DNA of 64,000 bases from Hypericibacter adhaerens (GTDB lineage Bacteria > Pseudomonadota > Alphaproteobacteria > Dongiales > Dongiaceae): NCBI RefSeq assembly GCF_008728835.1, contig NZ_CP042582.1, positions 3,894,217-3,958,216 on the forward strand. Direction: 5' to 3'. Position 1 is the first letter of the stretch. Each line of letters begins with the position of its first letter. The position numbers were made by a program, and so were the translations under genes. Of this stretch, positions 1 to 64,000 are shown piece by piece. Below the pieces are notes generated by a model. The model saw only the letters and a program-made list of their open reading frames with translations. It was not told where the DNA came from and searched no databases.

Positions 1-1
1 C

Positions 2-76
2 AACGAGATGTGGGCCAAGGGCTCGGCCCCCTGGCAGGTCTGGCAGGAATGCAGCAGCAACCGGCTTACCGCCTGA
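2..76 (+). CDS. rfbF: Glucose-1-phosphate cytidylyltransferase, C-terminal end (partial)
   Basis: Only the last 24 codons are present, reading NEMWAKGSAPWQVWQ and ending at TGA 74-76. An ending of the type LWxxGxAPWKxW is typical of RfbF, which makes CDP-glucose from glucose-1-phosphate and CTP. The following gene encodes CDP-glucose 4,6-dehydratase and overlaps this reading frame, which fits the usual rfbF-rfbG pair. The assignment rests on this short tail and on context; the catalytic part lies before the window. Confidence 0.75.
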   Translation, partial: NEMWAKGSAPWQVWQECSSNRLTA

Positions 77-1128
77 ACCCCGATTTCTGGCGCAACCGAC
101 GTGTCCTCGTCACCGGCCATACCGGCTTCACCGGCGGCTGGCTCAGCCTCTGGCTCGCCCGCATGGGCGCCAAGGTCACCGGCTATGCGCTGGCGCCGGA
201 AGCGCCCTCCCTCTTCGCCTCGCTCGAGCTCGAGCGCGACCTGATCTCGAACATCGCCGATCTCACCGACCGCACCATGCTGGAAAGCGCCGTGCGCGTG
301 GCCCGGCCCGAGATCGTGATCCACCTGGCGGCCCAGGCGCTGGTGCGCCAGGCCCATGCGACGCCGGTCGAGACCTTCGCCACCAACGTCATGGGCACGG
401 TCAACCTGCTCGAGGCCCTGCGCGGCGTCGACAGCGTCCAGGCGGTCGTGGCGGTCACCTCCGACAAGGTCTATCTCAACCGCAGCCTCAAGCGCGGCTA
501 TCACGAGGACGATCCGCTGGGCGGTCGCGAGCCCTACAGCGCCAGCAAGGCCTGCGCCGAGATCGCGGTCGAGGCCTATCGTCACTCCTATTTCGCCGCG
601 AACGGCCCGGCGATCGCCACCGCGCGCGCCGGCAACATCGTCGGCGGCGGCGACTGGGCGGCGGACCGGCTGGTGCCGGACGCGATCCGCGCCTTCGAAG
701 CCGGCAATGCGCTGCGCATCCGCAACCCCAACGCGACCCGTCCCTGGCAGCATGTGCTGGAAGCGGCTTGCGGCTATCTGACCTTGGCCGAACGGCTGGT
801 CGAGGCGCCGGAGGCAAACAGCGGCGGCTGGAACTTCGGGCCCAATCACGACGACAACCGCTCGGTCGCCTGGATCGCCGACGAGATGGTGAAGCTCTGG
901 GGCCAGGGTGCCGCCTGGCATCTCGAGAATCGCGTGGACGCGCCCTTCGAGGAGCAGCTGCTGGCGGTCAATGCCGACAAGGCGGCGAGCCGGCTCGGCT
1001 GGCGCACGCGCTGGAACGTCGAGGAAGCGCTGCAGCGCACCGTCCCCTGGTATCGCGCCCAGCTCGGCGACCGGCCGATGCGGCGCCTGTCGCTGGATCA
1101 GATCGAGGAATATGCCGATGCTGCCTAG
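49..1128 (+). CDS. rfbG: CDP-glucose 4,6-dehydratase
   Basis: A 359-residue extended short-chain dehydrogenase that converts CDP-glucose to CDP-4-keto-6-deoxyglucose in the cytoplasm, the entry to CDP-linked deoxysugars of surface glycans. The NAD-binding motif TGHTGFTGG lies near residues 22-30. The catalytic YSASK has Tyr about 163 and Lys about 167, and NPNATRPWQHV follows, as in this family. A GTG at position 10 would add 13 residues inside rfbF that do not resemble the family. The ATG at 49 starts just ahead of the conserved NPDFWRNRRVLVTG block and is preferred. The gene overlaps rfbF by 28 nt and the next gene by 11 nt, so the operon is tightly coupled. Confidence 0.93.
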   Translation: MQQQPAYRLNPDFWRNRRVLVTGHTGFTGGWLSLWLARMGAKVTGYALAPEAPSLFASLELERDLISNIADLTDRTMLESAVRVARPEIVIHLAAQALVRQAHATPVETFATNVMGTVNLLEALRGVDSVQAVVAVTSDKVYLNRSLKRGYHEDDPLGGREPYSASKACAEIAVEAYRHSYFAANGPAIATARAGNIVGGGDWAADRLVPDAIRAFEAGNALRIRNPNATRPWQHVLEAACGYLTLAERLVEAPEANSGGWNFGPNHDDNRSVAWIADEMVKLWGQGAAWHLENRVDAPFEEQLLAVNADKAASRLGWRTRWNVEEALQRTVPWYRAQLGDRPMRRLSLDQIEEYADAA

Positions 1129-2404
1129 CTCGATGCGGCTCAAGGCGAAGCGCGACCCGCGCTCGGCGCCCGCCGTCGCCCTGCCCTCCTGCCGCTTCTG
1201 CGGCTCGCCGCTGTCGCACCTCTTCGTCGATCTGGGCGCCCAGCCGCCCTCGAACGCCTATCTCGAGCCGGCCGCGCTCGGCCGCATGGAAGCGACCTTC
1301 CCGCTCAAGGCGCATGTCTGCGAGCGCTGCTTCCTGGTGCAGCTCGAGGCCTTCCAGACGCCCGACGAGATCTTCGGGCATTATGCCTATTTCTCCTCCT
1401 TCTCGCAGAGCTGGCTCGACCATGCCCAGCGCTACGCCAACCAGGCGATCCAGCGCTTCAAGCTCGGCGGCGAAAGCCAGGTGATCGAGGTCGCCAGCAA
1501 TGACGGCTATCTGCTGCAATATTTCCGCGCCGCTGGGATCCCGGTGCTGGGCGTGGAGCCGGCCGAAAACGTCGCCGCCGTCGCGCGCGGGCGCGGCATC
1601 GCCACCGTCAGCCTCTTCTTCGGCCGCCAGACGGCGCAGCAGCTGGTGCGCGAGGGCCGGCAGGCCGATCTGCTGATCGGCAACAACGTCTTCGCCCATG
1701 TGCCCGACCTCAACGACTTCACCGCCGGCCTCGCCATGGCGCTGAAGCCGACCGGCACGCTCACCCTCGAGTTCCCGCATCTGCTGCGCCTCATCGAGGA
1801 TTGCCAGTTCGACACCATCTATCACGAGCATTTCTCCTATTTCTCGCTGACCACGGCGGAGAAGGTGCTGGCGGCGCACGACCTGACCGTCACCGACGTC
1901 GAGGAGCTGCCGACCCATGGCGGCTCGCTGCGGCTCTATGCGCAGCATCGGGGGGTGGCCCTGCCCGGCCCCGCGGTCCAGGCCCTGCGCGCCCGCGAGG
2001 CCAAGGCCGGCATCATCGACATCTCGGCCTATCGCGGCTTCGCCGAGCGCACCGCCAAGGTGAAACGCGAGCTGCTCCGCTTCCTGATCGACGCCAAGGA
2101 ATCCGGCAAGCATGTCGTGGGCTATGGCGCCGCGGCCAAGGGCAACACGCTGCTCAATTATTGCGGCGTGCGCGGCGACCTCCTCGACTATGTCGTCGAT
2201 CTGAGCCCGCACAAGCAGGGCCGGTATCTGCCCGGCAGCCGCCTGCCGATCCTCGCGCCCGACGCGCTGGCCCAGACCCGGCCGGATTATGTGCTGATCC
2301 TGCCCTGGAACCTGGCCTCGGAGATCGAGCAGTCCATGGGCCATATCCGCGAGTGGGGCGGGCGTTTCGTCACCGCGATCCCGCGCCTCGCCATCCGGCC
2401 ATGA
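1118..2404 (+). CDS. Sugar-nucleotide C-methyltransferase (class I SAM-dependent, zinc-binding N terminus)
   Basis: A 428-residue protein of the NovU/TylC3-like C-methyltransferase family, which adds a methyl branch to a nucleotide-linked ketosugar. The N-terminal zinc site has C25-x2-C28 and C68-x2-C71. The SAM-binding motif VIEVASNDGYLL lies near residues 118-130. The family block YHEHFSYFSL and a C-terminal domain with GYGAAAKGNTLLN follow. ATG 1118 is chosen because GAGGAA ends 7 nt upstream; ATG 1133 is an alternative. The substrate is inferred from rfbG upstream and the 3,5-epimerase downstream, suggesting a branched CDP-deoxysugar. Confidence 0.88.
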   Translation: MLPSSMRLKAKRDPRSAPAVALPSCRFCGSPLSHLFVDLGAQPPSNAYLEPAALGRMEATFPLKAHVCERCFLVQLEAFQTPDEIFGHYAYFSSFSQSWLDHAQRYANQAIQRFKLGGESQVIEVASNDGYLLQYFRAAGIPVLGVEPAENVAAVARGRGIATVSLFFGRQTAQQLVREGRQADLLIGNNVFAHVPDLNDFTAGLAMALKPTGTLTLEFPHLLRLIEDCQFDTIYHEHFSYFSLTTAEKVLAAHDLTVTDVEELPTHGGSLRLYAQHRGVALPGPAVQALRAREAKAGIIDISAYRGFAERTAKVKRELLRFLIDAKESGKHVVGYGAAAKGNTLLNYCGVRGDLLDYVVDLSPHKQGRYLPGSRLPILAPDALAQTRPDYVLILPWNLASEIEQSMGHIREWGGRFVTAIPRLAIRP

Positions 2405-2958
2405 TCTTCCAGGAGACCGGGCTCGCGGGCGCCTGGCTGATCGAGCCGGAGCCGCAGCGCGACGAGCGCGGCCTCTTCGCGCGCACATGGTCGGTCGCCG
2501 AGTTCCGCGAACGCGGCCTGGCGACGGCGTTCGACCATTGCGCCACCTCCTTCAACGAGCGGCCGGGCACGTTGCGCGGCCTGCATTACCAGACGGGCGG
2601 CGAGCCCGAGATCAAGCTCATCCGCTGCACCCGCGGCCGGATCTTCGACGTGATCGTGGATCTGCGGCCGGGCTCGGCGACCTATCGGCGCTGGTTCGCG
2701 ACCGAGCTCACCCAGGACAATCGCCGCCTGGTCTATGCGTCCGCGGGTTTCGCCCACGGATTCCAGAGCCTGGAGCCGGCCTCGGAGGTCTTCTACCAGA
2801 TCACCGCCGGCTTCCGGCCCGAGCTGCAGCGTGGCCTGCGCTGGAACGATCCGGCGCTGGCGATTGCATGGCCGGCCGCGGCCAGCCGCGTCATCTCCGC
2901 CCGCGACCAGGCCCTGCCCTTCCTCGAATCCGCCCGCGAGGCCGCATGTACACCGTGA
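2401..2958 (+). CDS. rfbC: dTDP-4-dehydrorhamnose 3,5-epimerase-like sugar epimerase
   Basis: A 185-residue cupin-fold epimerase of the RmlC/RfbC family, close to the usual 180-190 residues. The catalytic His lies in LRGLHYQ at about residue 62 and the conserved Tyr in EVFYQIT at about residue 132; AGFAHGFQ is also present. In this operon the substrate is more likely a CDP-4-ketosugar than the dTDP sugar of the family name, because the dehydratase beside it is the CDP-glucose type. Its start overlaps the methyltransferase stop (ATGA). Confidence 0.87.
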   Translation: MIFQETGLAGAWLIEPEPQRDERGLFARTWSVAEFRERGLATAFDHCATSFNERPGTLRGLHYQTGGEPEIKLIRCTRGRIFDVIVDLRPGSATYRRWFATELTQDNRRLVYASAGFAHGFQSLEPASEVFYQITAGFRPELQRGLRWNDPALAIAWPAAASRVISARDQALPFLESAREAACTP

Positions 2959-3764
2959 TCGGCGCGCAAGGCTTCGTCGGCTCGCATCTGGCGCGCTATC
3001 TCGCCGGCGCCCGGCGCATCGCCCCCTTCACGCCCGAGAAAGGCAGCCCCGCCCTGTTCTCGCGGCCGCTCGGCCATGTGTTCTACTGCGCCGGGCTCAC
3101 CAACGATTTCCTCCAGCGGCCCTTCGATACCGTCGAGGCCCATGTCACGCTGTTCGCCCGCCTGCTCAAGGAAGCGGCCTTCGACAGCATGACCTATCTC
3201 TCCTCGACCCGCCTCTATGACAGCGGCGGCCCGACCGGGAACGAGGAGGACACGCTCGAGCTCAATCCCAACGAGCCACGCCATCTCTACGATCTGAGCA
3301 AGGCCTTGGGCGAGAATCTCTGCCAGACGGCGGGCCGCAAGAACGTGCGCGCCGTGCGGCTGGCTTGCGTCTATGCGGACGATCTCGAAGCCGACATCTT
3401 CCTCCATCGCGTGATCCTGGCCGCCAAGCAGGGCGGCCCGCTCAAGATGGGCGTGAGCCCGGATTCGGCGCGCGACTATATCCATGTCGACGACGTGCTG
3501 CCGATCCTGCTCGCGATCGCCGAGCGCGGCCGGCGTCCGCTCTACAATCTCGCCAGCGGCGCCAATGTCTCCAATGCCGAGCTCTTCAAGCTGCTGTTCC
3601 GCCTGACCGGCTGGCAGCTCGAGGCGACGCAGCCGCCCTCGGGCGATCCGACGCCGGTGATCGACATCCAGGCCATCCTCGAGGATTTCGCGATCCGGCC
3701 GAAATTCCTCGGCGACCGCCTGCCCGGCATGCTGCGGCAGAAGCCCACCCTGGGCGCGGCCTGA
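2946..3764 (+). CDS. NAD-dependent epimerase/dehydratase (sugar-nucleotide ketoreductase, SDR)
   Basis: A 272-residue extended SDR. It begins MYTVIGAQGFVGSHLARYL, a GxxGFxG nucleotide-binding motif at the extreme N terminus. The catalytic pair lies in LYDLSKALGE (Y-x3-K), with SSTRLYD upstream and RDYIHVDDV downstream, as in this fold. By position it is the probable terminal 4-ketoreductase for the branched deoxysugar, but the exact product cannot be read from the sequence. It overlaps the previous gene by 13 nt, so translation is probably coupled. Confidence 0.85.
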   Translation: MYTVIGAQGFVGSHLARYLAGARRIAPFTPEKGSPALFSRPLGHVFYCAGLTNDFLQRPFDTVEAHVTLFARLLKEAAFDSMTYLSSTRLYDSGGPTGNEEDTLELNPNEPRHLYDLSKALGENLCQTAGRKNVRAVRLACVYADDLEADIFLHRVILAAKQGGPLKMGVSPDSARDYIHVDDVLPILLAIAERGRRPLYNLASGANVSNAELFKLLFRLTGWQLEATQPPSGDPTPVIDIQAILEDFAIRPKFLGDRLPGMLRQKPTLGAA

Positions 3765-3769
3765 CCCCC

Positions 3770-4417
3770 ATGGAGCTCGCCGGCATCACCCGCGACGGCC
3801 TCGCCGATTATTTGGCGCGCCAGCTCGACCATTTCTTTCCCGATGGAGCCGCGGATACGCGCGCCGGCATCGCCCGCGACCTGGGCGAGGCGCTGGGCCG
3901 GCTCAACCGCTGCATCAATGCGGTCAGGATGTGGCCGCAGGGCCGTTTCCACTATCTCCATTCCGAGCAGAACACGATCTTCCTCGCCTATCTCGCCAAC
4001 ACGGTCTGGCGCAACCGGCAGGACACGGCGCTCGCCACCAAGCTGTTCTATCTCAACAAGAGCCTGAACGGCTTCCACTGCTTCTACGACACCGAGCTGC
4101 CGGAGCGTTTCTTCGTCGGCCATTCGGTCGGCATCGTGCTGGTGCGGCTGAAATACCCGGAATATTTCGCGATCTACCAGAACTGCACGGTCGGCAAGAA
4201 CCACGGCGCCGCCCCGGTGCTGGAGGAAGGCGTCGTGATGTATCCCGGCAGCGCCATCATCGGCGATTGCCATGTCGGCCCCCGCAGCTATATCGCGCAA
4301 GGCTGCTCGCTGGTCGACGCCGACAGCCCGGGCCATTGCCTGGTCTTCAACGCCGACCGCAAGCCCGTCTTCAAGACGCCCAAGCACGATATCCTCGCCG
4401 ACCTGTTCCGGCTCTGA
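3770..4417 (+). CDS. Serine acetyltransferase-like hexapeptide-repeat acyltransferase
   Basis: A 215-residue protein with an alpha-helical N-terminal half followed by left-handed beta-helix repeats (VVMYPGSAIIGDCHVGPRSYIAQGCSL). GKNHGAAP carries the His expected in the CysE-like acyltransferase active site. It is shorter than housekeeping CysE and lies 5 nt after the sugar-modifying genes, so O- or N-acetylation of the sugar or glycan is more likely than cysteine synthesis. The next gene on this strand is 800 nt away, so this is probably the last gene of the sugar operon. Confidence 0.78.
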   Translation: MELAGITRDGLADYLARQLDHFFPDGAADTRAGIARDLGEALGRLNRCINAVRMWPQGRFHYLHSEQNTIFLAYLANTVWRNRQDTALATKLFYLNKSLNGFHCFYDTELPERFFVGHSVGIVLVRLKYPEYFAIYQNCTVGKNHGAAPVLEEGVVMYPGSAIIGDCHVGPRSYIAQGCSLVDADSPGHCLVFNADRKPVFKTPKHDILADLFRL

Positions 4418-4478
4418 GCCGACACACATCCTCCTAGCGCCCTCCCCCCGGAAGATGGCCAGGGGCTTTTGCGGATTC

Positions 4479-4710
4479 GCCTCAGAACAGGGCCGATTCA
4501 AGGATCGCCAGCCCTCGAGCCGGGCGATGGCCGACGCGGTATCGGCCTCAGAACAGGGCCGATTCAAGGATCGCCAGCCCCCGCTCATTGACGCGCCGAT
4601 TGAAGCCTGCGCCTCAGAACAGGGCCGATTCAAGGATCGCCAGCCGCAGCGCGCCACAGTCTTCGCACTCGACCGGCCTCAGAACAGGGCCGATTCAAGG
4701 ATCGCCAGCC
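4479..4710. CRISPR. Short CRISPR array: four identical 35-nt repeats, three spacers
   Basis: Repeats begin GCCTCAGAACAG and end ATCGCCAGCC, at 4479-4513, 4545-4579, 4611-4645 and 4676-4710. All four are identical over 35 nt. The following base is C, C, G and C, so a 36-nt unit is possible. The spacers (4514-4544, 4580-4610, 4646-4675) are 31, 31 and 30 nt and unrelated to each other. The repeat can fold through GG-C-CGAT / ATCGCC with loop TCAAGG. No cas gene lies in the window, so type and activity are unknown. A 36-nt repeat with 30-nt spacers would fit type II or V, but that is inference. Confidence 0.87.
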
Positions 4711-4860
4711 CGAAATTGATCCAATCCTTTGTAAATACCCTACTTTCCTGTCTGATGGGTTCTCGAAAAACAAGCTCGGAACAGGAACCTATCAGGCAAC
4801 TATCAGGCGCCTGACGGAGGAGCCGCGCCCCCGCGAGATCGCCCAAGGGTAACTTTTAGT
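4711..4860. promoter_or_regulatory. AT-richer flank of the CRISPR array, candidate leader
   Basis: This stretch is clearly more AT-rich than its surroundings, with runs such as TTTGTAAATACCCTACTTTCC and GAAAAACAAGC, and lies directly against repeat four. It also has a short direct repeat, CTATCAGG, at 4790-4797 and 4800-4807. CRISPR leaders are usually AT-rich and abut the newest repeat, so transcription leftward on the minus strand is the likelier direction. All repeats are identical, so no worn repeat is available to confirm the polarity. Confidence 0.35.
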
Positions 4861-4863
4861 TTA

Positions 4864-4878
4864 GAACAAAATAGGAAC
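4864..4878. promoter_or_regulatory. LexA (SOS)-like box GAAC-N7-GAAC
   Basis: GAACAAAATAGGAAC matches the direct-repeat operator of alphaproteobacterial LexA (GTTC-N7-GTTC on the other strand) with exact 7-nt spacing. It lies between the array flank and the Rieske gene. I see no SOS gene beside it: rightward, 4879-5222 holds only short open frames and a C-rich hairpin, and leftward comes the CRISPR array. It may be a relic or may act on array transcription. Confidence 0.4.
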
Positions 4879-5013
4879 AATATCCAGCGGGAAGTTCCAA
4901 TCGGATGACGTCGCCCGAGGCCAAGCCACGAACTCCATTCATGGGCATGGCGCGCTTTCTTCACCCCCTCGAGGACAGAGCTATCGCATTTGACGACGCG
5001 CCTTGAGGTTTTG

Positions 5014-5040
5014 CCCCCTCCCCAAAAGTTGGGAGAGGGG
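5014..5040. repeat. C-rich extragenic hairpin (CCCCTCCCC / GGGAGAGGGG)
   Basis: CCCCCTCCCCAAAAGTTGGGAGAGGGG can form an imperfect stem. Related CCCCTCCC/GGGAGGGG hairpins recur at 6495-6517, 6684-6705, 6725-6743, 29581-29603 and 29661-29682, always between genes. This looks like a dispersed extragenic repeat family of the genome. The rest of 4879-5222 shows no convincing gene. Confidence 0.5.
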
Positions 5041-5222
5041 CTTGAGCGTTCTTCGTGATGCGGCTCGATTTCCTGGCAGGCATCCGGCCGGGCGTCCTCG
5101 CCCGCCTTCCTGGTGCCCATCGGCACCAGACGGGCCTCCTTGAGCAGCCTGCCGGCATCCCTAGACTGGAAGGAGTCGAAGCCTGACGAGTGATACCGAG
5201 CGGGACGGGAGAGAGGTTGGCC

Positions 5223-6362
5223 ATGGCACCGAGAGACGACGCGCAGCCGGCAACGGTGGCGCATTTCGATCCCGATCCGCTGCGCTCCCGCAGCATGCCC
5301 GGAACCTACTATTACGATCCCGGCATCTATGAGCGCGAAAGGCGGGCGATCTTCCACCGCACCTGGCAGTATGTCGGCCATCGCTCGATGCTGCCCGCGC
5401 CCGGCAGCTATATTGTGCGCGAGATCGCGGATCAGAGCGTGCTCCTGCTGCGCGACCGCCAGGGCGAGATCCGGGCCTTCTTCAATGTCTGCCAGCATCG
5501 CGCCCACCGGCTGCTCGAGGGCGAGGGCCGGCTCAATTCCGCGGTCGTCACCTGCCCCTACCATGCCTGGGCCTACGACTTGGCCGGCACGCTGCGCAAC
5601 GCCCGCGGCAGCGAGAAGATGACCGGCTTCGACAAGTCGGCCTTCTCGCTGGAGCCGGTCCGGCTCGATTCCTTCCTGGGCTTCCTCTTCGTCAATCTCG
5701 ACGGCAAGGCGTCGCCCTTCGCCGAGGTGGGCGGGGCGCTGGCGGCGGAAGTCGCTTCCTTCTCGCCCCAGGCGGCCGATCTCAAATGCGTCTATCGGAG
5801 GGACTATCCGCTCAAGGCCAACTGGAAGAACTCGGTCGAGAATTTCTCGGAATGCTTCCATTGCCCGGTCTCGCACCGGACGCTGGTCGAAGGCGCGCTC
5901 GATTATCCCTCCTACCGGATCACGACCCATCCCCATCACCACAGCCACCGCAGCCGCGACAAGGGCGAGGAGCAGGGTTACGGCACCAGGACCACGCTGG
6001 CCGCGAAGCAGAACGAGTTCGGCAGCTGGCTGCTCTGGCCCAACTGGTGCATCGAGGTCTATCCGGGCGGCAACCTGACCGTGTTCCACCATGTGCCGGC
6101 GGGACCCGAGCAGACGATCCAGAAGGTCGAATGGTATTTCCCGCAAGACCCGCCGACGACCGAGGAGCAGGAGGTCATCGACTTCGTCCATGGCGTCCGG
6201 CTCGAGGACATCCCGATCTGCGAGAGCGTGCAGCAGGGCCAGCACAGCCTGGGCTACCGCCAGGGCCGCTTCGTGGTCGATGCCGAGCGCTCGGAGATCA
6301 GCGAGCACGCCGTACACGACTTCCAGGTGAAGGTGCTGCGGGCGCTGGGAGATATTGGGTGA
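5223..6362 (+). CDS. Rieske non-haem iron oxygenase, large (alpha) subunit
   Basis: A 379-residue aromatic-ring-hydroxylating dioxygenase alpha-subunit homologue. The Rieske [2Fe-2S] site is C90-x-H92 with C111-x2-H114 (CQHRAH, TCPYHAW). The catalytic domain has NWKNSVENFSECFHCPVSH, giving the two His ligands of the mononuclear iron. No beta subunit, ferredoxin or reductase gene is adjacent, so electrons must come from elsewhere; members of this family also act on quaternary amines such as carnitine or glycine betaine. ATG 5223 follows GAGAGAGG; the upstream GTG 5190 lacks such a site. Confidence 0.9.
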   Translation: MAPRDDAQPATVAHFDPDPLRSRSMPGTYYYDPGIYERERRAIFHRTWQYVGHRSMLPAPGSYIVREIADQSVLLLRDRQGEIRAFFNVCQHRAHRLLEGEGRLNSAVVTCPYHAWAYDLAGTLRNARGSEKMTGFDKSAFSLEPVRLDSFLGFLFVNLDGKASPFAEVGGALAAEVASFSPQAADLKCVYRRDYPLKANWKNSVENFSECFHCPVSHRTLVEGALDYPSYRITTHPHHHSHRSRDKGEEQGYGTRTTLAAKQNEFGSWLLWPNWCIEVYPGGNLTVFHHVPAGPEQTIQKVEWYFPQDPPTTEEQEVIDFVHGVRLEDIPICESVQQGQHSLGYRQGRFVVDAERSEISEHAVHDFQVKVLRALGDIG

Positions 6363-6430
6363 GATAAAGTGATCTCTTCCTCTCCCCTTTCTTGAAGGAG
6401 AGAGAGTGAGCATCTGTGGGAACGTGCGTT

Positions 6431-6513
6431 GACTCGTTCGTCATCCCCGCGAAAGCGCGTGTGAAGAAATCGACGAAGCCAAAGAACTTTCTCGCCCCCT
6501 CCCCTTGCGGGAG
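6431..6513. repeat. Left arm of an extragenic ~83-bp inverted repeat
   Basis: This arm begins GACTCGTTCGTCATCCCCGC and ends CCCTTGCGGGAG. The reverse complement of 6725-6807 matches it with about five mismatches in 83 positions. The arm joins a TCATCCCCGCGAAAG REP-like sequence to the C-rich hairpin also seen at other sites. It lies after the Rieske stop and before the SDR gene, with about 210 nt between the arms. A REP pair or MITE-like element is likely. Confidence 0.75.
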
Positions 6514-6640
6514 GGGGTTGGGGGGAGGGGAGATGCCGCGCAAGGTCTTGGCAAAAAGGCAGAGCCGACCGGCTCCGCGTTCGTTCGCTTGGCGCCAAAC
6601 CTTCCGAGGCCAAGCCTCTGGCCCTGGAGAGATGGTTGAT

Positions 6641-6661
6641 CGCTATGATGCCCTCATAGCG
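6641..6661. terminator. Perfect 8-bp hairpin, CGCTATGA-N5-TCATAGCG
   Basis: The arms at 6641-6648 and 6654-6661 pair perfectly around TGCCC. It sits inside the space between the two large inverted-repeat arms, between the Rieske and SDR genes. No T-run follows, so it is only a possible terminator and may instead belong to the repeat element. Confidence 0.35.
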
Positions 6662-6683
6662 CCTGTGGCACCCCTCCCCCTAC

Positions 6684-6705
6684 CCCCTCCCGCAAGGAGA
6701 GGGGG
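6684..6705. repeat. C-rich extragenic hairpin
   Basis: CCCCCTCCC pairs with GAGAGGGGG around GCAAG. It is another copy of the hairpin family noted at 5014-5040 and lies directly before the right inverted-repeat arm. The space 6363-6864 therefore holds repeat material and no gene that I can support. Confidence 0.45.
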
Positions 6706-6724
6706 CTTGAGTGCTTGCTACGTG

Positions 6725-6807
6725 CTCCCGCAAGGGGAGGGGGCGAGAGAGTTCTTTGGCTTCGCCGATTTCTTCACACGCTCTTTCGCGGGGATGACGA
6801 ATGAGTG
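6725..6807. repeat. Right arm of the extragenic ~83-bp inverted repeat
   Basis: This is the reverse complement of 6431-6513 with about five mismatches. It starts CTCCCGCAAGGGGAGGGGG and ends GGGGATGACGAATGAGTGA. It ends 58 nt before the SDR start, so a folded transcript through both arms would place a long hairpin just ahead of that gene. Confidence 0.75.
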
Positions 6808-6864
6808 AATGAGTCCACTCTTGAACGCGTGTCGATGCCCTGGCGCGGGTGGAGAGGAAGTAAA

Positions 6865-7626
6865 ATGGCTCGGCTGCAAGACAAGATCGCGATCGTCACC
6901 GGCGGCTCGCGCGGGATCGGGCGGGCGATCGTCGAGCGCTTCCTGGCCGAGGGCGCCCGCGTGGCCACGACGTCGCAGAGCGAACCCAAGACGCCCTTCC
7001 CCGCCGACGAGCGGCTCGTCTGGCTTCAGGCCGATATGTCGCGCGCCGACGATGTCGAGCGGCTGTTCGCCGCCGCGGGCGATCGCTTTGGCGGCGTCGA
7101 CATCCTGGTGAACAATGCGGGCCTCCAGCTCGAGCGGACCATCGAGCAGACGAGCGAGGCGGAGTGGGACCGCGTGATGGCGGTCAACCTCAAATCCGTC
7201 TTCCTCTGCAGCCGCGCCGCGATTCCGGCCTTTCGCCGGCGCGGCGGCGGGGTCATCGTCAATATCGGCTCCTATGACGGGTTCGTGGCCGATCCGAACC
7301 TCGCCGCCTATTGCGCCTCCAAGGGCGGCGTCCATGCGCTCACCCGCGCGGTCGCTGTCGACCATGGCAAGGACCGCATCCGCTGCAACGCGATCTGCCC
7401 CGGCTGGATCGAGACCGACATGCTGGAGGCCTATTACCGGAGCCTGCCCGACCCGGCCGAAGCCCGGCGCCGGATCGGCGCGATCCATCCGGCGGGCCAT
7501 ACCGGCAAGCCCGTGGACATCGCGGCCCTCGCCCTCTGGCTCGCCTCGGACGAGGCCGCCTTCGTCACCGGCCAGCTCTTCACCGCCGATGGCGGGCTGA
7601 CCGCCCAGGCGCCCCAGCCGCGCTGA
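6865..7626 (+). CDS. Short-chain dehydrogenase/reductase (classical SDR)
   Basis: A 253-residue classical SDR, probably NAD(P)-dependent and cytoplasmic. It has TGGSRGIG at residues 12-19, NNAG, an active-site YCASK with Tyr149 and Lys153, and PGWIETDM after the active site. GGAGAGGAAG 5-14 nt upstream of ATG 6865 fixes the start. Family members oxidise sugars, alcohols or 3-oxoacyl chains, and the substrate cannot be told here. It stands alone, converging on the acyltransferase gene that ends at 7646, with only 19 nt between stops. Confidence 0.88.
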   Translation: MARLQDKIAIVTGGSRGIGRAIVERFLAEGARVATTSQSEPKTPFPADERLVWLQADMSRADDVERLFAAAGDRFGGVDILVNNAGLQLERTIEQTSEAEWDRVMAVNLKSVFLCSRAAIPAFRRRGGGVIVNIGSYDGFVADPNLAAYCASKGGVHALTRAVAVDHGKDRIRCNAICPGWIETDMLEAYYRSLPDPAEARRRIGAIHPAGHTGKPVDIAALALWLASDEAAFVTGQLFTADGGLTAQAPQPR

Positions 7627-7645
7627 GCCCGGCCGTGCCCAAGCC

Positions 7646-8185
7646 TTACGGCGTCGCCTCGCCCCGGATGCCGATCTTCCTCGCCGGGACGCCGCCCCAG
7701 ATCTCGTAGGGCGGCACCTCGCCGCTCACCACGGCGCCGGCGGCGATGACGGCGCCCTTGCCGATCGCCGCCCCGTCGAGCAGCACCGCATTGGCGCCCA
7801 CCCAGACATCGTCGCCGATCTTCACCCCGCCCTTGGAGGGCAGGAAGCCCTGCTGCGCGATGGGAATGTCGCGACGATGATAGGCATGGTTGGCCGGAAC
7901 GATCTGCACGCCCGGCGCCAGCGCCACGTCGTTGCCGATCTCGATCCCGCTGCCGCTATAGAGCACGCAATGGGGATTGATCATGCAGCGCTCGCCGATG
8001 ACCACATCGCCGCTGCCGCCCACGGCCCGGATCACGGCGAACTCGAACAGCCTGGAGCCGGCGCCGATCGCGATCTTCGTCCCCCGCACCGAGGGGAAGA
8101 TGCGGGCATCCGGGCTGACCCAGGCCGACGGGTCCACGGTCAGCGCATCGGATGGCGGTTCCGCAATGGCGGCAATACGCGTCAC
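7646..8185 (-). CDS. Hexapeptide-repeat acyltransferase (gamma-CA/WbbJ-like)
   Basis: A 179-residue trimeric left-handed beta-helix protein with regular hexapeptides (VVIGERCMINPHCVLYSGSGIEIGNDV, VKIGDDVWVGANAVL). It has the His-containing VPANHAYHRR loop typical of sugar O-acetyltransferases. ATGA overlap with the FkbM gene upstream, and the OGT gene before that, suggest it acetylates a sugar or glycan made or attached by the same operon. The link to flagellin is an inference from position. Confidence 0.82.
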   Translation of the reverse strand: MTRIAAIAEPPSDALTVDPSAWVSPDARIFPSVRGTKIAIGAGSRLFEFAVIRAVGGSGDVVIGERCMINPHCVLYSGSGIEIGNDVALAPGVQIVPANHAYHRRDIPIAQQGFLPSKGGVKIGDDVWVGANAVLLDGAAIGKGAVIAAGAVVSGEVPPYEIWGGVPARKIGIRGEATP

Positions 8186-9255
8186 GCAGCACCGGCCAAG
8201 GGTTGATGCAGCCTCGGGTCGCTGTGCTTCAGGAGCCGCGGGCTCACGCCCGAGACGAAGCGGAACATCGAATTGGCGAGGATCGCCTCGTCCTTGACCG
8301 CGAGCATGTTGAAACCGTGCGGCGGCCCGTCGAGATAGGCCTCCTCGGGGCGGACCAGCTCGATCGCCTGGCGGCTCATCGGCACGTTCGATTCATAGTC
8401 GCGCACGGCGAAGAGGTGATAGCCGAAGCCCGAGAGGTAACGGCAGATCTCGGTGTTGTCGAGGCCGCGCGACCAGTCGGTGTGATGGCGGTGCACCTTG
8501 AAGACCAGATGCGGCGCCTTGCCCTTGGGTTGCGACAGGAAGCGCTCGGCGCTGCTCAGCACCGTGAGCTCGGCGCCGGCGATGTCGAGCTTGATCAGCT
8601 CCAGCTTCTCGACACGCTGGGCACCGGCATAGGTGACGATGGTGGCGCTGGTGAAGCAGCCCTCCGTCGCCTTCTTCACGGTCTCGAGCCGCGCGACGCC
8701 CTGCTCGCGCACCAGCTTCAGCACGACCTGGTCGCGCCCCCAGAGGCCCAGCGGGTTGAAGCGCAGATTGTCGAGGCCGTTGACCGCCGCATTGTGGCGC
8801 AGCATCGACATCTGCTCGGGATGGGGCTCGAAGCAATGGACCACGCCGAAGCCGCGGATCTCGCGCGCCAGCGGCACGGCCAGCTCGCCGCCCTTGGCGC
8901 CGCCGATCAGCACATGATGGGCGGCGCGGCCGAGCTGGAGCACGAGGCGCGTGGCCTGCGGCTCCCAGACATGGTCGGGCTGGGCTTCCTGCGCCAGCAC
9001 GAACTCGCGGGCGATGCGGGAGCGGTAATGGAAATGGAAATCGACGCCGGAGGCGAGCCGCTTGTGCATGGGCCCGAGACATTGATGGAGCGCGTCGACG
9101 ATCGGCCCCGTCACCTCCTCGCGCACATCGAGGCCGGGCTGCGCCAGGCGCACCTCGGCCTGCCGCAGCAACGCCACGAAACGCACGCGCAGTTCTTCGT
9201 CCTTGCCGATCGCGCCCAGCGCGTCGACCAGCCTTTCAATCGGATCCTTGCTCAT
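8182..9255 (-). CDS. FkbM-family SAM-dependent methyltransferase
   Basis: A 357-residue protein. Residues about 1-110 are helical with no recognised domain. The rest is the FkbM fold, with the SAM site HVLIGGAKGGELAVPLA, then VVHCFEPHPEQMSMLRHNAA, LELIKLDIAGAEL and a C-terminal HLVFKVH stretch. FkbM enzymes make O-methyl ethers on sugars and natural products. ATG 9255 is chosen because the domain is complete and the frame before it runs into the neighbouring gene. It is 32 nt downstream of the glycosyltransferase gene on the same strand. Confidence 0.85.
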   Translation of the reverse strand: MSKDPIERLVDALGAIGKDEELRVRFVALLRQAEVRLAQPGLDVREEVTGPIVDALHQCLGPMHKRLASGVDFHFHYRSRIAREFVLAQEAQPDHVWEPQATRLVLQLGRAAHHVLIGGAKGGELAVPLAREIRGFGVVHCFEPHPEQMSMLRHNAAVNGLDNLRFNPLGLWGRDQVVLKLVREQGVARLETVKKATEGCFTSATIVTYAGAQRVEKLELIKLDIAGAELTVLSSAERFLSQPKGKAPHLVFKVHRHHTDWSRGLDNTEICRYLSGFGYHLFAVRDYESNVPMSRQAIELVRPEEAYLDGPPHGFNMLAVKDEAILANSMFRFVSGVSPRLLKHSDPRLHQPLAGAA

Positions 9256-9287
9256 GGGTGGGTCTCTCCCGTTCTCGCTCGCGGGGT

Positions 9288-11861
9288 TCAGTTTGATTTG
9301 GCAACGAGCCCGGCGATCGCCGCGCCAAAGCGTGCGGCGAACCCGGACACGTCCAGCAGGGGCGATTCCGCCACCTGGGAACGCAATTCCGTGCGCATCT
9401 CGGCCAGCCGATCGGTGTCGGCGGCGAGGCGGCAAGCGGTCTCGACGAAAGCTTCGGGCGTCGGCACGCTGAATTCGCCCAGCCCGCAATGATTGAGGAT
9501 GCTGTGGCCGATGCGCTGGTGGAACGCCGCGCCATACATCGCCACCACCGGAACGCCCATCCAGAGGCTATCCATCGTGGTCACGCCACCGACAACCGGA
9601 TAGGTGTCGAGCGAGACGTCGAACTGGTTGTAGAAGTCGAAATGCGAGGCGTCCGCGGCCTGGCCGATCAGCTCGAGCCGGTCTTCGCCGATGCCGTATT
9701 TGGAAAACTCCAGCAGCATATTGCGGCAGAAGACCAGGGACCGCACCTCGGCCCGGGCCATCAGGAAGCGCGAGCCCGGAACAGCCGCCATGATACGCGC
9801 CCAGAGCGCGATCTGCTTCTGCGAGACCTTGTAGGTGTTGTTCAGCGTCCCGAACGTGATATGGCCGTTGCGCTTGAACGGTGCGTCGCCGATCGGCGTC
9901 TGCGTCAGATTCTCGAAGCAGACCCAGGAGCCGTCCATCACCAGAGGGCTTTCGACCAGCAGGCCCGGGCGCGTCGGTGCGTTGAAACGGTCGACGAGAA
10001 AATGCCCGATCGACGGCAAGCCGGAGGTGAAGGGCCAGCCCAGCCAAGAAACCTGGTGGGGGGCCGGCTTGTAGGCGAAGAGCGGCAACCGCGAATAAGC
10101 GGTCCAGCCGGAGAGATCGAACAGCACCTCCATCCCGTCGGCGCGCATCCTGTCAGCGGCGGCCGGATCGTCCATGGCGTCGATCTCGACGAAGGCATCG
10201 CTCAGCCCCATGATCGTCCGCTGGACGGGATCATCGGTCGCCGAAACGGCCGAATAGCAGGTGAGCTCGAACCTGTCGCGGTCATAGCCGCGCAAGAGCG
10301 GCAGGATGCAGCGGGCGGCCGAGTGGCTGCGGAAGTCGGCCGACACCAGGCCGATCCGGATCTTGCCGGTTCGCTTCACGAAGGCCGGCGCCGCCTCGAC
10401 TTTCCAGGCCGCCTTGCGCTCGAGATCGACGCCGACGCGCCGGCTGGCGGCCACCATGCGCTCGATATGCTCGTCGTCCTCGGCCATCGACAGCAGGGTC
10501 AGCAGGGCCGGCGACAAATGCTCGATGGGCGCCATTTCGATCGCCGGCCAGAAATCGCCCAGCAGCTCGATGCCGTCGAAATCCGCCACGATCTTGAGAA
10601 TCTGGATGATGCGGCTGAGCGTCGCCGCCTCGTGCTTGGCATAATCCGGCTGCATCCGCAGCCCATAGGTCCGAATGGCGGCCTCGTCGAAGCGGCGCAG
10701 CTTCAGGAGCGCCATGCAGAGATTGAGATGCGCCAGCAGGTGATCGGGCTTCAGCTCGATCGCCTTGCTGTATTGGCCGATCGACCCGGCATAATCGAAG
10801 CGCAAGGCGGCGATATTGCCGAGCCCGTTATAAGCTTCAGCCAGGTTCGGATCGATCTCGATGGCGCGCTTAAGAAGCTGCTCGGCGCGCTCGTAATGCC
10901 GCACGCCCGTCAGACGGGTGGCGGTCTGCTGCAACAGCTGCGCATCGTCGGGGCGGGTTGCGATCACCTTCTCGATTCGCGCAAAGGCCTCGTCGATCCG
11001 CCCCAGCTCCCACAGAAGGTTGACCAGATTGATCTGCATGCGCCAGTCATCGGGCGCGAGCTCGACCGACCGGCGGAAATGGATCTCGGCTTCCACCAGG
11101 CGCCCGGCCTGGCCCAACGCATTGCCGAGATTGGCGTGGATCATCGCGTTGTCGGGCTGGTCTGCCAGGGAGCGCTGCAAGGCCTCGATCGCCTGGTCGG
11201 TGCGCCTCAGCTCCTGCAGGGCCAGGCCCATATTGTTGCGGGCGTCGGTATCGCCCGGCACCATCTGCAGGTAACGGTCAAACGCGGTCGCCGCTTCCTG
11301 CCAGACTCCGATATTGTAAGCGCTGTCCGCCCAGCGACGCAGATACTGAGGATTGGCGGGATTGAGCTCCGAGGCGCGACGATAGGAACTCGCAGCGTCG
11401 CTCAGACGGCCCGCCCTCTCATGGGCGGCACCGAGATTGCCTTGTGCTTCGGCGCTGTTGGGAAGCCGTGACACCGCTTCCTGAAGCACGTCGCCAGCTT
11501 CCTCCCAGCGCTCCAGTGCGGTCAGGGCCGCGCCCAGATTGACCAGCGCATTGGCGTTGCTGGGATCGCCTTTCAGGGCTTTGCGGATCAGCTTGACGGC
11601 CATTTTGCTGTCCCCGCGCTGATGGTGGATCACGCCCGAGAGATGCAGAGCGTCGGGCTGTGTCGGGCGTTCCTTGAGAACGCGCTGATAAAGCTCGATG
11701 GCTTCGTCTAACCGGCCGGCTTGATGCCGGGCGAGCCCTTCTTGCAGGAGAGCGAGCAATGTCGCGGGCAACGGGCGTGGCGCAGGAACGGGCCCGCCGG
11801 CCGCCCGAGGGGCTTTGGCCGACCTGCTGCCGTTAAAGCTGGATTGGGCGCTAACCGCCAT
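9288..11861 (-). CDS. TPR-repeat O-GlcNAc-transferase-like protein glycosyltransferase (GT41), probable flagellin glycosyltransferase
   Basis: An 857-residue cytoplasmic protein. About ten tetratricopeptide repeats span roughly residues 30-400. A GT41 catalytic region spans about 470-850, with RIGLVSADFRSHSAARCI, HQVSWLGWPFTSGLPSIGHFLVD, FGTLNNTYKVS and SLDTYPVVGGVTTMDSLWMGVPVV, all hallmarks of OGT/SPINDLY-type enzymes that modify Ser or Thr. It is divergent from the first flagellin gene across a shared 332-nt control region, with a methyltransferase and an acetyltransferase downstream. Flagellin is therefore the best candidate acceptor; the sugar donor is unknown. Confidence 0.9.
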   Translation of the reverse strand: MAVSAQSSFNGSRSAKAPRAAGGPVPAPRPLPATLLALLQEGLARHQAGRLDEAIELYQRVLKERPTQPDALHLSGVIHHQRGDSKMAVKLIRKALKGDPSNANALVNLGAALTALERWEEAGDVLQEAVSRLPNSAEAQGNLGAAHERAGRLSDAASSYRRASELNPANPQYLRRWADSAYNIGVWQEAATAFDRYLQMVPGDTDARNNMGLALQELRRTDQAIEALQRSLADQPDNAMIHANLGNALGQAGRLVEAEIHFRRSVELAPDDWRMQINLVNLLWELGRIDEAFARIEKVIATRPDDAQLLQQTATRLTGVRHYERAEQLLKRAIEIDPNLAEAYNGLGNIAALRFDYAGSIGQYSKAIELKPDHLLAHLNLCMALLKLRRFDEAAIRTYGLRMQPDYAKHEAATLSRIIQILKIVADFDGIELLGDFWPAIEMAPIEHLSPALLTLLSMAEDDEHIERMVAASRRVGVDLERKAAWKVEAAPAFVKRTGKIRIGLVSADFRSHSAARCILPLLRGYDRDRFELTCYSAVSATDDPVQRTIMGLSDAFVEIDAMDDPAAADRMRADGMEVLFDLSGWTAYSRLPLFAYKPAPHQVSWLGWPFTSGLPSIGHFLVDRFNAPTRPGLLVESPLVMDGSWVCFENLTQTPIGDAPFKRNGHITFGTLNNTYKVSQKQIALWARIMAAVPGSRFLMARAEVRSLVFCRNMLLEFSKYGIGEDRLELIGQAADASHFDFYNQFDVSLDTYPVVGGVTTMDSLWMGVPVVAMYGAAFHQRIGHSILNHCGLGEFSVPTPEAFVETACRLAADTDRLAEMRTELRSQVAESPLLDVSGFAARFGAAIAGLVAKSN

Positions 11862-11959
11862 GTCTGAAAGCCTCTTTTGGTCCTGTCGGATGCTGCCCGG
11901 GTAAGGTTGAGGAGGCTTTAACAGGCTGGTGGCACGATCAAAAAACGCGCTCGCCGGCC

Positions 11960-11976
11960 CCGGCAGCTTTTGCCGG
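11960..11976. promoter_or_regulatory. Palindrome CCGGCA-N5-TGCCGG, FlbD (ftr-like) enhancer candidate
   Basis: CCGGCAGCTTTTGCCGG is a perfect 6+6 palindrome with a 5-nt centre. It lies about 105 nt upstream of the sigma-54 promoter of the first flagellin gene. The same 17-nt pattern recurs at 12012-12028, 23373-23389 and, with changes, at three more flagellar sites. Confidence 0.6.
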
Positions 11977-11977
11977 C

Positions 11978-11994
11978 CCGGCAGATTCTGCAGG
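11978..11994. promoter_or_regulatory. Imperfect copy of the flagellar palindrome
   Basis: CCGGCAGATTCTGCAGG differs from the perfect palindrome at one base in the right half. It follows the first copy after one base, so the two centres are 18 nt apart and not quite on the same DNA face. Confidence 0.45.
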
Positions 11995-12011
11995 GTGCAA
12001 TCTGCCGGTGC

Positions 12012-12028
12012 CCGGCAAATTCTGCCGG
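12012..12028. promoter_or_regulatory. Palindrome CCGGCA-N5-TGCCGG, FlbD (ftr-like) enhancer candidate
   Basis: CCGGCAAATTCTGCCGG is a perfect copy, centred about 65 nt upstream of the sigma-54 GG element. Distance and symmetry suit an enhancer for a looping AAA+ activator. Confidence 0.6.
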
Positions 12029-12080
12029 TTCATGCGCGATTCACCCGGGTTAACCCGCTGATAAAGCACCCGGGGGCCAA

Positions 12081-12097
12081 TTGGCATCCGGCTTGCT
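12081..12097 (+). promoter_or_regulatory. Sigma-54 promoter of the first flagellin gene
   Basis: TTGGCATCCGGCTTGCT matches TTGGCAC-N5-TTGCT, with GG at 12083-12084 and GC at 12095-12096 separated by exactly 10 nt. Transcription would start near 12107, leaving a leader of about 87 nt before ATG 12194. It fits late flagellar genes switched on by FlbD. Confidence 0.75.
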
Positions 12098-12193
12098 CCA
12101 TCATCCCCGCCGGACTCCCATTCCATGCAGGAACGGGGCTCCGGTGCCTTGGCAGGAAGCCTTGGCGTTCCCTTCCATGTAGGAGAAATTGCA

Positions 12194-13378
12194 ATGTCTC
12201 TTAACGTTATCTCCAACTACGCCGCGAACGTCGCGCATCGCAACCTGATGACGTCGGACTCGCAGGCGACTTCCTCGCTCGCCAAGCTGTCCTCGGGCAG
12301 CCGTGTCGTGTCGGCGAAAGACGACGCCGCCGCGATGGCGATCGGTGCGCGCTTGAACAGCACCGTCAACGCTCTGAAGCAGGCTTCGGTCAACGCCGGT
12401 CAGGGCGTGTCGATGCTCCAGATCGCGGACGGCGCCATGGCTCGTGTCAACGACGTTCTGGTCCGCATGAAGACGCTGTCGGTGCAGGCGGGTTCGGGTC
12501 AGCTTTCTTCGACCGAACGCGGCATGCTCGACACCGAGTACCAGTCTCTGGTGTCGGAAGTGACTCGTATCGCGGCGGCGACCGACTTCAACGGTCAGCA
12601 GCTCGTGAACGGCTCGCTGACCACGGTGCAGACCAGCAACACCTCGTCGGCCTTCCTCGTGGCCGACGGCGTTGCCAGCATCACGGCTCATGGCCTGACG
12701 GCGTCGACGTCGGACAACTACACGCTGTCCTACGACGGCACGACCGGCCATACCTTCACGCTGACGGGTCCGGGCGGCACGAGCTACACCGGCCAGATCA
12801 GCTCCAGCGCCTATGACAGCAGCAGCGCCATGAGCACCGGCACGGCCGTGAAGCTGACGGCCGCCAACACCAGCAGCGTTGGCGACATCGTCATCTCGCT
12901 CAATACCGCCTTCGACGCTGCGACGACCGTTGCGGCTTCGACGAACAACGGCATGCACTTCACGGGCTCGGACACGACCTCGTTCTCGTACAAGGTCGGT
13001 GCGGGCACGGATGCGACCAAGGACGTGATCACGGTTTCGGTCAACGGCATCAATGCGGCCAACCTCGGCCTGACCGGCACCGACATCACCACGGCCGCGA
13101 CGGCTGACGCCGCCTCGGATCTGATCAGCGCCGCCATCGACACGCTGAACACCGCGCGTTCGACGGTCGGTGCCTATCAGAACCGCCTCCAGTTCGCCTC
13201 CGACAACCTCGCGTCGGCGATCGAGAACTCGGAAGCGGCCCGTTCGAACCTGCTCGACCTGGACATCGCCCAGGAAATGACGACGTTCACGTCGAAGCAG
13301 ATCCTGACCCAGGCTGGTGTGTCGATGTTGGCCCAGGCCAACCAGATGCCCCAGAACCTGCTGAAGCTGTTCCAGTAA
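12194..13378 (+). CDS. Flagellin, filament subunit (copy 1)
   Basis: A 394-residue flagellin, exported by the flagellar type III system without a cleaved signal. The conserved D0/D1 N terminus runs from SLNVISNYAANVAHRNL to about residue 140, and the C-terminal D1/D0 ends MLAQANQMPQNLLKLFQ. The central domain (about 150-310) is rich in Ser, Thr and Gly, plausible sites for the adjacent OGT-type enzyme. ATG 12194 follows AGGAGAAA; upstream in-frame codons lie in the leader. Codon choice is richer in T-ending codons than in neighbouring genes, as in highly expressed genes. It is a paralogue of the flagellin at 16962. Confidence 0.95.
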   Translation: MSLNVISNYAANVAHRNLMTSDSQATSSLAKLSSGSRVVSAKDDAAAMAIGARLNSTVNALKQASVNAGQGVSMLQIADGAMARVNDVLVRMKTLSVQAGSGQLSSTERGMLDTEYQSLVSEVTRIAAATDFNGQQLVNGSLTTVQTSNTSSAFLVADGVASITAHGLTASTSDNYTLSYDGTTGHTFTLTGPGGTSYTGQISSSAYDSSSAMSTGTAVKLTAANTSSVGDIVISLNTAFDAATTVAASTNNGMHFTGSDTTSFSYKVGAGTDATKDVITVSVNGINAANLGLTGTDITTAATADAASDLISAAIDTLNTARSTVGAYQNRLQFASDNLASAIENSEAARSNLLDLDIAQEMTTFTSKQILTQAGVSMLAQANQMPQNLLKLFQ

Positions 13379-13391
13379 TTGCGACAGGCAA

Positions 13392-13416
13392 GGCCGGAGG
13401 GATCCTCCCTCCGGCC
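13392..13416. terminator. Strong hairpin after flagellin 1
   Basis: Eleven-base arms GGCCGGAGGGA and TCCCTCCGGCC enclose TCC. No T-run follows, so it may stabilise the flagellin mRNA end or only partly stop transcription before flaG, allowing much more flagellin than FlaG/FliD message. Confidence 0.55.
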
Positions 13417-13455
13417 GAGCCGGCCGCAAGAGTCGATTGATCGAGGCAACGTGTC

Positions 13456-13803
13456 ATGGAAATCCGCGGAAGCTCCCAGTCCCCGGCCCCGGCGCAAAGC
13501 AACGATCCGTCGCCCCTGCCCACCGGCGGGGCGGCGAGCTCCGAGGCCATTGCCGCGCAGCGCCAGGCTGTCGGTGAACGCGATCTTAACGATGCGGTGA
13601 CAATGTCACCGTCGATGGAGATGCCCAAGATGCCCTTCACAAGGGCAGAGCTCAGCGTCGACCGGTCGACCCAGCGCTATGTGGCGAGGATCGTCGATCG
13701 CAACAACGGCAAAATGGTCGCCGAATATCCGACCGAGGCCCAGCTCAAGCTCTATGCGATCTCGCGCGAGCTGCTGGGGAAACTGATGAAGGCAGAGGCC
13801 TGA
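13456..13803 (+). CDS. flaG: FlaG family flagellar protein
   Basis: A 115-residue protein. The first 50 residues are low-complexity and Pro/Ala-rich. The second half, with ELSVDRSTQRYVARIVDRNNGKMVAEYPTE, is the FlaG domain. FlaG proteins influence filament length and are usually encoded between flagellin and fliD, as here. The stop is 4 nt before the fliD start, so the two are co-transcribed. Function beyond filament length is poorly defined for the family. Confidence 0.85.
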   Translation: MEIRGSSQSPAPAQSNDPSPLPTGGAASSEAIAAQRQAVGERDLNDAVTMSPSMEMPKMPFTRAELSVDRSTQRYVARIVDRNNGKMVAEYPTEAQLKLYAISRELLGKLMKAEA

Positions 13804-13807
13804 ACCC

Positions 13808-15916
13808 ATGGCAACCACGTCGACGTCCGGAATCAACCTGAGCAACGTCAACGTCGACAATACCGGGAAGGTGACCTTCTCGGGGCTTTCGTCGGGACTC
13901 GACTACCAGTCGATCATCGACAACATCATCAAGGCCAAGACGGTTCCGGTCGACAATCTCAAGACCACGATCGACGACAACACCAAGAAGATCACCGCCT
14001 ATAACGATCTCAAGGGCCTGCTGCAGACGCTGCAGGATTCGCTCTCGAAGCTGCGCGGCGCCGTCTCGATCGACGGCTCGGCCAACGCCTTCCAGGCGAA
14101 GGACGTCTTCGCCTCCACGGCGCGCTCCGACGGCCAGACGGCCTCCAGCGCCTCCAACCTGATCGGCGTGACGGTGACCAACGCCGCCACCCTCGGCAAC
14201 CACACGATCGAGGTGCAGCGCCTGGCGACCGCGCACAAGCTGGGCACCAAGGCTTTCAGCAGCGCTACCACAGGGCTGGGCATCGCCGGCAGCTTCGACC
14301 TGAAGCTTGGCAGCGGCACGAGCAAGACCTTCACGGTCTCGGCGACGGACACGCTGCAGGATCTGCGCGACCGCATCAACGCCGCCAATACCGGCTCTAC
14401 CGCGACCGGCGTTTCGGCGAGCATCGTCTCGGCCGGCGCCGGGCAGAACTACCTGGTACTGACCGCGGACCAGACGGGCCAGACCATCCAGTTCAGCAAC
14501 GAGACCGGCGGCGTGCTGGCCGGGCTCGGCATCTCCAATGACGGCGGCGCCACGCTGACCAACCAGCTCCAGGCACCGCAGACGGCCCTGTTCTATGCCG
14601 ACGGCCTGCTCGATTCCTCGAAATGGGATTCGGTCGCCGTGCCCGGTCCGAGCGCCACGCTCGGCTCCCTCGGCGTCTCGGCTGGCAGCAACACGTTCGA
14701 GATCCGCGACGCCAGCGGCGCCGTGATCCAGACGGTCAGCTACAGCGACACGGACAGCCTGCAGACCCTGGCCGCCAATATCACGGCCGGTGGCGCCGGC
14801 GTGACCGCCAGCGTGATCCAGGCCGATGACGGGACCTACAAGCTGCAGATCGTCAAGGATGACGGCGCGGCCATCTCCTTCGGCGGCGACACGGGCAACC
14901 TGCTGAGCAAGCTGAACCCGGCCAAGGAAAACCTGCTGATCGAGCGCAGCAGCAACACCGTCAGCGACCTCTTCAACGGCGTGACGCTGAGCCTCTATGG
15001 CGCCGAGCCGGGCACGACCATCAGCCTGCAGATCGACCGCAACCTGAGCGCGGTCAAGACGCAGATCACCTCTTTCATCGACGCCTACAATGCCGTTCGC
15101 CATTTCGTGAACGAGCAGAACCAGACCGACAGCAGCACCGGCCAGAAGAGCGCCGACGCCGGCCCGCTCTACGGCTCGCGCACGCTCACCACCATCATGC
15201 AGGCGCTGAGCTCCGTGGTCGGCAACGGCACCAAGGGCGTGGATTCGGGCTTTTCGGTGCTGGCCCAGATCGGCGTCGATTTCGTCGACAACAATACCGT
15301 GACCGATCCCCTCGACAAGGACACGCTCAAGCTCGACGAATCGAAGCTCGACAGCGTTCTGACCGCGAATCCCGAGGATGTCCGCCGGCTGTTCGCCTTC
15401 GATTTCTCCTCGTCGGATCCGCGCGTCTCGCTGCTGGACTTCAACGGCTCCACGGCCTACAGCTCGGGCGGCTACACGCTGAACCTCACGGACGACGGCA
15501 CCAACCTGACGGGCGCTGACATCAATGGCGTCGCAGGTTCCACGACCGTCAACGGCAATGTCATCACCGCGACGAACGCCACCGGCGCCAACGGCCTGAA
15601 GCTGTTCTATTCGGGCACCGGCGATCTGTCGAACGTCCAGATCAACTTTACGGTCGGTGCCGCGGCGCAGATGTTCTTCGACCTGCAGTCGGCGCTCGAT
15701 GCCACCAGCGGCTCGATCCAGACCGAGACCAACGCCCTCACCGACCAGAACACCCAGACCCAGACCCGGGTCGATTCCATGCTCTCCCAGATCGACGCCC
15801 AGAAGCAGCTGCTGACGGAGAGATTCACCAACATGGAAACGCAGCTCGCCCGGATGCAGAGCATCCTGGACAGCATCAAGCAGACGACCGACGCCTGGTC
15901 GCAAAACAACAACTAA
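13808..15916 (+). CDS. fliD: Flagellar filament cap protein FliD
   Basis: A 702-residue hook-associated protein 2, which forms the pentameric cap that folds exported flagellin at the filament tip. The N-terminal domain (GLSSGLDYQSIIDNIIKAKTVPV, about residues 27-50) and the C-terminal coiled coil (TQTQTRVDSMLSQIDAQKQLLTERFTNME, about 650-680) match the family. It is longer than enteric FliD (about 470), with the extra length in the variable Ser/Thr/Gly-rich middle, as in many alphaproteobacteria. flaG upstream and fliS downstream support the call. Confidence 0.93.
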   Translation: MATTSTSGINLSNVNVDNTGKVTFSGLSSGLDYQSIIDNIIKAKTVPVDNLKTTIDDNTKKITAYNDLKGLLQTLQDSLSKLRGAVSIDGSANAFQAKDVFASTARSDGQTASSASNLIGVTVTNAATLGNHTIEVQRLATAHKLGTKAFSSATTGLGIAGSFDLKLGSGTSKTFTVSATDTLQDLRDRINAANTGSTATGVSASIVSAGAGQNYLVLTADQTGQTIQFSNETGGVLAGLGISNDGGATLTNQLQAPQTALFYADGLLDSSKWDSVAVPGPSATLGSLGVSAGSNTFEIRDASGAVIQTVSYSDTDSLQTLAANITAGGAGVTASVIQADDGTYKLQIVKDDGAAISFGGDTGNLLSKLNPAKENLLIERSSNTVSDLFNGVTLSLYGAEPGTTISLQIDRNLSAVKTQITSFIDAYNAVRHFVNEQNQTDSSTGQKSADAGPLYGSRTLTTIMQALSSVVGNGTKGVDSGFSVLAQIGVDFVDNNTVTDPLDKDTLKLDESKLDSVLTANPEDVRRLFAFDFSSSDPRVSLLDFNGSTAYSSGGYTLNLTDDGTNLTGADINGVAGSTTVNGNVITATNATGANGLKLFYSGTGDLSNVQINFTVGAAAQMFFDLQSALDATSGSIQTETNALTDQNTQTQTRVDSMLSQIDAQKQLLTERFTNMETQLARMQSILDSIKQTTDAWSQNNN

Positions 15917-15999
15917 AACCGCCAGTGACGCCCCGTTAAGGGATGGCCGATAGAGTCTGTCCCGACAGGCAGCATTCGAGGCAAAGGCGCCCATAAATC

Positions 16000-16440
16000 A
16001 TGAATCGCACCACCGCCTATCTCGCCCAGGAACTGGCGGCTGCCTCGCCGGCCAAGAGAGTGGCGATGCTGATCGACCGCGCGATCGGCTCCCTCGGCGA
16101 AGCGGTGCAGGCGATCGAGCGCGGCGACATCCAGGCCCGATGGAACGCCAACCAGCGCGCCTCCAACATCATCGAGACCCTGTGGCGCACGCTCGACCTC
16201 GAGAAGGGCGGCGAGATCGCGGCCAACCTCGACAAGCTCTACGGCTTCATGCTGGACCGTCTGACCCAGGTCGATCTCAAGAACGACCCGGCCCCGGCCC
16301 GCGAGGTCGCGACCCTGCTCGAGCCGCTGCGCCGCTCCTGGCACGAGCTGGTCCAGCGGGAGGCCCAGGCCGCCGCGGCCCAGCGGCCGGATCCCGCGGC
16401 TGGCGCCAGCGCCGACCGCCGCCTGGTGGTCTCCGCCTGA
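16000..16440 (+). CDS. fliS: Flagellin export chaperone FliS (copy 1)
   Basis: A 146-residue helical protein. FliS binds the C terminus of flagellin in the cytoplasm and stops premature polymerisation. Visible family traits are the N-terminal TAYLAQELAAASPAKRVAMLIDRAI and the helix NIIETLWRTLDLEKGGEIAANLDKLYGFMLDRL. The last 25 residues are Ala/Pro-rich and probably disordered. It follows fliD after 83 nt and is closed by a terminator. A second, weakly similar FliS lies at 18206. Confidence 0.9.
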   Translation: MNRTTAYLAQELAAASPAKRVAMLIDRAIGSLGEAVQAIERGDIQARWNANQRASNIIETLWRTLDLEKGGEIAANLDKLYGFMLDRLTQVDLKNDPAPAREVATLLEPLRRSWHELVQREAQAAAAQRPDPAAGASADRRLVVSA

Positions 16441-16493
16441 GCGCGGAGCACCGCGCTCGCTCCGCACCGCAACCCCTTCCCTGATCGACTGAC

Positions 16494-16532
16494 GGGGCGC
16501 CCCGCCGAATGGCGGTGGGCGCCCTTCGTTTT
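16494..16532 (+). terminator. Rho-independent terminator after fliS copy 1
   Basis: GGGCGCC-C-CGCC pairs with GGCG-GT-GGGCGCC around GAAT, and TTCGTTTTT follows. It ends the flagellin-flaG-fliD-fliS unit. The rest of 16533-16961 holds the control region of the second flagellin gene and no further gene. Confidence 0.8.
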
Positions 16533-16657
16533 TGCGCGCCAGCGCTCGCCCTTGTAACCATGTTGGCAGGCCGCTTGCTGGCGTGAGCGCCGCGGGCCGT
16601 CGCTTCGCCGCCGATCCGGAATTCGGGGCAAAAGCTGCCAAGAGAGGGTCGGTCCGC

Positions 16658-16674
16658 GCGGCAGAAACTGCCGC
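16658..16674. promoter_or_regulatory. Palindrome GCGGCA-N5-TGCCGC, FlbD (ftr-like) enhancer candidate
   Basis: GCGGCAGAAACTGCCGC is a perfect palindrome and a one-base-per-arm variant of the motif upstream of flagellin 1. It is about 115 nt upstream of the second flagellin sigma-54 promoter. A weaker half-preserved copy (GGCA-AAAGC-TGCC) lies at 16627-16639. Confidence 0.55.
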
Positions 16675-16779
16675 CAAAGCCCAGAAGAACTTGCCCCACA
16701 CCGGCGGAGAGATCCTGCCCTCCCTGCCTCTTCAAAAAATAGATGATTTATTTCAACTAGTTACAGATTGGCCCGAAAG

Positions 16780-16796
16780 TTGGCCCGGCGCTTGCC
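16780..16796 (+). promoter_or_regulatory. Sigma-54 promoter of the second flagellin gene
   Basis: TTGGCCCGGCGCTTGCC has GG at 16782-16783 and GC at 16794-16795, exactly 10 nt apart. Transcription would start near 16806, giving an untranslated leader of about 155 nt, longer than for flagellin 1. Confidence 0.7.
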
Positions 16797-16961
16797 TTAT
16801 CCCTCACGAAAGACCCGAAGCGCGCGCCGTCCATCCCTGACGACGGTTCGCCACCGAGAAGGAAAGGGGCGGCAGCGCCGCATCGGGTTTGAGGACATGC
16901 CCACGCCGTGAGATGGGCCCCGAAAGGGCACGGCAGGCACCTGAAGTTCAGGAGACGAAAG

Positions 16962-18143
16962 ATGGCTCTCAACGCGATTTCCAACTACGCCGCCAACGTC
17001 GCGCACCGCAACCTGCAGAAGTCCGATATGGACGCGACCTCGTCGCTGGCGAAGCTCTCCTCAGGCAGCCGCGTGGTGTCCGCCAAGGACGACGCCGCCT
17101 CGATGGCGATCGGCTCGCGCCTCAACAGCCAGGTGCAGGGTCTGCGCCAAGCCAGCGTCAATGCCGGTCAGGGCGTGTCGATGCTCCAGGTCGCCGACGG
17201 CGCCATGGCCCGCATCAACGACGTGCTGGTGCGCATGAAGACGCTGTCGGTTCAGGCCGGTTCGGGCCAGCTCTCGAACACGGAACGCGGCATGCTCAAC
17301 ACCGAGTATCAGCTGTTGCTGGCCGAAGTGAACCGCATCGCGGCTTCGACCGAGTTCAACGGCAACCAGCTCGTCAACGGCTCGCTGACGACGGGAGGTG
17401 CCAGCGTCGGCACCGGCGGCGGCTTCGCGGTGGCCGACGGCGTGTCGAGCATCACCGGTCACGGCCTGACTACGGCATCCTCGGACAACTACACGCTGAG
17501 CTACAGCTCCGGTAACGCGACCTTTACCCTGACCGACGGCTCCAACAGCTATACGGGCGCGATCTCCTCCAGCGCGATGGATGCTTCCGGCAACATGATC
17601 ACCGGCGCCGGCGTGAAGCTGCTGCCGACGGGCACCAACACGGGCGATCTGGTCCTCTCGCTGAATACGGCCTTCCAGTCGGCCACCACGGTCGCGCCCT
17701 CGGCTTCCGCCGGCGGCCTGCAGTTTGCCGGCGCCAGCTCGGCCACCTTCAGCTTCAAGGTCGGCACCGGCACGGACGTGACCAAGGATGTGATCAGCGT
17801 CTCGATCGACGGCATCAGCGGGGCCAATCTCGGCATCAACGGCACCGACATCACGACGGTCAGCACGGCCGACGCCGCGTCGGACGCGCTCGGCAACGCG
17901 ATCGACGTCTTGAACAACGCCCGGGCCTCGATCGGCGCCTACCAGAACCGCCTCCAGTTCGCCGCCGACAATATCGCCTCGGCGGTGGAAAACACGGAAG
18001 CCGCCCGATCCAACCTGCTGGACCTCGATATCGCGTCGGAAATGACGACCTTCACCTCGAAGCAGATCCTGGTGCAGGCCGGCGTGGCGATGCTGGCCCA
18101 GGCCAACCAGATGCCGCAGGACCTGCTCAAGCTGTTCCAGTAA
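16962..18143 (+). CDS. Flagellin, filament subunit (copy 2)
   Basis: A 393-residue paralogue of the flagellin at 12194. It shares the N-terminal block (NYAANVAHRNL, LAKLSSGSRVVSAKDDAA) and the C-terminal block (MLAQANQMPQDLLKLFQ) almost unchanged, and also the same type of central domain. The differences are concentrated in residues about 145-300. AGGAGA 7 nt upstream supports ATG 16962. Its codons are closer to the bulk genome than those of copy 1. It has its own sigma-54 promoter and is followed by its own fliS-like gene. Confidence 0.95.
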   Translation: MALNAISNYAANVAHRNLQKSDMDATSSLAKLSSGSRVVSAKDDAASMAIGSRLNSQVQGLRQASVNAGQGVSMLQVADGAMARINDVLVRMKTLSVQAGSGQLSNTERGMLNTEYQLLLAEVNRIAASTEFNGNQLVNGSLTTGGASVGTGGGFAVADGVSSITGHGLTTASSDNYTLSYSSGNATFTLTDGSNSYTGAISSSAMDASGNMITGAGVKLLPTGTNTGDLVLSLNTAFQSATTVAPSASAGGLQFAGASSATFSFKVGTGTDVTKDVISVSIDGISGANLGINGTDITTVSTADAASDALGNAIDVLNNARASIGAYQNRLQFAADNIASAVENTEAARSNLLDLDIASEMTTFTSKQILVQAGVAMLAQANQMPQDLLKLFQ

Positions 18144-18205
18144 CGGCCGGCCGATCCCGAAAAGACCGAACAGAAACCTCAAAAAGAACAAGAAGGACCA
18201 CCGTC

Positions 18206-18613
18206 ATGACCATCATCCGCCACTGCGACGTCGACACCCTGATCGAGGCCGAGCCCGCGCGCCGCATCGTCATGCTCTATGACGAGGCCATCGCGGCCAT
18301 CCGCATCGCCGGGATGGCGGCCACCTCCGGGGACATCGAAGGCCGCTGCAACGCCGTGACCGCGGCGATGGAGATCGTGGGCTTCCTCTATGTGACGCTC
18401 GACACCGACCTCGGCGGCGAAGTGGCCGTCAATCTCGGCTCGATCTACGCCCACATCATGGCCCAGCTGCCGCGCGTGAACGTCTACAACGACACCGACA
18501 CGGCCGAGCGGCTGGTGGCGATGCTGGAGCCGCTGCGCGACTCCTGGAACGAGCTCGCCGGCCTGACCGGTCTCGTCTCCATGTCGAACGCCGAGCTGCG
18601 CGCCGCCGTCTGA
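18206..18613 (+). CDS. fliS: FliS-type flagellin chaperone (copy 2)
   Basis: A 135-residue FliS homologue. EAEPARRIVMLYDEAIAAIRIAGMAATSGDIEGRCNAVTAAMEIVGFLYVTLD and the repeated ending LEPLRDSWNELAG parallel copy 1 (LEPLRRSWHELVQ). It follows flagellin copy 2 after 62 nt, repeating the flagellin-fliS pairing. Whether each chaperone prefers its own flagellin cannot be read from the sequence. The GAAGG-like site in AAGAAGGACCACCGTC precedes ATG 18206. Confidence 0.87.
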   Translation: MTIIRHCDVDTLIEAEPARRIVMLYDEAIAAIRIAGMAATSGDIEGRCNAVTAAMEIVGFLYVTLDTDLGGEVAVNLGSIYAHIMAQLPRVNVYNDTDTAERLVAMLEPLRDSWNELAGLTGLVSMSNAELRAAV

Positions 18614-18656
18614 TCTCCTCATCACCGAACCACGGCGCCAGGAAGGCGACGTCTCC

Positions 18657-20360
18657 ATGGAAGCGATCCAGACCGAAACCGGCACGAGCGGCATCGCCCA
18701 GGGCCTGTTCGGCAAGACCCAGGGTCAGGCAGGAAAGGGCGGCGGCCTGTTCGCCGCCCTCCTCGCCCTGGTCGGTCGCGCGACCGGCGATGGCAAGGAG
18801 ACCGGCCAGAAGGGTGACGGCTCCGCCGACGCCGCGGCCGGCCTTCAGGGCCTGCTCGCTCTCTTCAATCCCGCCGCGATACAGAATTCGACGGGCCAGG
18901 GCTCGACGGGTCAGGGCTCGACGGGCCAGGATCTGATCGGCGACAGCGGCACCGATCCGTTGACGGCCGTGGCCGCGGCCAACGGCCTCGACCTTTCCCA
19001 GATCGGCGATCGCAACAAGCTGGCTCTCCTCGCCCAGGCCCTCGCCGATGCCCGGAACGGCGACGCGGCAACGCCGGCAACGGGTACCGAAAGCCAGGAT
19101 ACGGGCATCGCGCTGGATCCGGCCGCGACCCAGAAGACCCTGAGCCCCGCCGATCTCGACGCTATCCTGACCGAGCTGCGCGCGCGGGCCGCCGCCAAGT
19201 TCGGTGCCGACAACGGCAAGCCTGCCCTGACCCAGGACGGCATGAACGCCGCCCTCGCGCCGAAGACCGGGCCTTCGGCGCCGGCCGGCGCGACCGGCCC
19301 CGGCCAGGCGCCGTTGATCGAAGACACGACCCAGAATTTCGCGCCGGAAACGGTGGACCCTGCCGCCCCGACGGCTGCGCCCGCTACAACGCCCGTCCCC
19401 ACCCCGCCGGCGCACCCGGCCGTGGCCGCAGGCAGCTTCATCAGCGTCGAAACGACCGGCGACGGGGAGAAGCCGGCCGAGGATGCGGATGCGGCCACGG
19501 GCGAGGAGCCCGCTTCGCCGCCGGCCGATGGCGAGACAACCGCCGCAGCGGCGCCCGCGGCCGGCACAGCGCCGCCATCCAAGACCCCCGATGCCGGCAC
19601 CAGCCCGTTCCAGAAGGTCGAGGTGGCGCCGCCCACGAATACCAAGTCCGATGCGCGCACACCGGTCCATGCCGCGGCCACGCTCGAGGGCGACAAGAAG
19701 GCCGAGCCCAGGCCCGATCCGGCGACGGCGGATACCGACAGCGGCCGGACCGACAAGGTCGCGTCGTCGGACGACACGAGCAGCCGGGCGGCCGCCAGCC
19801 GCGATTCCGCCGATGCTGGCAGCAGCACGAGTGCCACCGCCACCGTCGCGCCGGTCGACGCGCGCAGCCATGCCGCCGCCCGCGGCCCGATCCAGGTGCC
19901 GGTCGAGAAGCTCAGCCAGTTCCTGACCCAGGGCGACCAGCTGCCGCTGCAGATCCAGCGCGCGGTCGCCAATGGACGCGACCACATCACGATCCAGATC
20001 GTGCCGCACGATCTCGGCCGCATCGAGATCAAGCTCGATTTCGACCGTTCCGGCACGATCAACACCGTCATCGCCGCCGACCGGCCGCAGACGCTGGATC
20101 TCCTCAAGCGCGACGCCACCGGCCTCGAGCGCGCGCTCCAGGATGCCGGCTTCAAGACCGACGGCAGCTCCTTGAGCTTCAACCTGCAGAGCGACCAGCG
20201 CCAGCAGTACCAGAACCAGCAGAACAACCCGGGCCCGACGGCCTGGCAGCCTTCGATCGCGGACGAGGCCGAGCGGGCCTATCGTCCGAGCTACCGTATC
20301 GCCAGCACGGCCGATGCGATCCGCGCGGTCGCCGATGGCCGCCTGAACATCGCCGTATGA
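18657..20360 (+). CDS. fliK: Flagellar hook-length control protein FliK
   Basis: A 567-residue export substrate that measures hook length and switches export specificity. Residues about 1-400 are Ala/Pro/Asp-rich and disordered, acting as the ruler. The C-terminal domain (about 415-520) has LPLQIQRAVANGRDHITIQIVPHDLGRIEIKLDFD, the FliK switch signature. A short SxGQG repeat (STGQGSTGQGSTGQ) lies near residue 80. flgD and flgE follow at once, which is the normal hook order. Confidence 0.9.
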   Translation: MEAIQTETGTSGIAQGLFGKTQGQAGKGGGLFAALLALVGRATGDGKETGQKGDGSADAAAGLQGLLALFNPAAIQNSTGQGSTGQGSTGQDLIGDSGTDPLTAVAAANGLDLSQIGDRNKLALLAQALADARNGDAATPATGTESQDTGIALDPAATQKTLSPADLDAILTELRARAAAKFGADNGKPALTQDGMNAALAPKTGPSAPAGATGPGQAPLIEDTTQNFAPETVDPAAPTAAPATTPVPTPPAHPAVAAGSFISVETTGDGEKPAEDADAATGEEPASPPADGETTAAAAPAAGTAPPSKTPDAGTSPFQKVEVAPPTNTKSDARTPVHAAATLEGDKKAEPRPDPATADTDSGRTDKVASSDDTSSRAAASRDSADAGSSTSATATVAPVDARSHAAARGPIQVPVEKLSQFLTQGDQLPLQIQRAVANGRDHITIQIVPHDLGRIEIKLDFDRSGTINTVIAADRPQTLDLLKRDATGLERALQDAGFKTDGSSLSFNLQSDQRQQYQNQQNNPGPTAWQPSIADEAERAYRPSYRIASTADAIRAVADGRLNIAV

Positions 20361-20374
20361 GAGGAGCCTAGACG

Positions 20375-21076
20375 ATGACCACCGTTCCCGGCGTCGGATC
20401 CAACACAGGCACGAGCTCCAATGGCGGCAGCTCCGCGCTCTCCTCGTTCTCGGACAATTTCGACAACTTCCTGACGCTGTTGACCAAGCAGCTCCAGTAT
20501 CAGGACCCGCTGTCGCCGCTCGACACCAACCAGTTCACCCAGCAGCTGGTCGAGTTCACCAGCGTCGAGCAGCAGATCGAGACCAACCAGAAGCTGGATT
20601 CGCTGCTGGCGGTGCAGTCCGACAACCAGGCCATGGCGGCGCTGAGCTTCCTCAACAACGTAGTCGAGGCACAGAGCGACCAGGTCATGCTGCAGGACGG
20701 CTCGGCCGAGATCTCCTACGACCTCTCGAGCGATGCGCAGACGGCCATGCTGGTCATCAAGAACGCCGAGGGCGAGACCGTGCGGACCATGCCGGTCGAT
20801 ACCACCACCGGGACGCACGACGTGACCTGGGACGGCAAGGACCAGAACGGCAACACGCTCGATGACGGCGTCTACGACATCTCGGTCCAGGCGGTCGATT
20901 CCGACGACGCGCAGCTTGCGGTCACGACCGGCACCCGCGGCAAGGTCGATGCGGTGCAGCGCATCGACGGCGAATTCCACCTGTCGATCGGCGATCTCGA
21001 CGTGCCGCTGAGCAAGGTCGGCTCGGTGCGCTCGGCGACGGCCGGCAGCAGCAGCGACAGCAACGATCAGACCTGA
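20375..21076 (+). CDS. flgD: Hook assembly (scaffold) protein FlgD
   Basis: A 233-residue protein that caps the growing hook and is later discarded. The N-terminal export and assembly segment contains FLTLLTKQLQYQDPLSPLDTNQFTQQLVEFTSVEQQIETN, the family signature. The rest holds the Tudor/FlgD-Ig region (TVRTMPVDTTTGTHDVTWDGKDQNG). It sits 14 nt after fliK and 48 nt before flgE. Confidence 0.93.
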   Translation: MTTVPGVGSNTGTSSNGGSSALSSFSDNFDNFLTLLTKQLQYQDPLSPLDTNQFTQQLVEFTSVEQQIETNQKLDSLLAVQSDNQAMAALSFLNNVVEAQSDQVMLQDGSAEISYDLSSDAQTAMLVIKNAEGETVRTMPVDTTTGTHDVTWDGKDQNGNTLDDGVYDISVQAVDSDDAQLAVTTGTRGKVDAVQRIDGEFHLSIGDLDVPLSKVGSVRSATAGSSSDSNDQT

Positions 21077-21124
21077 TTGCCTCACCCCTTCATCGCCACC
21101 AGAAGAAGACTTTAGGAGAAAAAA

Positions 21125-22822
21125 ATGAGCATCTACGGCGCCATGTTTTCCGGTGTGTCGGGCCTCGCGGCGCAGAGCCAGGCCCTCGGCATGATCTCGG
21201 ACAACATCTCGAACGTGAACACCGTCGGCTACAAGGGCACCAAGGCCCAGTTCCAAACCCTGGTGACGGAAGCCGCGTCGCGCTCGACCTATTCGCCCGG
21301 TGGGGTGCGCTCCTCGCCCAACCAGATGATCGACCGCCAGGGCCTGCTGCAGGGCTCTTCCTCGCCGACCGATGTGGCGCTGGTGGGCAACGGCTTCTTC
21401 GTCGTCAACCAGGCGGCCAATCCGGGCGTCGGCAACAACTACATGTACACCCGCGCCGGCCATTTCACGACCGACTCCAACGGCAACCTGACGCAGAACG
21501 GCTATTACCTGCAGGGCTGGCGCCTGGACAACCAGGGCAACCTGCCGCCCAACACCAACCTGCTGCAGAGCCTCGAGACGGTGAACGTCTCGAACCTGAC
21601 CGGCACCGCGCGCCCGACCTCGAACATCCAGTGGGCGCTGAACCTGCCGGCCAACGACATCACCGGCTCGACCCACGACACCTCGGTCCAGCTCTATGAC
21701 AAGCAGGGCACGACGCAGGTCATGAACATGACCTGGGCCAAGACCGGCGCCAACACCTGGACGCTGCTGGGCAGCCTCGCCGGCGGCGGCAACTACGCCT
21801 CCGACGATACCGGCGCCGCGACCTTCGCCACGGCCACGACCAACTATTTCCCGACGGCGACGCTCTCCGACACCTCGAACTTCGGGCTCACGGCCGCCTC
21901 GGGCAATATCAGCGGCCTGGTCGGTCCCTTCACGGTCAACGCCCCCGGCGGCGCGCCGCCGAACAGCACGACGATCACGGTCAATATCGGCGCCACCGCC
22001 TTCACGGCGACGGTGCCGACCGTGGCCGGCAATGATCTCACCAACACGGATCAGCTGACCTTCACCGACGGTGCCGGCGGCAGCTTCACCCTCGACCTGA
22101 ACGGCGCCTCGACCTACGACCTCGACGTGGCGGGCGACCGGACTGCGCTGGCCACCAACCTGGGCGCCGCCTTCACCACGGTCAATTTCCAGAACAACGC
22201 CACCAACGGCGTGCCGCTGGCGACCGTGACCTTCAATGCCGATGGCACGCTGGGCGGAATCGTGCCGACGGCGCCCTATGCCACGGTCGACACCAACAAC
22301 CACCTGAACTTCCTGGTCGACTACGACAACGACCCGCTCACCAACTCGAGCCAGGACCGCCAGCAGGTCACGCTCGATCTCGGCACGCCGGGCATGCCCG
22401 ACGGCGTCACCCAGTTCGCCGGCGAATATGCCGCCAAGGTGAACGCTCAGGACGGCCTGACCTACGGCTCCTTCACCGGCATCTCGATCAACGAGGACGG
22501 CATCGTGACGGCCCTGTTCGACAATGGCGAGCAGCGCGACATCTTCAAGCTGCCGATCGCGACCTTCCGCAACCCGAACGGCCTGGCCGCCCAGAACGGC
22601 AACGCCTACCAGACCACGACCTATTCGGGCGATCCGGTCCTGCTCGAGGCCAACACGGCGGGCGCGGGCAAGGTTTCGCCCTCCTCGCTCGAATCCTCGA
22701 CGGTCGACCTGGCCGAGGAGTTCACGAACATGATCATCACGCAGCGCGCCTATTCGGCCTCGGCCAAGGTCATCACGACCGCGGACGACATGCTGAACGA
22801 GCTGCTGCAGATCCGCCGTTAA
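21125..22822 (+). CDS. flgE: Flagellar hook protein FlgE
   Basis: A 565-residue hook subunit. MSIYGAMFSGVSGLAAQSQALGMISDNISNVNTVGYKG is the rod/hook N-terminal motif. The C terminus EEFTNMIITQRAYSASAKVITTADDMLNELLQIRR is the matching helix that closes the D0 domain. It is longer than enteric FlgE (about 400), with an enlarged middle, as in Caulobacter. TAGGAGAAAAAA gives a strong ribosome site. It is the last gene of the hook unit. Confidence 0.94.
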   Translation: MSIYGAMFSGVSGLAAQSQALGMISDNISNVNTVGYKGTKAQFQTLVTEAASRSTYSPGGVRSSPNQMIDRQGLLQGSSSPTDVALVGNGFFVVNQAANPGVGNNYMYTRAGHFTTDSNGNLTQNGYYLQGWRLDNQGNLPPNTNLLQSLETVNVSNLTGTARPTSNIQWALNLPANDITGSTHDTSVQLYDKQGTTQVMNMTWAKTGANTWTLLGSLAGGGNYASDDTGAATFATATTNYFPTATLSDTSNFGLTAASGNISGLVGPFTVNAPGGAPPNSTTITVNIGATAFTATVPTVAGNDLTNTDQLTFTDGAGGSFTLDLNGASTYDLDVAGDRTALATNLGAAFTTVNFQNNATNGVPLATVTFNADGTLGGIVPTAPYATVDTNNHLNFLVDYDNDPLTNSSQDRQQVTLDLGTPGMPDGVTQFAGEYAAKVNAQDGLTYGSFTGISINEDGIVTALFDNGEQRDIFKLPIATFRNPNGLAAQNGNAYQTTTYSGDPVLLEANTAGAGKVSPSSLESSTVDLAEEFTNMIITQRAYSASAKVITTADDMLNELLQIRR

Positions 22823-23028
22823 CGCCCGCGTTAACAGCGATTGACGATTGATTGACGAAGCCTGCGGCCGTCGCGATCCGAGAAGGTTCGTGACGGCCGG
22901 TCTTCCCCGCATATATCGCTGTTTAACCGTCCGATTTAGGCCTTCCTTAAAGCCAATGGGATTACGCTCTGTCCAGGTCGCGGGCAATTCCGGCCCAAGG
23001 CCATCGGTCCAAGACGGAGCGAACCGCA

Positions 23029-23319
23029 ATGACGCTCGATCGCCCAGGTAGGTCGCATCGGATCATCGGCCCCGACGGGCTGCCGCTGTCCCTCGACGAT
23101 CTTCCGCCGCCCGGCACCAAGCGCTGGGTCATCCGGCGGAAGGCCGAGGTCGTGACCGGCGTGCGCGCCGGCCTTCTCACGCTCGAGGAGGCCTGCGAGC
23201 GCTACCAGCTTTCCGTCGAGGAGTTCCTGAGCTGGCAGCGCCAGATCGACGCCCACGGCATCAAGGGCCTTCGGGTCACGCGTCTCCAGGACTATCGCGA
23301 GCCTGCGCGCTATCCGTGA
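23029..23319 (+). CDS. sciP: SciP, CtrA-inhibitory transcription factor (DUF1153)
   Basis: A 96-residue helix-turn-helix protein of the DUF1153/SciP family. IGPDGLPLSLDDLPPPGTKRWVIRRKAEVVTGVRAGLLTLEEACERY is the conserved core. In Caulobacter, SciP binds CtrA at promoters and blocks recruitment of RNA polymerase, restricting CtrA output to part of the cell cycle. It lies between flgE and fliF here. The start ATG 23029 leaves a 93-97 residue protein, the normal size. CtrA and ChpT are encoded in the same window. Confidence 0.9.
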   Translation: MTLDRPGRSHRIIGPDGLPLSLDDLPPPGTKRWVIRRKAEVVTGVRAGLLTLEEACERYQLSVEEFLSWQRQIDAHGIKGLRVTRLQDYREPARYP

Positions 23320-23372
23320 CGCCTGTTATCCACAGGCTCAGGGCGGCGAACCTTTCGAGATGATGAATCGGG

Positions 23373-23389
23373 CCGGCAGAACTTGCCGG
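23373..23389. promoter_or_regulatory. Palindrome CCGGCA-N5-TGCCGG upstream of fliF
   Basis: CCGGCAGAACTTGCCGG is a perfect copy of the palindrome found before both flagellin genes. It lies 171 nt upstream of the fliF start. In Caulobacter, FlbD binds such ftr sites to repress fliF and activate later genes. Confidence 0.6.
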
Positions 23390-23394
23390 TTTAC

Positions 23395-23411
23395 CCGGCA
23401 ATTTCTGCCGC
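23395..23411. promoter_or_regulatory. Second palindrome upstream of fliF
   Basis: CCGGCAATTTCTGCCGC has one mismatch from the perfect palindrome. Its centre is 22 nt (about two helical turns) from the first, so both can be bound on the same face. It ends 4 nt before a CtrA-like box. Confidence 0.55.
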
Positions 23412-23414
23412 CGA

Positions 23415-23430
23415 TTAAGAGCTTCTTCAC
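23415..23430. promoter_or_regulatory. CtrA box upstream of fliF
   Basis: TTAAGAGCTTCTTCAC matches TTAA-N7-TTAAC with one mismatch (C for A). Together with the adjacent palindromes it reproduces the known layout of a Caulobacter class II fliF promoter. The 240-nt gap 23320-23559 holds these sites and no gene. Confidence 0.55.
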
Positions 23431-23559
23431 CTCGCACGCCTAGCGTCGGGCCTATCGAAAGGCCCCACGCAAAACGGCGCGAATGTTCCCGAAATTCCGG
23501 CTTGAAGTCCCCGCCCCCGATCGCAGGCCCGCTTTCGGCCGCCAGATCGAGAGGGCGTC

Positions 23560-25188
23560 ATGATGGAGACCCTGCGCAAGCTCGGCCCCGTCAAGCTCGG
23601 CGCGCTTGGCGGCATGGCGCTTCTGCTGCTGGGATTCTTCGCCTTCATCGCGATGCGCCTGTCGAGCCCCGACATGGCACTGCTCTATGCCGATCTCGAC
23701 CCGGCCGACAGCAGTCACATCGTCGAGAAGCTCGACCAGATGGGCATCCCCTACCAACTCGGCGCCGACGGTACCTCGATCCGGGTGCCCGCCGACCAGG
23801 CGCTCAAGCTGCGCATGTCGATGGCCCAGGAGGGCCTGCCCGGCGGCGGCTCGATCGGCTACGAGATCTTCGATCAGCAGCAGCCGCTCGGCACCACCAG
23901 CTTCGAGCAGCAGGTCAACAAGCTGCGCGCCATGGAAGGCGAGCTGGCGCGGACCATCAAGACCATCGACCTGGTCAAGAACGCGCGCGTCCATCTGGTG
24001 ATCCCGGAGCGCCAGCTCTTCGCCAAGGAGCAGCCAAGCCCCTCGGCCTCGATCATCCTGACGATGGCCGGCGGCGCCGTCCTCGACAAGCAGCAGGTCT
24101 CGGCCATCGAGCATCTGGTCGCGGCGGCCGTGCCGGGCCTCAAGCCCAACGCCGTCTCGATCGTGGATTCCACCGGCACGCTGCTGGCGCCCGGCAATGG
24201 CGACAGCGACGACGGGCTCTCCGGCTCCGCCGAGGAGGCCCGCCTCTCCTACGAGAACAAGATCCGCCGCAGCATCGAGGAGCTGCTCCAGCGCACGCTG
24301 GGCTATGGCAAGATCCGCGCCGAGGTCACCGCCGACCTCGACTTCGACCGCGTCACCACCAATTCCGAGACCTACAATCCAGACGGCCAGGTGGTGCGCT
24401 CGACCCAGACGGTCGAGGAGAAGAACGATTCCTCCGACGCCCAGGCCAGCGACCAGGTCACCGTCGCCAACAACCTGCCCAACCCCACGGGCGGCAGCGG
24501 CGGCGGCGGCACGACCAGCGCCAGCCGCTCGCAGCGCACCGAGGAGACCGTCAACTACGAGATCTCCAAGGAGACGCAGGTCCATATCCGCGAGACCGGG
24601 CAGGTCAAGAAGCTCTCGGTCGCGGTCCTGGTCGACGGCACCTACACCGCCGCCGCCGACGGCACGACGGCCTATGCGCCGCGCTCCGCCGAGGAGCTCG
24701 ACCAGATCGGCAAGCTGGTCAAGAGCGCCATCGGCTATGACGAGAAGCGCGGCGACACAGTCGAAGTCGTCAATATGCGCTTCGCCGACAATGCCGAGCT
24801 GGGCAGCGATGCCAGCGCCGGCCTGTTCATGGGCTTCAGCCGCTCCGACCTGGTGCGGATCGTCGAGATGCTGGTTCTCGCCCTGCTCGGCGCGCTGGCC
24901 ATCATGTTCGGCGTCCGCCCGATCCTGAACCGGCTGCTCTCGCCGTCGCGGCCCGAGGCCCAGGCCCAGATCACCGACCAGAGCGCCCAGGCGGCCCTGC
25001 CGGCGCCCGACGGCACCGCGGCCCTGACGGGCCCGACCACCACGGACGAGATCGAACGGATGATCGACATCGGCCAGATCGAAGGCCAGGTGCGCGCCTC
25101 CTCGATCCGGAAGATCAGCGAGCTCGTGTCCAAGCACCCCGAAGAGGCCGTCGGCATCATGCGCGGCTGGATGTACCAGGACAGCTAG
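23560..25188 (+). CDS. fliF: Flagellar MS-ring protein FliF
   Basis: A 542-residue inner-membrane ring protein. One transmembrane helix near residues 14-31 ([19 protein letters not shown]) and another near 420-445 ([26 protein letters not shown]) bracket the periplasmic YscJ/FliF domains. [27 protein letters not shown] and [24 protein letters not shown] are family hallmarks. The C-terminal tail binds FliG. ATG 23563 is an alternative start three bases on. It opens the fliF-fliG-fliH-fliN operon. Confidence 0.95.
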
Positions 25189-25204
25189 GCGAAGGCAGGC
25201 AGAC

Positions 25205-26221
25205 GTGGCTGAACTGACGAAACTCGAGAGCCTCTCCGGCGCCCAGAAGGCGGCGATCATGATGCTGTCCGTGGGCGAGGAAGGCGCGCAGCAGCTGTTT
25301 GCTCTCATGGACGAGGACGAGATCAAGGAGATCTCGCAGACCATGGCCAATCTCGGCATGATCCATTCCTCCGTCGTCGAGCAGCTCTTCGTCGAGTTCG
25401 CGAACCGGATGACCTCCACGGGCTCGCTCCACGGCTCCTTCGAGAGCACCGAGCGTCTGCTGATGAAGGTGCTGGCCAAGGACAAGGTCGACGCCATCAT
25501 GGACGAGATCCGCGGTCCCGCGGGCCGGACCATGTGGGACAAGCTCGGCAACGTCAACGAGGTGGTGCTCGCCAACTATCTCAAAAACGAGTATCCCCAG
25601 ACCGTCACGGTCGTGCTGTCCAAGGTGAAGTCGGATCACGCCGCCCGCGTCCTGAGCCATCTGCCCGAAGCCTTCGCCATGGAGGTCATCATGCGCATGC
25701 TGCGCATGGAGGCCGTCCAGCGCGACGTGCTGGACGACGTCGAGCGCACGCTGCGCACCGAATTCATGACCAACCTCGCCCGCACCAACCGGCGCGACGC
25801 GCACGAGCTGGTGGCGGAGATCTTCAACAATCTCGACCGCAACACCGAAGGCCGCTTCATGGCCTCGCTCGAGGAGCGCAACCGCGACTCCGCCGAGCGC
25901 ATCAAGGCCCTGATGTTCACCTTCGAGGACCTGGGCAAGCTCGATCCCGGCGGCGTCCAGACGCTGCTGCGCGCGGTCGAGAAGGACAAGCTCGGCGTCG
26001 CCCTCAAGGGCGCGTCGGAGGATCTGCGCGAGCTCTTCTTCTCCAACATGTCCGAGCGCGCCGGCAAGATGCTGCGCGAGGACATGGCGGCGATGGGACC
26101 GGTCAGGCTGCGCGACGTCGACGATGCGCAGCAGGCCATGGTCCAGATCGCCAAGGACCTCGCCGCCAAGGGCGAGATCATCCTGTCGGACAAGAAGGGC
26201 GAAGACGAGCTGATCTATTAG
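25205..26221 (+). CDS. fliG: Flagellar motor switch protein FliG
   Basis: A 338-residue C-ring protein that meets the stator and generates torque. The N-terminal domain begins [22 protein letters not shown]; the middle domain has HPQ-like and armadillo segments ([17 protein letters not shown]). The C-terminal domain carries the charged torque helix ([39 protein letters not shown]). It starts with GTG, 16 nt after fliF. Confidence 0.95.
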
Positions 26222-26231
26222 AAAGATCGAC

Positions 26232-26918
26232 ATGGCGATTAGCGGAAAATTCCTGTTCGACACCTCGTTCGACGCCCCGGCGCAACCCAAGCCGGAGCAG
26301 CCGCCCGCGCCGAAATACGGCGAGGCCGAGCTCAAACAGGCGCGCGAGGAAGGCCATGAAGCGGGCCGCGCGGCCGGCCGGGCCGAGGCCCGCGCCGAGC
26401 GCGAAGAGCTGGCGGCGCGGACCTTGCCGGCAGTGGCCCAGGCGCTCCAGGGTTTCGCGCCGATGTGCGAGAAGGTCGAGAAGCAGACCTTGTCCTGGGC
26501 GCTCACCGCGGCGCTGGGCATGGTGCGCAAGCTCTACCCGACGCTGGAGCAGATGCAGGCCGCGATCGAGATCGAGCAGATGGCCATCGCCGCCCTGCGC
26601 GACCTCGAGGAGGAGCCCCGCGTCGCGCTGCGGCTGCCCGACACGCTGATCGAGGAGATGCGGCCGCGCCTGGCCGAGATCTCCAAGCAATCCGGTTTCG
26701 GCGGGCGCCTGCTGCTGATCGCCGACGAGGCGCTCGGCCCCGGCGACTGCCGGCTCGAATGGGCCGATGGCGGCGTCGAGCGCCAGGCCCAGCGGATCTG
26801 GGTCGAGATGGAGCAGCGCATCGCCCGCAGCCTGAGTGCCCTGTCGAACCCGTCCCCCCGTTCCCCAGTCGATTCCGAGGGCGATGCCGATACGCAAGCC
26901 CTGGCTCGCACCGCCTGA
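26232..26918 (+). CDS. fliH: Flagellar export regulator FliH
   Basis: A 228-residue homologue of FliH, the stalk that holds the export ATPase FliI and inhibits it until it docks at FliN. An Ala/Glu-rich helical segment with AREEGHEAGRAAGRAEARAEREEL (about residues 37-60) carries the GxxxG-like repeat typical of FliH. The C-terminal half is the V-ATPase E-like domain. The gene is 10 nt after fliG. FliI itself is encoded far away at 44595-46052. Sequence identity in this family is low, so context weighs in the call. Confidence 0.82.
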   Translation: MAISGKFLFDTSFDAPAQPKPEQPPAPKYGEAELKQAREEGHEAGRAAGRAEARAEREELAARTLPAVAQALQGFAPMCEKVEKQTLSWALTAALGMVRKLYPTLEQMQAAIEIEQMAIAALRDLEEEPRVALRLPDTLIEEMRPRLAEISKQSGFGGRLLLIADEALGPGDCRLEWADGGVERQAQRIWVEMEQRIARSLSALSNPSPRSPVDSEGDADTQALARTA

Positions 26919-26936
26919 GACCCATAGGAGAGTCCG

Positions 26937-27275
26937 ATGGCCGATGAAAACCTCAATCTCAACGAGCTGAACGGCGAAGGTCCCGGCGAGCCGGTACCGC
27001 CGCCCCAACCGCCGCCGGCGCCCACCAACGCCCGCGAGCTGGAGGCGGTCTACGACATCCCGGTCCAGGTGTCGGCCGTGCTCGGCAAGGCGACCATGCA
27101 GGTGGCCCAGTTGCTCAAGCTCGGCCGCGGCGCCGTGGTCGAGCTCGACCGCAAGGTCGGCGAAGCGATCGACATCTATGTCAACAACCGCCTGGTCGCC
27201 CGCGGCGAGGTCGTGATCGTCGAGGACCGGTTGGGCGTGACCATGACCGAGATCATCAAGTCCGAGCGCGCCTGA
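26937..27275 (+). CDS. fliN: Flagellar motor switch protein FliN
   Basis: A 112-residue C-ring protein. After a 35-residue Pro-rich lead, one SpoA domain (about residues 38-110) reads VYDIPVQVSAVLGKATMQVAQLLKLGRGAVVELDRKVGEAIDIYVNN. It forms the base of the C-ring, binds FliH and affects rotation sense. TAGGAGAGTCCG precedes ATG 26937. No fliM or fliY lies in the window, so the partner is encoded elsewhere. Confidence 0.93.
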   Translation: MADENLNLNELNGEGPGEPVPPPQPPPAPTNARELEAVYDIPVQVSAVLGKATMQVAQLLKLGRGAVVELDRKVGEAIDIYVNNRLVARGEVVIVEDRLGVTMTEIIKSERA

Positions 27276-27289
27276 TCTCGGGGGAAACG

Positions 27290-28120
27290 ATGGCCGTCGA
27301 AACAGACAGCAACAGCCGCGCCGGCGCCCGCTCCGTGAAAGCGGGCACCGCGGCGGACCCGCTCGGCCCCATCGCGCTTATCGGCGCGGTGGCGCTGGTG
27401 GCGCTGGCCATCTCGCTCGGCGGATCGCCCCTGGCCTTCTTCCACTTCCCCTCCTTCCTGATGGTGGTCGGCGGCACCTTCGCCGTGACCTGCGTCTCCT
27501 TCTCCGCGGGCGAGGTGCTGCGCGCCCACCCGACCATGATGGGCGCCCTCACGACCGCGACGCCGGAGCCGATGGACGCCGCGCGCGGCATGATGACTCT
27601 CGCCGACATGGTGCGCCGCCACGGGCCGCTGATCCTTCAGGAGCAGCTGCCGCAGTTCAAGGACGACCCCTTCCTCCACCGCGCGATGAGCCTCGTGGTC
27701 GATGCCGCGCCGCAGGAGGAGATCGAGGCGGTCATGACCGCGGATGCCGACGCCACCGCCCAGCGCATGCAGCGCAGCGCCAGCATCCTGCGCCGCGCCG
27801 CCGAGGTGGCGCCGGCGATGGGCCTGATCGGCACGCTGATCGGCCTGGTGCAGATGCTGGGCAGCCTCGACGAGCCCTCCAAGATCGGGCCCGCCATGGC
27901 GCTGGCCCTGCTCACCACGCTTTATGGCGCGCTTCTCGCCAACGTCGTCTTCAGCCCGCTCGCGGCCAAGATCGAGCGCAACGCGGCGGCCGAGGCCCTG
28001 CTGCGCCAGATCTACCTGATCGGAGCGGTGTCGATGTCGCGGCAGGAGAATCCGCGCCGGCTCGAGATCCTGCTCAACAGCGTGCTGCCGCCCTGGCAGC
28101 AGATCCGGTTCTTCAGCTGA
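27290..28120 (+). CDS. MotA-like flagellar stator / MotA-TolQ-ExbB proton channel protein
   Basis: A 276-residue inner-membrane protein with four hydrophobic segments (about residues 25-42, 52-70, 172-195 and 205-228). Conserved prolines lie in VAPAMGLIGTLIGLVQ and ALLANVVFSPL, which mark MotA/PomA stator subunits. A MotB partner is not next to it, so it either pairs with a distant MotB or is an additional stator. It begins 15 nt after fliN, in the flagellar operon, and is followed by flbD. Confidence 0.82.
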   Translation: MAVETDSNSRAGARSVKAGTAADPLGPIALIGAVALVALAISLGGSPLAFFHFPSFLMVVGGTFAVTCVSFSAGEVLRAHPTMMGALTTATPEPMDAARGMMTLADMVRRHGPLILQEQLPQFKDDPFLHRAMSLVVDAAPQEEIEAVMTADADATAQRMQRSASILRRAAEVAPAMGLIGTLIGLVQMLGSLDEPSKIGPAMALALLTTLYGALLANVVFSPLAAKIERNAAAEALLRQIYLIGAVSMSRQENPRRLEILLNSVLPPWQQIRFFS

Positions 28121-28161
28121 GGCCTGCCAAGCCCTCGGCCCTATTACAGGAGTAGATACAG

Positions 28162-29541
28162 ATGCGCCTCTTGATCGTCGGATCCCTCGACGGGCCCATC
28201 GCCACCGCCGGCAAGATCGCGCTGTCGCGCGGGGCCAAGGTGGCGCAGGTCGGCGAGATCGACGGCGCCATGGAGGCCCTCAGGGCCGGCCAGGGTGCGG
28301 ACCTCCTGCTCTGCGACGTGCGCCTCGACATCGCGCGCCTGATCGGCCAGCTCAAGACCGAGCGCATCAGCCTGCCCGTGGTCGCCTGCGGCATCGGCAC
28401 CGAGACCGACGTGGCCGTCCGCGCCATCAAGGCCGGTGCCAAGGACTATCTGCCGCTGCCCCCCGACGCCGAGCTGATCGCGGCCATCCTCGCCGCCGTG
28501 GCCGAGGAAAGCAGCGCCTTCATCTATCGCGATCCCGTGATGCGCGAGGTGCTGCGCCTGGCCGACCAGATCGCCCCCTCGGACGCCTCGGTGCTGATCA
28601 CCGGCGAATCCGGCACCGGCAAGGAGGTCATGGCGCGCTATCTGCACAGCCGCAGCAAGCGCGCCGCCCGCCCCTTCATCTCGGTCAATTGCGCGGCCAT
28701 CCCCGAGCATCTTCTCGAGTCCGAGCTGTTCGGCCATGAGCGCGGCGCCTTCACCGGCGCCATCGCCCGGCGCGTCGGCAAGTTCGAGGAGGCCAACGGC
28801 GGGACCCTGCTGCTCGACGAGATCAGCGAGATGCATCCCCGGCTGCAGGCCAAGCTGCTGCGTGCGATCCAGGAGCGCGAGATCGACCGCGTCGGCGGGA
28901 CCCAGCCGATCAAGGTCGATATCCGCCTGATCGCCACCTCCAACCGCGACCTCGAGATCGAGACCCGCAACGGCAATTTCCGCGAGGACCTCTATTTCCG
29001 CCTCAATGTCGTGACGCTGGAGCTGCCGGCGCTGCGCAACCGGCCCGCCGACATCGCCGTGCTGGCCGAGCATTTCGTCAAGAAATACGCCGCCGCCAAC
29101 GCGGTGCAGCCGCCGAAGATCTCGGCCGCGGCCGAGGCGATGCTGCTGGCCCATAGCTGGCGCGGCAATGTGCGCGAGCTCGAAAACACCATGCACCGCG
29201 CCGTCCTTCTCTGCAAAGGCGAGGAGCTCGGGCCCGAGGCCATCATGCTCACGGGCCAGCGCGGCGGCGCCTCCACGCCCGAGGCCCGCGCGGTCGCGGC
29301 GATCGAGACGGCCAAGGCCCAGGTCACCGACACGGCGGGCCTGGTCGGCCGCACCGTGGCCGATGTCGAGCGCGACCTGATCCTCGAGACGCTCAACCAT
29401 TGCCTCGGCAACCGCACCCACGCCGCCAACATTCTCGGCATCTCGATCCGCACGCTCCGCAACAAGCTCAAGCAGTACAGCGAGGAAGGCATCCTGCTGC
29501 CGGGCGCGCGGGGCGCCGAGGGCGAGCGCCAGGCGGTCTGA
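28162..29541 (+). CDS. flbD: FlbD, sigma-54-dependent flagellar transcription activator
   Basis: A 459-residue NtrC-type activator. Its receiver domain (1-115) is degenerate: the acidic pair is replaced (LLIVGS), and the usual Thr and Lys are replaced in VVACG and YLPLPPD, as in Caulobacter FlbD. Only the Asp of CDVRLD remains, so control is probably not by phosphorylation. The AAA+ domain has GESGTGKE, ERGAFTGA for sigma-54 contact and LLLDEISEM. A Fis-type helix-turn-helix ends the protein (THAANILGISIRTLRNKL). It is the likely activator of the two flagellin promoters and regulator of fliF here. Confidence 0.93.
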   Translation: MRLLIVGSLDGPIATAGKIALSRGAKVAQVGEIDGAMEALRAGQGADLLLCDVRLDIARLIGQLKTERISLPVVACGIGTETDVAVRAIKAGAKDYLPLPPDAELIAAILAAVAEESSAFIYRDPVMREVLRLADQIAPSDASVLITGESGTGKEVMARYLHSRSKRAARPFISVNCAAIPEHLLESELFGHERGAFTGAIARRVGKFEEANGGTLLLDEISEMHPRLQAKLLRAIQEREIDRVGGTQPIKVDIRLIATSNRDLEIETRNGNFREDLYFRLNVVTLELPALRNRPADIAVLAEHFVKKYAAANAVQPPKISAAAEAMLLAHSWRGNVRELENTMHRAVLLCKGEELGPEAIMLTGQRGGASTPEARAVAAIETAKAQVTDTAGLVGRTVADVERDLILETLNHCLGNRTHAANILGISIRTLRNKLKQYSEEGILLPGARGAEGERQAV

Positions 29542-29580
29542 AACCATGAATCCCGCGCTTGGCTCACCCCCCACCCCAAC

Positions 29581-29682
29581 CCTCCTCCACAAGGGGGGAG
29601 GGGATAATTTTGCTGGTGAGCAGACGCAAGCGGCGGACATCCCTTCTCTTGCTTCTATCCCCTCCCCCTTGATGGGGGAGGG
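29581..29682. repeat. Pair of C-rich hairpins in inverted orientation between flbD and flhA
   Basis: CCTCCTCCACAAGGGGGGAGG (29581-29601) and CCTCCCCCTTGATGGGGGAGG (29661-29681) are each hairpins. In addition, GGGGGGAGGGGATA (29593-29606) is the inverse of TATCCCCTCCCCC (29656-29668). The element fills most of the 205-nt gap and belongs to the family seen at 5014 and 6495. It may act as a terminator separating flbD from flhA. Confidence 0.6.
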
Positions 29683-29746
29683 TCAGGGAGGGGATGGGAC
29701 CACCGCATCGACGGCGACGTCGAGCAAAACGACGGTCGGGTAGGAC

Positions 29747-31855
29747 ATGGCGAACGCCTTTCAGGAAGCGATGTCGGGGCCGGGCTTGAACCGGATCTGG
29801 GGGCAGCTCCAGACCGCGCTCAAGCGCGGCGAGATCGCGCTGGCGCTGGGCGTCATCTGCATCCTCGTGGTGCTGATCCTGCCCATGCCCGCCTGGCTGC
29901 TCGACATCTCGCTGGCGCTCTCGATCACGGTCTCCGTGCTCGTGCTGATGACCTCGCTCTTCATCTCGAAGCCGCTGGATTTCAGCTCCTTCCCGACCGT
30001 GCTGCTGATCGCCACGATCCTGCGGCTGTCGCTGAACCTGGCCTCGACCCGCCTGATCCTCTCGCATGGCCATGAGGGTACCGACGCCGCCGGCCACGTG
30101 ATCGAGGCCTTCGGCAATTTCGTGATGGGCGGCAACTTCGTTATCGGCGTGATCGTGTTCGCGATCCTGGTGCTGGTGAATTTCGTCGTCATCACCAAGG
30201 GCTCGGGGCGCATCGCCGAAGTGTCGGCGCGCTTCAGCCTGGACGCCATGCCCGGCAAGCAGATGGCGATCGACGCCGACCTCTCGGCCGGCCTGATCGA
30301 CGAAGCCGAGGCCCGGGCGCGCCGCAAGGCGCTCGAGGACGAGAGCAGCTTCTTCGGCGCCATGGACGGTGCCGCCAAGTTCGTGCGCGGCGACGCCGTC
30401 GCCGGCCTCATCATCACCTTCATCAACGTCATCGGCGGTATGATCATCGGCGTGGGCCAGGAGGGTCTCTCCTTCTCCGAAGCCGCCCACAGCTACACGA
30501 TCCTGACCGTCGGCGACGGCCTCGTCACCCAGATCCCGGCGATCGTCATCTCGACCGGCGCCGGCCTGCTGGTCTCCAAGGCCGGCATCAGCGGCACCAC
30601 CGACAAGGCCCTGTTCTCGCAGCTCGGCGGCTATCCGGCGGCGCTGGGCCTCGTCTCCTTCCTGATGGGCTCGATGGCGCTGCTGCCCGGCATCCCGACC
30701 ATCCCGTTCCTGGCTCTTTCCGGCGCCGCCGGCACGGGCGCCTGGATGCTGGCGCGCCGCCAGGCCCAGGCCAAGACGCAGGCCGAGGTCAAGCAGAAGG
30801 AAGAGGCCGCGACCCCGGCCGAGGAGACGATCCAGCAGACGCTGCAGATCGACACGGTCCGCCTCGAGCTGGGCTATGGCCTGCTCTCGCTCATCGGCAC
30901 GGAGCGCGGCCAGAAGCTCACCGACCAGATCAAGGCGCTGCGCCGCCAGGTCGCGCGCGAGATGGGCTTCGTGCTGCCGGCGGTGCGCATCCAGGACAAT
31001 CTGCAGCTCCCCGCCAACACCTATGTCGTGCGGGTCAAGGAGATCGAGGCCGGCCGCGGCGACCTCAGGCCCAACATGATCCTGGTCATGGATCCGCGCG
31101 GCGAGAAGATCACCATCGCCGGCGAGGAGACGGTCGAGCCGACCTTCGGCCTGCCCGCCATGTGGATCGACCCCGCCATGCGCGAGGAGGCGATGTTCCG
31201 CGGCTACACCGTGGTCGATCCGGCCACGGTCGTCACCACCCATCTGACCGAGGTGGTGAAGGACAACATGGCCGAGCTCATGTCCTATGCCGAGACACAG
31301 AAGCTGGTCGAGGATCTGGGCAAGGAGCACCAGAAACTCATCGGCGACCTGATCCCCGCGCAGATCTCCATGAGCGGCGTGCAGCGCGTGCTGCAGAACC
31401 TGCTCGCCGAGCGCATCTCGATCCGCGACCTGCCGGCGATCCTCGAGGGCGTCTCCGAGGCCTGCGGCTATACCCGCAACGTCAACCAGATCACCGAACA
31501 TGTCCGCGCGCGGCTGTCGCGCCAGATCAGCGATTCCGTGGCCGATGCCGAGGGCGTGATCCAGCTCCTGGCACTCTCGCCCGAATGGGAGCAGGCCTTC
31601 GCCGAATCGCTGCGCGGCGACGGCGAGGACAAGCAGCTCGCCATGCCGCCGACCAAGCTGCAGCAGTTCATCAACGCCGTCCGCCAGCAGTTCGAGCGCC
31701 ATGCCATGCGCGGCGAGACGCCCGTGCTCCTGACCAGCCCCGCCATCCGCCCCTTCGTGCGCTCGATCGTCGAGCGCTTCCGTCCCGTCACCGTCGTGAT
31801 GTCGCAGAACGAGATCTATGCGCGCGCGCGGATCAAGACGGTCGGGCAGATCTGA
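29747..31855 (+). CDS. flhA: Flagellar export-gate protein FlhA
   Basis: A 702-residue integral membrane protein of the type III export gate. About eight transmembrane helices fill residues 30-320. The conserved cytoplasmic FHIPEP-region counterpart follows helix four (GSGRIAEVSARFSLDAMPGKQMAIDADLSAGLID). The large C-terminal domain docks chaperone-substrate complexes such as FliS-flagellin. It is normal in length. TAGGAC lies before ATG 29747. It starts a new unit with flhF, flhG and the FliK-like gene. Confidence 0.95.
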   Translation: MANAFQEAMSGPGLNRIWGQLQTALKRGEIALALGVICILVVLILPMPAWLLDISLALSITVSVLVLMTSLFISKPLDFSSFPTVLLIATILRLSLNLASTRLILSHGHEGTDAAGHVIEAFGNFVMGGNFVIGVIVFAILVLVNFVVITKGSGRIAEVSARFSLDAMPGKQMAIDADLSAGLIDEAEARARRKALEDESSFFGAMDGAAKFVRGDAVAGLIITFINVIGGMIIGVGQEGLSFSEAAHSYTILTVGDGLVTQIPAIVISTGAGLLVSKAGISGTTDKALFSQLGGYPAALGLVSFLMGSMALLPGIPTIPFLALSGAAGTGAWMLARRQAQAKTQAEVKQKEEAATPAEETIQQTLQIDTVRLELGYGLLSLIGTERGQKLTDQIKALRRQVAREMGFVLPAVRIQDNLQLPANTYVVRVKEIEAGRGDLRPNMILVMDPRGEKITIAGEETVEPTFGLPAMWIDPAMREEAMFRGYTVVDPATVVTTHLTEVVKDNMAELMSYAETQKLVEDLGKEHQKLIGDLIPAQISMSGVQRVLQNLLAERISIRDLPAILEGVSEACGYTRNVNQITEHVRARLSRQISDSVADAEGVIQLLALSPEWEQAFAESLRGDGEDKQLAMPPTKLQQFINAVRQQFERHAMRGETPVLLTSPAIRPFVRSIVERFRPVTVVMSQNEIYARARIKTVGQI

Positions 31856-31868
31856 GGAGCGCTGAGCG

Positions 31869-32882
31869 ATGCGGCTCAAGACCTTCAGCGCCGGCACGAT
31901 GGACGAGGCGATGCGCCGCGTCCGCCAGGAGCTGGGCGACGATGCCGTCATCCTCTCGACCAAGCGCGACGGCAAGAGCGGCGTGCTGGTGACGGCCGGG
32001 CTCGATGACGAGCCGCTCGACGCCGAGAGGGCGCCTGCCGATACCGCGGCGGCGCCGCTGCTGCCCTCGTCCGACAGCGCCGCCCTCGACGGGCTCGACC
32101 GCATCGCCGCGCGGCTGGAGTTCAACGGCGTGCCGGCGGCGATCGCCGACCGCCTGCTCGGCGCCGCGGCGGAGCTCTCGACCGAGAACCCGGTCCTGGC
32201 GCTGGCGGCGGCCCTCGACGCCCAGTTCGCCTTCGCGCCCCTGATCGACGAAGCGCCGGCCTGCCCCCTGCTCTTCATCGGGCCGCCGGGCGCCGGCAAG
32301 ACCTCGAGCCTGGCGAAGCTCGCCATCCGGGCGCGCCTGGCCGGCGTCACCGCCGGCGTCGTCTCCTGCGACACGCTGCGTGCCGGCGCCGAGGCGCAGC
32401 TTGCGACCTATACCCGGCGCATCGATCTTCCGGCCTATCGCGCCCGCGACGGCCAGACCCTGCGGCGCGCGCTCGCGAGCCTGCCCGAGGGCGGCCTGCG
32501 CCTCATCGACAGCGCCGGCAGCAACCCGCAAAGCGACGGCGACCTCGCCGAGATGGCGGCGCTGGCCACCGCCGGCGAGGCGGAGCCGGTCCTGGTGCTC
32601 GCGGCCGGCGGCGATCCCGCCGAGACCGCCGACCAGGCCCGCATCTATGCGCGCCTCGGCACCCGCCGGCTCATCGTCACCAAGCTCGATACCGTGCGCC
32701 GGCTGGGCAGCCTGCTCGCCGCGGCGGCCGCGGGCGGGCTGGCGCTCTGCGAATTCGGGCTCTCGCCGCAGATCGGCGACGGGCTCGTGCCTGTGAACCC
32801 GGTTTCTCTGGCGCGCCTGCTGATGGGCGAGCGCATCGAGCTGCCGTCGCTCAATCCCGCTGCCATGGAAGCCGCCGAATGA
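31869..32882 (+). CDS. flhF: Flagellar biosynthesis GTPase FlhF
   Basis: A 337-residue SRP-family GTPase that marks the pole for flagellar assembly. The N terminus MRLKTFSAGTMDEAMRRVRQELGDDAVILSTK is the FlhF B domain. The G domain has FIGPPGAGKTSSLAKLA, DTLRAGAEAQL, a DSAGSN (DTAG-like) motif and TKLD. It is shorter than FlhF of Vibrio, and the intervening linker is brief. Its stop overlaps the flhG start by 4 nt. Confidence 0.9.
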   Translation: MRLKTFSAGTMDEAMRRVRQELGDDAVILSTKRDGKSGVLVTAGLDDEPLDAERAPADTAAAPLLPSSDSAALDGLDRIAARLEFNGVPAAIADRLLGAAAELSTENPVLALAAALDAQFAFAPLIDEAPACPLLFIGPPGAGKTSSLAKLAIRARLAGVTAGVVSCDTLRAGAEAQLATYTRRIDLPAYRARDGQTLRRALASLPEGGLRLIDSAGSNPQSDGDLAEMAALATAGEAEPVLVLAAGGDPAETADQARIYARLGTRRLIVTKLDTVRRLGSLLAAAAAGGLALCEFGLSPQIGDGLVPVNPVSLARLLMGERIELPSLNPAAMEAAE

Positions 32883-33694
32883 CCGCGACCGCCCGCCCCC
32901 TGCCCACGCCTTCCGGCGCCGGACCGCAACCGGCCGGCCGGCCTTCGCGCCTGCGCACGCTGGCCATCGCCTCGGGCAAGGGCGGCGTCGGCAAGACCTG
33001 GCTCGCGATCTCGCTGGCCCAGGCCCTGGCCAAGCTGGGCGAACGCGTGCTGCTGTTCGACGGCGATCTCGGGCTCGCCAATGTGGATATCCAGCTGGGC
33101 CTGATGCCGCGCTCGGATCTGGGCGCGGTGGTCGAGCGCGGCCGCGCCATGGCCGACGCCATCACCAGCTACGCACCCGGCCATTTCGACGTGGTCGCAG
33201 GCCGCGCCGGCACTGCCTCGCTCGCGGCGATGAGCGGCGAGCGGCTGGCGAGGCTGGGCGACGAGCTGTTCCAGACCGCCGCCAATTACGACCGGCTGCT
33301 GCTCGATCTCGGCGCCGGCGTCGAGCGCACCGTGCGCCAGCTCTGTCGCCGGGCGGGCAGCGTGCTGGTGATCACCACCGACGAGCCGACGGCGCTGACC
33401 GACGCCTATGCCTTCATCAAGCTCGGCGTCAGCCAGGGCGATATCGGCGATCTCCGGATCGCGGTCAATATGGCGGGCTCGATCGCCGAGGGCGAACGCA
33501 CCTATGCCACGCTGCTGCGCGCCTGCCAGTCCTTCCTCAAGATCGAGCCGCCGCTCGCCGGCGTGATCCGGCGCGATGCCCGCGTCAAGGACAGCATCCG
33601 CGCCCAGACTCCGGTCGCGATCCGTCATCCGGAGAGCGCCGCCGCCGCCGACGTCATGGCACTGGCGCGCAAGCTCAAGGAAGCGCGCCCGTGA
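32879..33694 (+). CDS. flhG: MinD/ParA-like ATPase FlhG (FleN)
   Basis: A 271-residue ATPase that limits flagellar number together with FlhF. The deviant Walker A motif is ASGKGGVGKTWLAISLA near residues 31-47, followed by LLFDGDLGLANVDIQLGL and a conserved LLLDLGAGVE Walker B. Sequences near the C terminus (ALARKLKEAR) lack a clear membrane helix, but MinD-type proteins vary here. Overlaps of 4 nt on both sides show a tight flhF-flhG-FliK-like unit. Confidence 0.88.
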   Translation: MTATARPLPTPSGAGPQPAGRPSRLRTLAIASGKGGVGKTWLAISLAQALAKLGERVLLFDGDLGLANVDIQLGLMPRSDLGAVVERGRAMADAITSYAPGHFDVVAGRAGTASLAAMSGERLARLGDELFQTAANYDRLLLDLGAGVERTVRQLCRRAGSVLVITTDEPTALTDAYAFIKLGVSQGDIGDLRIAVNMAGSIAEGERTYATLLRACQSFLKIEPPLAGVIRRDARVKDSIRAQTPVAIRHPESAAAADVMALARKLKEARP

Positions 33695-35850
33695 ACCTGC
33701 CGCCCGTCACGCCCGCGACGCCCGCCGCCGGCGCGAGCCCCGCTCGCCCCGTGCAGATGGCCGTCGCCGGGACGGGCCAGAACAACCTGGCGATGCTGGG
33801 CCAGCTCGGCGCCGGCGACATCCTGGCGGGCACCGTGCTGGAGCGCGCCGCCGACGGCACGCTCACCGTGCGCACCGATCGCGGCGTGCTGGCGCTCTCG
33901 GGCGGCTTCGAAGCCGCCGTCGGCGCCAAGATCATGCTCGAGGTCCGCAGTGCCGGCGCGCGCATGCAGGTCGTGCTGCTGTCGGTCGACGGCGAGCCTG
34001 TCGACAATCAATCCCCGGCCGGCCCCAAGGTCGGCCTTTTGACCCTGCTCGATGCCGGCAAGGGCGCGGTGGCGCAGGCCGCCGACAGCGCTGCCGCCGC
34101 ACGGACCGGTCCGCCCGCGCCTTCCTTGCCGCCCGTACCCACGCCGCCGCTCGCCGATGCCGCCGGCATTGTCGGCGCCAAGGTGATCGCGACACTGCTG
34201 CGCCCCAACGATCTGCGCTCGAGCGCACCGCCCTCGCTGCCCAACGCGCCGGCCGCACAGCCGCCCGTGCCGGGCCAGCGCCTGCCCTATCACCTGGCGG
34301 CGATTCTCCCGCCCGCGCCGCAAGCCGTGTCGGCTGTGGTCGACGAGGCTCCGCGCGAGGTCTTCATCGCCACCGTCCGGCAGCAGACCCCGGAGGGCGA
34401 GCTGGTGCTGGAAAGCCCGCTCGGAACCCTCCGTATCCCGCGGCCGCCCGAAGCGACGGTGGCGCCGCCGGCGGGCCCGCCGGCTCCCGCAAAGACGCCC
34501 GAGGCCGGTCCTGCACCCGCCGGCACCGGCAAGCTCACCGCGCCCTCGACGCTCTCGACACCCACGGCTCTCGCCGGCGCCGCGGCGCCGGCGGAAGCGG
34601 CGCCGGATCAGGCTCATAGCTGGCCGGCCGGAACACGGCTGGTCCTGACCCTGCCGACGCCATCGCCGAACGGCGAAACGGTTTCGGCGGGGCCGCGCCT
34701 GCTCGCAACCATGCTGCGGCCCGCCGAGCCGCAAGCCTTGCCACCGGCCACGGCGCGCGCCGCCGCGACACCAGCACCGCAAGCGCCCGCGACACCCGCG
34801 GCCCCGGTCGCTGCTGGACAGAAGCTGCCGCTGGAACTGGTTTCGGTCCTGCCGCCGATCGCCAGCGGCGCCAACAATCCGGCGTCCGCACAGAACCTGG
34901 GCGCTTCCCAGCCGGCGATCTTGACGAGCCTGCGTCCGCCGCTGCCCAACGGCCAGGCCATCCTCGAGATGCCGGAGGGCCTGGTCGCGCTCGATCGCGC
35001 GATCGGCGCGCCGGCGGGCACCCGTCTTCTCCTGCTGCCGACGCCCGCGGCGCCCCCGCCCCTGGTCAATCAGTCCGGGCCCGGCCAGATCTTCAACGCG
35101 GTACTGGAAACCCTGGCGCTGCTCGACAGCGAGAAAGCCGCTCTGCCGCTGCCGGCCACTTCGCCCTCGCCGTCATCCGCCGCACCAGCCGGCAATGGCG
35201 CCGCCGCGGATCAACCGGCCACGGGCGGGGTGCCTCTGCCGGTGCAGACCGACGATCTGCTGGCACAGAATCTGCCGCGCGTCGGCCCGCATCTCGCGGC
35301 CGGCCTCGCCACCTTCATCCGCGCGCGCCTCGCCGACAAGCCGGTCGCCTGGCCCGGCAGCGAGCTGCGCCAGGCCTTGCAGTCCGCCGGCCGGCCGGAG
35401 CTGGTCGCGAAGCTCGAGCAGGGCTTCGCCGAGCTCGCCCGCGCGGCGCCGGCCGCCAGCCAGGACGGGCAATGGAAGACGATCGTCCTGCCGCTGCTGG
35501 ACGAGCAGGCCCTGCACCAGGCACGCCTGGCGATCCGGCGCGATCCCGGCGAGCGCAACCAGCCCAAGGACGGCAAGCCCGCCAGCGTCCATTTCCTGCT
35601 CGATATCGAGCTCAGCCGCATGGGCGCGATGCAGCTCGACGGGCTGGTGCGCGGCAAGCGCTTCGACCTCATGCTGCGCACCCACAAGCCGCTCGACAGC
35701 CAGATGCAGGGCGAGATCCAGCGCCTCTTCGCGGAGGCGAAATCCGTCACCGGCATCACCGGCGAGATCTATTTCCAGGTGGCCGCCATGTTCGCGTCGC
35801 CCGGCGCCGCGGCGCCCGCCGCGAGCCAGGCGGGCGGGCTGATCGCCTGA
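33691..35850 (+). CDS. Large Pro/Ala-rich FliK-like protein of the flhF-flhG unit
   Basis: A 719-residue protein. Residues about 1-530 are Pro/Ala-rich and show three or four weakly repeated units of the form AxQxLPxxLxxVLPP...P(G/N)GxxxLE(S/M)PxG. The final 170 residues (KTIVLPLLDEQALHQARLAIRRDP...SVHFLLDIELSRMGAMQLDGLVRGKRFDLMLRT) resemble the FliK/hook-length C-terminal domain. A separate FliK lies at 18657, so this is a second ruler-like protein or a FliK paralogue with another role. It overlaps flhG by 4 nt. I do not assign a gene name. Confidence 0.72.
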   Translation: MNLPPVTPATPAAGASPARPVQMAVAGTGQNNLAMLGQLGAGDILAGTVLERAADGTLTVRTDRGVLALSGGFEAAVGAKIMLEVRSAGARMQVVLLSVDGEPVDNQSPAGPKVGLLTLLDAGKGAVAQAADSAAAARTGPPAPSLPPVPTPPLADAAGIVGAKVIATLLRPNDLRSSAPPSLPNAPAAQPPVPGQRLPYHLAAILPPAPQAVSAVVDEAPREVFIATVRQQTPEGELVLESPLGTLRIPRPPEATVAPPAGPPAPAKTPEAGPAPAGTGKLTAPSTLSTPTALAGAAAPAEAAPDQAHSWPAGTRLVLTLPTPSPNGETVSAGPRLLATMLRPAEPQALPPATARAAATPAPQAPATPAAPVAAGQKLPLELVSVLPPIASGANNPASAQNLGASQPAILTSLRPPLPNGQAILEMPEGLVALDRAIGAPAGTRLLLLPTPAAPPPLVNQSGPGQIFNAVLETLALLDSEKAALPLPATSPSPSSAAPAGNGAAADQPATGGVPLPVQTDDLLAQNLPRVGPHLAAGLATFIRARLADKPVAWPGSELRQALQSAGRPELVAKLEQGFAELARAAPAASQDGQWKTIVLPLLDEQALHQARLAIRRDPGERNQPKDGKPASVHFLLDIELSRMGAMQLDGLVRGKRFDLMLRTHKPLDSQMQGEIQRLFAEAKSVTGITGEIYFQVAAMFASPGAAAPAASQAGGLIA

Positions 35851-35854
35851 GGCG

Positions 35855-36589
35855 CTAGCGGGCGAAAGCGACCGGCAGCACCCCGGAATATTTCAGTAGG
35901 AAGTCGGGCTCCAGCGCTGCCGCGGGATCGCGGCCGAAGATCGCCCGATACCATACGACCGAAATCAGCGCCGCCACGCGGCGCGGATGGCGCTTCAGCC
36001 AGCGCAGCTGCTCCTCGTCCTCGAAGATCAGCCGGTAGAGGAAATCGTCGGCGAGCGAGGTCAGCATGTAGGAGAGCGCGAGCGCGCTTTGCAGCGCGGT
36101 CTCCTCGGCCTTGGTCACCCGCACGATGTATCTGGCGAGGCGCCCGCGCCAATTGTCCTGGAGCTCGCGCCAGCCCTCGGAATAGGCCGACTTGTCGCGC
36201 GCCAGCTTGTATTGCACCGCAAACAGGCCCTTGTTGCGCTGGTAGAGCTGGAAATAGAACAGCGTCACCTCGTTGATGCGCTCGAAGTCGGACTTGCCGC
36301 GCCCGACGCCGACCGACATCTCGAACACGAAACGGCAGAAGCCGTTCAGCACCTCGGCCACGGCATCGGTCCGGTTCTCGAAATATTTGTAGAAGGCGCC
36401 GCGCGAGAGACCGAGCTGCTCGCAGACCTGGCGCACGATCGCGTCGTGATAGCCCTCCGACGACAGGACCTGCGCCACGCATAGCAGGATACGCGCCCGG
36501 GTCTGGGCCCTGGCGCCGCTCGCGGCCGCCCGCTGACGCTCCAGCTCGTCGAGATAGCTTGCGACCGCCGGGCCCTTCTCTTCGGCCAT
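35855..36589 (-). CDS. TetR-family transcriptional regulator
   Basis: A 244-residue regulator. The N-terminal helix-turn-helix (about residues 32-72: ILLCVAQVLSSEGYHDAIVRQVCEQLGLSRGAFYKYFENR) is TetR-like. The remainder is the helical ligand-binding domain. AAGGGAAGA just upstream supports ATG 36589 over 36610 or 36664. It diverges from the amidohydrolase/acyl-CoA ligase operon across a gap that contains a perfect 20-bp palindrome, so it most likely represses both itself and that operon until an acyl or acyl-CoA ligand is present. Confidence 0.87.
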   Translation of the reverse strand: MAEEKGPAVASYLDELERQRAAASGARAQTRARILLCVAQVLSSEGYHDAIVRQVCEQLGLSRGAFYKYFENRTDAVAEVLNGFCRFVFEMSVGVGRGKSDFERINEVTLFYFQLYQRNKGLFAVQYKLARDKSAYSEGWRELQDNWRGRLARYIVRVTKAEETALQSALALSYMLTSLADDFLYRLIFEDEEQLRWLKRHPRRVAALISVVWYRAIFGRDPAAALEPDFLLKYSGVLPVAFAR

Positions 36590-36665
36590 GTTTCTTCCCT
36601 TAATCCCCATGGGATATCCGCGCCGCCCCCTCTCGGAGCGTTGACTCGGGTCCTGGCCGCCCATA

Positions 36666-36685
36666 TAGTGACACGCGTGTCACTA
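36666..36685. promoter_or_regulatory. Perfect 20-bp palindrome, probable TetR operator
   Basis: TAGTGACACG at 36666-36675 is followed directly by its exact reverse complement, CGTGTCACTA. It lies 77 nt from the TetR start and 64 nt from the amidohydrolase start, the usual place for a shared divergent operator. Confidence 0.75.
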
Positions 36686-36749
36686 CATCGGCTCCCGGCC
36701 GTTGCAGTCAATTCTACAATAATAACAAAGTATTCGACAGGAGCTTCCG

Positions 36750-37625
36750 GTGACGACCATCTTCGACTATAGCATTACCGCGCCCACGGAAGAACTTGTC
36801 GCGAGCTACCACCCCTACCCGCCCCATCTCGCCAACTACGAGCGGGTCTACCGCAATTCGACCGACCATGGCGAGTTGGCCCTCTTTCGCGGCAAGCCGC
36901 TCGCCAAGTTCTTCGAGTTCCTCGATTCCCAGGGCATCGGCAGGATCTGCGTCAAGGCGCGCGACATCCGCACCACGTTCAACCTCACCATCCCCAACGA
37001 GGCGGTGGCGAGCCTGGTCGCCGACTATCCCGATCGGGTGGTGGGCTTCGCCGGCGCCGACCCGCATCGCGGCAAGATCGCGGTGACCGAGTTCGAGCAT
37101 GCGATCCGCAAGATGGGCCTGCGCGGCCTCAATCTCCAGCTCTACGAGCTGAAGCTCGCCGCCAACGACCGCAAGATCTACCCTCTCTATGAGAAATGCG
37201 TCGAGCTGAACGTCCCCGTCAACGTCCATGTCTCGATCAATTTTTCGACCAAGTCGCTGATGCGCTACGGCCATCCGCTGGCGCTGGACGAAGTGGCCGT
37301 CGATTTTCCGGACCTGCGCATCATCGCGGGTCCCCCCGGCTGGCCCTGGGTGCAGGAACTGATCGGCGTCGCCTGGCGCCATCCCAATGTCTATATCGCC
37401 ATCGAATCGGTCAGGCCCAACCTGCTCCTGAAGCAGAATAGCGGCTACGAGCCGCTTCTCACCTACGGCAATTCGGTCCTGGGCGACAAGATCATCTTCG
37501 GCAGCGGCTGGCCCCTGCTGCCCCTGGCGCGCACCGTGCAGGAAGCCCGTTCCCTGCCCCTGAAGCCGGCCAACATGCGCGGCTTCCTCGCCGACAACGC
37601 GCAGCGGGCGGTCTTCGGCGCGTAA
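36750..37625 (+). CDS. Amidohydrolase-2 fold protein lacking metal ligands (possible non-catalytic member)
   Basis: A 291-residue TIM-barrel protein of the amidohydrolase-2 family by overall pattern: DRVVGFAGADP, RGLNLQLYELKLAANDRKIYPLYEKCVELNVPVNVHVS, HPNVYIAIES. The metal-binding positions are changed. The N-terminal HxH is missing (FDYSITAPTEE). The IxHGGxPW block reads IIAGPPGWPW with no His, and the FGSDWP Asp is Gly (FGSGWP). Only the His of VNVHVS is kept. It is first in an operon with an acyl-CoA ligase under a TetR operator, so a binding role or altered chemistry is possible. Confidence 0.78.
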   Translation: MTTIFDYSITAPTEELVASYHPYPPHLANYERVYRNSTDHGELALFRGKPLAKFFEFLDSQGIGRICVKARDIRTTFNLTIPNEAVASLVADYPDRVVGFAGADPHRGKIAVTEFEHAIRKMGLRGLNLQLYELKLAANDRKIYPLYEKCVELNVPVNVHVSINFSTKSLMRYGHPLALDEVAVDFPDLRIIAGPPGWPWVQELIGVAWRHPNVYIAIESVRPNLLLKQNSGYEPLLTYGNSVLGDKIIFGSGWPLLPLARTVQEARSLPLKPANMRGFLADNAQRAVFGA

Positions 37626-37634
37626 GAGGGGCCG

Positions 37635-39320
37635 ATGGGGCGCCAATCCAAACGCCTGTCGCTGGCGAAGGACTATTACACCGTCGCGACGCTGCTGGCC
37701 GAACGCGCGAAAACCTCGCGCCGGCGCCCCGCCATCGTCTCCGACGAGGGTTCGCTCACCTATGCCGAGCTCGAGGCGCAAAGCCGTAAGCTCGCCGCCG
37801 GCTTCGCCGCCCGGGGCATCGGGCCCGGCACCACCGTGCTGATGATGCTCGACAACCATGCCGACAGCATCCTCTGCTGGCTGGCGCTGGCCCGCCTCGG
37901 CGCGGTCGAGGTGCCGGTCAACACGGCCTATCTGGGCGACGTGCTCAAGCATGTGGTGCGGGATTCGCTCGCGACCATCCTGATCCTCGACGCGGCCTAT
38001 GCCGAGCGTTTCGAGGACGAGATCCTCGACGGCGCCAGGCTCGAAACCCTGATCCTGCGCGGCAGCGCCCCCGGCCGCCTGCCCGCGAAGCTGTCGAAGC
38101 TGCGAACGATCGAATTCGCCTCTCTTGCCGGATCGGGCCCCGCCGGCGGCCCCGCGATCGCCGAAACCTCGGATCCCCGCCAGATCATGGCGGTCATGTA
38201 CACCTCGGGCACGACCGGCGCCTCGAAGGGCGTGCGCTGCACCTTCGCGCATGCGCTCGAATATTCGCGCTGCGTGGTCGAGGTGCTCGATCTCAAGGCC
38301 GGCGACCGCTACTACAACATGCTGCCCTTGTTCCATATCGCGGGCCAGTGGGCGGCGGTCTTCGCCTGCTTCATCGCCGGCGCCACGGTGGTGCTCAAGC
38401 CGCGCTTCAGCGTCAGCGCCTTCTGGGACGATATCCGCCACCACAGATGCAACGTCACGCTGCTTCTGGGTGCGATGGCGAACCTCGTCCATCGCGCCCC
38501 GGCCTCGCCTGCCGATAAAAAGCATCCGCTCGACAAGGTGCTGGTGGTGCCGCTCTTCCCGCAGGTGAAGGAATTCGCCCGGCGCTTCGGCCTGCGCGTC
38601 ACCACCAATTACGGCTCGACCGAGGTCGGCGTGCCGATCCGTGCCGGTTTCCGCCCCGGCAAGCCGCGCCTGTTCCATCTGGTCGATGCCCGCTCCTGCG
38701 GCCGCATCGTGAGCGACCGCTTCGAGGTCAAGATCGTCGATCCGAACGACGAGGAGGTTCCGCCCGGCGTCGCGGGCGAGCTGGTGGTGCGGCCCAAGCG
38801 GCCCTGGATCGTCATGTCGGGCTATCTCAACCAGCCGGAAAAGACGATGGAGGCCTGGCGCAACCTCTGGCTCCATTCCGGCGACCTGATGATGCGCGAC
38901 AAGCGCGGCAACTTCTATTTCCTCGACCGGGTGAAGGATTCGATCCGCCGGCGCGGCGAGAACATCTCCTCGACCGAGGTCGAGAACGGGATCCTGAAGT
39001 TCCCTTCCGTGCTCGAATGCGCGGTCTATCCGGTGCCCTCGCCCTTGACCGAGCAGGAAGTCATGGCGGCCGTCGTCGCCAAGCCCGGCAACGAGCTCGA
39101 TCTCGGCGCCCTCGGCGCGTTCCTCGAGCGCACCCTGCCGAAATTCATGGTGCCGCGCTTCTACCGCCTCGAGACCGCGCTGCCGAAGACGCCGACCGGC
39201 AAGATCCAGAAGTTCCAGCTCCGCGCGCAAGGCCTCGATGCCCCGCACTGGGACCGCGAAGCCAGGTCGGCGAATCAGATCAAGCAACAACGAAACAAGC
39301 CAATCCCAGGGAGGTCATGA
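37635..39320 (+). CDS. AMP-forming acyl-CoA synthetase/ligase
   Basis: A 561-residue ANL-superfamily enzyme that activates a carboxylic acid with ATP and couples it to CoA. The P-loop-like motif MYTSGTTGASKGV lies near residue 190. TNYGSTEVG is the adenylate-binding A5 motif. SGDLMMRDKRGNFYFLDRVKDSIRRRGENISSTEVE covers the hinge, and PKTPTGKIQKFQL ends with the catalytic Lys. Best resemblance is to the crotonobetaine/carnitine-CoA ligase (CaiC) branch, but the substrate is not certain. It is 9 nt after the previous gene. Confidence 0.92.
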   Translation: MGRQSKRLSLAKDYYTVATLLAERAKTSRRRPAIVSDEGSLTYAELEAQSRKLAAGFAARGIGPGTTVLMMLDNHADSILCWLALARLGAVEVPVNTAYLGDVLKHVVRDSLATILILDAAYAERFEDEILDGARLETLILRGSAPGRLPAKLSKLRTIEFASLAGSGPAGGPAIAETSDPRQIMAVMYTSGTTGASKGVRCTFAHALEYSRCVVEVLDLKAGDRYYNMLPLFHIAGQWAAVFACFIAGATVVLKPRFSVSAFWDDIRHHRCNVTLLLGAMANLVHRAPASPADKKHPLDKVLVVPLFPQVKEFARRFGLRVTTNYGSTEVGVPIRAGFRPGKPRLFHLVDARSCGRIVSDRFEVKIVDPNDEEVPPGVAGELVVRPKRPWIVMSGYLNQPEKTMEAWRNLWLHSGDLMMRDKRGNFYFLDRVKDSIRRRGENISSTEVENGILKFPSVLECAVYPVPSPLTEQEVMAAVVAKPGNELDLGALGAFLERTLPKFMVPRFYRLETALPKTPTGKIQKFQLRAQGLDAPHWDREARSANQIKQQRNKPIPGRS

Positions 39321-40993
39321 TGCGGTCAGAGCCAAAGCACCCGCTGCTCGACAAAGTCGAGCGGCAGTTCCTCGACGGAAAGATGAACCGTCGCGATTTC
39401 ATTCGGTTCTCGACGCTGTTGGGCGTCGGCGCCGGCACCGCCTATGCGCTGGCCGGGATCGCCGATCCGTTCGCGATCAACGCGGCCCAGGCCGCCGCCA
39501 ATGGCGGCACGGTCAGGATCGCACAGCGCGTTCATCCGGTCGACAGCCCCCATACCTTCGCCTGGGCGGAGCCGAGCAACATCACGCGCCAGGTCTGCGA
39601 ATACCTGACGCGCACGGGCCAGGACAACATCACCCGTCCCTATCTGCTCGAGAAGTGGGAGCCCAGCGCGGATCTGAAGACCTGGACGCTCTATATCCGG
39701 CCCGGCGTCGTCTGGCGCAAGGGCAGCCCGCTCACGGCGGACCAGGTGATCTGGAACCTGAAGCGGGTGCTCGACGAGAAGATCGGCTCCTCGATGCTGG
39801 GCCTGATGAAGGCCTATATGCTGAAGGAGGTCGACAAGGGCGAGAAGGACGACAGCGGCAATCCCAAGATGAGCCTCGAGATCTGGGACGCGAACGCGAT
39901 CGAGAAGGTCGACGACCACACCGTCCGCCTCAACCTCGCGGAAGCGCAGCTGGCCGTGCCGGAGCATCTCTTCCACTATCCCATGGCGATCCTCGATCCC
40001 GCCGAGGACGGCAAGTTCGGGATCGGCTCGAACGGCACGGGCGCCTTCGAGCTGGTGGAGTTCGAGGCCGGCCGCAAGGCGGTCCTGAAGGCGCGCACCG
40101 AGCATTGGCACACGGTGCCCTCCCTCGACACGCTGCAGTTCATCGACACGGGCGACGATGCGACGGCCGTGGTCGCGGCGCTCGCCTCGAAGCAGGTCGA
40201 CGGCGCCTATGAGGTCGATGTCACGCAGAAGCCGGCGCTGGACAAGATCGATTCCCTGCAGATCTACGAGGTGGCGACCTCGCAGACCGCCGTCATCCAC
40301 GGCAAATGCACGCGCAAGCCGTTCGACGACGCGAAGGTGCGGCTCGCCATGCGCCTCGCGGTCGACGCCGCCCAGGTGATGAGCCTGGCGGAGGGCGATA
40401 CCGGGGTGGTCGGGGAGCATCACCATGTCTGCCCGATCCATCCGGAATACGCGAAGCTGCCGCCCTTCGTGCGCGACGTGGCCCGCGCCAAGTCGCTCCT
40501 GGCGGAGGCGGGCTATCCCGACGGCATCGATTCGACCCTGACCCTGCCGGCCGAACCGACATGGCAATCGGTGGCGGCCCAGGTCATGGTGCAGCAATGG
40601 GCCGAGGCCAATATCCGCATCAAGCTCAACGTCATCCCCTCGGCCCAGTGGTGGGATGTCTGGGACAAGGTCGATCTCGGCTATACCGTCTGGTATCACC
40701 GCCCGCTGGGATTCATGACCCTCAGCCTCGCCTACCGCACGGGCGTGCCGTGGAACGCGCCGGAATGGTCGGACAAGGAATTCGACACGCTCCTGACGCA
40801 GGCCGAAGGCACCGTGGATGTCGAGGAACGCCGCAAGGTGATGGAGAAGATCGAGACGATCATGCAGGAGCGCGGACCCGTGGTTCAGCCCTTCTGGCGC
40901 TCGGTCCTGACCTTCTACGACAAGAAGGTGCAGGGTTTCAAAATGCACCCCACCTCCTTCGTGTTCGGCGAGGAGTTGTCGATCAAGGCCTAG
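39317..40993 (+). CDS. Tat-exported ABC-transporter solute-binding protein (family 5, peptide/nickel type)
   Basis: A 558-residue periplasmic binding protein. The signal MNRRDFIRFSTLLGVGAGTAYALAG (from about residue 23) is twin-arginine. The family 5 block is YLLEKWEPSADLKTWTLYIRPGVVWRKGSPLTADQVIWNLKRVLD. ATG 39317 overlaps the ligase stop as ATGATG; ATG 39320 is better spaced from GGGAGG and may be the true start. No permease or ATPase genes follow, because the next gene runs convergently. It must use a transporter encoded elsewhere. Confidence 0.9.
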   Translation: MMRSEPKHPLLDKVERQFLDGKMNRRDFIRFSTLLGVGAGTAYALAGIADPFAINAAQAAANGGTVRIAQRVHPVDSPHTFAWAEPSNITRQVCEYLTRTGQDNITRPYLLEKWEPSADLKTWTLYIRPGVVWRKGSPLTADQVIWNLKRVLDEKIGSSMLGLMKAYMLKEVDKGEKDDSGNPKMSLEIWDANAIEKVDDHTVRLNLAEAQLAVPEHLFHYPMAILDPAEDGKFGIGSNGTGAFELVEFEAGRKAVLKARTEHWHTVPSLDTLQFIDTGDDATAVVAALASKQVDGAYEVDVTQKPALDKIDSLQIYEVATSQTAVIHGKCTRKPFDDAKVRLAMRLAVDAAQVMSLAEGDTGVVGEHHHVCPIHPEYAKLPPFVRDVARAKSLLAEAGYPDGIDSTLTLPAEPTWQSVAAQVMVQQWAEANIRIKLNVIPSAQWWDVWDKVDLGYTVWYHRPLGFMTLSLAYRTGVPWNAPEWSDKEFDTLLTQAEGTVDVEERRKVMEKIETIMQERGPVVQPFWRSVLTFYDKKVQGFKMHPTSFVFGEELSIKA

Positions 40994-41963
40994 CCTTTCG
41001 CGCCTTACGGCCCCGCGCGGCGTGCGTTTTGGATGGGAGCGAGGCGGCGGCAGGTTCTGCCGCCGCTTCCTTCAGCCAGCGCTCGACCTTGCGCGCGGCC
41101 GCGGTCGGGCTCTCGCCCTTGAGCCGCACCAGGTAATAGCCGGCGGCGCTCCGCGCCTCGCGGCCGAAGAGCGCCACCAGCTGGCCGCTCGCCAGCAAGC
41201 GATCCACGATCGGCCGGCGGCCCATCGCCATGCCGACGCCCTCCATGGTGCCTTGCAGGATCAATTCCGAGGATTCCAGCACCAGCGCCTGCTCCATTGG
41301 CGGCGGCGCCAGCCCATGCGCGAGCGCCCATTCCTCCCATTCGCCCGGATGGAGGGCGTTGGCGATCAGCTTGGCCGAGCGGAGGAGAGCCTCGGGCCGG
41401 GTCTGTTTCCGCTTATCCAGATAGGCCGGCGACGCGACCGGGAAGAACTGCTCGGTGAGCAGCGGCACCGCCTGGAAGCCGGGCCAGCTGCCATGGCCAT
41501 AGCGGATCCCCAGATCGATGTTCTCGCGCGCGAAGTCGCATTTGCGGTTGGTGGTGAGGAGCTGCAGGTTGATCTCCGGATGGCGCTGCTGCAGCTCGCC
41601 CAGGCGCGGGATCAGCCAGAAGGCCGCGAGCGAAGTCGGCAGCGTCAAGGTCACGCGCGCCTGATCGGGCGAGCCCGCGATCTCGGCCGTGGCGCGCGTG
41701 AGCTCGCCGAAGGCGCGCCGGACACTCGCCAGATAGCGCAGCCCCACCGGCGTCAGCTGCATCTCGCGTCCCTGCCGCTCGAACAGCACCGCCCCCAGGA
41801 GCTGCTCCAGGCGCTTCACCTGATGGCTGATCGCGGATTCGGTGACGCCCAGCTGCTCGGCAGCGAGGCGGAAGCGGCCGGCCTGGGCCGCGACATAGAA
41901 GCTGCGGATCGCGTTCAGCGGCAGGCGCCGCATGGTGTCGGGGTCGGTCGGGTTAAATTCCAT
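40983..41963 (-). CDS. LysR-family transcriptional regulator (GcvA-like)
   Basis: A 326-residue LysR regulator. The helix-turn-helix MRRLPLNAIRSFYVAAQAGRFRLAAEQLGVTESAISHQVKRLE is GcvA-like, followed by a substrate-binding domain and a Lys/Arg-rich tail. Candidate starts are 42038, 41963 and 41933. I list 41963, just ahead of the winged-helix motif; 41933 would begin exactly at MRRLPLNA. It diverges from the alpha/beta hydrolase gene and overlaps the preceding convergent gene by 11 nt. Confidence 0.87.
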   Translation of the reverse strand: MEFNPTDPDTMRRLPLNAIRSFYVAAQAGRFRLAAEQLGVTESAISHQVKRLEQLLGAVLFERQGREMQLTPVGLRYLASVRRAFGELTRATAEIAGSPDQARVTLTLPTSLAAFWLIPRLGELQQRHPEINLQLLTTNRKCDFARENIDLGIRYGHGSWPGFQAVPLLTEQFFPVASPAYLDKRKQTRPEALLRSAKLIANALHPGEWEEWALAHGLAPPPMEQALVLESSELILQGTMEGVGMAMGRRPIVDRLLASGQLVALFGREARSAAGYYLVRLKGESPTAAARKVERWLKEAAAEPAAASLPSKTHAARGRKARKARP

Positions 41964-41965
41964 GG

Positions 41966-41982
41966 CTTGAGCAGAATTCAAG
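41966..41982. promoter_or_regulatory. Inverted repeat CTTGA-N7-TCAAG, candidate LysR operator
   Basis: The site lies 3 nt upstream of the chosen LysR start and 80 nt before the alpha/beta hydrolase start, in the divergent gap. LysR operators typically show such short dyads. If the LysR start is instead 42038, the site would be within the gene. Confidence 0.4.
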
Positions 41983-42062
41983 TATCGGTGGAGCTTTGTC
42001 AATTGTTCCGGCTCATGACGGCCCCAAAATGGCTCCATGTCTTCTCGATTCAGGAGTCTGCC

Positions 42063-42881
42063 ATGACCGCCGCACCTCAGTATTTCAATTCAAGTCAGGG
42101 CCGCGTCGCCCATTGGACCACCGGATCCGGACCCGATCTCGTGCTGGTCCATGGGACGCCAGCCTCCTCCCATGTCTGGCATCGGGTCATCGAGCGGCTC
42201 CAGTCCCGCTGGCGCGTCTTCGCCTACGACCTGCCGGGCTATGGGCTTTCCGACCAGTTCGACGGGCAGGACGTGCGCCTTCGCACCCAGGCCAAGGTGC
42301 TGGCCGAACTGCTGCGCCATTGGGGCCTCGAGCGTCCCCGTCTCGTCGGCCACGATTTCGGTGCCGCCACCGTGATGGGCGCGCATCTGGTGGAGGGTTG
42401 CCCGGTGCGCGATCTCGTGATCGCGGACGGCGTGCTGCTCAATCCCTGGGGCACGCCCTACTCGATGCTGGTGCAGGAGAACATCCGGGTCTTCGAGCAG
42501 ATCCCGCCGCATATCCACGCCGCGGCGATGACGGCGCATCTGCGCGGCACCACCAGCCGGCACCTCACCGATGCCGAGCTGGCGCCGCTGCTGGCGCCCT
42601 GGCTGGGCGAGAAGGGCCAGAAGGCCTATTGCCGGCAAGTCGCGCAGTACGATCACGACTATACCGCGACGCTGGAACAACTCTATCCGAAGGTCTCGGT
42701 GCCGCTGCATCTGCTCTGGGGCGAGGAGGACCGCTGGATCCCGATCGCCCAGGGCGAGCAGTTCCATCGCCTGGTGCCGGGATCGCGCTTCACGCGCCTG
42801 CCCGATGCCGGCCATTTCCTGATGCTGGATTGCCCGAACACGGTGGCGCGACTGATTGGCGCTGAAACTGCCGGGGGTTAG
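42063..42881 (+). CDS. Alpha/beta hydrolase with Asp nucleophile (dehalogenase/epoxide hydrolase-like)
   Basis: A 272-residue cytoplasmic hydrolase. The oxyanion HG motif is LVHGTPASSHVWH. The nucleophile elbow GHDFGAA has Asp, not Ser, as in haloalkane dehalogenases and epoxide hydrolases. A late Asp lies in LLWGEEDRWIPI and the catalytic His in DAGHFLMLD. ATG 42063 is preferred because it directly precedes the fold. It is divergent from the LysR gene, its probable regulator. The substrate is unknown. Confidence 0.87.
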   Translation: MTAAPQYFNSSQGRVAHWTTGSGPDLVLVHGTPASSHVWHRVIERLQSRWRVFAYDLPGYGLSDQFDGQDVRLRTQAKVLAELLRHWGLERPRLVGHDFGAATVMGAHLVEGCPVRDLVIADGVLLNPWGTPYSMLVQENIRVFEQIPPHIHAAAMTAHLRGTTSRHLTDAELAPLLAPWLGEKGQKAYCRQVAQYDHDYTATLEQLYPKVSVPLHLLWGEEDRWIPIAQGEQFHRLVPGSRFTRLPDAGHFLMLDCPNTVARLIGAETAGG

Positions 42882-42893
42882 TCGAGTGAACAG

Positions 42894-43349
42894 TCAGAGC
42901 TGTGGCCCACGACTATCCAGCGTTGCCAATATTCCCTCGATCAAGGTCCAACCGCACAGCGCCAACCCAATTGTGGCGATGACCTTGCCCCGCACGGAAA
43001 GCCGCATGAAAGCCGTTCCCAGCAGCAGGGCGGCCATCAGCGGCGGGGCGAACAGCAGAAAGAGCGGCGGTCCCGAGGTGACTTTCGCCATCAAGAGATA
43101 GAACCCGCTCAGGGCCAGCATCGCGAAGCCCGACATCAGGTTGGCCCATGAGCGCGGCAGCAAAAGAAAGGGCGCCAGGAAGAAGCCCAGCACACAAAGG
43201 CCAAACGCGGCACCATAGACAGCGGGCCGCACACCGGCAGAAAGCAGAAGCTGGAAGAACAGCCAAGCGTCCGCTGCCCAGAACGCGGACAGCAGCAGCC
43301 ATCCCCATATCGGCTTCGGACGAGAGAATTTCATGCCGGCTTCTACCAT
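42894..43349 (-). CDS. Small integral membrane protein of unknown function
   Basis: A 151-residue protein with about four transmembrane helices (residues about 15-32, 37-60, 65-85 and 95-130) separated by short loops. I recognise no family. GGAGAG 9-14 nt upstream supports ATG 43349 over the longer frame or the internal ATG 43334. It is alone on this strand, between the hydrolase and the SnoaL-like gene, so context says little. Confidence 0.6.
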   Translation of the reverse strand: MVEAGMKFSRPKPIWGWLLLSAFWAADAWLFFQLLLSAGVRPAVYGAAFGLCVLGFFLAPFLLLPRSWANLMSGFAMLALSGFYLLMAKVTSGPPLFLLFAPPLMAALLLGTAFMRLSVRGKVIATIGLALCGWTLIEGILATLDSRGPQL

Positions 43350-43487
43350 AAGCCGCGCTCTCCATCCATGGGGCGCCGTCCGGCAACGCCGGTTTCTCAA
43401 GGCTGGTCAATGGACAGAGCCTCCGCACCGGCCGATCACGGAAAGATAGTCGCTATCGGCTTGGGGCTTCAGGACGGGAGGCGATCC

Positions 43488-43925
43488 GTGACGGAAGAGG
43501 ACATCGTCCAGCGTCTCGCGCGGCTCGAGGATATCGAGGCCCTGCGTCAGCTCAAATATCGCTACTGCGCGGCAGCCGATGACAATTACGACGCCGATGC
43601 CGTCGCCGCGCTCTTCATGGAAGACGGGGTCTGGGACAGCGGAGAGCTCGGCCGCTATGAAGGTCGCGCCGCGATCCGCACCACCTTCACCTCGGTCAAG
43701 TTCTCGGTCGACCGGGCCTGTCACTATTGCCTCAATCCGGTCATCGAGGTCTCGGGCGACCGGGCGGTCTGCGGCTGGTATCTCTGGCTGGTCAAGGTCG
43801 GCAGGGACGGGAGGAGCACGGCCTCGGCCGGCCGCTATCTCGACCACTGCCGGCGGATCGAGGGGCGCTGGTATTTCGAGCGATTGACGTTGACGATGAA
43901 GCCGCTGCCGCCCTTCGCGGCTTGA
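43488..43925 (+). CDS. SnoaL-like/NTF2-fold protein
   Basis: A 145-residue single-domain protein. VQRLARLEDIEALRQLKYRYCAAADD is the usual N-terminal helix of the SnoaL-like (NTF2) fold, and FMEDGVWDSGELGRYEGRAAIRTTF follows in the typical order. Members include dehydratases, isomerases and ring-hydroxylating dioxygenase beta subunits, so the reaction is unclear. GTG 43488 is favoured because GGGAGG sits 6 nt upstream, while ATG 43410 would add 26 unmatched residues. Confidence 0.72.
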   Translation: MTEEDIVQRLARLEDIEALRQLKYRYCAAADDNYDADAVAALFMEDGVWDSGELGRYEGRAAIRTTFTSVKFSVDRACHYCLNPVIEVSGDRAVCGWYLWLVKVGRDGRSTASAGRYLDHCRRIEGRWYFERLTLTMKPLPPFAA

Positions 43926-43932
43926 CCGGGCG

Positions 43933-44169
43933 TCAGTGCGGCCGCAGCAAAGCGCGCTTCGCGCGGCCGAGCTGGAGGAAGATCAGCCCCCCGACGCCCA
44001 CCAGGATCAGGCCCAGCGGCAAAGCCAGGATCGCGCGGGGCCCGTCGGTGGGCGGGCCCGGGGTCTGGAACGCCAGCAGGACCAGCCCGATGCCCCACCA
44101 GCCGAACGCGATCGAGAAGGGCCATCGCGCCAGCTCGATCACACCACCCCAGAAGGTCCGCGGCAGCAT
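43933..44169 (-). CDS. Small two-helix membrane protein of unknown function
   Basis: A 78-residue protein with two hydrophobic helices (about residues 19-33 and 47-65) and a basic C terminus (RAKRALLRPH). It lies 9 nt downstream of fliJ on the same strand and is probably transcribed with fliI and fliJ. No family recognised. A role in motility is only suggested by position. Confidence 0.5.
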   Translation of the reverse strand: MLPRTFWGGVIELARWPFSIAFGWWGIGLVLLAFQTPGPPTDGPRAILALPLGLILVGVGGLIFLQLGRAKRALLRPH

Positions 44170-44178
44170 CGTCCGCTC

Positions 44179-44598
44179 CTATCGCCGGCGCCGATGCAGG
44201 TCCATGCCGATCTCGTCCTCGCGGATGCGCTCGCGCCGGCGGATATCGGCCTGCTTGCGGTCCTCGCGGGTCTTGTGCGCCTGCTCGTATTTCTCGAGCT
44301 CGCGGTAGGTCTCGAGCACGCTTTCGCGCGCCTGCTCGATGCGGAGATTGACGTCGGTCTGCGAGCGCGCCAGCTTCTCGCGCCGCAGCCGGGCGAGATC
44401 GGCGAAGGCGGCGAAGGCGCGCGCCATCTCCAGCGTCTTGTTTTCCTTGACCGCGACCGCCTCGCGCTCGAGCGATTCGTCGAGCGTCTTGATCTGGTCG
44501 GTCAGCCGCTCGGCCAGGCGCTGCAGCTCCGCCATCTTGCGGCGCTCTTCCTCGAGGCGCCAGCGATGGAGCCGAACCAGTTGATCGAGCGCGCTCAT
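44179..44598 (-). CDS. fliJ: Flagellar export protein FliJ
   Basis: A 139-residue all-helical, coiled-coil protein ([37 protein letters not shown]) that acts as the central stalk of the FliI export ATPase. Length and charge pattern suit FliJ. Its start overlaps the fliI stop by 4 nt. The family is divergent in sequence, so the neighbour is important evidence. Confidence 0.85.
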
Positions 44599-46052
44599 GC
44601 GGCCCTCGCCCCGGCCGGCTTGGCCGCGGATTTAGCGGCGGGCTTGGCCGCCGGCGCGGCGTTCGCCGCGGGGGCGGCGGCCGGTGCGGCGGGCGCCGCC
44701 TTGACCGCGAGGATCTCGTCGAGCGCGCGATAGCAGCCGGCGAGGCTCGCCTTCTCGGTCTTGCCCTGCTTCAGGAAGGCCTCGAGCTGGTCGTGATAGC
44801 GGATCGCCTCGTCCACCTCGGGGTCGCTCCCGGCGCGGTAGGCGCCGAGCCGGATCAGCTCGGCCATGTTCTCGTAGGTCGCCATCAGCCGGCGCGCCTT
44901 GCTGACGACGGCGTTCTCCTCGTCGCTGTTGCAGCCCGGCATGGTGCGCGACAGGCTGCGCAGGATGTCGACCGCCGGGTAGCGGCCGCGCGCGGCGATG
45001 TTGCGGTCGAGCACGATATGGCCGTCGAGGATGCCGCGCACCGCGTCGGCGATCGGCTCGTTATGATCGTCGCCCTCCACCAGCACGGTGAAGAGGCCCG
45101 TGATGCTGCCGGTGCCCGTGCCGGGGCCGGCGCGCTCCAGCAGGCGCGGCAGCTCGGCGAAGACCGAGGGGGTGTAGCCCTTGGAGGCCGGCGGCTCGCC
45201 GGCGCTGAGGCCGATCTCGCGCATCGCCATGGCGAAACGGGTCACGCTGTCCATGAGGCAGAGCACGTCGTTGCCCTGGTCGCGGAAGAACTCGGCCATG
45301 GCCAGCGTCAGGTGGGCGGCCTGGCGGCGCATCAAAGGCGGCTCGTCCGAGGTCGCCACCACCACCAGCGAGCGCGCCAGGCCCTCGGGCCCCAGATCGT
45401 CCTCGAGGAACTCCTGGACCTCGCGGCCGCGCTCGCCAATCAGCCCGATCACGTTCACGTCGGCCGTGGTGTAGCGCGCCATCATGGAGAGAAGAACAGA
45501 CTTGCCCACGCCCGAGCCGGCGAAGATGCCCATGCGCTGGCCGCGGCAGCAGGTCAGGAAGGTGTTGATCGCCTTGACGCCCAGATCGACCTTGCCGGCC
45601 ACCCGCTTGCGGGCGTGGGCCGGCGGCGGCGAGGCGCGCAGGGGATAGCCACGGGCGCCCGGCAGGAGCGGCCCCTTGCCGTCGATCGGCTCGCCGAAGG
45701 CGTTGATGACCCGGCCCAGCCAGCTGGGCGCCGGGCGGATGACGGGGTCGGCATCGGCCAGCTCGACCTTGCAGCCGAGCCCGATCCCCTCCAGCCCGCC
45801 GAAGGCCATCGCCAGCGCCCGGTCGTTGCGGAAACCGACCACCTCGCAGGGCACCCGCCGGCCGGCCTGGCCCAGCAGATCGCAGCGCGCGCCGACCGAA
45901 AGATGGCGGGCGATCCCCCCCACCTCGACCAGCATGCCCAGGAGCGATGCCACCCGCCCGTAGAGCCGGGCCGAGGGCAATCGCGCAATTTCATCAAGGA
46001 GGTAGCTCAGGTCGGCAGCGCCGGTCCCGGCCGCGAAACTTTGGGAATTCAT
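44595..46052 (-). CDS. fliI: Flagellum-specific export ATPase FliI
   Basis: A 485-residue ATPase. The Walker A motif [16 protein letters not shown] lies near residue 175; [20 protein letters not shown] and a [35 protein letters not shown] stretch complete the F1-beta-like site. The C-terminal 35 residues are Ala/Lys-rich and extra to the family. It powers the docking of export substrates in the cytoplasm with FliH and FliJ. Divergent from ctrA. Confidence 0.95.
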
Positions 46053-46058
46053 TCGCTA

Positions 46059-46079
46059 AATCCGATGGTTAGTCGGATT
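46059..46079. promoter_or_regulatory. Inverted repeat AATCCGA-N7-TCGGATT before fliI
   Basis: The perfect 7-bp arms (46059-46065, 46073-46079) enclose TGGTTAG. The minus strand reads CTAACCAT here, one mismatch from the TTAACCAT CtrA half-site. It lies 7 nt upstream of the fliI start, so it would affect initiation directly or overlap the ribosome site region. Confidence 0.4.
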
Positions 46080-46082
46080 ATG

Positions 46083-46112
46083 CCGATTCATTCCTAAGCA
46101 TCGGTGAATCGG
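46083..46112. promoter_or_regulatory. Inverted repeat CCGATTCA-N14-TGAATCGG between fliI and ctrA
   Basis: Perfect 8-bp arms at 46083-46090 and 46105-46112. Its place mid-way between the divergent genes suggests a regulator site; no known consensus matches. Confidence 0.35.
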
Positions 46113-46167
46113 GGCCGCGGGACCGCTTGTAGAAAATCACAGCCAGCCGCTCCCCTTTTAGGAATTG

Positions 46168-46203
46168 TTAATAAACTCGCGCCACATTGGTTAATAGGTT
46201 AAC
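46168..46203. promoter_or_regulatory. Cluster of TTAA half-sites upstream of ctrA
   Basis: TTAA occurs at 46168, 46191 and 46199, the last as TTAAC, within 65 nt of the ctrA start. Spacing does not match TTAA-N7-TTAAC, but half-sites can bind CtrA, and ctrA is autoregulated in Caulobacter. Confidence 0.35.
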
Positions 46204-46231
46204 TTGGTCTCAACGGCGACAGAGGCTACCT

Positions 46232-46957
46232 ATGCGCGTTCTCCTGATCGAAGACGACACCACAGTGGCCCAATCGATTCAGCTCATGCTGAAGTCCGAG
46301 GGCTTCGTCGTCGATGCTACCGACATGGGCGAGGATGGGCTCGAGATCGGTAAGCTTTATGACTACGACATTATCCTTCTGGACCTCATGCTGCCCGACA
46401 TAGAGGGTTATGAAGTCCTGCGGCGGCTGCGCGCCGCGCGCGTCAACACGCCGATCCTGATCCTTTCGGGCCTCGGCGAGCTCGACAACAAGATCAAGGG
46501 CCTGGGCTTCGGCGCCGACGACTATCTCACCAAGCCCTTCGACAAACGTGAACTGATCGCCAGAATCCAGGCGATCGTCCGCCGCTCCCGCGGCCACAGC
46601 GATTCCGTCATCATCACCGGCAAGCTCAAGGTCAATCTCGACACCCGCACCGTCGAGGTCGAGGCCCAACCGCTGCATCTCACCGGCAAGGAATACGGCA
46701 TCCTGGAGCTCCTGTCCCTGCGCAAGGGCACGACGCTCACCAAGGAGATGTTCCTCAACCATCTCTATGGCGGCATGGACGAGCCCGAGCTCAAGATCAT
46801 CGACGTGTTCGTCTGCAAGCTGCGCAAGAAGCTCTCGGCGGCGACCGGCGGCGACAACTATATCGAGACCGTCTGGGGCCGCGGCTATGTGCTGCGCGAT
46901 CCGGTGGAGCCCGCCAACGAGGCCATGGCGCGCCGCCCGGCGGCGGCGAGCGCCTGA
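46232..46957 (+). CDS. ctrA: CtrA, cell-cycle master response regulator
   Basis: A 241-residue OmpR-type regulator. The receiver has the acidic pair E7-D8-D9 and phosphoacceptor D51, with Lys in LTKPFDK. The DNA-binding domain contains the almost invariant block [48 protein letters not shown], the identifying feature of CtrA. The Ala-rich end (AAASA) resembles ClpXP-recognised tails. It governs flagellar, chemotaxis and cell-cycle genes and is phosphorylated via ChpT, encoded at 54285. ATG 46232 begins the conserved MRVLLIEDD. Confidence 0.96.
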
Positions 46958-46990
46958 TCCCGACGCAAACCTCTGTTGCCAGAATGCAGA

Positions 46991-47022
46991 ACGGCGCCCC
47001 CAAGGGGCGCCGTTTTGCTTTG
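46991..47022 (+). terminator. Rho-independent terminator after ctrA
   Basis: Ten-base arms ACGGCGCCCC and GGGGCGCCGT enclose CAA, followed by TTTGCTTTG. It ends the ctrA transcript 34 nt after the stop codon. Confidence 0.85.
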
Positions 47023-47114
47023 CGCGCGAGGGCCTGCGGCGGCTGATCGCTTCGCGGCGGCGGCGAATGCCGTTAATGTTCCCAGCCCCGCTCCCTGACG
47101 AAGAGGCCGTCGCC

Positions 47115-47969
47115 ATGCGCCCCATCAATCACCTCGTGCTCGCGGGCCATGACCTCGAAGCGATGCGCGCGGCCTACCAGGATCTGGGCTTCACGGTCGC
47201 GCCGCGCGGCCAGCATCCCTTCGGGACCGCCAACCACGTGATCCAGCTCCATGGCGCCTATCTGGAGCTCCTCGCCGTGACGAGGGCGCAGGACGTCATC
47301 GAGCATGGCGACCGGCAATTCTCCTTCTCCGCCTTCCATCGCGACTATCTCGCGCGCCATGAGGGCTTCTCGGCCTTCGTGCTCGGCACGCCCGATGCCC
47401 ATGCCGACCGCAAGGCCTGGCAGGCGGCGGGCCTGCACGCTTACGAACCTTTCGATTTCTCGCGGATGGCGACGCTGCCCGGCGGCGAGGACGTGCGGGT
47501 CGGCTTCACCATCGCCTTCGTCAGCGATCCCGCCCTGCCCTGGATCGGCATGTTCGCCTGCCAGCATTTCCGGCCCGACTATTACGAACAGCCGCAATAT
47601 CTGAAGCACGCCAACAGCGCGACGAACATCGAGGAGGTCTGGATCGCCTGCGAAAGGCCGGACGCAATCAGGCCTTTCCTCGGCAAGTTCATGGGCGGCG
47701 ACGGGACCGCACAGGGTTCCGGTCGCATCGATTTCCCGACGCCGACCGGCTCGGTCGTACTCGCCTCGCCGCGGGAATTCGAGCAGGCCTTCGGCCTGGC
47801 GCCCCCGCATCCCCAGGACGGTCCGCATCTGGCGGCTCTCGTCGTCGGCTGCCAAAGCCTCGAGCCGATCGCGCGGCGCGGCATCGCCCGGCGCGGCGAC
47901 CGCCATATCGTCCCGCCCGGAAAGGCCTTCGGTCTCGCCCTCGCCTTCGCGCGATCGACGCGGCGATAA
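47115..47969 (+). CDS. VOC-superfamily (glyoxalase-like) protein
   Basis: A 284-residue protein built of two vicinal-oxygen-chelate units, starting MRPINHLVLAGHDLEAMRAAYQDLGFTVAPRGQHPFGTANHVIQL. Potential metal ligands are His6, His41 and Glu52 in the first unit. It resembles the glyoxalase-3-like group that includes ring-cleavage or lactoyl-type enzymes; the substrate is unknown. The ATG at 47115 is chosen as it begins the first beta-strand; ATG 47067 is an alternative. It is isolated between two terminators. Confidence 0.78.
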   Translation: MRPINHLVLAGHDLEAMRAAYQDLGFTVAPRGQHPFGTANHVIQLHGAYLELLAVTRAQDVIEHGDRQFSFSAFHRDYLARHEGFSAFVLGTPDAHADRKAWQAAGLHAYEPFDFSRMATLPGGEDVRVGFTIAFVSDPALPWIGMFACQHFRPDYYEQPQYLKHANSATNIEEVWIACERPDAIRPFLGKFMGGDGTAQGSGRIDFPTPTGSVVLASPREFEQAFGLAPPHPQDGPHLAALVVGCQSLEPIARRGIARRGDRHIVPPGKAFGLALAFARSTRR

Positions 47970-47991
47970 TCGCCGGCAAGCCCCCAAAAGC

Positions 47992-48021
47992 GAAAACGGC
48001 GCCCCTTCGGGCGCCGTTTCG
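47992..48021. terminator. Bidirectional terminator between the VOC and cheR genes
   Basis: CGAAAACGGCGCCC and GGGCGCCGTTTCG form a long stem around CTTC, with A-runs on the left and T-runs on the right, so it can end the rightward VOC transcript and the leftward che transcript. Confidence 0.8.
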
Positions 48022-48056
48022 ATCTCAAACCGCCATTTTTCGATGCCGGCCGGGTC

Positions 48057-48902
48057 TCACCCGGCGGCGGCCATGCGCGTCTGACCGGCCTTCGGGACCA
48101 CGCCATAGATGCCGCGCTGCCCGTTGATGAGCTTGAAGCGCTCGGTCAGGCCCAGCACCGTCTCGGCGCCGCCGAGGAACAGGAACCCGTCCTCGGGCAT
48201 CAGGCCCGCGATGCGCTCGAGCACCTTGGCCTTGGTCTCCTGGTCGAAATAGATCAGCACGTTGCGGCAGAAGACCACGTCGAAGCGCCCCAGCGGCGTG
48301 GGATCGGTCAGGAGGTTGAACTCGCGGTAATCGACCATCGAGCGGATCTTGGGGCTGATCTGCCAGCGATCGCCGGACTGGCTGAAATACTTGACCAGAA
48401 GCGTCACCGGCAGGCCGCGCTGCACCTCGAACTGCGAATAGACGCCTTCCTTGGCGCGGGTCAGGATCTCGGTCGAAAGGTCGGTCGCGACGATCTCGAA
48501 GGTCCAGCCCGCGAGCTGGGCCGCCATCTCCGAGAGGATCATGGCGAGCGAATAGGGTTCCTGGCCGGAGGAGCAGGCGGCGCTCCAGATCCGCAGGCGG
48601 CGCTGGCCGCTGCGGCTCTTGAGCATCGCCGGCAGCACCAGCTCCTTGAACTGCTCGAACGGCTTGATGTCGCGGAAGAAGAAGGACTCGTTCGTGGTCA
48701 TGGCCTCGACCACGTCGCGGATCAGCGCCTCGTCCGGCTTGGAGCGGATCGACTTCACCAGGTCCTCGAACCCGGCGAGCTTCCACTTGCGCGCCACCGG
48801 GAGGAGGCGGCTCTCCATCAGATAGGCCTTGTCCGGCGAGAGCACCAATCCCGAGCGTTGGCGCAGCAGCCGGCAGATCATGTCGAAATCGTCGCGGTTC
48901 AT
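48057..48902 (-). CDS. cheR: Chemotaxis protein methyltransferase CheR
   Basis: A 281-residue enzyme that uses SAM to methylate glutamates of chemoreceptors. The N-terminal helical domain contains LLRQRSGLVLSPDKAYLMESRL; the catalytic domain has RIWSAACSSGQEPYSLAMIL and the FDVVFCRNVLIYFD motif. ATG 48902 overlaps the cheB stop (ATGA); longer frames lack similarity. It is last in the che operon. Confidence 0.94.
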   Translation of the reverse strand: MNRDDFDMICRLLRQRSGLVLSPDKAYLMESRLLPVARKWKLAGFEDLVKSIRSKPDEALIRDVVEAMTTNESFFFRDIKPFEQFKELVLPAMLKSRSGQRRLRIWSAACSSGQEPYSLAMILSEMAAQLAGWTFEIVATDLSTEILTRAKEGVYSQFEVQRGLPVTLLVKYFSQSGDRWQISPKIRSMVDYREFNLLTDPTPLGRFDVVFCRNVLIYFDQETKAKVLERIAGLMPEDGFLFLGGAETVLGLTERFKLINGQRGIYGVVPKAGQTRMAAAG

Positions 48903-50044
48903 GCTGCAGACCTCATTGCGAGCCGTCGCAGATAGGGAGCGATCTCGGGCAGCGGCAACACGGCGCTGCAAAGCCCGGCTTTCGCCACGGCGCCGGGCAT
49001 GCCCCAGACCACACTGGAAGCCTCGTCCTGGGCCACGACCGTGCCGCCGGCGGCGACCACGGTCGCGGAACCCTTCTGACCGTCGGAACCCATGCCGGTG
49101 AGGATCAACACCATCGTGCGGGCGCCATAGGCGGCAGCCACGCTGCGCAGCATCGGATCCACGGCCGGGCGGCAGAAATTCTCGGGCGCGCTCTTGACCA
49201 GGCGGATGACCTTCCGCCCGTCCTCGATCGCGACCGTCATGTGGATGTCGCCGGGCGCCACATAGATGCGGCCGCGCAGGACCGGCTCGCCATCGCGCGC
49301 CTCGGCGGTCGGAATCTTGCTCGCCTGGGCGATATGCTCGGCCAGGATCGCGGTGAAGGTGGCCGGCATATGCTGGGTCACCAGGATCGGCAGCTCGGCC
49401 TTGCCGCCGAGCCCGCCCAGCACCTTGAAGAGGGCCTGCGGACCGCCGGTGGAGCTGCCGATCGCCAGGATCTCCGGCTGGAGCGTCGCCTCGGCGCGCA
49501 GCTTGATCGGGGCCGGAGGGCCTGCCGGTGCCGCGGGCGCGACGCTGCGGCGGACCAGGGTGGGAGCCGCCGTCGCGCTGTCCGGATGCTTGCGCCGATA
49601 GGCCTGGCCCAGGGCCTTCACCTTGGCGGTCAGCTCGCGCTTGAAGGCCTCGGCCGACACCAGCTCCGAGGAGCTGGGCTTGGCCACGTAGTCGGCGGCA
49701 CCCGCCGCCAGGGCCTGCAGGCTGATATCGGCATTGCGCCGGGTGAGGGTCGAGGCCATCACCACCTGGAGGCCGGGCTTGGCCGCCAGGAGCTTCGGCA
49801 GGGCGGTGAGCCCGTCCATCACCGGCATCTCGACATCCAGCACCACGACCTCGACGTTCGAGCGCTGGACGATGTCGACCGCCATCTGGCCGTTGCTGGC
49901 GGAATGCATGACCTTGATGGCCGGATCGGCCTCGAGGGCCTTGGAAATCAGTCCGCGGATCACGGCCGAATCGTCCACGACCATGACCCGCACGGGTTGC
50001 GGGCCGACGTCAGCCGTGGGCGCGAGTTGGGTATTCACTGACAT
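48899..50044 (-). CDS. cheB: Protein-glutamate methylesterase CheB
   Basis: A 381-residue response regulator. The N-terminal receiver has VVDDS and phosphoacceptor D70. The C-terminal methylesterase domain (about 185-370) has catalytic Ser in IGSSTGG, His in LVTQHMP and Asp in LTGMGSDG. The linker is Pro/Ala-rich. It demethylates receptors during adaptation and may deamidate glutamines. It overlaps cheR and follows cheY after a 22-nt gap. Confidence 0.95.
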   Translation of the reverse strand: MSVNTQLAPTADVGPQPVRVMVVDDSAVIRGLISKALEADPAIKVMHSASNGQMAVDIVQRSNVEVVVLDVEMPVMDGLTALPKLLAAKPGLQVVMASTLTRRNADISLQALAAGAADYVAKPSSSELVSAEAFKRELTAKVKALGQAYRRKHPDSATAAPTLVRRSVAPAAPAGPPAPIKLRAEATLQPEILAIGSSTGGPQALFKVLGGLGGKAELPILVTQHMPATFTAILAEHIAQASKIPTAEARDGEPVLRGRIYVAPGDIHMTVAIEDGRKVIRLVKSAPENFCRPAVDPMLRSVAAAYGARTMVLILTGMGSDGQKGSATVVAAGGTVVAQDEASSVVWGMPGAVAKAGLCSAVLPLPEIAPYLRRLAMRSAA

Positions 50045-50066
50045 TGATCTGCCGAGCGCTCGGGTT

Positions 50067-50432
50067 CTAGAGAAGGCCGACCTGATTGAACTTCGACTCG
50101 ATGATCTCGCTGTCGAAGGGCTTCATGATGTATTCGTCGGCGCCCGCCGTGATCGCTTCCTGGATATGCTTCAGGTCGTTCTCGGTGGTGCAGAACACCA
50201 CGACCGGCTGCTTCGAGCCGTCCATGCGCCGGAGACCCTTGAGGAAGTCCATGCCGTTCATCACCGGCATGTTCCAGTCCAGCAGGATCGCGTCGGGCAT
50301 GGCGCGCTTGCAGATGTCCATCGCGGCCTGGCCGTTCTCGGCCTCCTCGATCTGGAAATTCAGGCTCTCGAGGATCTTCCGCGCGACCATTCGGACGACC
50401 TTGGAATCGTCCACGACCAGACAGCGCTTCAT
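50067..50432 (-). CDS. cheY: Chemotaxis response regulator CheY
   Basis: A 121-residue single receiver domain with the acidic pair D8-D9, phosphoacceptor D52, Thr in VVFCTTEN and Lys in YIMKPFD. In its phosphorylated form it would bind the flagellar switch and change rotation. AGGAG precedes ATG 50432. It is between cheW and cheB. Confidence 0.93.
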   Translation of the reverse strand: MKRCLVVDDSKVVRMVARKILESLNFQIEEAENGQAAMDICKRAMPDAILLDWNMPVMNGMDFLKGLRRMDGSKQPVVVFCTTENDLKHIQEAITAGADEYIMKPFDSEIIESKFNQVGLL

Positions 50433-50490
50433 GTTCTTCTCCTACACACCCCTGTCGGGCGAAACGGCCCGGTTCCCCCCGGGTTTCAGG

Positions 50491-50985
50491 TCAGGCCGCT
50501 TCCGATTTGGCGAATTGCAGCAGCTGGGACACGTCCAGCACGACCAGCAGCGAGCCGTTGAGCCGGTAGATGCCGTCCGAGAAATCGCGCCAGCGCGGAT
50601 CCAGCGTCGGCGGGTTGCGCTCGTAGGAGGCCGCATCGAGGCTCAGCACCTCGCCCACCGAATCCACGATCAGGCTGTAGAGCTCGCCATGATGCTCGAC
50701 CACGATGCTCATCGAAGTCTGGCCCTTGTCGCGCCGGTCGAGACCGAGGCGCAGGCGCAGATCGATCGCCGTCACGATGCGGCCGCGCAGGTTGAGCGAG
50801 CCGGCCACCTCGCGCGGCGCCAGCGGGATGCGGGTGATGCGCTGCGGACCCAGCACGTCCTGCACCTTCAGGACCGGGATGCCGAACAGCTGGCCGGCGA
50901 CGGTGAAGGAGACGAAATCGTGCTGCTCCTCGCCGCTGCTGCGGACGGAGGTTTTCGCGGCGGCGGCGTTGTCGACGGCGGTCAT
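50491..50985 (-). CDS. cheW: Chemotaxis coupling protein CheW
   Basis: A 164-residue SH3-like adaptor joining CheA to receptors. The CheW domain runs from about residue 20 (FVSFTVAGQLFGIPVLKVQDVLGPQRITRIPLAPREVAGSLNLRGRIVTAIDLRLRL), with the conserved NLRGxIxxxIDLR. The start overlaps the cheA stop by 4 nt. Confidence 0.95.
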   Translation of the reverse strand: MTAVDNAAAAKTSVRSSGEEQHDFVSFTVAGQLFGIPVLKVQDVLGPQRITRIPLAPREVAGSLNLRGRIVTAIDLRLRLGLDRRDKGQTSMSIVVEHHGELYSLIVDSVGEVLSLDAASYERNPPTLDPRWRDFSDGIYRLNGSLLVVLDVSQLLQFAKSEAA

Positions 50986-53960
50986 GCGGCACCCTTGAGC
51001 TCGGAGAAGGCCTCGGACAGCGTCTGCAGCAGCGCATCGCGGTCGAACTTGGCGACATAGTCGTCAAACCCGACCTTGCGGCCGCGGGCGATGTCCTTGG
51101 GCGAGGAGTGGGAGGAGAGAGCGACCAGCGGCGTGTCGCGCCAGCGGTCGTTCTTCTTCAGCGTCTCGGCGAATTCGAAGCCGCTCATGCCGGGCATCTC
51201 GATGTCGCTGATGATGACATCGAACTGACCGCCCTGATCGCAGATCTTGAGCGCCTGGTCGGCGCTGGAGGCGGTCTGGACCTCGTAGCCCGCCGAAGAG
51301 AGCAGCGGCGCGATCAGGTTGCGGAAGAACGGGCTGTCGTCGACCAGCAGCAGGCGCTTGCTGGTCTCCTCGCCGAACACGGCGTTCTTGTCGCCGAACC
51401 AGTCGGCGAACGCCTGGGTCAGGTAATAGCCGGTATCGATGATGTCGGTGGCCTTGCCGGCCACGATGGCGCTGCCGAGGCGGCCCTGGGTCGCCGACGA
51501 CAGCTCGACCTCGAGCCGGTCCTCGACGATATCCACGATCTCGTCCACCAGGAGGCCCATCGAACGCTGGCGGTCCGAGAACACCAGCACGGGCTGGCGG
51601 CCCTCGGCCGGCATCTGGGTGCCTTCCACCATCGCCACCAGCGGCATGAGCTGGCCGCGATACTGCACCACATGGCGGTCGTTCGAGCGCTCGATCGTCT
51701 TGCGGTCGATCTCCTCGAGACGGGCCACGAGGGCCAGCGGCACGGCCTTCGGCGCGGCATTGCCGGCGCGGAACAGGATCAGCGGCACCTTCTCGCCGCT
51801 GCGGCCGTCGCGCACCTGCTGCTGCTCCGCGGTCTCGCCGTGGGTGGCGTTGATCTGGCCCGACGCCGAGGCGATGCCGTTCGGGTCGAGGATCATGATC
51901 ACGCTGCCGTCGCCGAGGATGGTGTTGCCGGAGAACATCGAGATGTCGCGCAGGATCGGCGCCACCGGCTTCACCACGATTTCCTCGGTGTCGAACACGC
52001 GATCGACCATGATGCCGAAGGAGTAGGTGCCGACCTGGGCCACCACGATGAAGCTGCCCTGGCCGGGCTGCTCGTCGTTGCTGTCGAGCTTGAGCAGCTT
52101 GCGCAGCGACACCAGCGGCAGCAGGCGGTTGCGCAGGCGCAGGACCGGCGTGTCCTTGATCTGCTCGACCGTCGTGTCGGAGTTCGCGGCGGCGCGGACC
52201 AGCTCGACCACGCTGATCTGCGGGATCGCGAAGCGCTCGCCGGCGCACTCGACGATGAGGGCGGAGACGATCGCGAGCGTCAGCGGGATCTTGATGACGA
52301 AGGTGGTGCCCGCGCCTTCCGTCGAGCGCATCTCGATGGTGCCGCCGATCTTCTCGATATTGGTGCGGACCACGTCCATGCCGACGCCGCGACCGGAGAC
52401 GCTGGTCACCTTGGCGGCGGTGGAGAAGCCGGCCTTGAAGATGAACTGCTGGATCTGCTGCAGGCTCATCTCGGCCAGCTCGGACTCGGAGGCGAGACCG
52501 TTCTGGAGGGCCTTGGCCTTGATCTTCTCCGTCGACAGGCCTTTGCCGTCGTCGGCGATCTCGATGATGATGTGGCCGCCCTCGTGATAGGCGTTGAGGG
52601 TGATCTTGCCGGTCTCGGGCTTGCCGATGCGCCGGCGCTCGTCCGGCGTCTCGAGCCCGTGATCCGCCGAGTTGCGCACCATGTGCGTCAGCGGATCCTT
52701 GATCATCTCGAGCACCTGGCGATCGAGCTCGGTCTCGGCGCCCAGCATCACCAGGTCGATCTTCTTGTGGCATTCCAGCGAAAGATCGCGCACCAGGCGC
52801 GGCAGCTTCGACCAGGCGTTGCCGATCGGCTGCATGCGGGTCTTCATCACGCCTTCCTGGAGCTCGGAAGTGACGTGATTGAGGCGCTGCAGCGGGGCGG
52901 CGAAGGGGCTGTCCTTCTGCGTGCGCAGGATCTGGAGCACCTGGTTGCGGGTCAGCACCAGCTCGCTGACCATGGTCATCAGGTTCTCGAGCAGATCGAC
53001 ATTGACGCGGATCGACTGCTGCGCGACGGCGGATTCCTTCTTCTCGTCGCCGTCGCCGTCGGCCTTGGCCGCGGCCGGCTTGGCCGGGGTCTTCGCCTTG
53101 GGCGCGGGCGCCGGCGCGGCTTCGGCCTCGACCAGCTCGTCGCGCAGGCCCGCCAGGATCGTCAGGATCTCGGCGCGAGCGGCGGCAGGGACCTCGAGCG
53201 TCGTCAGCGAGGCCTCGACATGGCCGAAGGCCGCGTCGCAGAGGCTGTCGGTCAGGCCGCGCTCGAAGAGGACGCGCTTGGCCTCGGGCAGGCCCGGACC
53301 CTTGTAGCTGTCGGGACCGCCGAACTTGTTCGAGAAGAACTCGCGCAGACTGCCCTGCAGCACATCGAGGTTGCAGCCCTCGAAAAACACCTTGAGGCGC
53401 TCGTCGGCGGCAACCCGGCCCACGAACACCTCGACCACGGAATCGATCACCGACATGCCGCCGACGCGGTCATAGAGCGAGCCGGTCTTGGCCGCCTGCG
53501 GTTCGGGCTGCGGCTGGGGCTTGGGCTCGGGCTTCTTCTTCGCCTCGGCCTTGGCCGGCTTCGCGGCGGGCTTGGCCGCCGCGACGCCATCGGCCAGCGC
53601 ATTGAGCCGCTGGATGAGATCGCTGTCATCGCCTTCGGGCTCGGCCCCGGCCTCTTCGAGGGCGGCCGTCAGCGAGCGCACGCGATCGAGACATTCGAGA
53701 ATGAGCGACACCGCCTCGGGCGTCACCTCGAGCTCGCCATCGCGCACCTTGCCCAGCACGTTCTCGCCGGCATGGGCGACGCGCTCGAGCCGCGGCAAGC
53801 CGATGAAGCCGCAGGTGCCCTTGATGGTGTGAACCAGGCGGAAAATATTGCCCAGGAGCTCGGGGTCGTTCGGGTTCTGCTCGAGCTTGACCAGCTCGAC
53901 ATCGAGAACGGCGAGGCTCTCGGCGGTTTCGGTCAGAAATTCGCGCAGCAAATCGTCCAT
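50982..53960 (-). CDS. cheA: Hybrid CheA histidine kinase with an inserted truncated-haemoglobin-like domain and C-terminal receiver
   Basis: A 992-residue kinase. Order: Hpt domain with phospho-His44 (VHTIKG), a Lys/Pro-rich linker (130-160), a truncated-haemoglobin-like segment (about 161-276), a second Ala/Lys linker, dimerisation helices, the ATPase domain (NSADHGLETPDE, DDGKGL, GRGVGMD), a CheW-like domain, a second CheW-like region, and a receiver domain (VDDS, phosphoacceptor in ISDIEMPG). In the globin-like segment K228 stands where the haem-binding His is expected, V180 at B10 Tyr and L205 at E11 Gln. ATG 53960 is chosen at the first Hpt helix. It starts the che operon. Confidence 0.93.
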   Translation of the reverse strand: MDDLLREFLTETAESLAVLDVELVKLEQNPNDPELLGNIFRLVHTIKGTCGFIGLPRLERVAHAGENVLGKVRDGELEVTPEAVSLILECLDRVRSLTAALEEAGAEPEGDDSDLIQRLNALADGVAAAKPAAKPAKAEAKKKPEPKPQPQPEPQAAKTGSLYDRVGGMSVIDSVVEVFVGRVAADERLKVFFEGCNLDVLQGSLREFFSNKFGGPDSYKGPGLPEAKRVLFERGLTDSLCDAAFGHVEASLTTLEVPAAARAEILTILAGLRDELVEAEAAPAPAPKAKTPAKPAAAKADGDGDEKKESAVAQQSIRVNVDLLENLMTMVSELVLTRNQVLQILRTQKDSPFAAPLQRLNHVTSELQEGVMKTRMQPIGNAWSKLPRLVRDLSLECHKKIDLVMLGAETELDRQVLEMIKDPLTHMVRNSADHGLETPDERRRIGKPETGKITLNAYHEGGHIIIEIADDGKGLSTEKIKAKALQNGLASESELAEMSLQQIQQFIFKAGFSTAAKVTSVSGRGVGMDVVRTNIEKIGGTIEMRSTEGAGTTFVIKIPLTLAIVSALIVECAGERFAIPQISVVELVRAAANSDTTVEQIKDTPVLRLRNRLLPLVSLRKLLKLDSNDEQPGQGSFIVVAQVGTYSFGIMVDRVFDTEEIVVKPVAPILRDISMFSGNTILGDGSVIMILDPNGIASASGQINATHGETAEQQQVRDGRSGEKVPLILFRAGNAAPKAVPLALVARLEEIDRKTIERSNDRHVVQYRGQLMPLVAMVEGTQMPAEGRQPVLVFSDRQRSMGLLVDEIVDIVEDRLEVELSSATQGRLGSAIVAGKATDIIDTGYYLTQAFADWFGDKNAVFGEETSKRLLLVDDSPFFRNLIAPLLSSAGYEVQTASSADQALKICDQGGQFDVIISDIEMPGMSGFEFAETLKKNDRWRDTPLVALSSHSSPKDIARGRKVGFDDYVAKFDRDALLQTLSEAFSELKGAA

Positions 53961-54180
53961 GAGAAAGCGCCCTTCAGATGGCCCCGAATAATTCGAGGTC
54001 GACAAGTCTGGCGCTGCCGAGGCCTTCGCCCGCGAAGAGCCCGCCGCCAGCCATCGGCAACGGTCCCAGAAACTGCTTAAAAACCCATAAAGGCTTGAAC
54101 TGGCGGCGGGTTCGGGAGACTTGCGAGAAGGCCGGCGCAAATCGCGGACAAAGCAGGAAAAGCCGCCGCTTCGCGGTCTT

Positions 54181-54200
54181 CGGCCGCGGGGGCGCGGCCG
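54181..54200. repeat. Perfect 8-bp hairpin CGGCCGCG-GGGG-CGCGGCCG
   Basis: A short perfect inverted repeat between cheA and chpT. With the next hairpin it occupies part of the 324-nt gap 53961-54284, which contains no gene that I can support. Confidence 0.4.
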
Positions 54201-54223
54201 GCGAAGACCTCGAACTCAAACGA

Positions 54224-54264
54224 CGAAGCCCGCGCCGGGCAATCCCGTCCGGGCGCGGGCTTCG
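54224..54264. terminator. Terminator-like hairpin downstream of chpT
   Basis: Perfect 13-bp arms (CGAAGCCCGCGCC at 54224-54236, GGCGCGGGCTTCG at 54252-54264) enclose a 15-nt loop. It is 20 nt beyond the chpT stop and separates chpT from cheA. It has no T-run. Confidence 0.6.
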
Positions 54265-54284
54265 GATCCGCTAGGAAGAAAGCC

Positions 54285-54980
54285 TCAGGCCGCCGCGATC
54301 CTGGCTTCGAACAGCACCTCGCCGGGCGCCGACGCCTGCGGCTTCAGGTTCGCACCGAAACGGACCGCCAGCCGTCCGGCGAGATAGGCCTGGACGGTAC
54401 GCGGCGTCAGGTCGCCCGGCGGCGTCACCGCCGCGAGCGCCGTCGCCTCGTCGTCGCTGAGCTTGGCATCGGTACCGATCGCCCGGACCGAGAAGCGGAT
54501 GGCGCTTCCCTCGCCCACGGTCTGGGCCTGGATGCGCCCGCCGCGGGGCAGCGCGTCGGCGGCCAGCAGAATCATGTTGAGCAGCAGCTTGCCGGCGCCG
54601 GCAGGCAGCGCCAACGTCTCGGGCGTGGTCGACCAGTCGAGCTTCACGCGGCCATCCTGGAACAACCCTTGCGCGGCCGCCTGCGCTTCCTGCGGACGCA
54701 CGATCTGATTGCCGGCATTGCCGAAGGCGAGACGGAAATATTGCACCAGGGCGGTCGCGCGCGCGGCCGAGCGCCGGGCGAGGCTCACCGCCTCCTCTTC
54801 CATCTGAGGGCTTTCGGACAGGAGCTCCAGCCCGTTGGCGACGGCGCTGATCGGTCCCACCAGATCATGACAGAGGCGCGAGGCGAGGAAGTCGGCGACC
54901 GTGAATTCGTTGACCGAAACGGGTTGCGTCGTCATGGGGTCGCTCGCTCGCGGTTGGCTCTGGATGGATTGCGCCAGCAT
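54285..54980 (-). CDS. chpT: ChpT, histidine phosphotransferase for CtrA/CpdR
   Basis: A 231-residue dimeric phosphotransferase with a degenerate HATPase-like C-terminal domain. TVADFLASRLCHDLVGPISAVANGLELL carries the phospho-His, H38, in the conserved CHD motif. In Caulobacter, ChpT moves phosphate from CckA to CtrA and CpdR. AAGGAAG lies 6 nt before ATG 54980, which decides against the internal ATG 54935. ctrA is in the same window. Confidence 0.88.
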   Translation of the reverse strand: MLAQSIQSQPRASDPMTTQPVSVNEFTVADFLASRLCHDLVGPISAVANGLELLSESPQMEEEAVSLARRSAARATALVQYFRLAFGNAGNQIVRPQEAQAAAQGLFQDGRVKLDWSTTPETLALPAGAGKLLLNMILLAADALPRGGRIQAQTVGEGSAIRFSVRAIGTDAKLSDDEATALAAVTPPGDLTPRTVQAYLAGRLAVRFGANLKPQASAPGEVLFEARIAAA

Positions 54981-55083
54981 GTCGTCTTCCTTGCCCTGTC
55001 CGTTGTTCTTTCGCGCTTTGGCTCTCGTCCGAATTTCCTATACGATCCAGGGTCGTAGGGCCCCAGCCGAAAGGCGGCAACCG

Positions 55084-55296
55084 ATGACGATGGCCGACAA
55101 CCTGACGCCCGGAGCCTGGGTGCGCCATCCGGAGCATCCGGATTGGGGCCTGGGCCAGATCCAATCGGTCGTCGGCAATCGGATCACCGTCAATTTCGAA
55201 CATGCCGGCAAGCTGCTGATCAATTCGGCCATTGTCAGCCTCGCCCCGGCAGGGCTCGACTCAGACGGACCCGAACGCGCTCGCTTCGACAGATAG
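55084..55296 (+). CDS. DUF3553 small protein
   Basis: A 70-residue protein. LTPGAWVRHPEHPDWGLGQIQSVVGNRITVNFEHAGKLLIN is the DUF3553 domain, which looks like a small SH3-like barrel also found at the edge of helicases. Function is unknown. AAAGGCGG lies 5 nt upstream of ATG 55084. It is divergent from chpT; the 103-nt shared gap holds nothing further that I recognise. Confidence 0.75.
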   Translation: MTMADNLTPGAWVRHPEHPDWGLGQIQSVVGNRITVNFEHAGKLLINSAIVSLAPAGLDSDGPERARFDR

Positions 55297-55548
55297 CGCC
55301 GCCAATCCTTACCGAGACATTAACCCAACTGTGAAATCCCTGAATCAGGTTTGGGCCGCGCCGTCCTGCCCGACTTCCCGGCGCGGACCGCCGGGCGGAC
55401 GGGGCGGCGGCGGACCGGCGAAGGAGCAAGGCCGGCGACGCTGCTCCCAGGGGCCAAGACAAACTTGGGCCGAATCGGCTCGACCCGGTACCTTGCCGGG
55501 GATATCGGCCGGTCTTCGTGACCTGGATCTGCGCAGGGAGGCGCTCGA

Positions 55549-56331
55549 ATGTCGACCGGTTCGCTCAAGGTGATGATCGGCACGCCCTGCTATGGCGGCA
55601 TCGTCACCAACGGCTTCGTCCATTCCCTGCTGGATACCCAGCGCGCCTGCGACAAGCGCGGCATCGCCCTCGAGCTGATGCTGCTCTCGGGCGAGAGCCT
55701 GATCACGCGCGGCCGGAATACCATCGTCGGCTACATGCTCGGCAACCCCGACTTCACCCACCTGTTCTTCATCGACGCCGATACCGGCTGGCGACCGGAG
55801 CAGGTGCTGCGCATGCTGGATTTCGACCGCGACGTGGTTTGCGGCGTCTGCCCGGCCAAGGTCATGGACTGGGAGCGGATCCGCGCCAACGCGGCGCGCG
55901 GGGTGGAGGATCTCGAGGCCTCGTCCCTCATCTACATCCTGCGCGGCAGCAAGCCCGGCGTCGCTGCCGAGCAGATCAGGAGCGTGCAAGGCTTCGCCCG
56001 CACGGACTATGCCGGCACCGGCTTCATGCTGATCAAGCGCCAGGTGCTGGAGCGGCTGCGCGATGCTCATCCGGAGCTCGAATGCGGCATGTCCGGCGGC
56101 ATGGGCTCGGTCACCCTCAGCAAGCCCCGCTCGACCTACGCGCTGTTCGACTGCGAGATCGACCCCGAGACCAAGATCTATTACGGCGAGGATTACGGCT
56201 TCTGCCGGCGCTGGCGGGCGCTCGGCGGCGAGATCTGGGTGGATCTGACCAGCCGCCTCGACCATATCGGCAGCCTCACCTTCCACGGCGACTTCAAGAC
56301 CCAGATCGAAACCGCCCGCCCGAAACCGTGA
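55549..56331 (+). CDS. Glycosyltransferase-like protein (GT-A fold), tandem copy 1
   Basis: A 260-residue protein. It begins KVMIGTPCYGGIVTNGFVHSLL and carries LFFIDADTGW (a DxD-like DAD motif) near residue 80, then FDRDVVCGVCPAK. A late block has FDCEIDPETKIYYGEDYGFCRRW. This is the pattern of small GT-A proteins seen also in phages and surface-glycan loci. Donor and acceptor are unknown. GGGAGGCG gives a good ribosome site. It is about 50 percent identical by eye to the next gene. Confidence 0.72.
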   Translation: MSTGSLKVMIGTPCYGGIVTNGFVHSLLDTQRACDKRGIALELMLLSGESLITRGRNTIVGYMLGNPDFTHLFFIDADTGWRPEQVLRMLDFDRDVVCGVCPAKVMDWERIRANAARGVEDLEASSLIYILRGSKPGVAAEQIRSVQGFARTDYAGTGFMLIKRQVLERLRDAHPELECGMSGGMGSVTLSKPRSTYALFDCEIDPETKIYYGEDYGFCRRWRALGGEIWVDLTSRLDHIGSLTFHGDFKTQIETARPKP

Positions 56332-56362
56332 CGACGGCGTTCAGCCAGCAGGACGACAGCGC

Positions 56363-57175
56363 ATGGCCCCCCAACGCATCAACATCCTCGTCGGCACCCC
56401 CTGCTATGGCGGGAACCTGACCTCGGCCTTCCTTCTCTCGCTCCTGGACCTGCAGAAGAGCTGCGACCGCCGCGGTATCGGCATCGAGCTGATGACGCTC
56501 GCCGGCGAGAGCCTGATCCCGCGCGGCCGCAACACCATCGTCGCCAGCTTCCTCGACCGCCCGGAATTCACCCACCTCTTCTTTCTCGACGCCGATATCG
56601 GCTTCGCCTCCGCCCAGGTCTTCCGGATGCTCGATTTCGACCGCGACGTGGTCTGCGGGGTCTACCCCCTGAAGTCCATCGACTGGGAGCGCGTCCGCGC
56701 GACCGCCGCACGAAATCCGGCCAATCTCGAAACGGCCGCCCTGCGCTATGCCCTGTCCGGCCGGGACCCCACCGCCGCGACGACCCGGATGCAGGGCGTG
56801 AACGGCTTCGCCAGGTCCGACTATGGCGCCTCCGGCTTCATGCTGATCCGGCGCGCGGTTCTCGAGCGCATGCGCGACGCCTATCCCGACCTCAAATACG
56901 CGCATTCGCATTTCGTCAGCCCCGGCCAGAAGCCGACCGGCAATCTCTATGCCTTCTTCGATTGCGAGATCGATCCCGAGACGCGGGTCTATCTCAGCGA
57001 GGACTATCTCTTCTGCCGGCGCTGGACGGCCACCGGCGGCGAGATCTGGGTCGATCTCACCAGCAAGCTCGATCATGTCGGAACCCATGCGTTCCGCGGC
57101 AACTTCGTGACCCAGCTCAACAGCAGCACCAGTGGCGGGCTTGCAACACCGCCGCAAAATCCCCGGCCGGAATGA
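56363..57175 (+). CDS. Glycosyltransferase-like protein (GT-A fold), tandem copy 2
   Basis: A 270-residue paralogue of the preceding gene: ILVGTPCYGGNLTSAFLLSLLDLQKSCDRRGIGIEL, LFFLDADIGF, FDRDVVCGVYPLK and IDPETRVYLSEDYLFCRRW match copy 1 in order. Divergence sits mostly in residues about 110-150 and at the C terminus. A recent local duplication is the simplest explanation, with 31 nt between the two genes. Confidence 0.72.
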   Translation: MAPQRINILVGTPCYGGNLTSAFLLSLLDLQKSCDRRGIGIELMTLAGESLIPRGRNTIVASFLDRPEFTHLFFLDADIGFASAQVFRMLDFDRDVVCGVYPLKSIDWERVRATAARNPANLETAALRYALSGRDPTAATTRMQGVNGFARSDYGASGFMLIRRAVLERMRDAYPDLKYAHSHFVSPGQKPTGNLYAFFDCEIDPETRVYLSEDYLFCRRWTATGGEIWVDLTSKLDHVGTHAFRGNFVTQLNSSTSGGLATPPQNPRPE

Positions 57176-57344
57176 CGCGCGACCGATTGAAGCGCCGTCG
57201 GGATCGTGGGTTTTCCGTGCTTTCGCAGGCCCCTGCCGCCGCCGCACCACAGATTGGCCACAGCGCCTTTTACCGGTTCCGCCACGTTTCCGGCCAAGCT
57301 TGCCGCGTGCATTGGCATTCGATCTTCCCATCCCCAATCCATTC

Positions 57345-58565
57345 ATGAGCACGATGAATTCAAACCGTCTTCTGATCCTCGATCCCGATTCCGGCAGCGG
57401 CGATACCGTCGCCACCGCGGCTGCGGCGGCCGGTTACGAGACGGCCAGCGCCCGCTCGGTCGGCCAGTTCCTGCAATATCTGCAGCTCTGGCAGCCTGCC
57501 TTCGTGATGCTGGATATCGGCCCGCAGACCGACGAGAGCATGGCGCTCCTGCGCCATCTCTGGGAGGTGCGCAGCCCCGCCCTGGTCGTGCTGATGGGAC
57601 GGGTCGCCGATCAGAGCCGGCTTCATATCCTGCAGCATATCGGCGCCAGCCACGGGCTGACGATGGCCGGCCTCATGTTCAAGCCGCTCCATCAGAGCGA
57701 GCTCGACCGCACGCTGGCGGGCCTGCGCGACGACCGGCACTGGCTGACGGAGGCCGCCGTGATGCAGGCGCTCGACCAGGACGAGTTCCTGCTCGAGTAT
57801 CAGCCGCTGACCGACGTCCGCTCCGGCCATATCCGGAGCCTCGAATCCCTGATCCGCTGGCGCCACCCGCAGCGCGGCAGGATCGGCCCCGACCAGTTCA
57901 TCCCCTTCGTCGAAGCGAACCGCGTCATCGGTCCGGTCACGCAGTGGGTGGCCGAGACCGCGATCGCGCAGCTCGGCGCCTGGAGCGAGATGGGGCTGGA
58001 GCTGAATATCGCCATCAACGCCTCGGCGCGCAATCTCAGCGACGACAGTCTTGCCGAGACGATCCTCGCGGCCTGCGAACGTGCCGGCATCCCGCCCGAG
58101 CGCGTCACGCTGGAGATCACCGAGACCGCCGCGATGGAGCGCTTCGAGGATGCCGTCGCCACCCTGTCGCGCCTGCGGGCGAGCGGCATGCATCTCGCCA
58201 TCGACGATTTCGGCACCGGCTATTCGTCGCTGGCCCAGCTCCGCCGGCTGCCCTTCTCGCAGATCAAGATCGACCGCTCGCTGGTGACGAACTGCCAGCA
58301 GTCCCACAGCGCGCTCCAGATCATCAGCACGGTGGTGGATCTGGCGCGCAGCCTCGGCCTGCGCTGCATCGCCGAGGGGGTCGAGACCAAGGAGGATTTC
58401 GACGCCGTCGGCAATCTCGGCTGCGACGTGGCGCAGGGCTACCTGATCAGCCGTCCCTTGCCGGCCGATCAGCTGCCGCCCTGGCTCGCCGACTGGCCCG
58501 TCATTCCCGGCCCGCGGCGCAGCGTGGAGCTGCTGCAGAACATCGCCCGGACGGCGCAAGCCTGA
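57345..58565 (+). CDS. REC-EAL protein, probable cyclic-di-GMP phosphodiesterase
   Basis: A 406-residue protein. Residues about 1-125 are a receiver-like domain with D8/D10-like acidic residues, an Asp in VMLDIG and Lys in FKP. Residues about 145-390 are an EAL domain with the signature changed to ESL (SLESLIRW), and INASARN, EITETAAM, DDFGTGYSSL, KIDRSLV and AEGVET. The first Glu is kept, so activity on c-di-GMP is plausible. C-di-GMP breakdown would favour motility, fitting this locus. ATG 57345 or 57354 is possible. Confidence 0.85.
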   Translation: MSTMNSNRLLILDPDSGSGDTVATAAAAAGYETASARSVGQFLQYLQLWQPAFVMLDIGPQTDESMALLRHLWEVRSPALVVLMGRVADQSRLHILQHIGASHGLTMAGLMFKPLHQSELDRTLAGLRDDRHWLTEAAVMQALDQDEFLLEYQPLTDVRSGHIRSLESLIRWRHPQRGRIGPDQFIPFVEANRVIGPVTQWVAETAIAQLGAWSEMGLELNIAINASARNLSDDSLAETILAACERAGIPPERVTLEITETAAMERFEDAVATLSRLRASGMHLAIDDFGTGYSSLAQLRRLPFSQIKIDRSLVTNCQQSHSALQIISTVVDLARSLGLRCIAEGVETKEDFDAVGNLGCDVAQGYLISRPLPADQLPPWLADWPVIPGPRRSVELLQNIARTAQA

Positions 58566-58592
58566 GGCCGGCGCTTCCGCGCCCGCCCGCCG

Positions 58593-59990
58593 TCAGGGCT
58601 GCAGCATCAGCCGCCGGTTCTCCACAGCGCAATGCGCGCCGCCCTGCCCGCTATCCTCCGGCTCGTGCGTCCAGATCGTCGGCAGGAACAAGGGACGGTT
58701 CTTCACGATGCCCGTCGTCGCGACCAGCCGCGCCTGCTTGCCGTTCAGGGACTGCGAATAGACGATGCCCACCCCCGACAGGAAGGCCCACTGATCCTCC
58801 CAATGGAGGCGCATGACCTGGACCGGCCGGTCCTGCTCGTCCGTGGCCGACCAGCGCTCCACGGCCGGCAGGTCGGCGGGCTTGCCTGCCCCCGGATAGA
58901 CCTTGCCGTCGAGCCCGATCCCGAATTGCAGGAAATCGAGAGCCGGCGGGGCATCGCTGTCGTCGGCGGCCGCGCTCTGGACCGCTGTCCAGATCTCGAC
59001 ATGCGGGGCCTGTACCCAGGATTTGCCCTTCGCGGCCTCAAGCGCCGCCACCGCCGTCGGATCGTAGAGCTGCAGCAGAAGCTCGTTATAGCCCTGGGCG
59101 ATGACCCGGATCTCGGCGGCGTCCGCGGTGCTGTCGGCGGGTTTCCCGAACACCAGGAAACCGCGGCTCCCGTCGGTCGAGAGAGACAGCGCGCAGTTCC
59201 CCAAGGCGGTCCCCTGCGCCACCGGATCGGCGGCGCTGCCGAGAGGTGCCGGCACGACATAGGCCGCCACGCTGTCGGCCGTCGGCTGCGCGACGAACGC
59301 CTCGTCGAGCGAAGCCGGCCAGTCCGGACACCCCATCTCGCCCTCCTCGTCCGTCGAGGCGCCGGCATCGCCGCTCGAGGCCGCTGCGCTTCGCCAGGCC
59401 AGGGAACGGGCCTGCAGCCGGTGCAGGTCGAGATCGAGCAGCGTGCCGGAATCCGGCGTCAGGGTGTTGTAGGAACAGTCGCGCTCGTGCAATTCCCGGA
59501 AGGGCGACAGGCTATAGGTGAGGCTCGCATCCCAGCGCCAGGCGGAGCCGCCGCTTTGAACATGGATCAAACGGTTGTTCCCGACCGTGACCTCGTCCTC
59601 GCCGACCCCGGCCGCGCCATAGCCGTCGTTGCAGAGCGCCATCAGCCGCGTCGGCGCATCGCCCGCGCGGATCAGCCAATATTCGACACCGCCATCCTTC
59701 GCTTCGGAATCGGGATCGGAGCTGCAGCCTTCCTCCGGCGCCTCCGCCGGCTTGTCGGCGAGGCCCAGATGCAGCTCGACCACGGCGAGCGCCCGGCCGC
59801 CCTCGTCCGTTCCCGCATCGGTCGTCTTCGCGATCCGGCAGCTCGCCCGCGTGCCGCAGAGGGCCGCCTTCTGCTCGTCGGTCGGCGTCATGGCCGCGGC
59901 AGCGGCACCGGCCAGCAGCGAGGCCAGCAGGATGCCGCCAACCAGGGCCGGCCGCAGGCCGCGGTCGTGAAGCCTTGCGAGGAAGGACAT
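58593..59990 (-). CDS. Secreted or periplasmic protein of unknown function
   Basis: A 465-residue protein with a signal peptide: RPALVGGILLASLLAGAAAAAM, cleavage probably near residue 33. The mature part is Ala/Asp/Ser-rich, with paired cysteines near its start (CGTRASC). No domain recognised. GGAAGGACATG-type context supports ATG 59990; longer frames lack a signal. It lies 44 nt after mobA on the same strand but shows no clear link to cofactor synthesis. Confidence 0.68.
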   Translation of the reverse strand: MSFLARLHDRGLRPALVGGILLASLLAGAAAAAMTPTDEQKAALCGTRASCRIAKTTDAGTDEGGRALAVVELHLGLADKPAEAPEEGCSSDPDSEAKDGGVEYWLIRAGDAPTRLMALCNDGYGAAGVGEDEVTVGNNRLIHVQSGGSAWRWDASLTYSLSPFRELHERDCSYNTLTPDSGTLLDLDLHRLQARSLAWRSAAASSGDAGASTDEEGEMGCPDWPASLDEAFVAQPTADSVAAYVVPAPLGSAADPVAQGTALGNCALSLSTDGSRGFLVFGKPADSTADAAEIRVIAQGYNELLLQLYDPTAVAALEAAKGKSWVQAPHVEIWTAVQSAAADDSDAPPALDFLQFGIGLDGKVYPGAGKPADLPAVERWSATDEQDRPVQVMRLHWEDQWAFLSGVGIVYSQSLNGKQARLVATTGIVKNRPLFLPTIWTHEPEDSGQGGAHCAVENRRLMLQP

Positions 59991-60034
59991 GGGTCGCTCG
60001 TACGGGGCGGATGAAAGGGGGGCTTGCGGAACGC

Positions 60035-60658
60035 TCAGCGGGCCAGTGACGCCAGCTTCTCGGCCTCGGCCAGATCCTCGGGCCGGTTGGCGTTGAAGAA
60101 GGGATCGACAGGCTCCGCCGAAAACGCGACCGGCGCAAGCCGGTAACGGGCGGTCCAGAGATCGACCTTGCGGACCTGCTCCTCGATCAGGGCACGGCGA
60201 AGCTCGGCGCGCAAGGCGACGGGCCAGAGGCCGATCACGGGATGCGCCCGGCCGGCGCTGGTGGCGCAGGCCATGTCCGCCTCGCCCCGCTCGCAGGGTG
60301 CCAGCAGCCGCGCCACCAGGTCGTGCGGCAGGAACGGCGCATCGGTCGGCACGCTCGCGACCCAGGGACAATCGGGCGCGTTCGCCGCCGCCCAGTCCAG
60401 CCCCGCCAGCACACCCGCCAGCGGGCCGGCGAAGCCTTCGACGCTGTCGGCGACCACGGGCAGGCCGAAGGACGCGAAGCGCGCCGGGTCGCCGTTGGCA
60501 TTGAGGCAGAGGCGGCGCACCTGAGGACCGATACGCTCGATCACATGGGCGAGCACCGGCCGGCCGGCCAGCAGGCGCAGGCCCTTGTCGCCGCCGCCCA
60601 TCCGCCGCGACAAGCCGCCCGCCAGGAGCAGGCCGATGACGGGAGGCGAATCAGGCAT
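60035..60658 (-). CDS. mobA: Molybdenum cofactor guanylyltransferase MobA
   Basis: A 207-residue nucleotidyltransferase that joins GMP to molybdopterin. The signature [31 protein letters not shown], with G-x-S-x-R-x-M-G and the conserved Lys, is at residues 8-37. [14 protein letters not shown] carries the metal-binding Asp, and [10 protein letters not shown] ends the family pattern. No mobB or moa gene is near. Confidence 0.92.
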
Positions 60659-60849
60659 GAAACGCCGTCATCCGCTTCGACAGCACACCGGTCACGAACA
60701 GCGCGTTGCACATGACCGCAGTATGAGGACAGGGCCGGTCGCGGACAAGTCGAGCCCACCGCTTCAGGGAACGTCTCCATATTGCCATCGACCAAGAGGC
60801 TTCCTATCGTCGGAACGCCCCCAAGGTTCAAGACGCAAGGTCACGAACG

Positions 60850-61617
60850 ATGCTGCCCATCGCCGATCGTTGGTTCGAGATCAAGCGCGTCAGCGACGAC
60901 ATCACGCTGCTCACCGAGCCCCATGTCGTGCCGCTGATGCGATGCAATATCTGGCATGTCCGCGGGCGCGACCGCGATCTGATCATCGATACCGGCATGG
61001 GGATCGTCAGCCTGCGCGAGGCGGCGCGCCACCTGCTCGAGAAAGACGTGACCGCGGTCGCGACCCATACCCACACCGATCATGTCGGCAACCATCACGA
61101 GTTCGAGCGGACCCTGGTCCACGAGCTCGAGGCCGAGGAGCTGCGGCATCCTTCCGACCGCGGCACGCTGCTGGCCTTGGTGATGGGCGCGGAGGCGATC
61201 CGCAGCCTGGCCATGGCCGGCTATCCCTTCGACGGCGACCTGGTCACGGCCTTGCCCCATGCCGGCTACGATCTCGCGGCCTATTCGCTCAAGGATGCGC
61301 CCGTCACCACGATCGTGCGCGAGGGCGACGTCGTCGATATCGGCAACCGCCATTTCGAGATCCTGCATCTGCCCGGACATTCTCCCGGCAGCATCGGGCT
61401 CTGGGAAGCGAAGACCGGGACGCTCTTCTCCGGCGATGCGATCTATGACGGGCCGCTGCTGGACGAGATCGACGGCGCCCATATCCCCACCTATATCCGC
61501 ACCATGAAACGGCTGCGGGAGCTGCCGGTCGAGATCGTCCATGCGGGCCACGACCCGAGCTTCGGCCGAGCGCGGCTCGTCGAGCTGGCGGATGCCTATC
61601 TGGCCAAGCGGGCCTAG
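60850..61617 (+). CDS. Metallo-beta-lactamase-fold hydrolase
   Basis: A 255-residue MBL-fold enzyme. The metal motif is THTHTDHVGN near residues 74-83, with further ligands in LPGHSPGS, FSGDAIYDG and the final His of HAGHDPSF. Members cleave thioesters, lactones, phosphodiesters and other bonds, so the substrate is open. The 191-nt gap before it holds no site that I recognise. Converges on the DinB-like gene. Confidence 0.85.
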   Translation: MLPIADRWFEIKRVSDDITLLTEPHVVPLMRCNIWHVRGRDRDLIIDTGMGIVSLREAARHLLEKDVTAVATHTHTDHVGNHHEFERTLVHELEAEELRHPSDRGTLLALVMGAEAIRSLAMAGYPFDGDLVTALPHAGYDLAAYSLKDAPVTTIVREGDVVDIGNRHFEILHLPGHSPGSIGLWEAKTGTLFSGDAIYDGPLLDEIDGAHIPTYIRTMKRLRELPVEIVHAGHDPSFGRARLVELADAYLAKRA

Positions 61618-61670
61618 CTTCACGCGAACCCTTCGGACGACCCCCGGAGACCGCCTGCCGGCGGCGGCCT

Positions 61671-62177
61671 TCAGTCCTGCGGCGGCATGAAGGCCAGGTC
61701 GGTGTCGTCCGGCTTGGCGCCGGCCGCGGTCAGCATGGCGTGGACCTGGCCGCGATGATGGGTCTGGTGATTGAAGAAATGCGCCACCGCGACCCAGCGC
61801 GGCTTGACGATGTCGCGCTTCATCGCAGCCGAGAACCAGGCGAGATCGCCCTTCAGCCATTCCTGATCGAGCCCGTCCGCCCAGGCGACGATGCGCCCAT
61901 CCCAGAGGGCACGCTCGCGCCTGAGGGCCTCCCAGTCCTCATGCATCGCCGTCGAGCCGGAAATGCCGAGATCGGGTTTGGGCGCGTCGGAAAAGCGGCT
62001 CATCCACATCCTGTCCGCCCAGAGCAGATGATTGAGCGTCGCATGGATGGATTTGAAGAACGCACCGCGATCCTGGCGACGCTGGCTGTCCTCGAGCCCA
62101 TCGGCGGCACCAAAGAGGCTTTCGTTCTGCCAGCGGTTATAACGGGCCAGCAGCTGCGCGAAGGCCGGGTCGATCAT
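61671..62177 (-). CDS. DinB-family four-helix protein
   Basis: A 168-residue helical protein. ARYNRWQNESLF, HATLNHLLWADRMWMSRF and AHFFNHQTHHRGQVHAMLTAAG match the DinB/YfiT fold, in which three His bind a metal. Bacillus DinB is DNA-damage induced, but most family members are metal-dependent transferases or of unknown role. ATG 62177 starts the first helix; upstream residues are unmatched. Confidence 0.82.
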   Translation of the reverse strand: MIDPAFAQLLARYNRWQNESLFGAADGLEDSQRRQDRGAFFKSIHATLNHLLWADRMWMSRFSDAPKPDLGISGSTAMHEDWEALRRERALWDGRIVAWADGLDQEWLKGDLAWFSAAMKRDIVKPRWVAVAHFFNHQTHHRGQVHAMLTAAGAKPDDTDLAFMPPQD

Positions 62178-62261
62178 GGTCGTCTCTGCTGTTCGGAATC
62201 GGGGCCGCCGCCAGGATGGGGGCCTCGAAGCCGATGTCAATCCTGGTCGAAACCGTCGACA

Positions 62262-62279
62262 TGACGCGAATCCGCGTCA
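62262..62279. promoter_or_regulatory. Perfect inverted repeat TGACGCG-AATC-CGCGTCA
   Basis: The 7-bp arms lie 123 nt before the ABC solute-binding protein gene, in a 224-nt gap between divergent genes. It may be an operator or a leader hairpin. Confidence 0.4.
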
Positions 62280-62401
62280 CGCCGGGGCCGGCGGCTTGAC
62301 GGAGGTTCCGCCCCCCGGCATGTTCCGAGGCCAATCGGCCCCGGAATGCAGCCGGATCCATGGCGGGTGGGCCTCGTTCTTCGTCCCGGGGGAGGAATTC
62401 C

Positions 62402-63379
62402 ATGAAGCGTTCGCGTTGGGGCCTGATGGCCGGCGCGGCGGCGTTGGCCGCCATCCTGCTCGCCGCCGCTCAAGGACGGTCCGCCGACACGGTCACGATC
62501 GCGGTGACGGCCATCGTCGAGCATCCGGCGCTGGACGCGGTGCGAGACGGCGTGCGGGACGAGCTCGAGGCCGAGGGCTACGCCCAGGGCAAGAACCTGA
62601 CCTTCGTCTATGAAAGCGCGCAGGGCAATCCGGCCACCGCCGCGCAGATCGCCCGCAAGTTCGTGGGCGACGGCCCCGACGTGATCGTCCCGATCTCCAC
62701 CCCCTCGGCCCAGGCCGTGGTCGCCGCGACCCAGGACATCCCGGTGGTCTTCACCGCCGTGACCGATCCGCTCGACGCGAAGCTCGTCACGAATCTGGAA
62801 AAGCCGGGCGGCAACGTCACCGGCGTCCGGGACACGGCACCCATCGCCAAGCAGCTGGCGCTGATCCGCGAGATCCTGCCCAACGCCAAGGTCATCGGCA
62901 TGCCCTACAACCCGGGCGAAGCCAACGGCGTGGCCCTGCTCAACATGGTGAAGAAGGAAGCGCCCGCGCTGGGCTTCTCGGTCGTCGAGGCGGCGGCGCC
63001 CAAATCCTCCGACGTGATGGCGGCCGCCCAGAGCCTGGTCGGCAAGGCCGATGTGATCTATGTCTCCACCGACAACCAGATCGTGAGCGCCTTCGCCTCG
63101 GTCGTGAAGGTGGGGGTGGACAACAAGCTCCCGGTCTTCGCCGGCGACACCGATTCCGTTCCGCGCGGCGCCATCGCGGCGATCGGCTTCGACTATTACG
63201 ATGTCGGCCGCCAGACCGGGAAGATCGTGGTGCGGGTGCTGAAGGGCGAGAAGCCGGGCGACATCGCCGTGCAGGACGTCGGCACGCTCCAGCTCTTCGT
63301 CAATCCGGGCGCCGCCAAGGCGATGGGCGTGACGATCCCGGATGCGGTGATGCAGCGCGCCAAGAAGGTCGTGCAGTAG
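62402..63379 (+). CDS. ABC-transporter substrate-binding protein (TrpX/ABC_sub_bind family)
   Basis: A 325-residue periplasmic protein with a Sec signal peptide (MKRSRWGLMAGAAALAAILLAAAQGRSA, cleavage near residue 28). The type I binding-protein fold reads VTIAVTAIVEHPALDAVRDGVRDELEAEGY and VPISTPSAQAVVAATQDIPVVFTAVTDP, which is the TrpX-like family. Ligands in the family include aromatic amino acids, but this is not shown here. GGGGGAGGAATTCC fixes ATG 62402. The permease gene follows. Confidence 0.9.
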   Translation: MKRSRWGLMAGAAALAAILLAAAQGRSADTVTIAVTAIVEHPALDAVRDGVRDELEAEGYAQGKNLTFVYESAQGNPATAAQIARKFVGDGPDVIVPISTPSAQAVVAATQDIPVVFTAVTDPLDAKLVTNLEKPGGNVTGVRDTAPIAKQLALIREILPNAKVIGMPYNPGEANGVALLNMVKKEAPALGFSVVEAAAPKSSDVMAAAQSLVGKADVIYVSTDNQIVSAFASVVKVGVDNKLPVFAGDTDSVPRGAIAAIGFDYYDVGRQTGKIVVRVLKGEKPGDIAVQDVGTLQLFVNPGAAKAMGVTIPDAVMQRAKKVVQ

Positions 63380-63392
63380 CGCTTGAGGCTTT

Positions 63393-63428
63393 CCGGGCCG
63401 CGCGGGCGAACGGCGCCCGCGGCCCGGC
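63393..63428. terminator. GC-rich hairpin between binding-protein and permease genes
   Basis: CGGGCCGCG-CGGGCG and CGCCCG-CGGCCCG pair imperfectly around AACG. It lies 14 nt after the stop codon with no long T-run. It may reduce transcription into the permease gene so that the binding protein is in excess. Confidence 0.5.
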
Positions 63429-63459
63429 TTTCCGATTCCAGACGAAGATCGGTTTCGCG

Positions 63460-64000
63460 ATGAGCCATGTCGCCCTCCTCGGCGCGATCGAGATCGGCCT
63501 CCTGTTCGGTCTGGTCGGGATCGGCGTGTTCCTGTCCTTCCGGGTGCTGAACTTCCCGGATCTGACGGTCGATGGCAGCTTCCCGCTGGGCGCCGCGGTG
63601 GCCGGCACGATCATCGTGGCCGGCGGCAATGCCTATCTGGCGACCGCGCTCGCCATTCTCGCCGGTGCGCTGGCGGGGCTGGTCACCGCGGCCCTCAATC
63701 TGCGGTTCCGCATCCTGCATCTGCTGGCCTCCATCCTCACCATGATCGCGCTCTATTCGATCAATCTGCGCATCATGGGAAAGCCCAACCTGGCGATCCT
63801 CAACGAGGCCACGGTGCTCACCCCGTTCCAGGGGCTGGGCCTGAGCAATCTCTATCTCCGGCCGCTCTATGCCGGCGTCGTGACGCTGATCGTGGCCTTC
63901 CTCCTGATCCGCTTCCTCGCCTCCGATATGGGCCTCGCCATGCGCGCGACCGGCGCCAATCCGCGCATGGCGCGCGCGCAGGGCATCGATACGAGCCGGA
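63460..64000 (+). CDS. ABC-transporter permease, N-terminal part (open at window end)
   Basis: The frame from ATG 63460 is open for 180 codons to the end of the window. It begins MSHVALLGAIEIGLLFGLVGIGVFLSFRVLNFPDLTVDGSFPLGAAVAG and has about five hydrophobic helices so far. FPDLTVDGSF and GLAMRATGANPRMARAQG are typical of TrpY-like permeases paired with TrpX-type binding proteins. An ATPase gene is expected beyond the window. Confidence 0.88.
   Translation, partial: MSHVALLGAIEIGLLFGLVGIGVFLSFRVLNFPDLTVDGSFPLGAAVAGTIIVAGGNAYLATALAILAGALAGLVTAALNLRFRILHLLASILTMIALYSINLRIMGKPNLAILNEATVLTPFQGLGLSNLYLRPLYAGVVTLIVAFLLIRFLASDMGLAMRATGANPRMARAQGIDTSR

Follow-up and report, generated by a model that had tools for sequence, protein, structure and literature searches.

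How new CRISPR arrays originate is an open question, and a short array standing apart from any cas genes in Hypericibacter adhaerens raises it directly: is this array what is left of an older system, a working annex of a system encoded elsewhere, or an array that began where it now stands? We analyzed the 64,000-nt stretch of chromosome that carries it (the window) together with the whole single-contig genome. Within the window, the 35-nt sequence GCCTCAGAACAGGGCCGATTCAAGGATCGCCAGCC is present in four perfect copies with spacings of 66, 66, and 65 nt, and the array as a whole (4479-4711) is composed of four units of 35-36 nt and three mutually unrelated spacers of 29-31 nt (Table 1). A first-pass annotation of this DNA had described four identical 35-nt repeats at 65-66-nt periods with three unrelated spacers, which we confirm; near-identical direct repeats in the 23-47 nt class, regular spacing, and near-constant spacer length are the structural properties of a CRISPR array. 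Immediately 3′ of the 35-mer, copies 1, 2, and 4 have a C and copy 3 has a G. The exact match of spacer 1 to its protospacer begins one base past the 35-mer, and base 4514 differs from the chromosomal neighbor of that protospacer; base 4514 therefore belongs to the repeat, and we took the working repeat as 36 nt (4479-4514) and spacer 1 as 30 nt. The differing 36th base of copy 3 indicates that one of the duplications may have been 35 bp long.

The array is flanked on its left by a gene at 3770-4417 with a weak hexapeptide-transferase match only and on its right by a Rieske oxygenase gene. The earlier observation that no cas genes lie nearby holds, the only Cas1 and Cas9 RuvC_III matches being about 1.4 Mb away. 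Searches against Rfam gave zero matches in the window or at the cas locus. Plasmid blastn matches to the repeat (Azospirillum and others) had E values of 0.2–8 and were treated as chance; the Azospirillum match was one single stretch without an array, and the other plasmid regions, judged at the level of their annotation only, carried no array. Elsewhere in the window, two flagellin-like genes (12125-13378 and about 16890-18140) lie ~4.77 kb apart and are 75-81% identical in parts.

Table 1. Features of the array and of the dispersed element that hosts it (window positions unless a contig is given; a point marks a feature without assigned strand).
Feature	Position	Strand	Remarks
Array-hosting element copy	4454..4890	-	Unit single and spacer-less in the 8 other copies
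Repeat copy 1	4479..4514	.	36 nt; first 35 the same in 4/4 copies
Spacer 1	4515..4544	.	30 nt; exact copy in own chromosome, TPR gene, G000:C1:5546802-5546831
Repeat copy 2	4545..4580	.	
Spacer 2	4581..4610	.	30 nt; no match in source searches
Repeat copy 3	4611..4646	.	36th base G, not C
Spacer 3	4647..4675	.	29 nt (30 nt with a 35-nt repeat); no match in source searches
Repeat copy 4	4676..4711	.	
Element body beside array	4712..4860	-	First ~90 bp 43% GC vs about 66% in array; would form the leader side under a - strand reading
LexA-type box GAACAAAATAGGAAC (GAAC-N7-GAAC)	4864..4878	-	Sequence match only
Element copies, G000:C1	556k, 1184k, 2138k, 2140k	-	
Element copies, G000:C1, remaining	2529k, 3570k, 3899k, 4395k, 5282k	+	3899k is the window copy, 4454-4890

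The repeat is derived from part of a dispersed intergenic element of ~240 bp that occurs nine times in this genome, and the two ends of the element, searched separately, fall at the same nine places. In the eight copies outside the window, the unit is contiguous with its left and right flanks. These single units share 26-31 of 36 positions with the 36-nt repeat, and since the window repeats are mutually identical over 35 nt, the expansion is recent, which bears out the earlier reading of perfect repeats as the sign of a young array. The eight diverged single-unit paralogues indicate that the array developed where it stands, out of a non-CRISPR element, and they leave the companion proposal, that it is the remnant of a recent loss, unsupported. 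It had also been considered that the unit might occur genome-wide outside arrays; this was correct as to its presence elsewhere and not as to its form, the other units being diverged and single, and it is these units that hold the key to the origin. Conservation within the family does not stop at the left edge of the repeat, and it is lower in the right half of the repeat, so that the 36-nt stretch is a unit in the window copy only and not family-wide.

Within the comparison set, the right-end motif of the element was confined to this genome, the left-end motif gave only scattered two-mismatch matches outside this genome, the element was unseen in 20 relatives, and the element motif had no match among GTDB genomes; apparently, the nine-copy element is species-specific. 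In the sister species, the intergenic gap between conserved blocks is about 131 bp, compared to about 815 bp here, and the insertion is lacking; the comparison sample held one genome per species, with the genus otherwise represented by one genome, and no intermediate states were seen there. A conserved small protein within the element was rejected as a candidate because the copies differ in reading frame, and because the consensus fold has an unfavorable covariation term (+1.92), we claim no conserved RNA structure. The LexA-type box is set between -35-like (TTGACA/TTGATA-like) and -10-like hexamers of the element, and this promoter-like sequence points at the array, which lies downstream of it if read on the - strand. 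The box follows the spacing GAAC-N7-GAAC, the alphaproteobacterial LexA-site pattern, suggesting from motif content that LexA may control the promoter-like sequence.

We then asked where the spacers come from. Spacer 1 is identical over 30/30 positions to a chromosomal sequence 1.65 Mb from the array, inside the gene for a 569-aa TPR protein, and the number of such exact matches expected by chance is about 1e-10 or less, and in any case below 1e-9. The flanks of this protospacer are CCTGGTGATC if read on the - strand and CCGAAATCGC if read on the +. For spacers 2 and 3, no source turned up in this genome, in 20 relatives, in phage and plasmid collections, or in IMG/VR (searched with 23-24-mers), and the peptide encoded by spacer 3, used as a degenerate pattern against IMG/VR, gave no match either. 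The comparison with phage and plasmid sequences suggested in the first-pass annotation thus yielded no match for spacers 2 and 3, and the one source found, that of spacer 1, is a gene of the cell itself. None of the three spacers resembles a spacer of the native array described below.

Whole-genome searches gave one Cas9 RuvC_III match (C1:5298572) and one Cas1 match (C1:5296979). The locus that contains them (L006) encodes a Cas9 of 1145 aa (TIGR01865, 620 bits), a Cas1 above the cut-off for the type II model TIGR03639, and Cas2; as cas9, cas1, and cas2 are the sole genes recognized there, the locus reads as type II-C. The effector searches covered Cas9 RuvC_III and the Cas3 core. A tracrRNA-like anti-repeat lies past cas9, at about L006:11268. 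The native array (C1:5284174-5296352) has 185 repeats of 36 nt, all identical, and 184 spacers; 179 spacers are exactly 30 nt, giving a period of 66 (36 + 30) that is now and then 65 or 67. It is a very long type II array in which none of the 185 repeats carries a mutation, and several of its spacers occur in duplicate, among them a run of three (spacers 7-9 = 13-15).

We compared all 184 native spacers with an 80-kb stretch of the sister genome that surrounds two initial matches. Two spacers matched with 1 mismatch in 30-31, there were a few weaker matches, and shuffled controls gave zero, which is consistent with a system that has acquired spacers. The stretch matched by several native spacers (G001:C1:4161166-4176800) is likely to be a prophage or another kind of mobile element. 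The few protospacers had no consistent 3′ or 5′ flanking motif, the best three 3′ flanks being GGCCATCT, GCGCAATA, and GGAAGGTG. For the second half of the native array, there were zero matches in 17 relatives and none that was convincing in phages.

Cas1–Cas2 integration at the leader-repeat junction produces a duplication of ~36 bp around a 30-bp insert. The window array has these same insert and duplication lengths, 30 and 36 nt, which are also those of the native array, and its periods of 66, 66, and 65 compare to 66 in the latter; the one Cas1 locus in the genome, of the type II model, is the candidate integrase. A 30-bp insert with a ~36-bp duplication, three times over, in a genome whose sole Cas1 belongs to a system of the same lengths, leads us to infer off-target integration. 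We thus consider it very probable that the window array is a neo-CRISPR locus, formed when the resident type II-C system integrated spacers off target into one copy of the dispersed element. The resident Cas1-Cas2 would have integrated 30-bp prespacers three times at a single off-target site of the element, each time with staggered cuts about 36 bp apart, as at the normal array, so that the 36-bp target was duplicated with every spacer; one non-CRISPR sequence would in this way have given rise to four identical repeats, and at least one prespacer would have been taken from the cell's own chromosome. The agency of Cas1-Cas2 and the order of events are inferred from the arrangement of the sequences. 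The similarity between window and native repeats is no higher than that of shuffled sequences, and the leader-end junctions of the two arrays have no clear motif in common, sharing only a C and a G on the two sides of the boundary.

If the array did not begin in this way, it could be the orphan array of a different CRISPR-Cas system that either has been lost or is encoded at another locus, an origin that would account for the perfect repeats, the regular spacers, and the absence of adjacent cas genes, and arrays of this type are common (review PMC8616872). We regard this origin as very unlikely, given that it is contradicted by the single-unit paralogues and that the repeat belongs to a longer dispersed element, which is conserved across the repeat boundary. 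Also against it, Cas1 occurs once, the exact repeat core is absent from about 85,000 GTDB species genomes, and 60 relatives are devoid of the repeat within 3 mismatches. The whole-genome search for the same repeat and for cas genes that had been suggested early on was productive as far as the single cas9 is concerned; on the other hand, no further copy of the repeat within 3 mismatches exists in the 5.87 Mb of the genome, and all Cas3 core matches fall under the family cut-off. Tandem repeat expansion or capture of filler DNA by ordinary recombination, with no CRISPR adaptation involved, draws on the fact that the host element is a dispersed repeat and that such repeats can change in copy number. 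Slippage would, however, copy the spacer along with the repeat, whereas the three spacers are unrelated, and a 30-nt piece from 1.65 Mb away, enclosed by 36-bp duplications and placed at the period of the resident array, is difficult to reconcile with it. We know of no ordinary recombination mechanism that gives a distant 30-nt insert flanked by 36-bp duplications, and hold this explanation to be just as improbable as the orphan array.

The array could alternatively be functional, serving the resident Cas9 in trans as a second array, since the genome has an intact-looking cas9-cas1-cas2 locus with a canonical-looking tracrRNA region and the promoter-like LexA-box sequence is directed at the array. 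The pairing energies point the other way. While the duplex of tracrRNA with the native repeat reached -68.6 kcal/mol, that with the window repeat was -20 to -22 kcal/mol in both orientations, which is the level of shuffled sequences, and the exact self-match of spacer 1 would be expected to be lethal in an active array unless the PAM is wrong. We therefore assign very little probability to a working trans-array, and the earlier suggestion that the array may be served by Cas proteins encoded elsewhere is without support. With no tracrRNA pairing beyond chance, processing and loading of Cas9 guides are unlikely, and the array is, according to these models, probably inert. For the neo-CRISPR locus that we favor, this inertness would account for the tolerance of the perfect self-match of spacer 1: transcripts with a non-matching repeat would be neither processed nor loaded into Cas9, and a self-derived spacer could be carried without killing the cell.

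The LexA-type box allows a further reading, namely that the resident Cas1-Cas2 favors the LexA-boxed element as a secondary acceptor and that SOS-driven loci seed arrays, this one being the first to be loaded. We consider it very improbable; if true, it would tie together DNA damage, adaptation, and the birth of arrays.

The kind of event proposed here is already known. Nivala, Shipman and Church are said to have presented, in Nat Microbiol 3:310 in 2018, putative natural neo-CRISPR cases from Yersinia pestis and Sulfolobus islandicus. PMC11788318 and PMC9456107 cite Nivala et al. 2018 for in vivo integration by Cas1–Cas2 outside arrays in E. coli. To the extent that these citing papers describe such loci, the window array resembles them in being an off-array chromosomal insertion by the host's own Cas1-Cas2 in which the target is duplicated as a new repeat. 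It is unusual, and differs from them as so described, in its type II-C host, its three successive spacers, its eight unfilled paralogues in the same genome that record the pre-integration site, and a repeat with no detectable similarity to the native one. Type II-C adaptation has been reported to take spacers from host DNA in Campylobacter jejuni (PMC4283603). Like the canonical type II-C arrays of C. jejuni PT14 (PMC4283603), the window array combines a 36-nt repeat with 30-nt spacers at a period of 66, but it has no adjacent cas genes and no match to the tracrRNA, and an unrelated intergenic element supplied its repeat. In Streptococcus thermophilus and S. mutans, ectopic spacer acquisition likewise involves type II systems and an unusual place of integration; in the accounts given in PMC5338259, PMC7999890, and PMC8265633, those events occur inside an existing array, whereas the window event created a new locus. 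The lack of cas genes is shared with isolated or orphan arrays (PMC8616872), which are usually taken as degenerate remnants, in contrast to the window array, which arose from non-CRISPR sequence.

As what appears to be a rare natural snapshot of the start of an array, the locus provides a before-and-after record in a wild genome, with eight unfilled sites, one site filled three times, and one spacer source known exactly, and it opens the genesis of arrays to direct testing in a type II-C host. It also advises caution in that some "orphan arrays" may be births and not deaths, and it suggests that a cell may tolerate a self-derived spacer if the effector cannot use the new repeat.

The element family itself shows some further regularities. 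The promoter-like sequence is co-directional with the replication fork in 8/8 copies for which the replichore is assignable, and the 2529k copy sits at the replichore switch (GC skew sign change near 2.5-2.65 Mb). The 5282k copy lies immediately upstream of a 101-aa ORF (L082:2978-3283, - strand) whose match to DUF5681 is marginal, and the 2140k and 3570k copies retain traces of the start region of the DUF5681-like ORF. On the basis of this position and these traces, the upstream region of a DUF5681-like gene may be the ancestor of the family.
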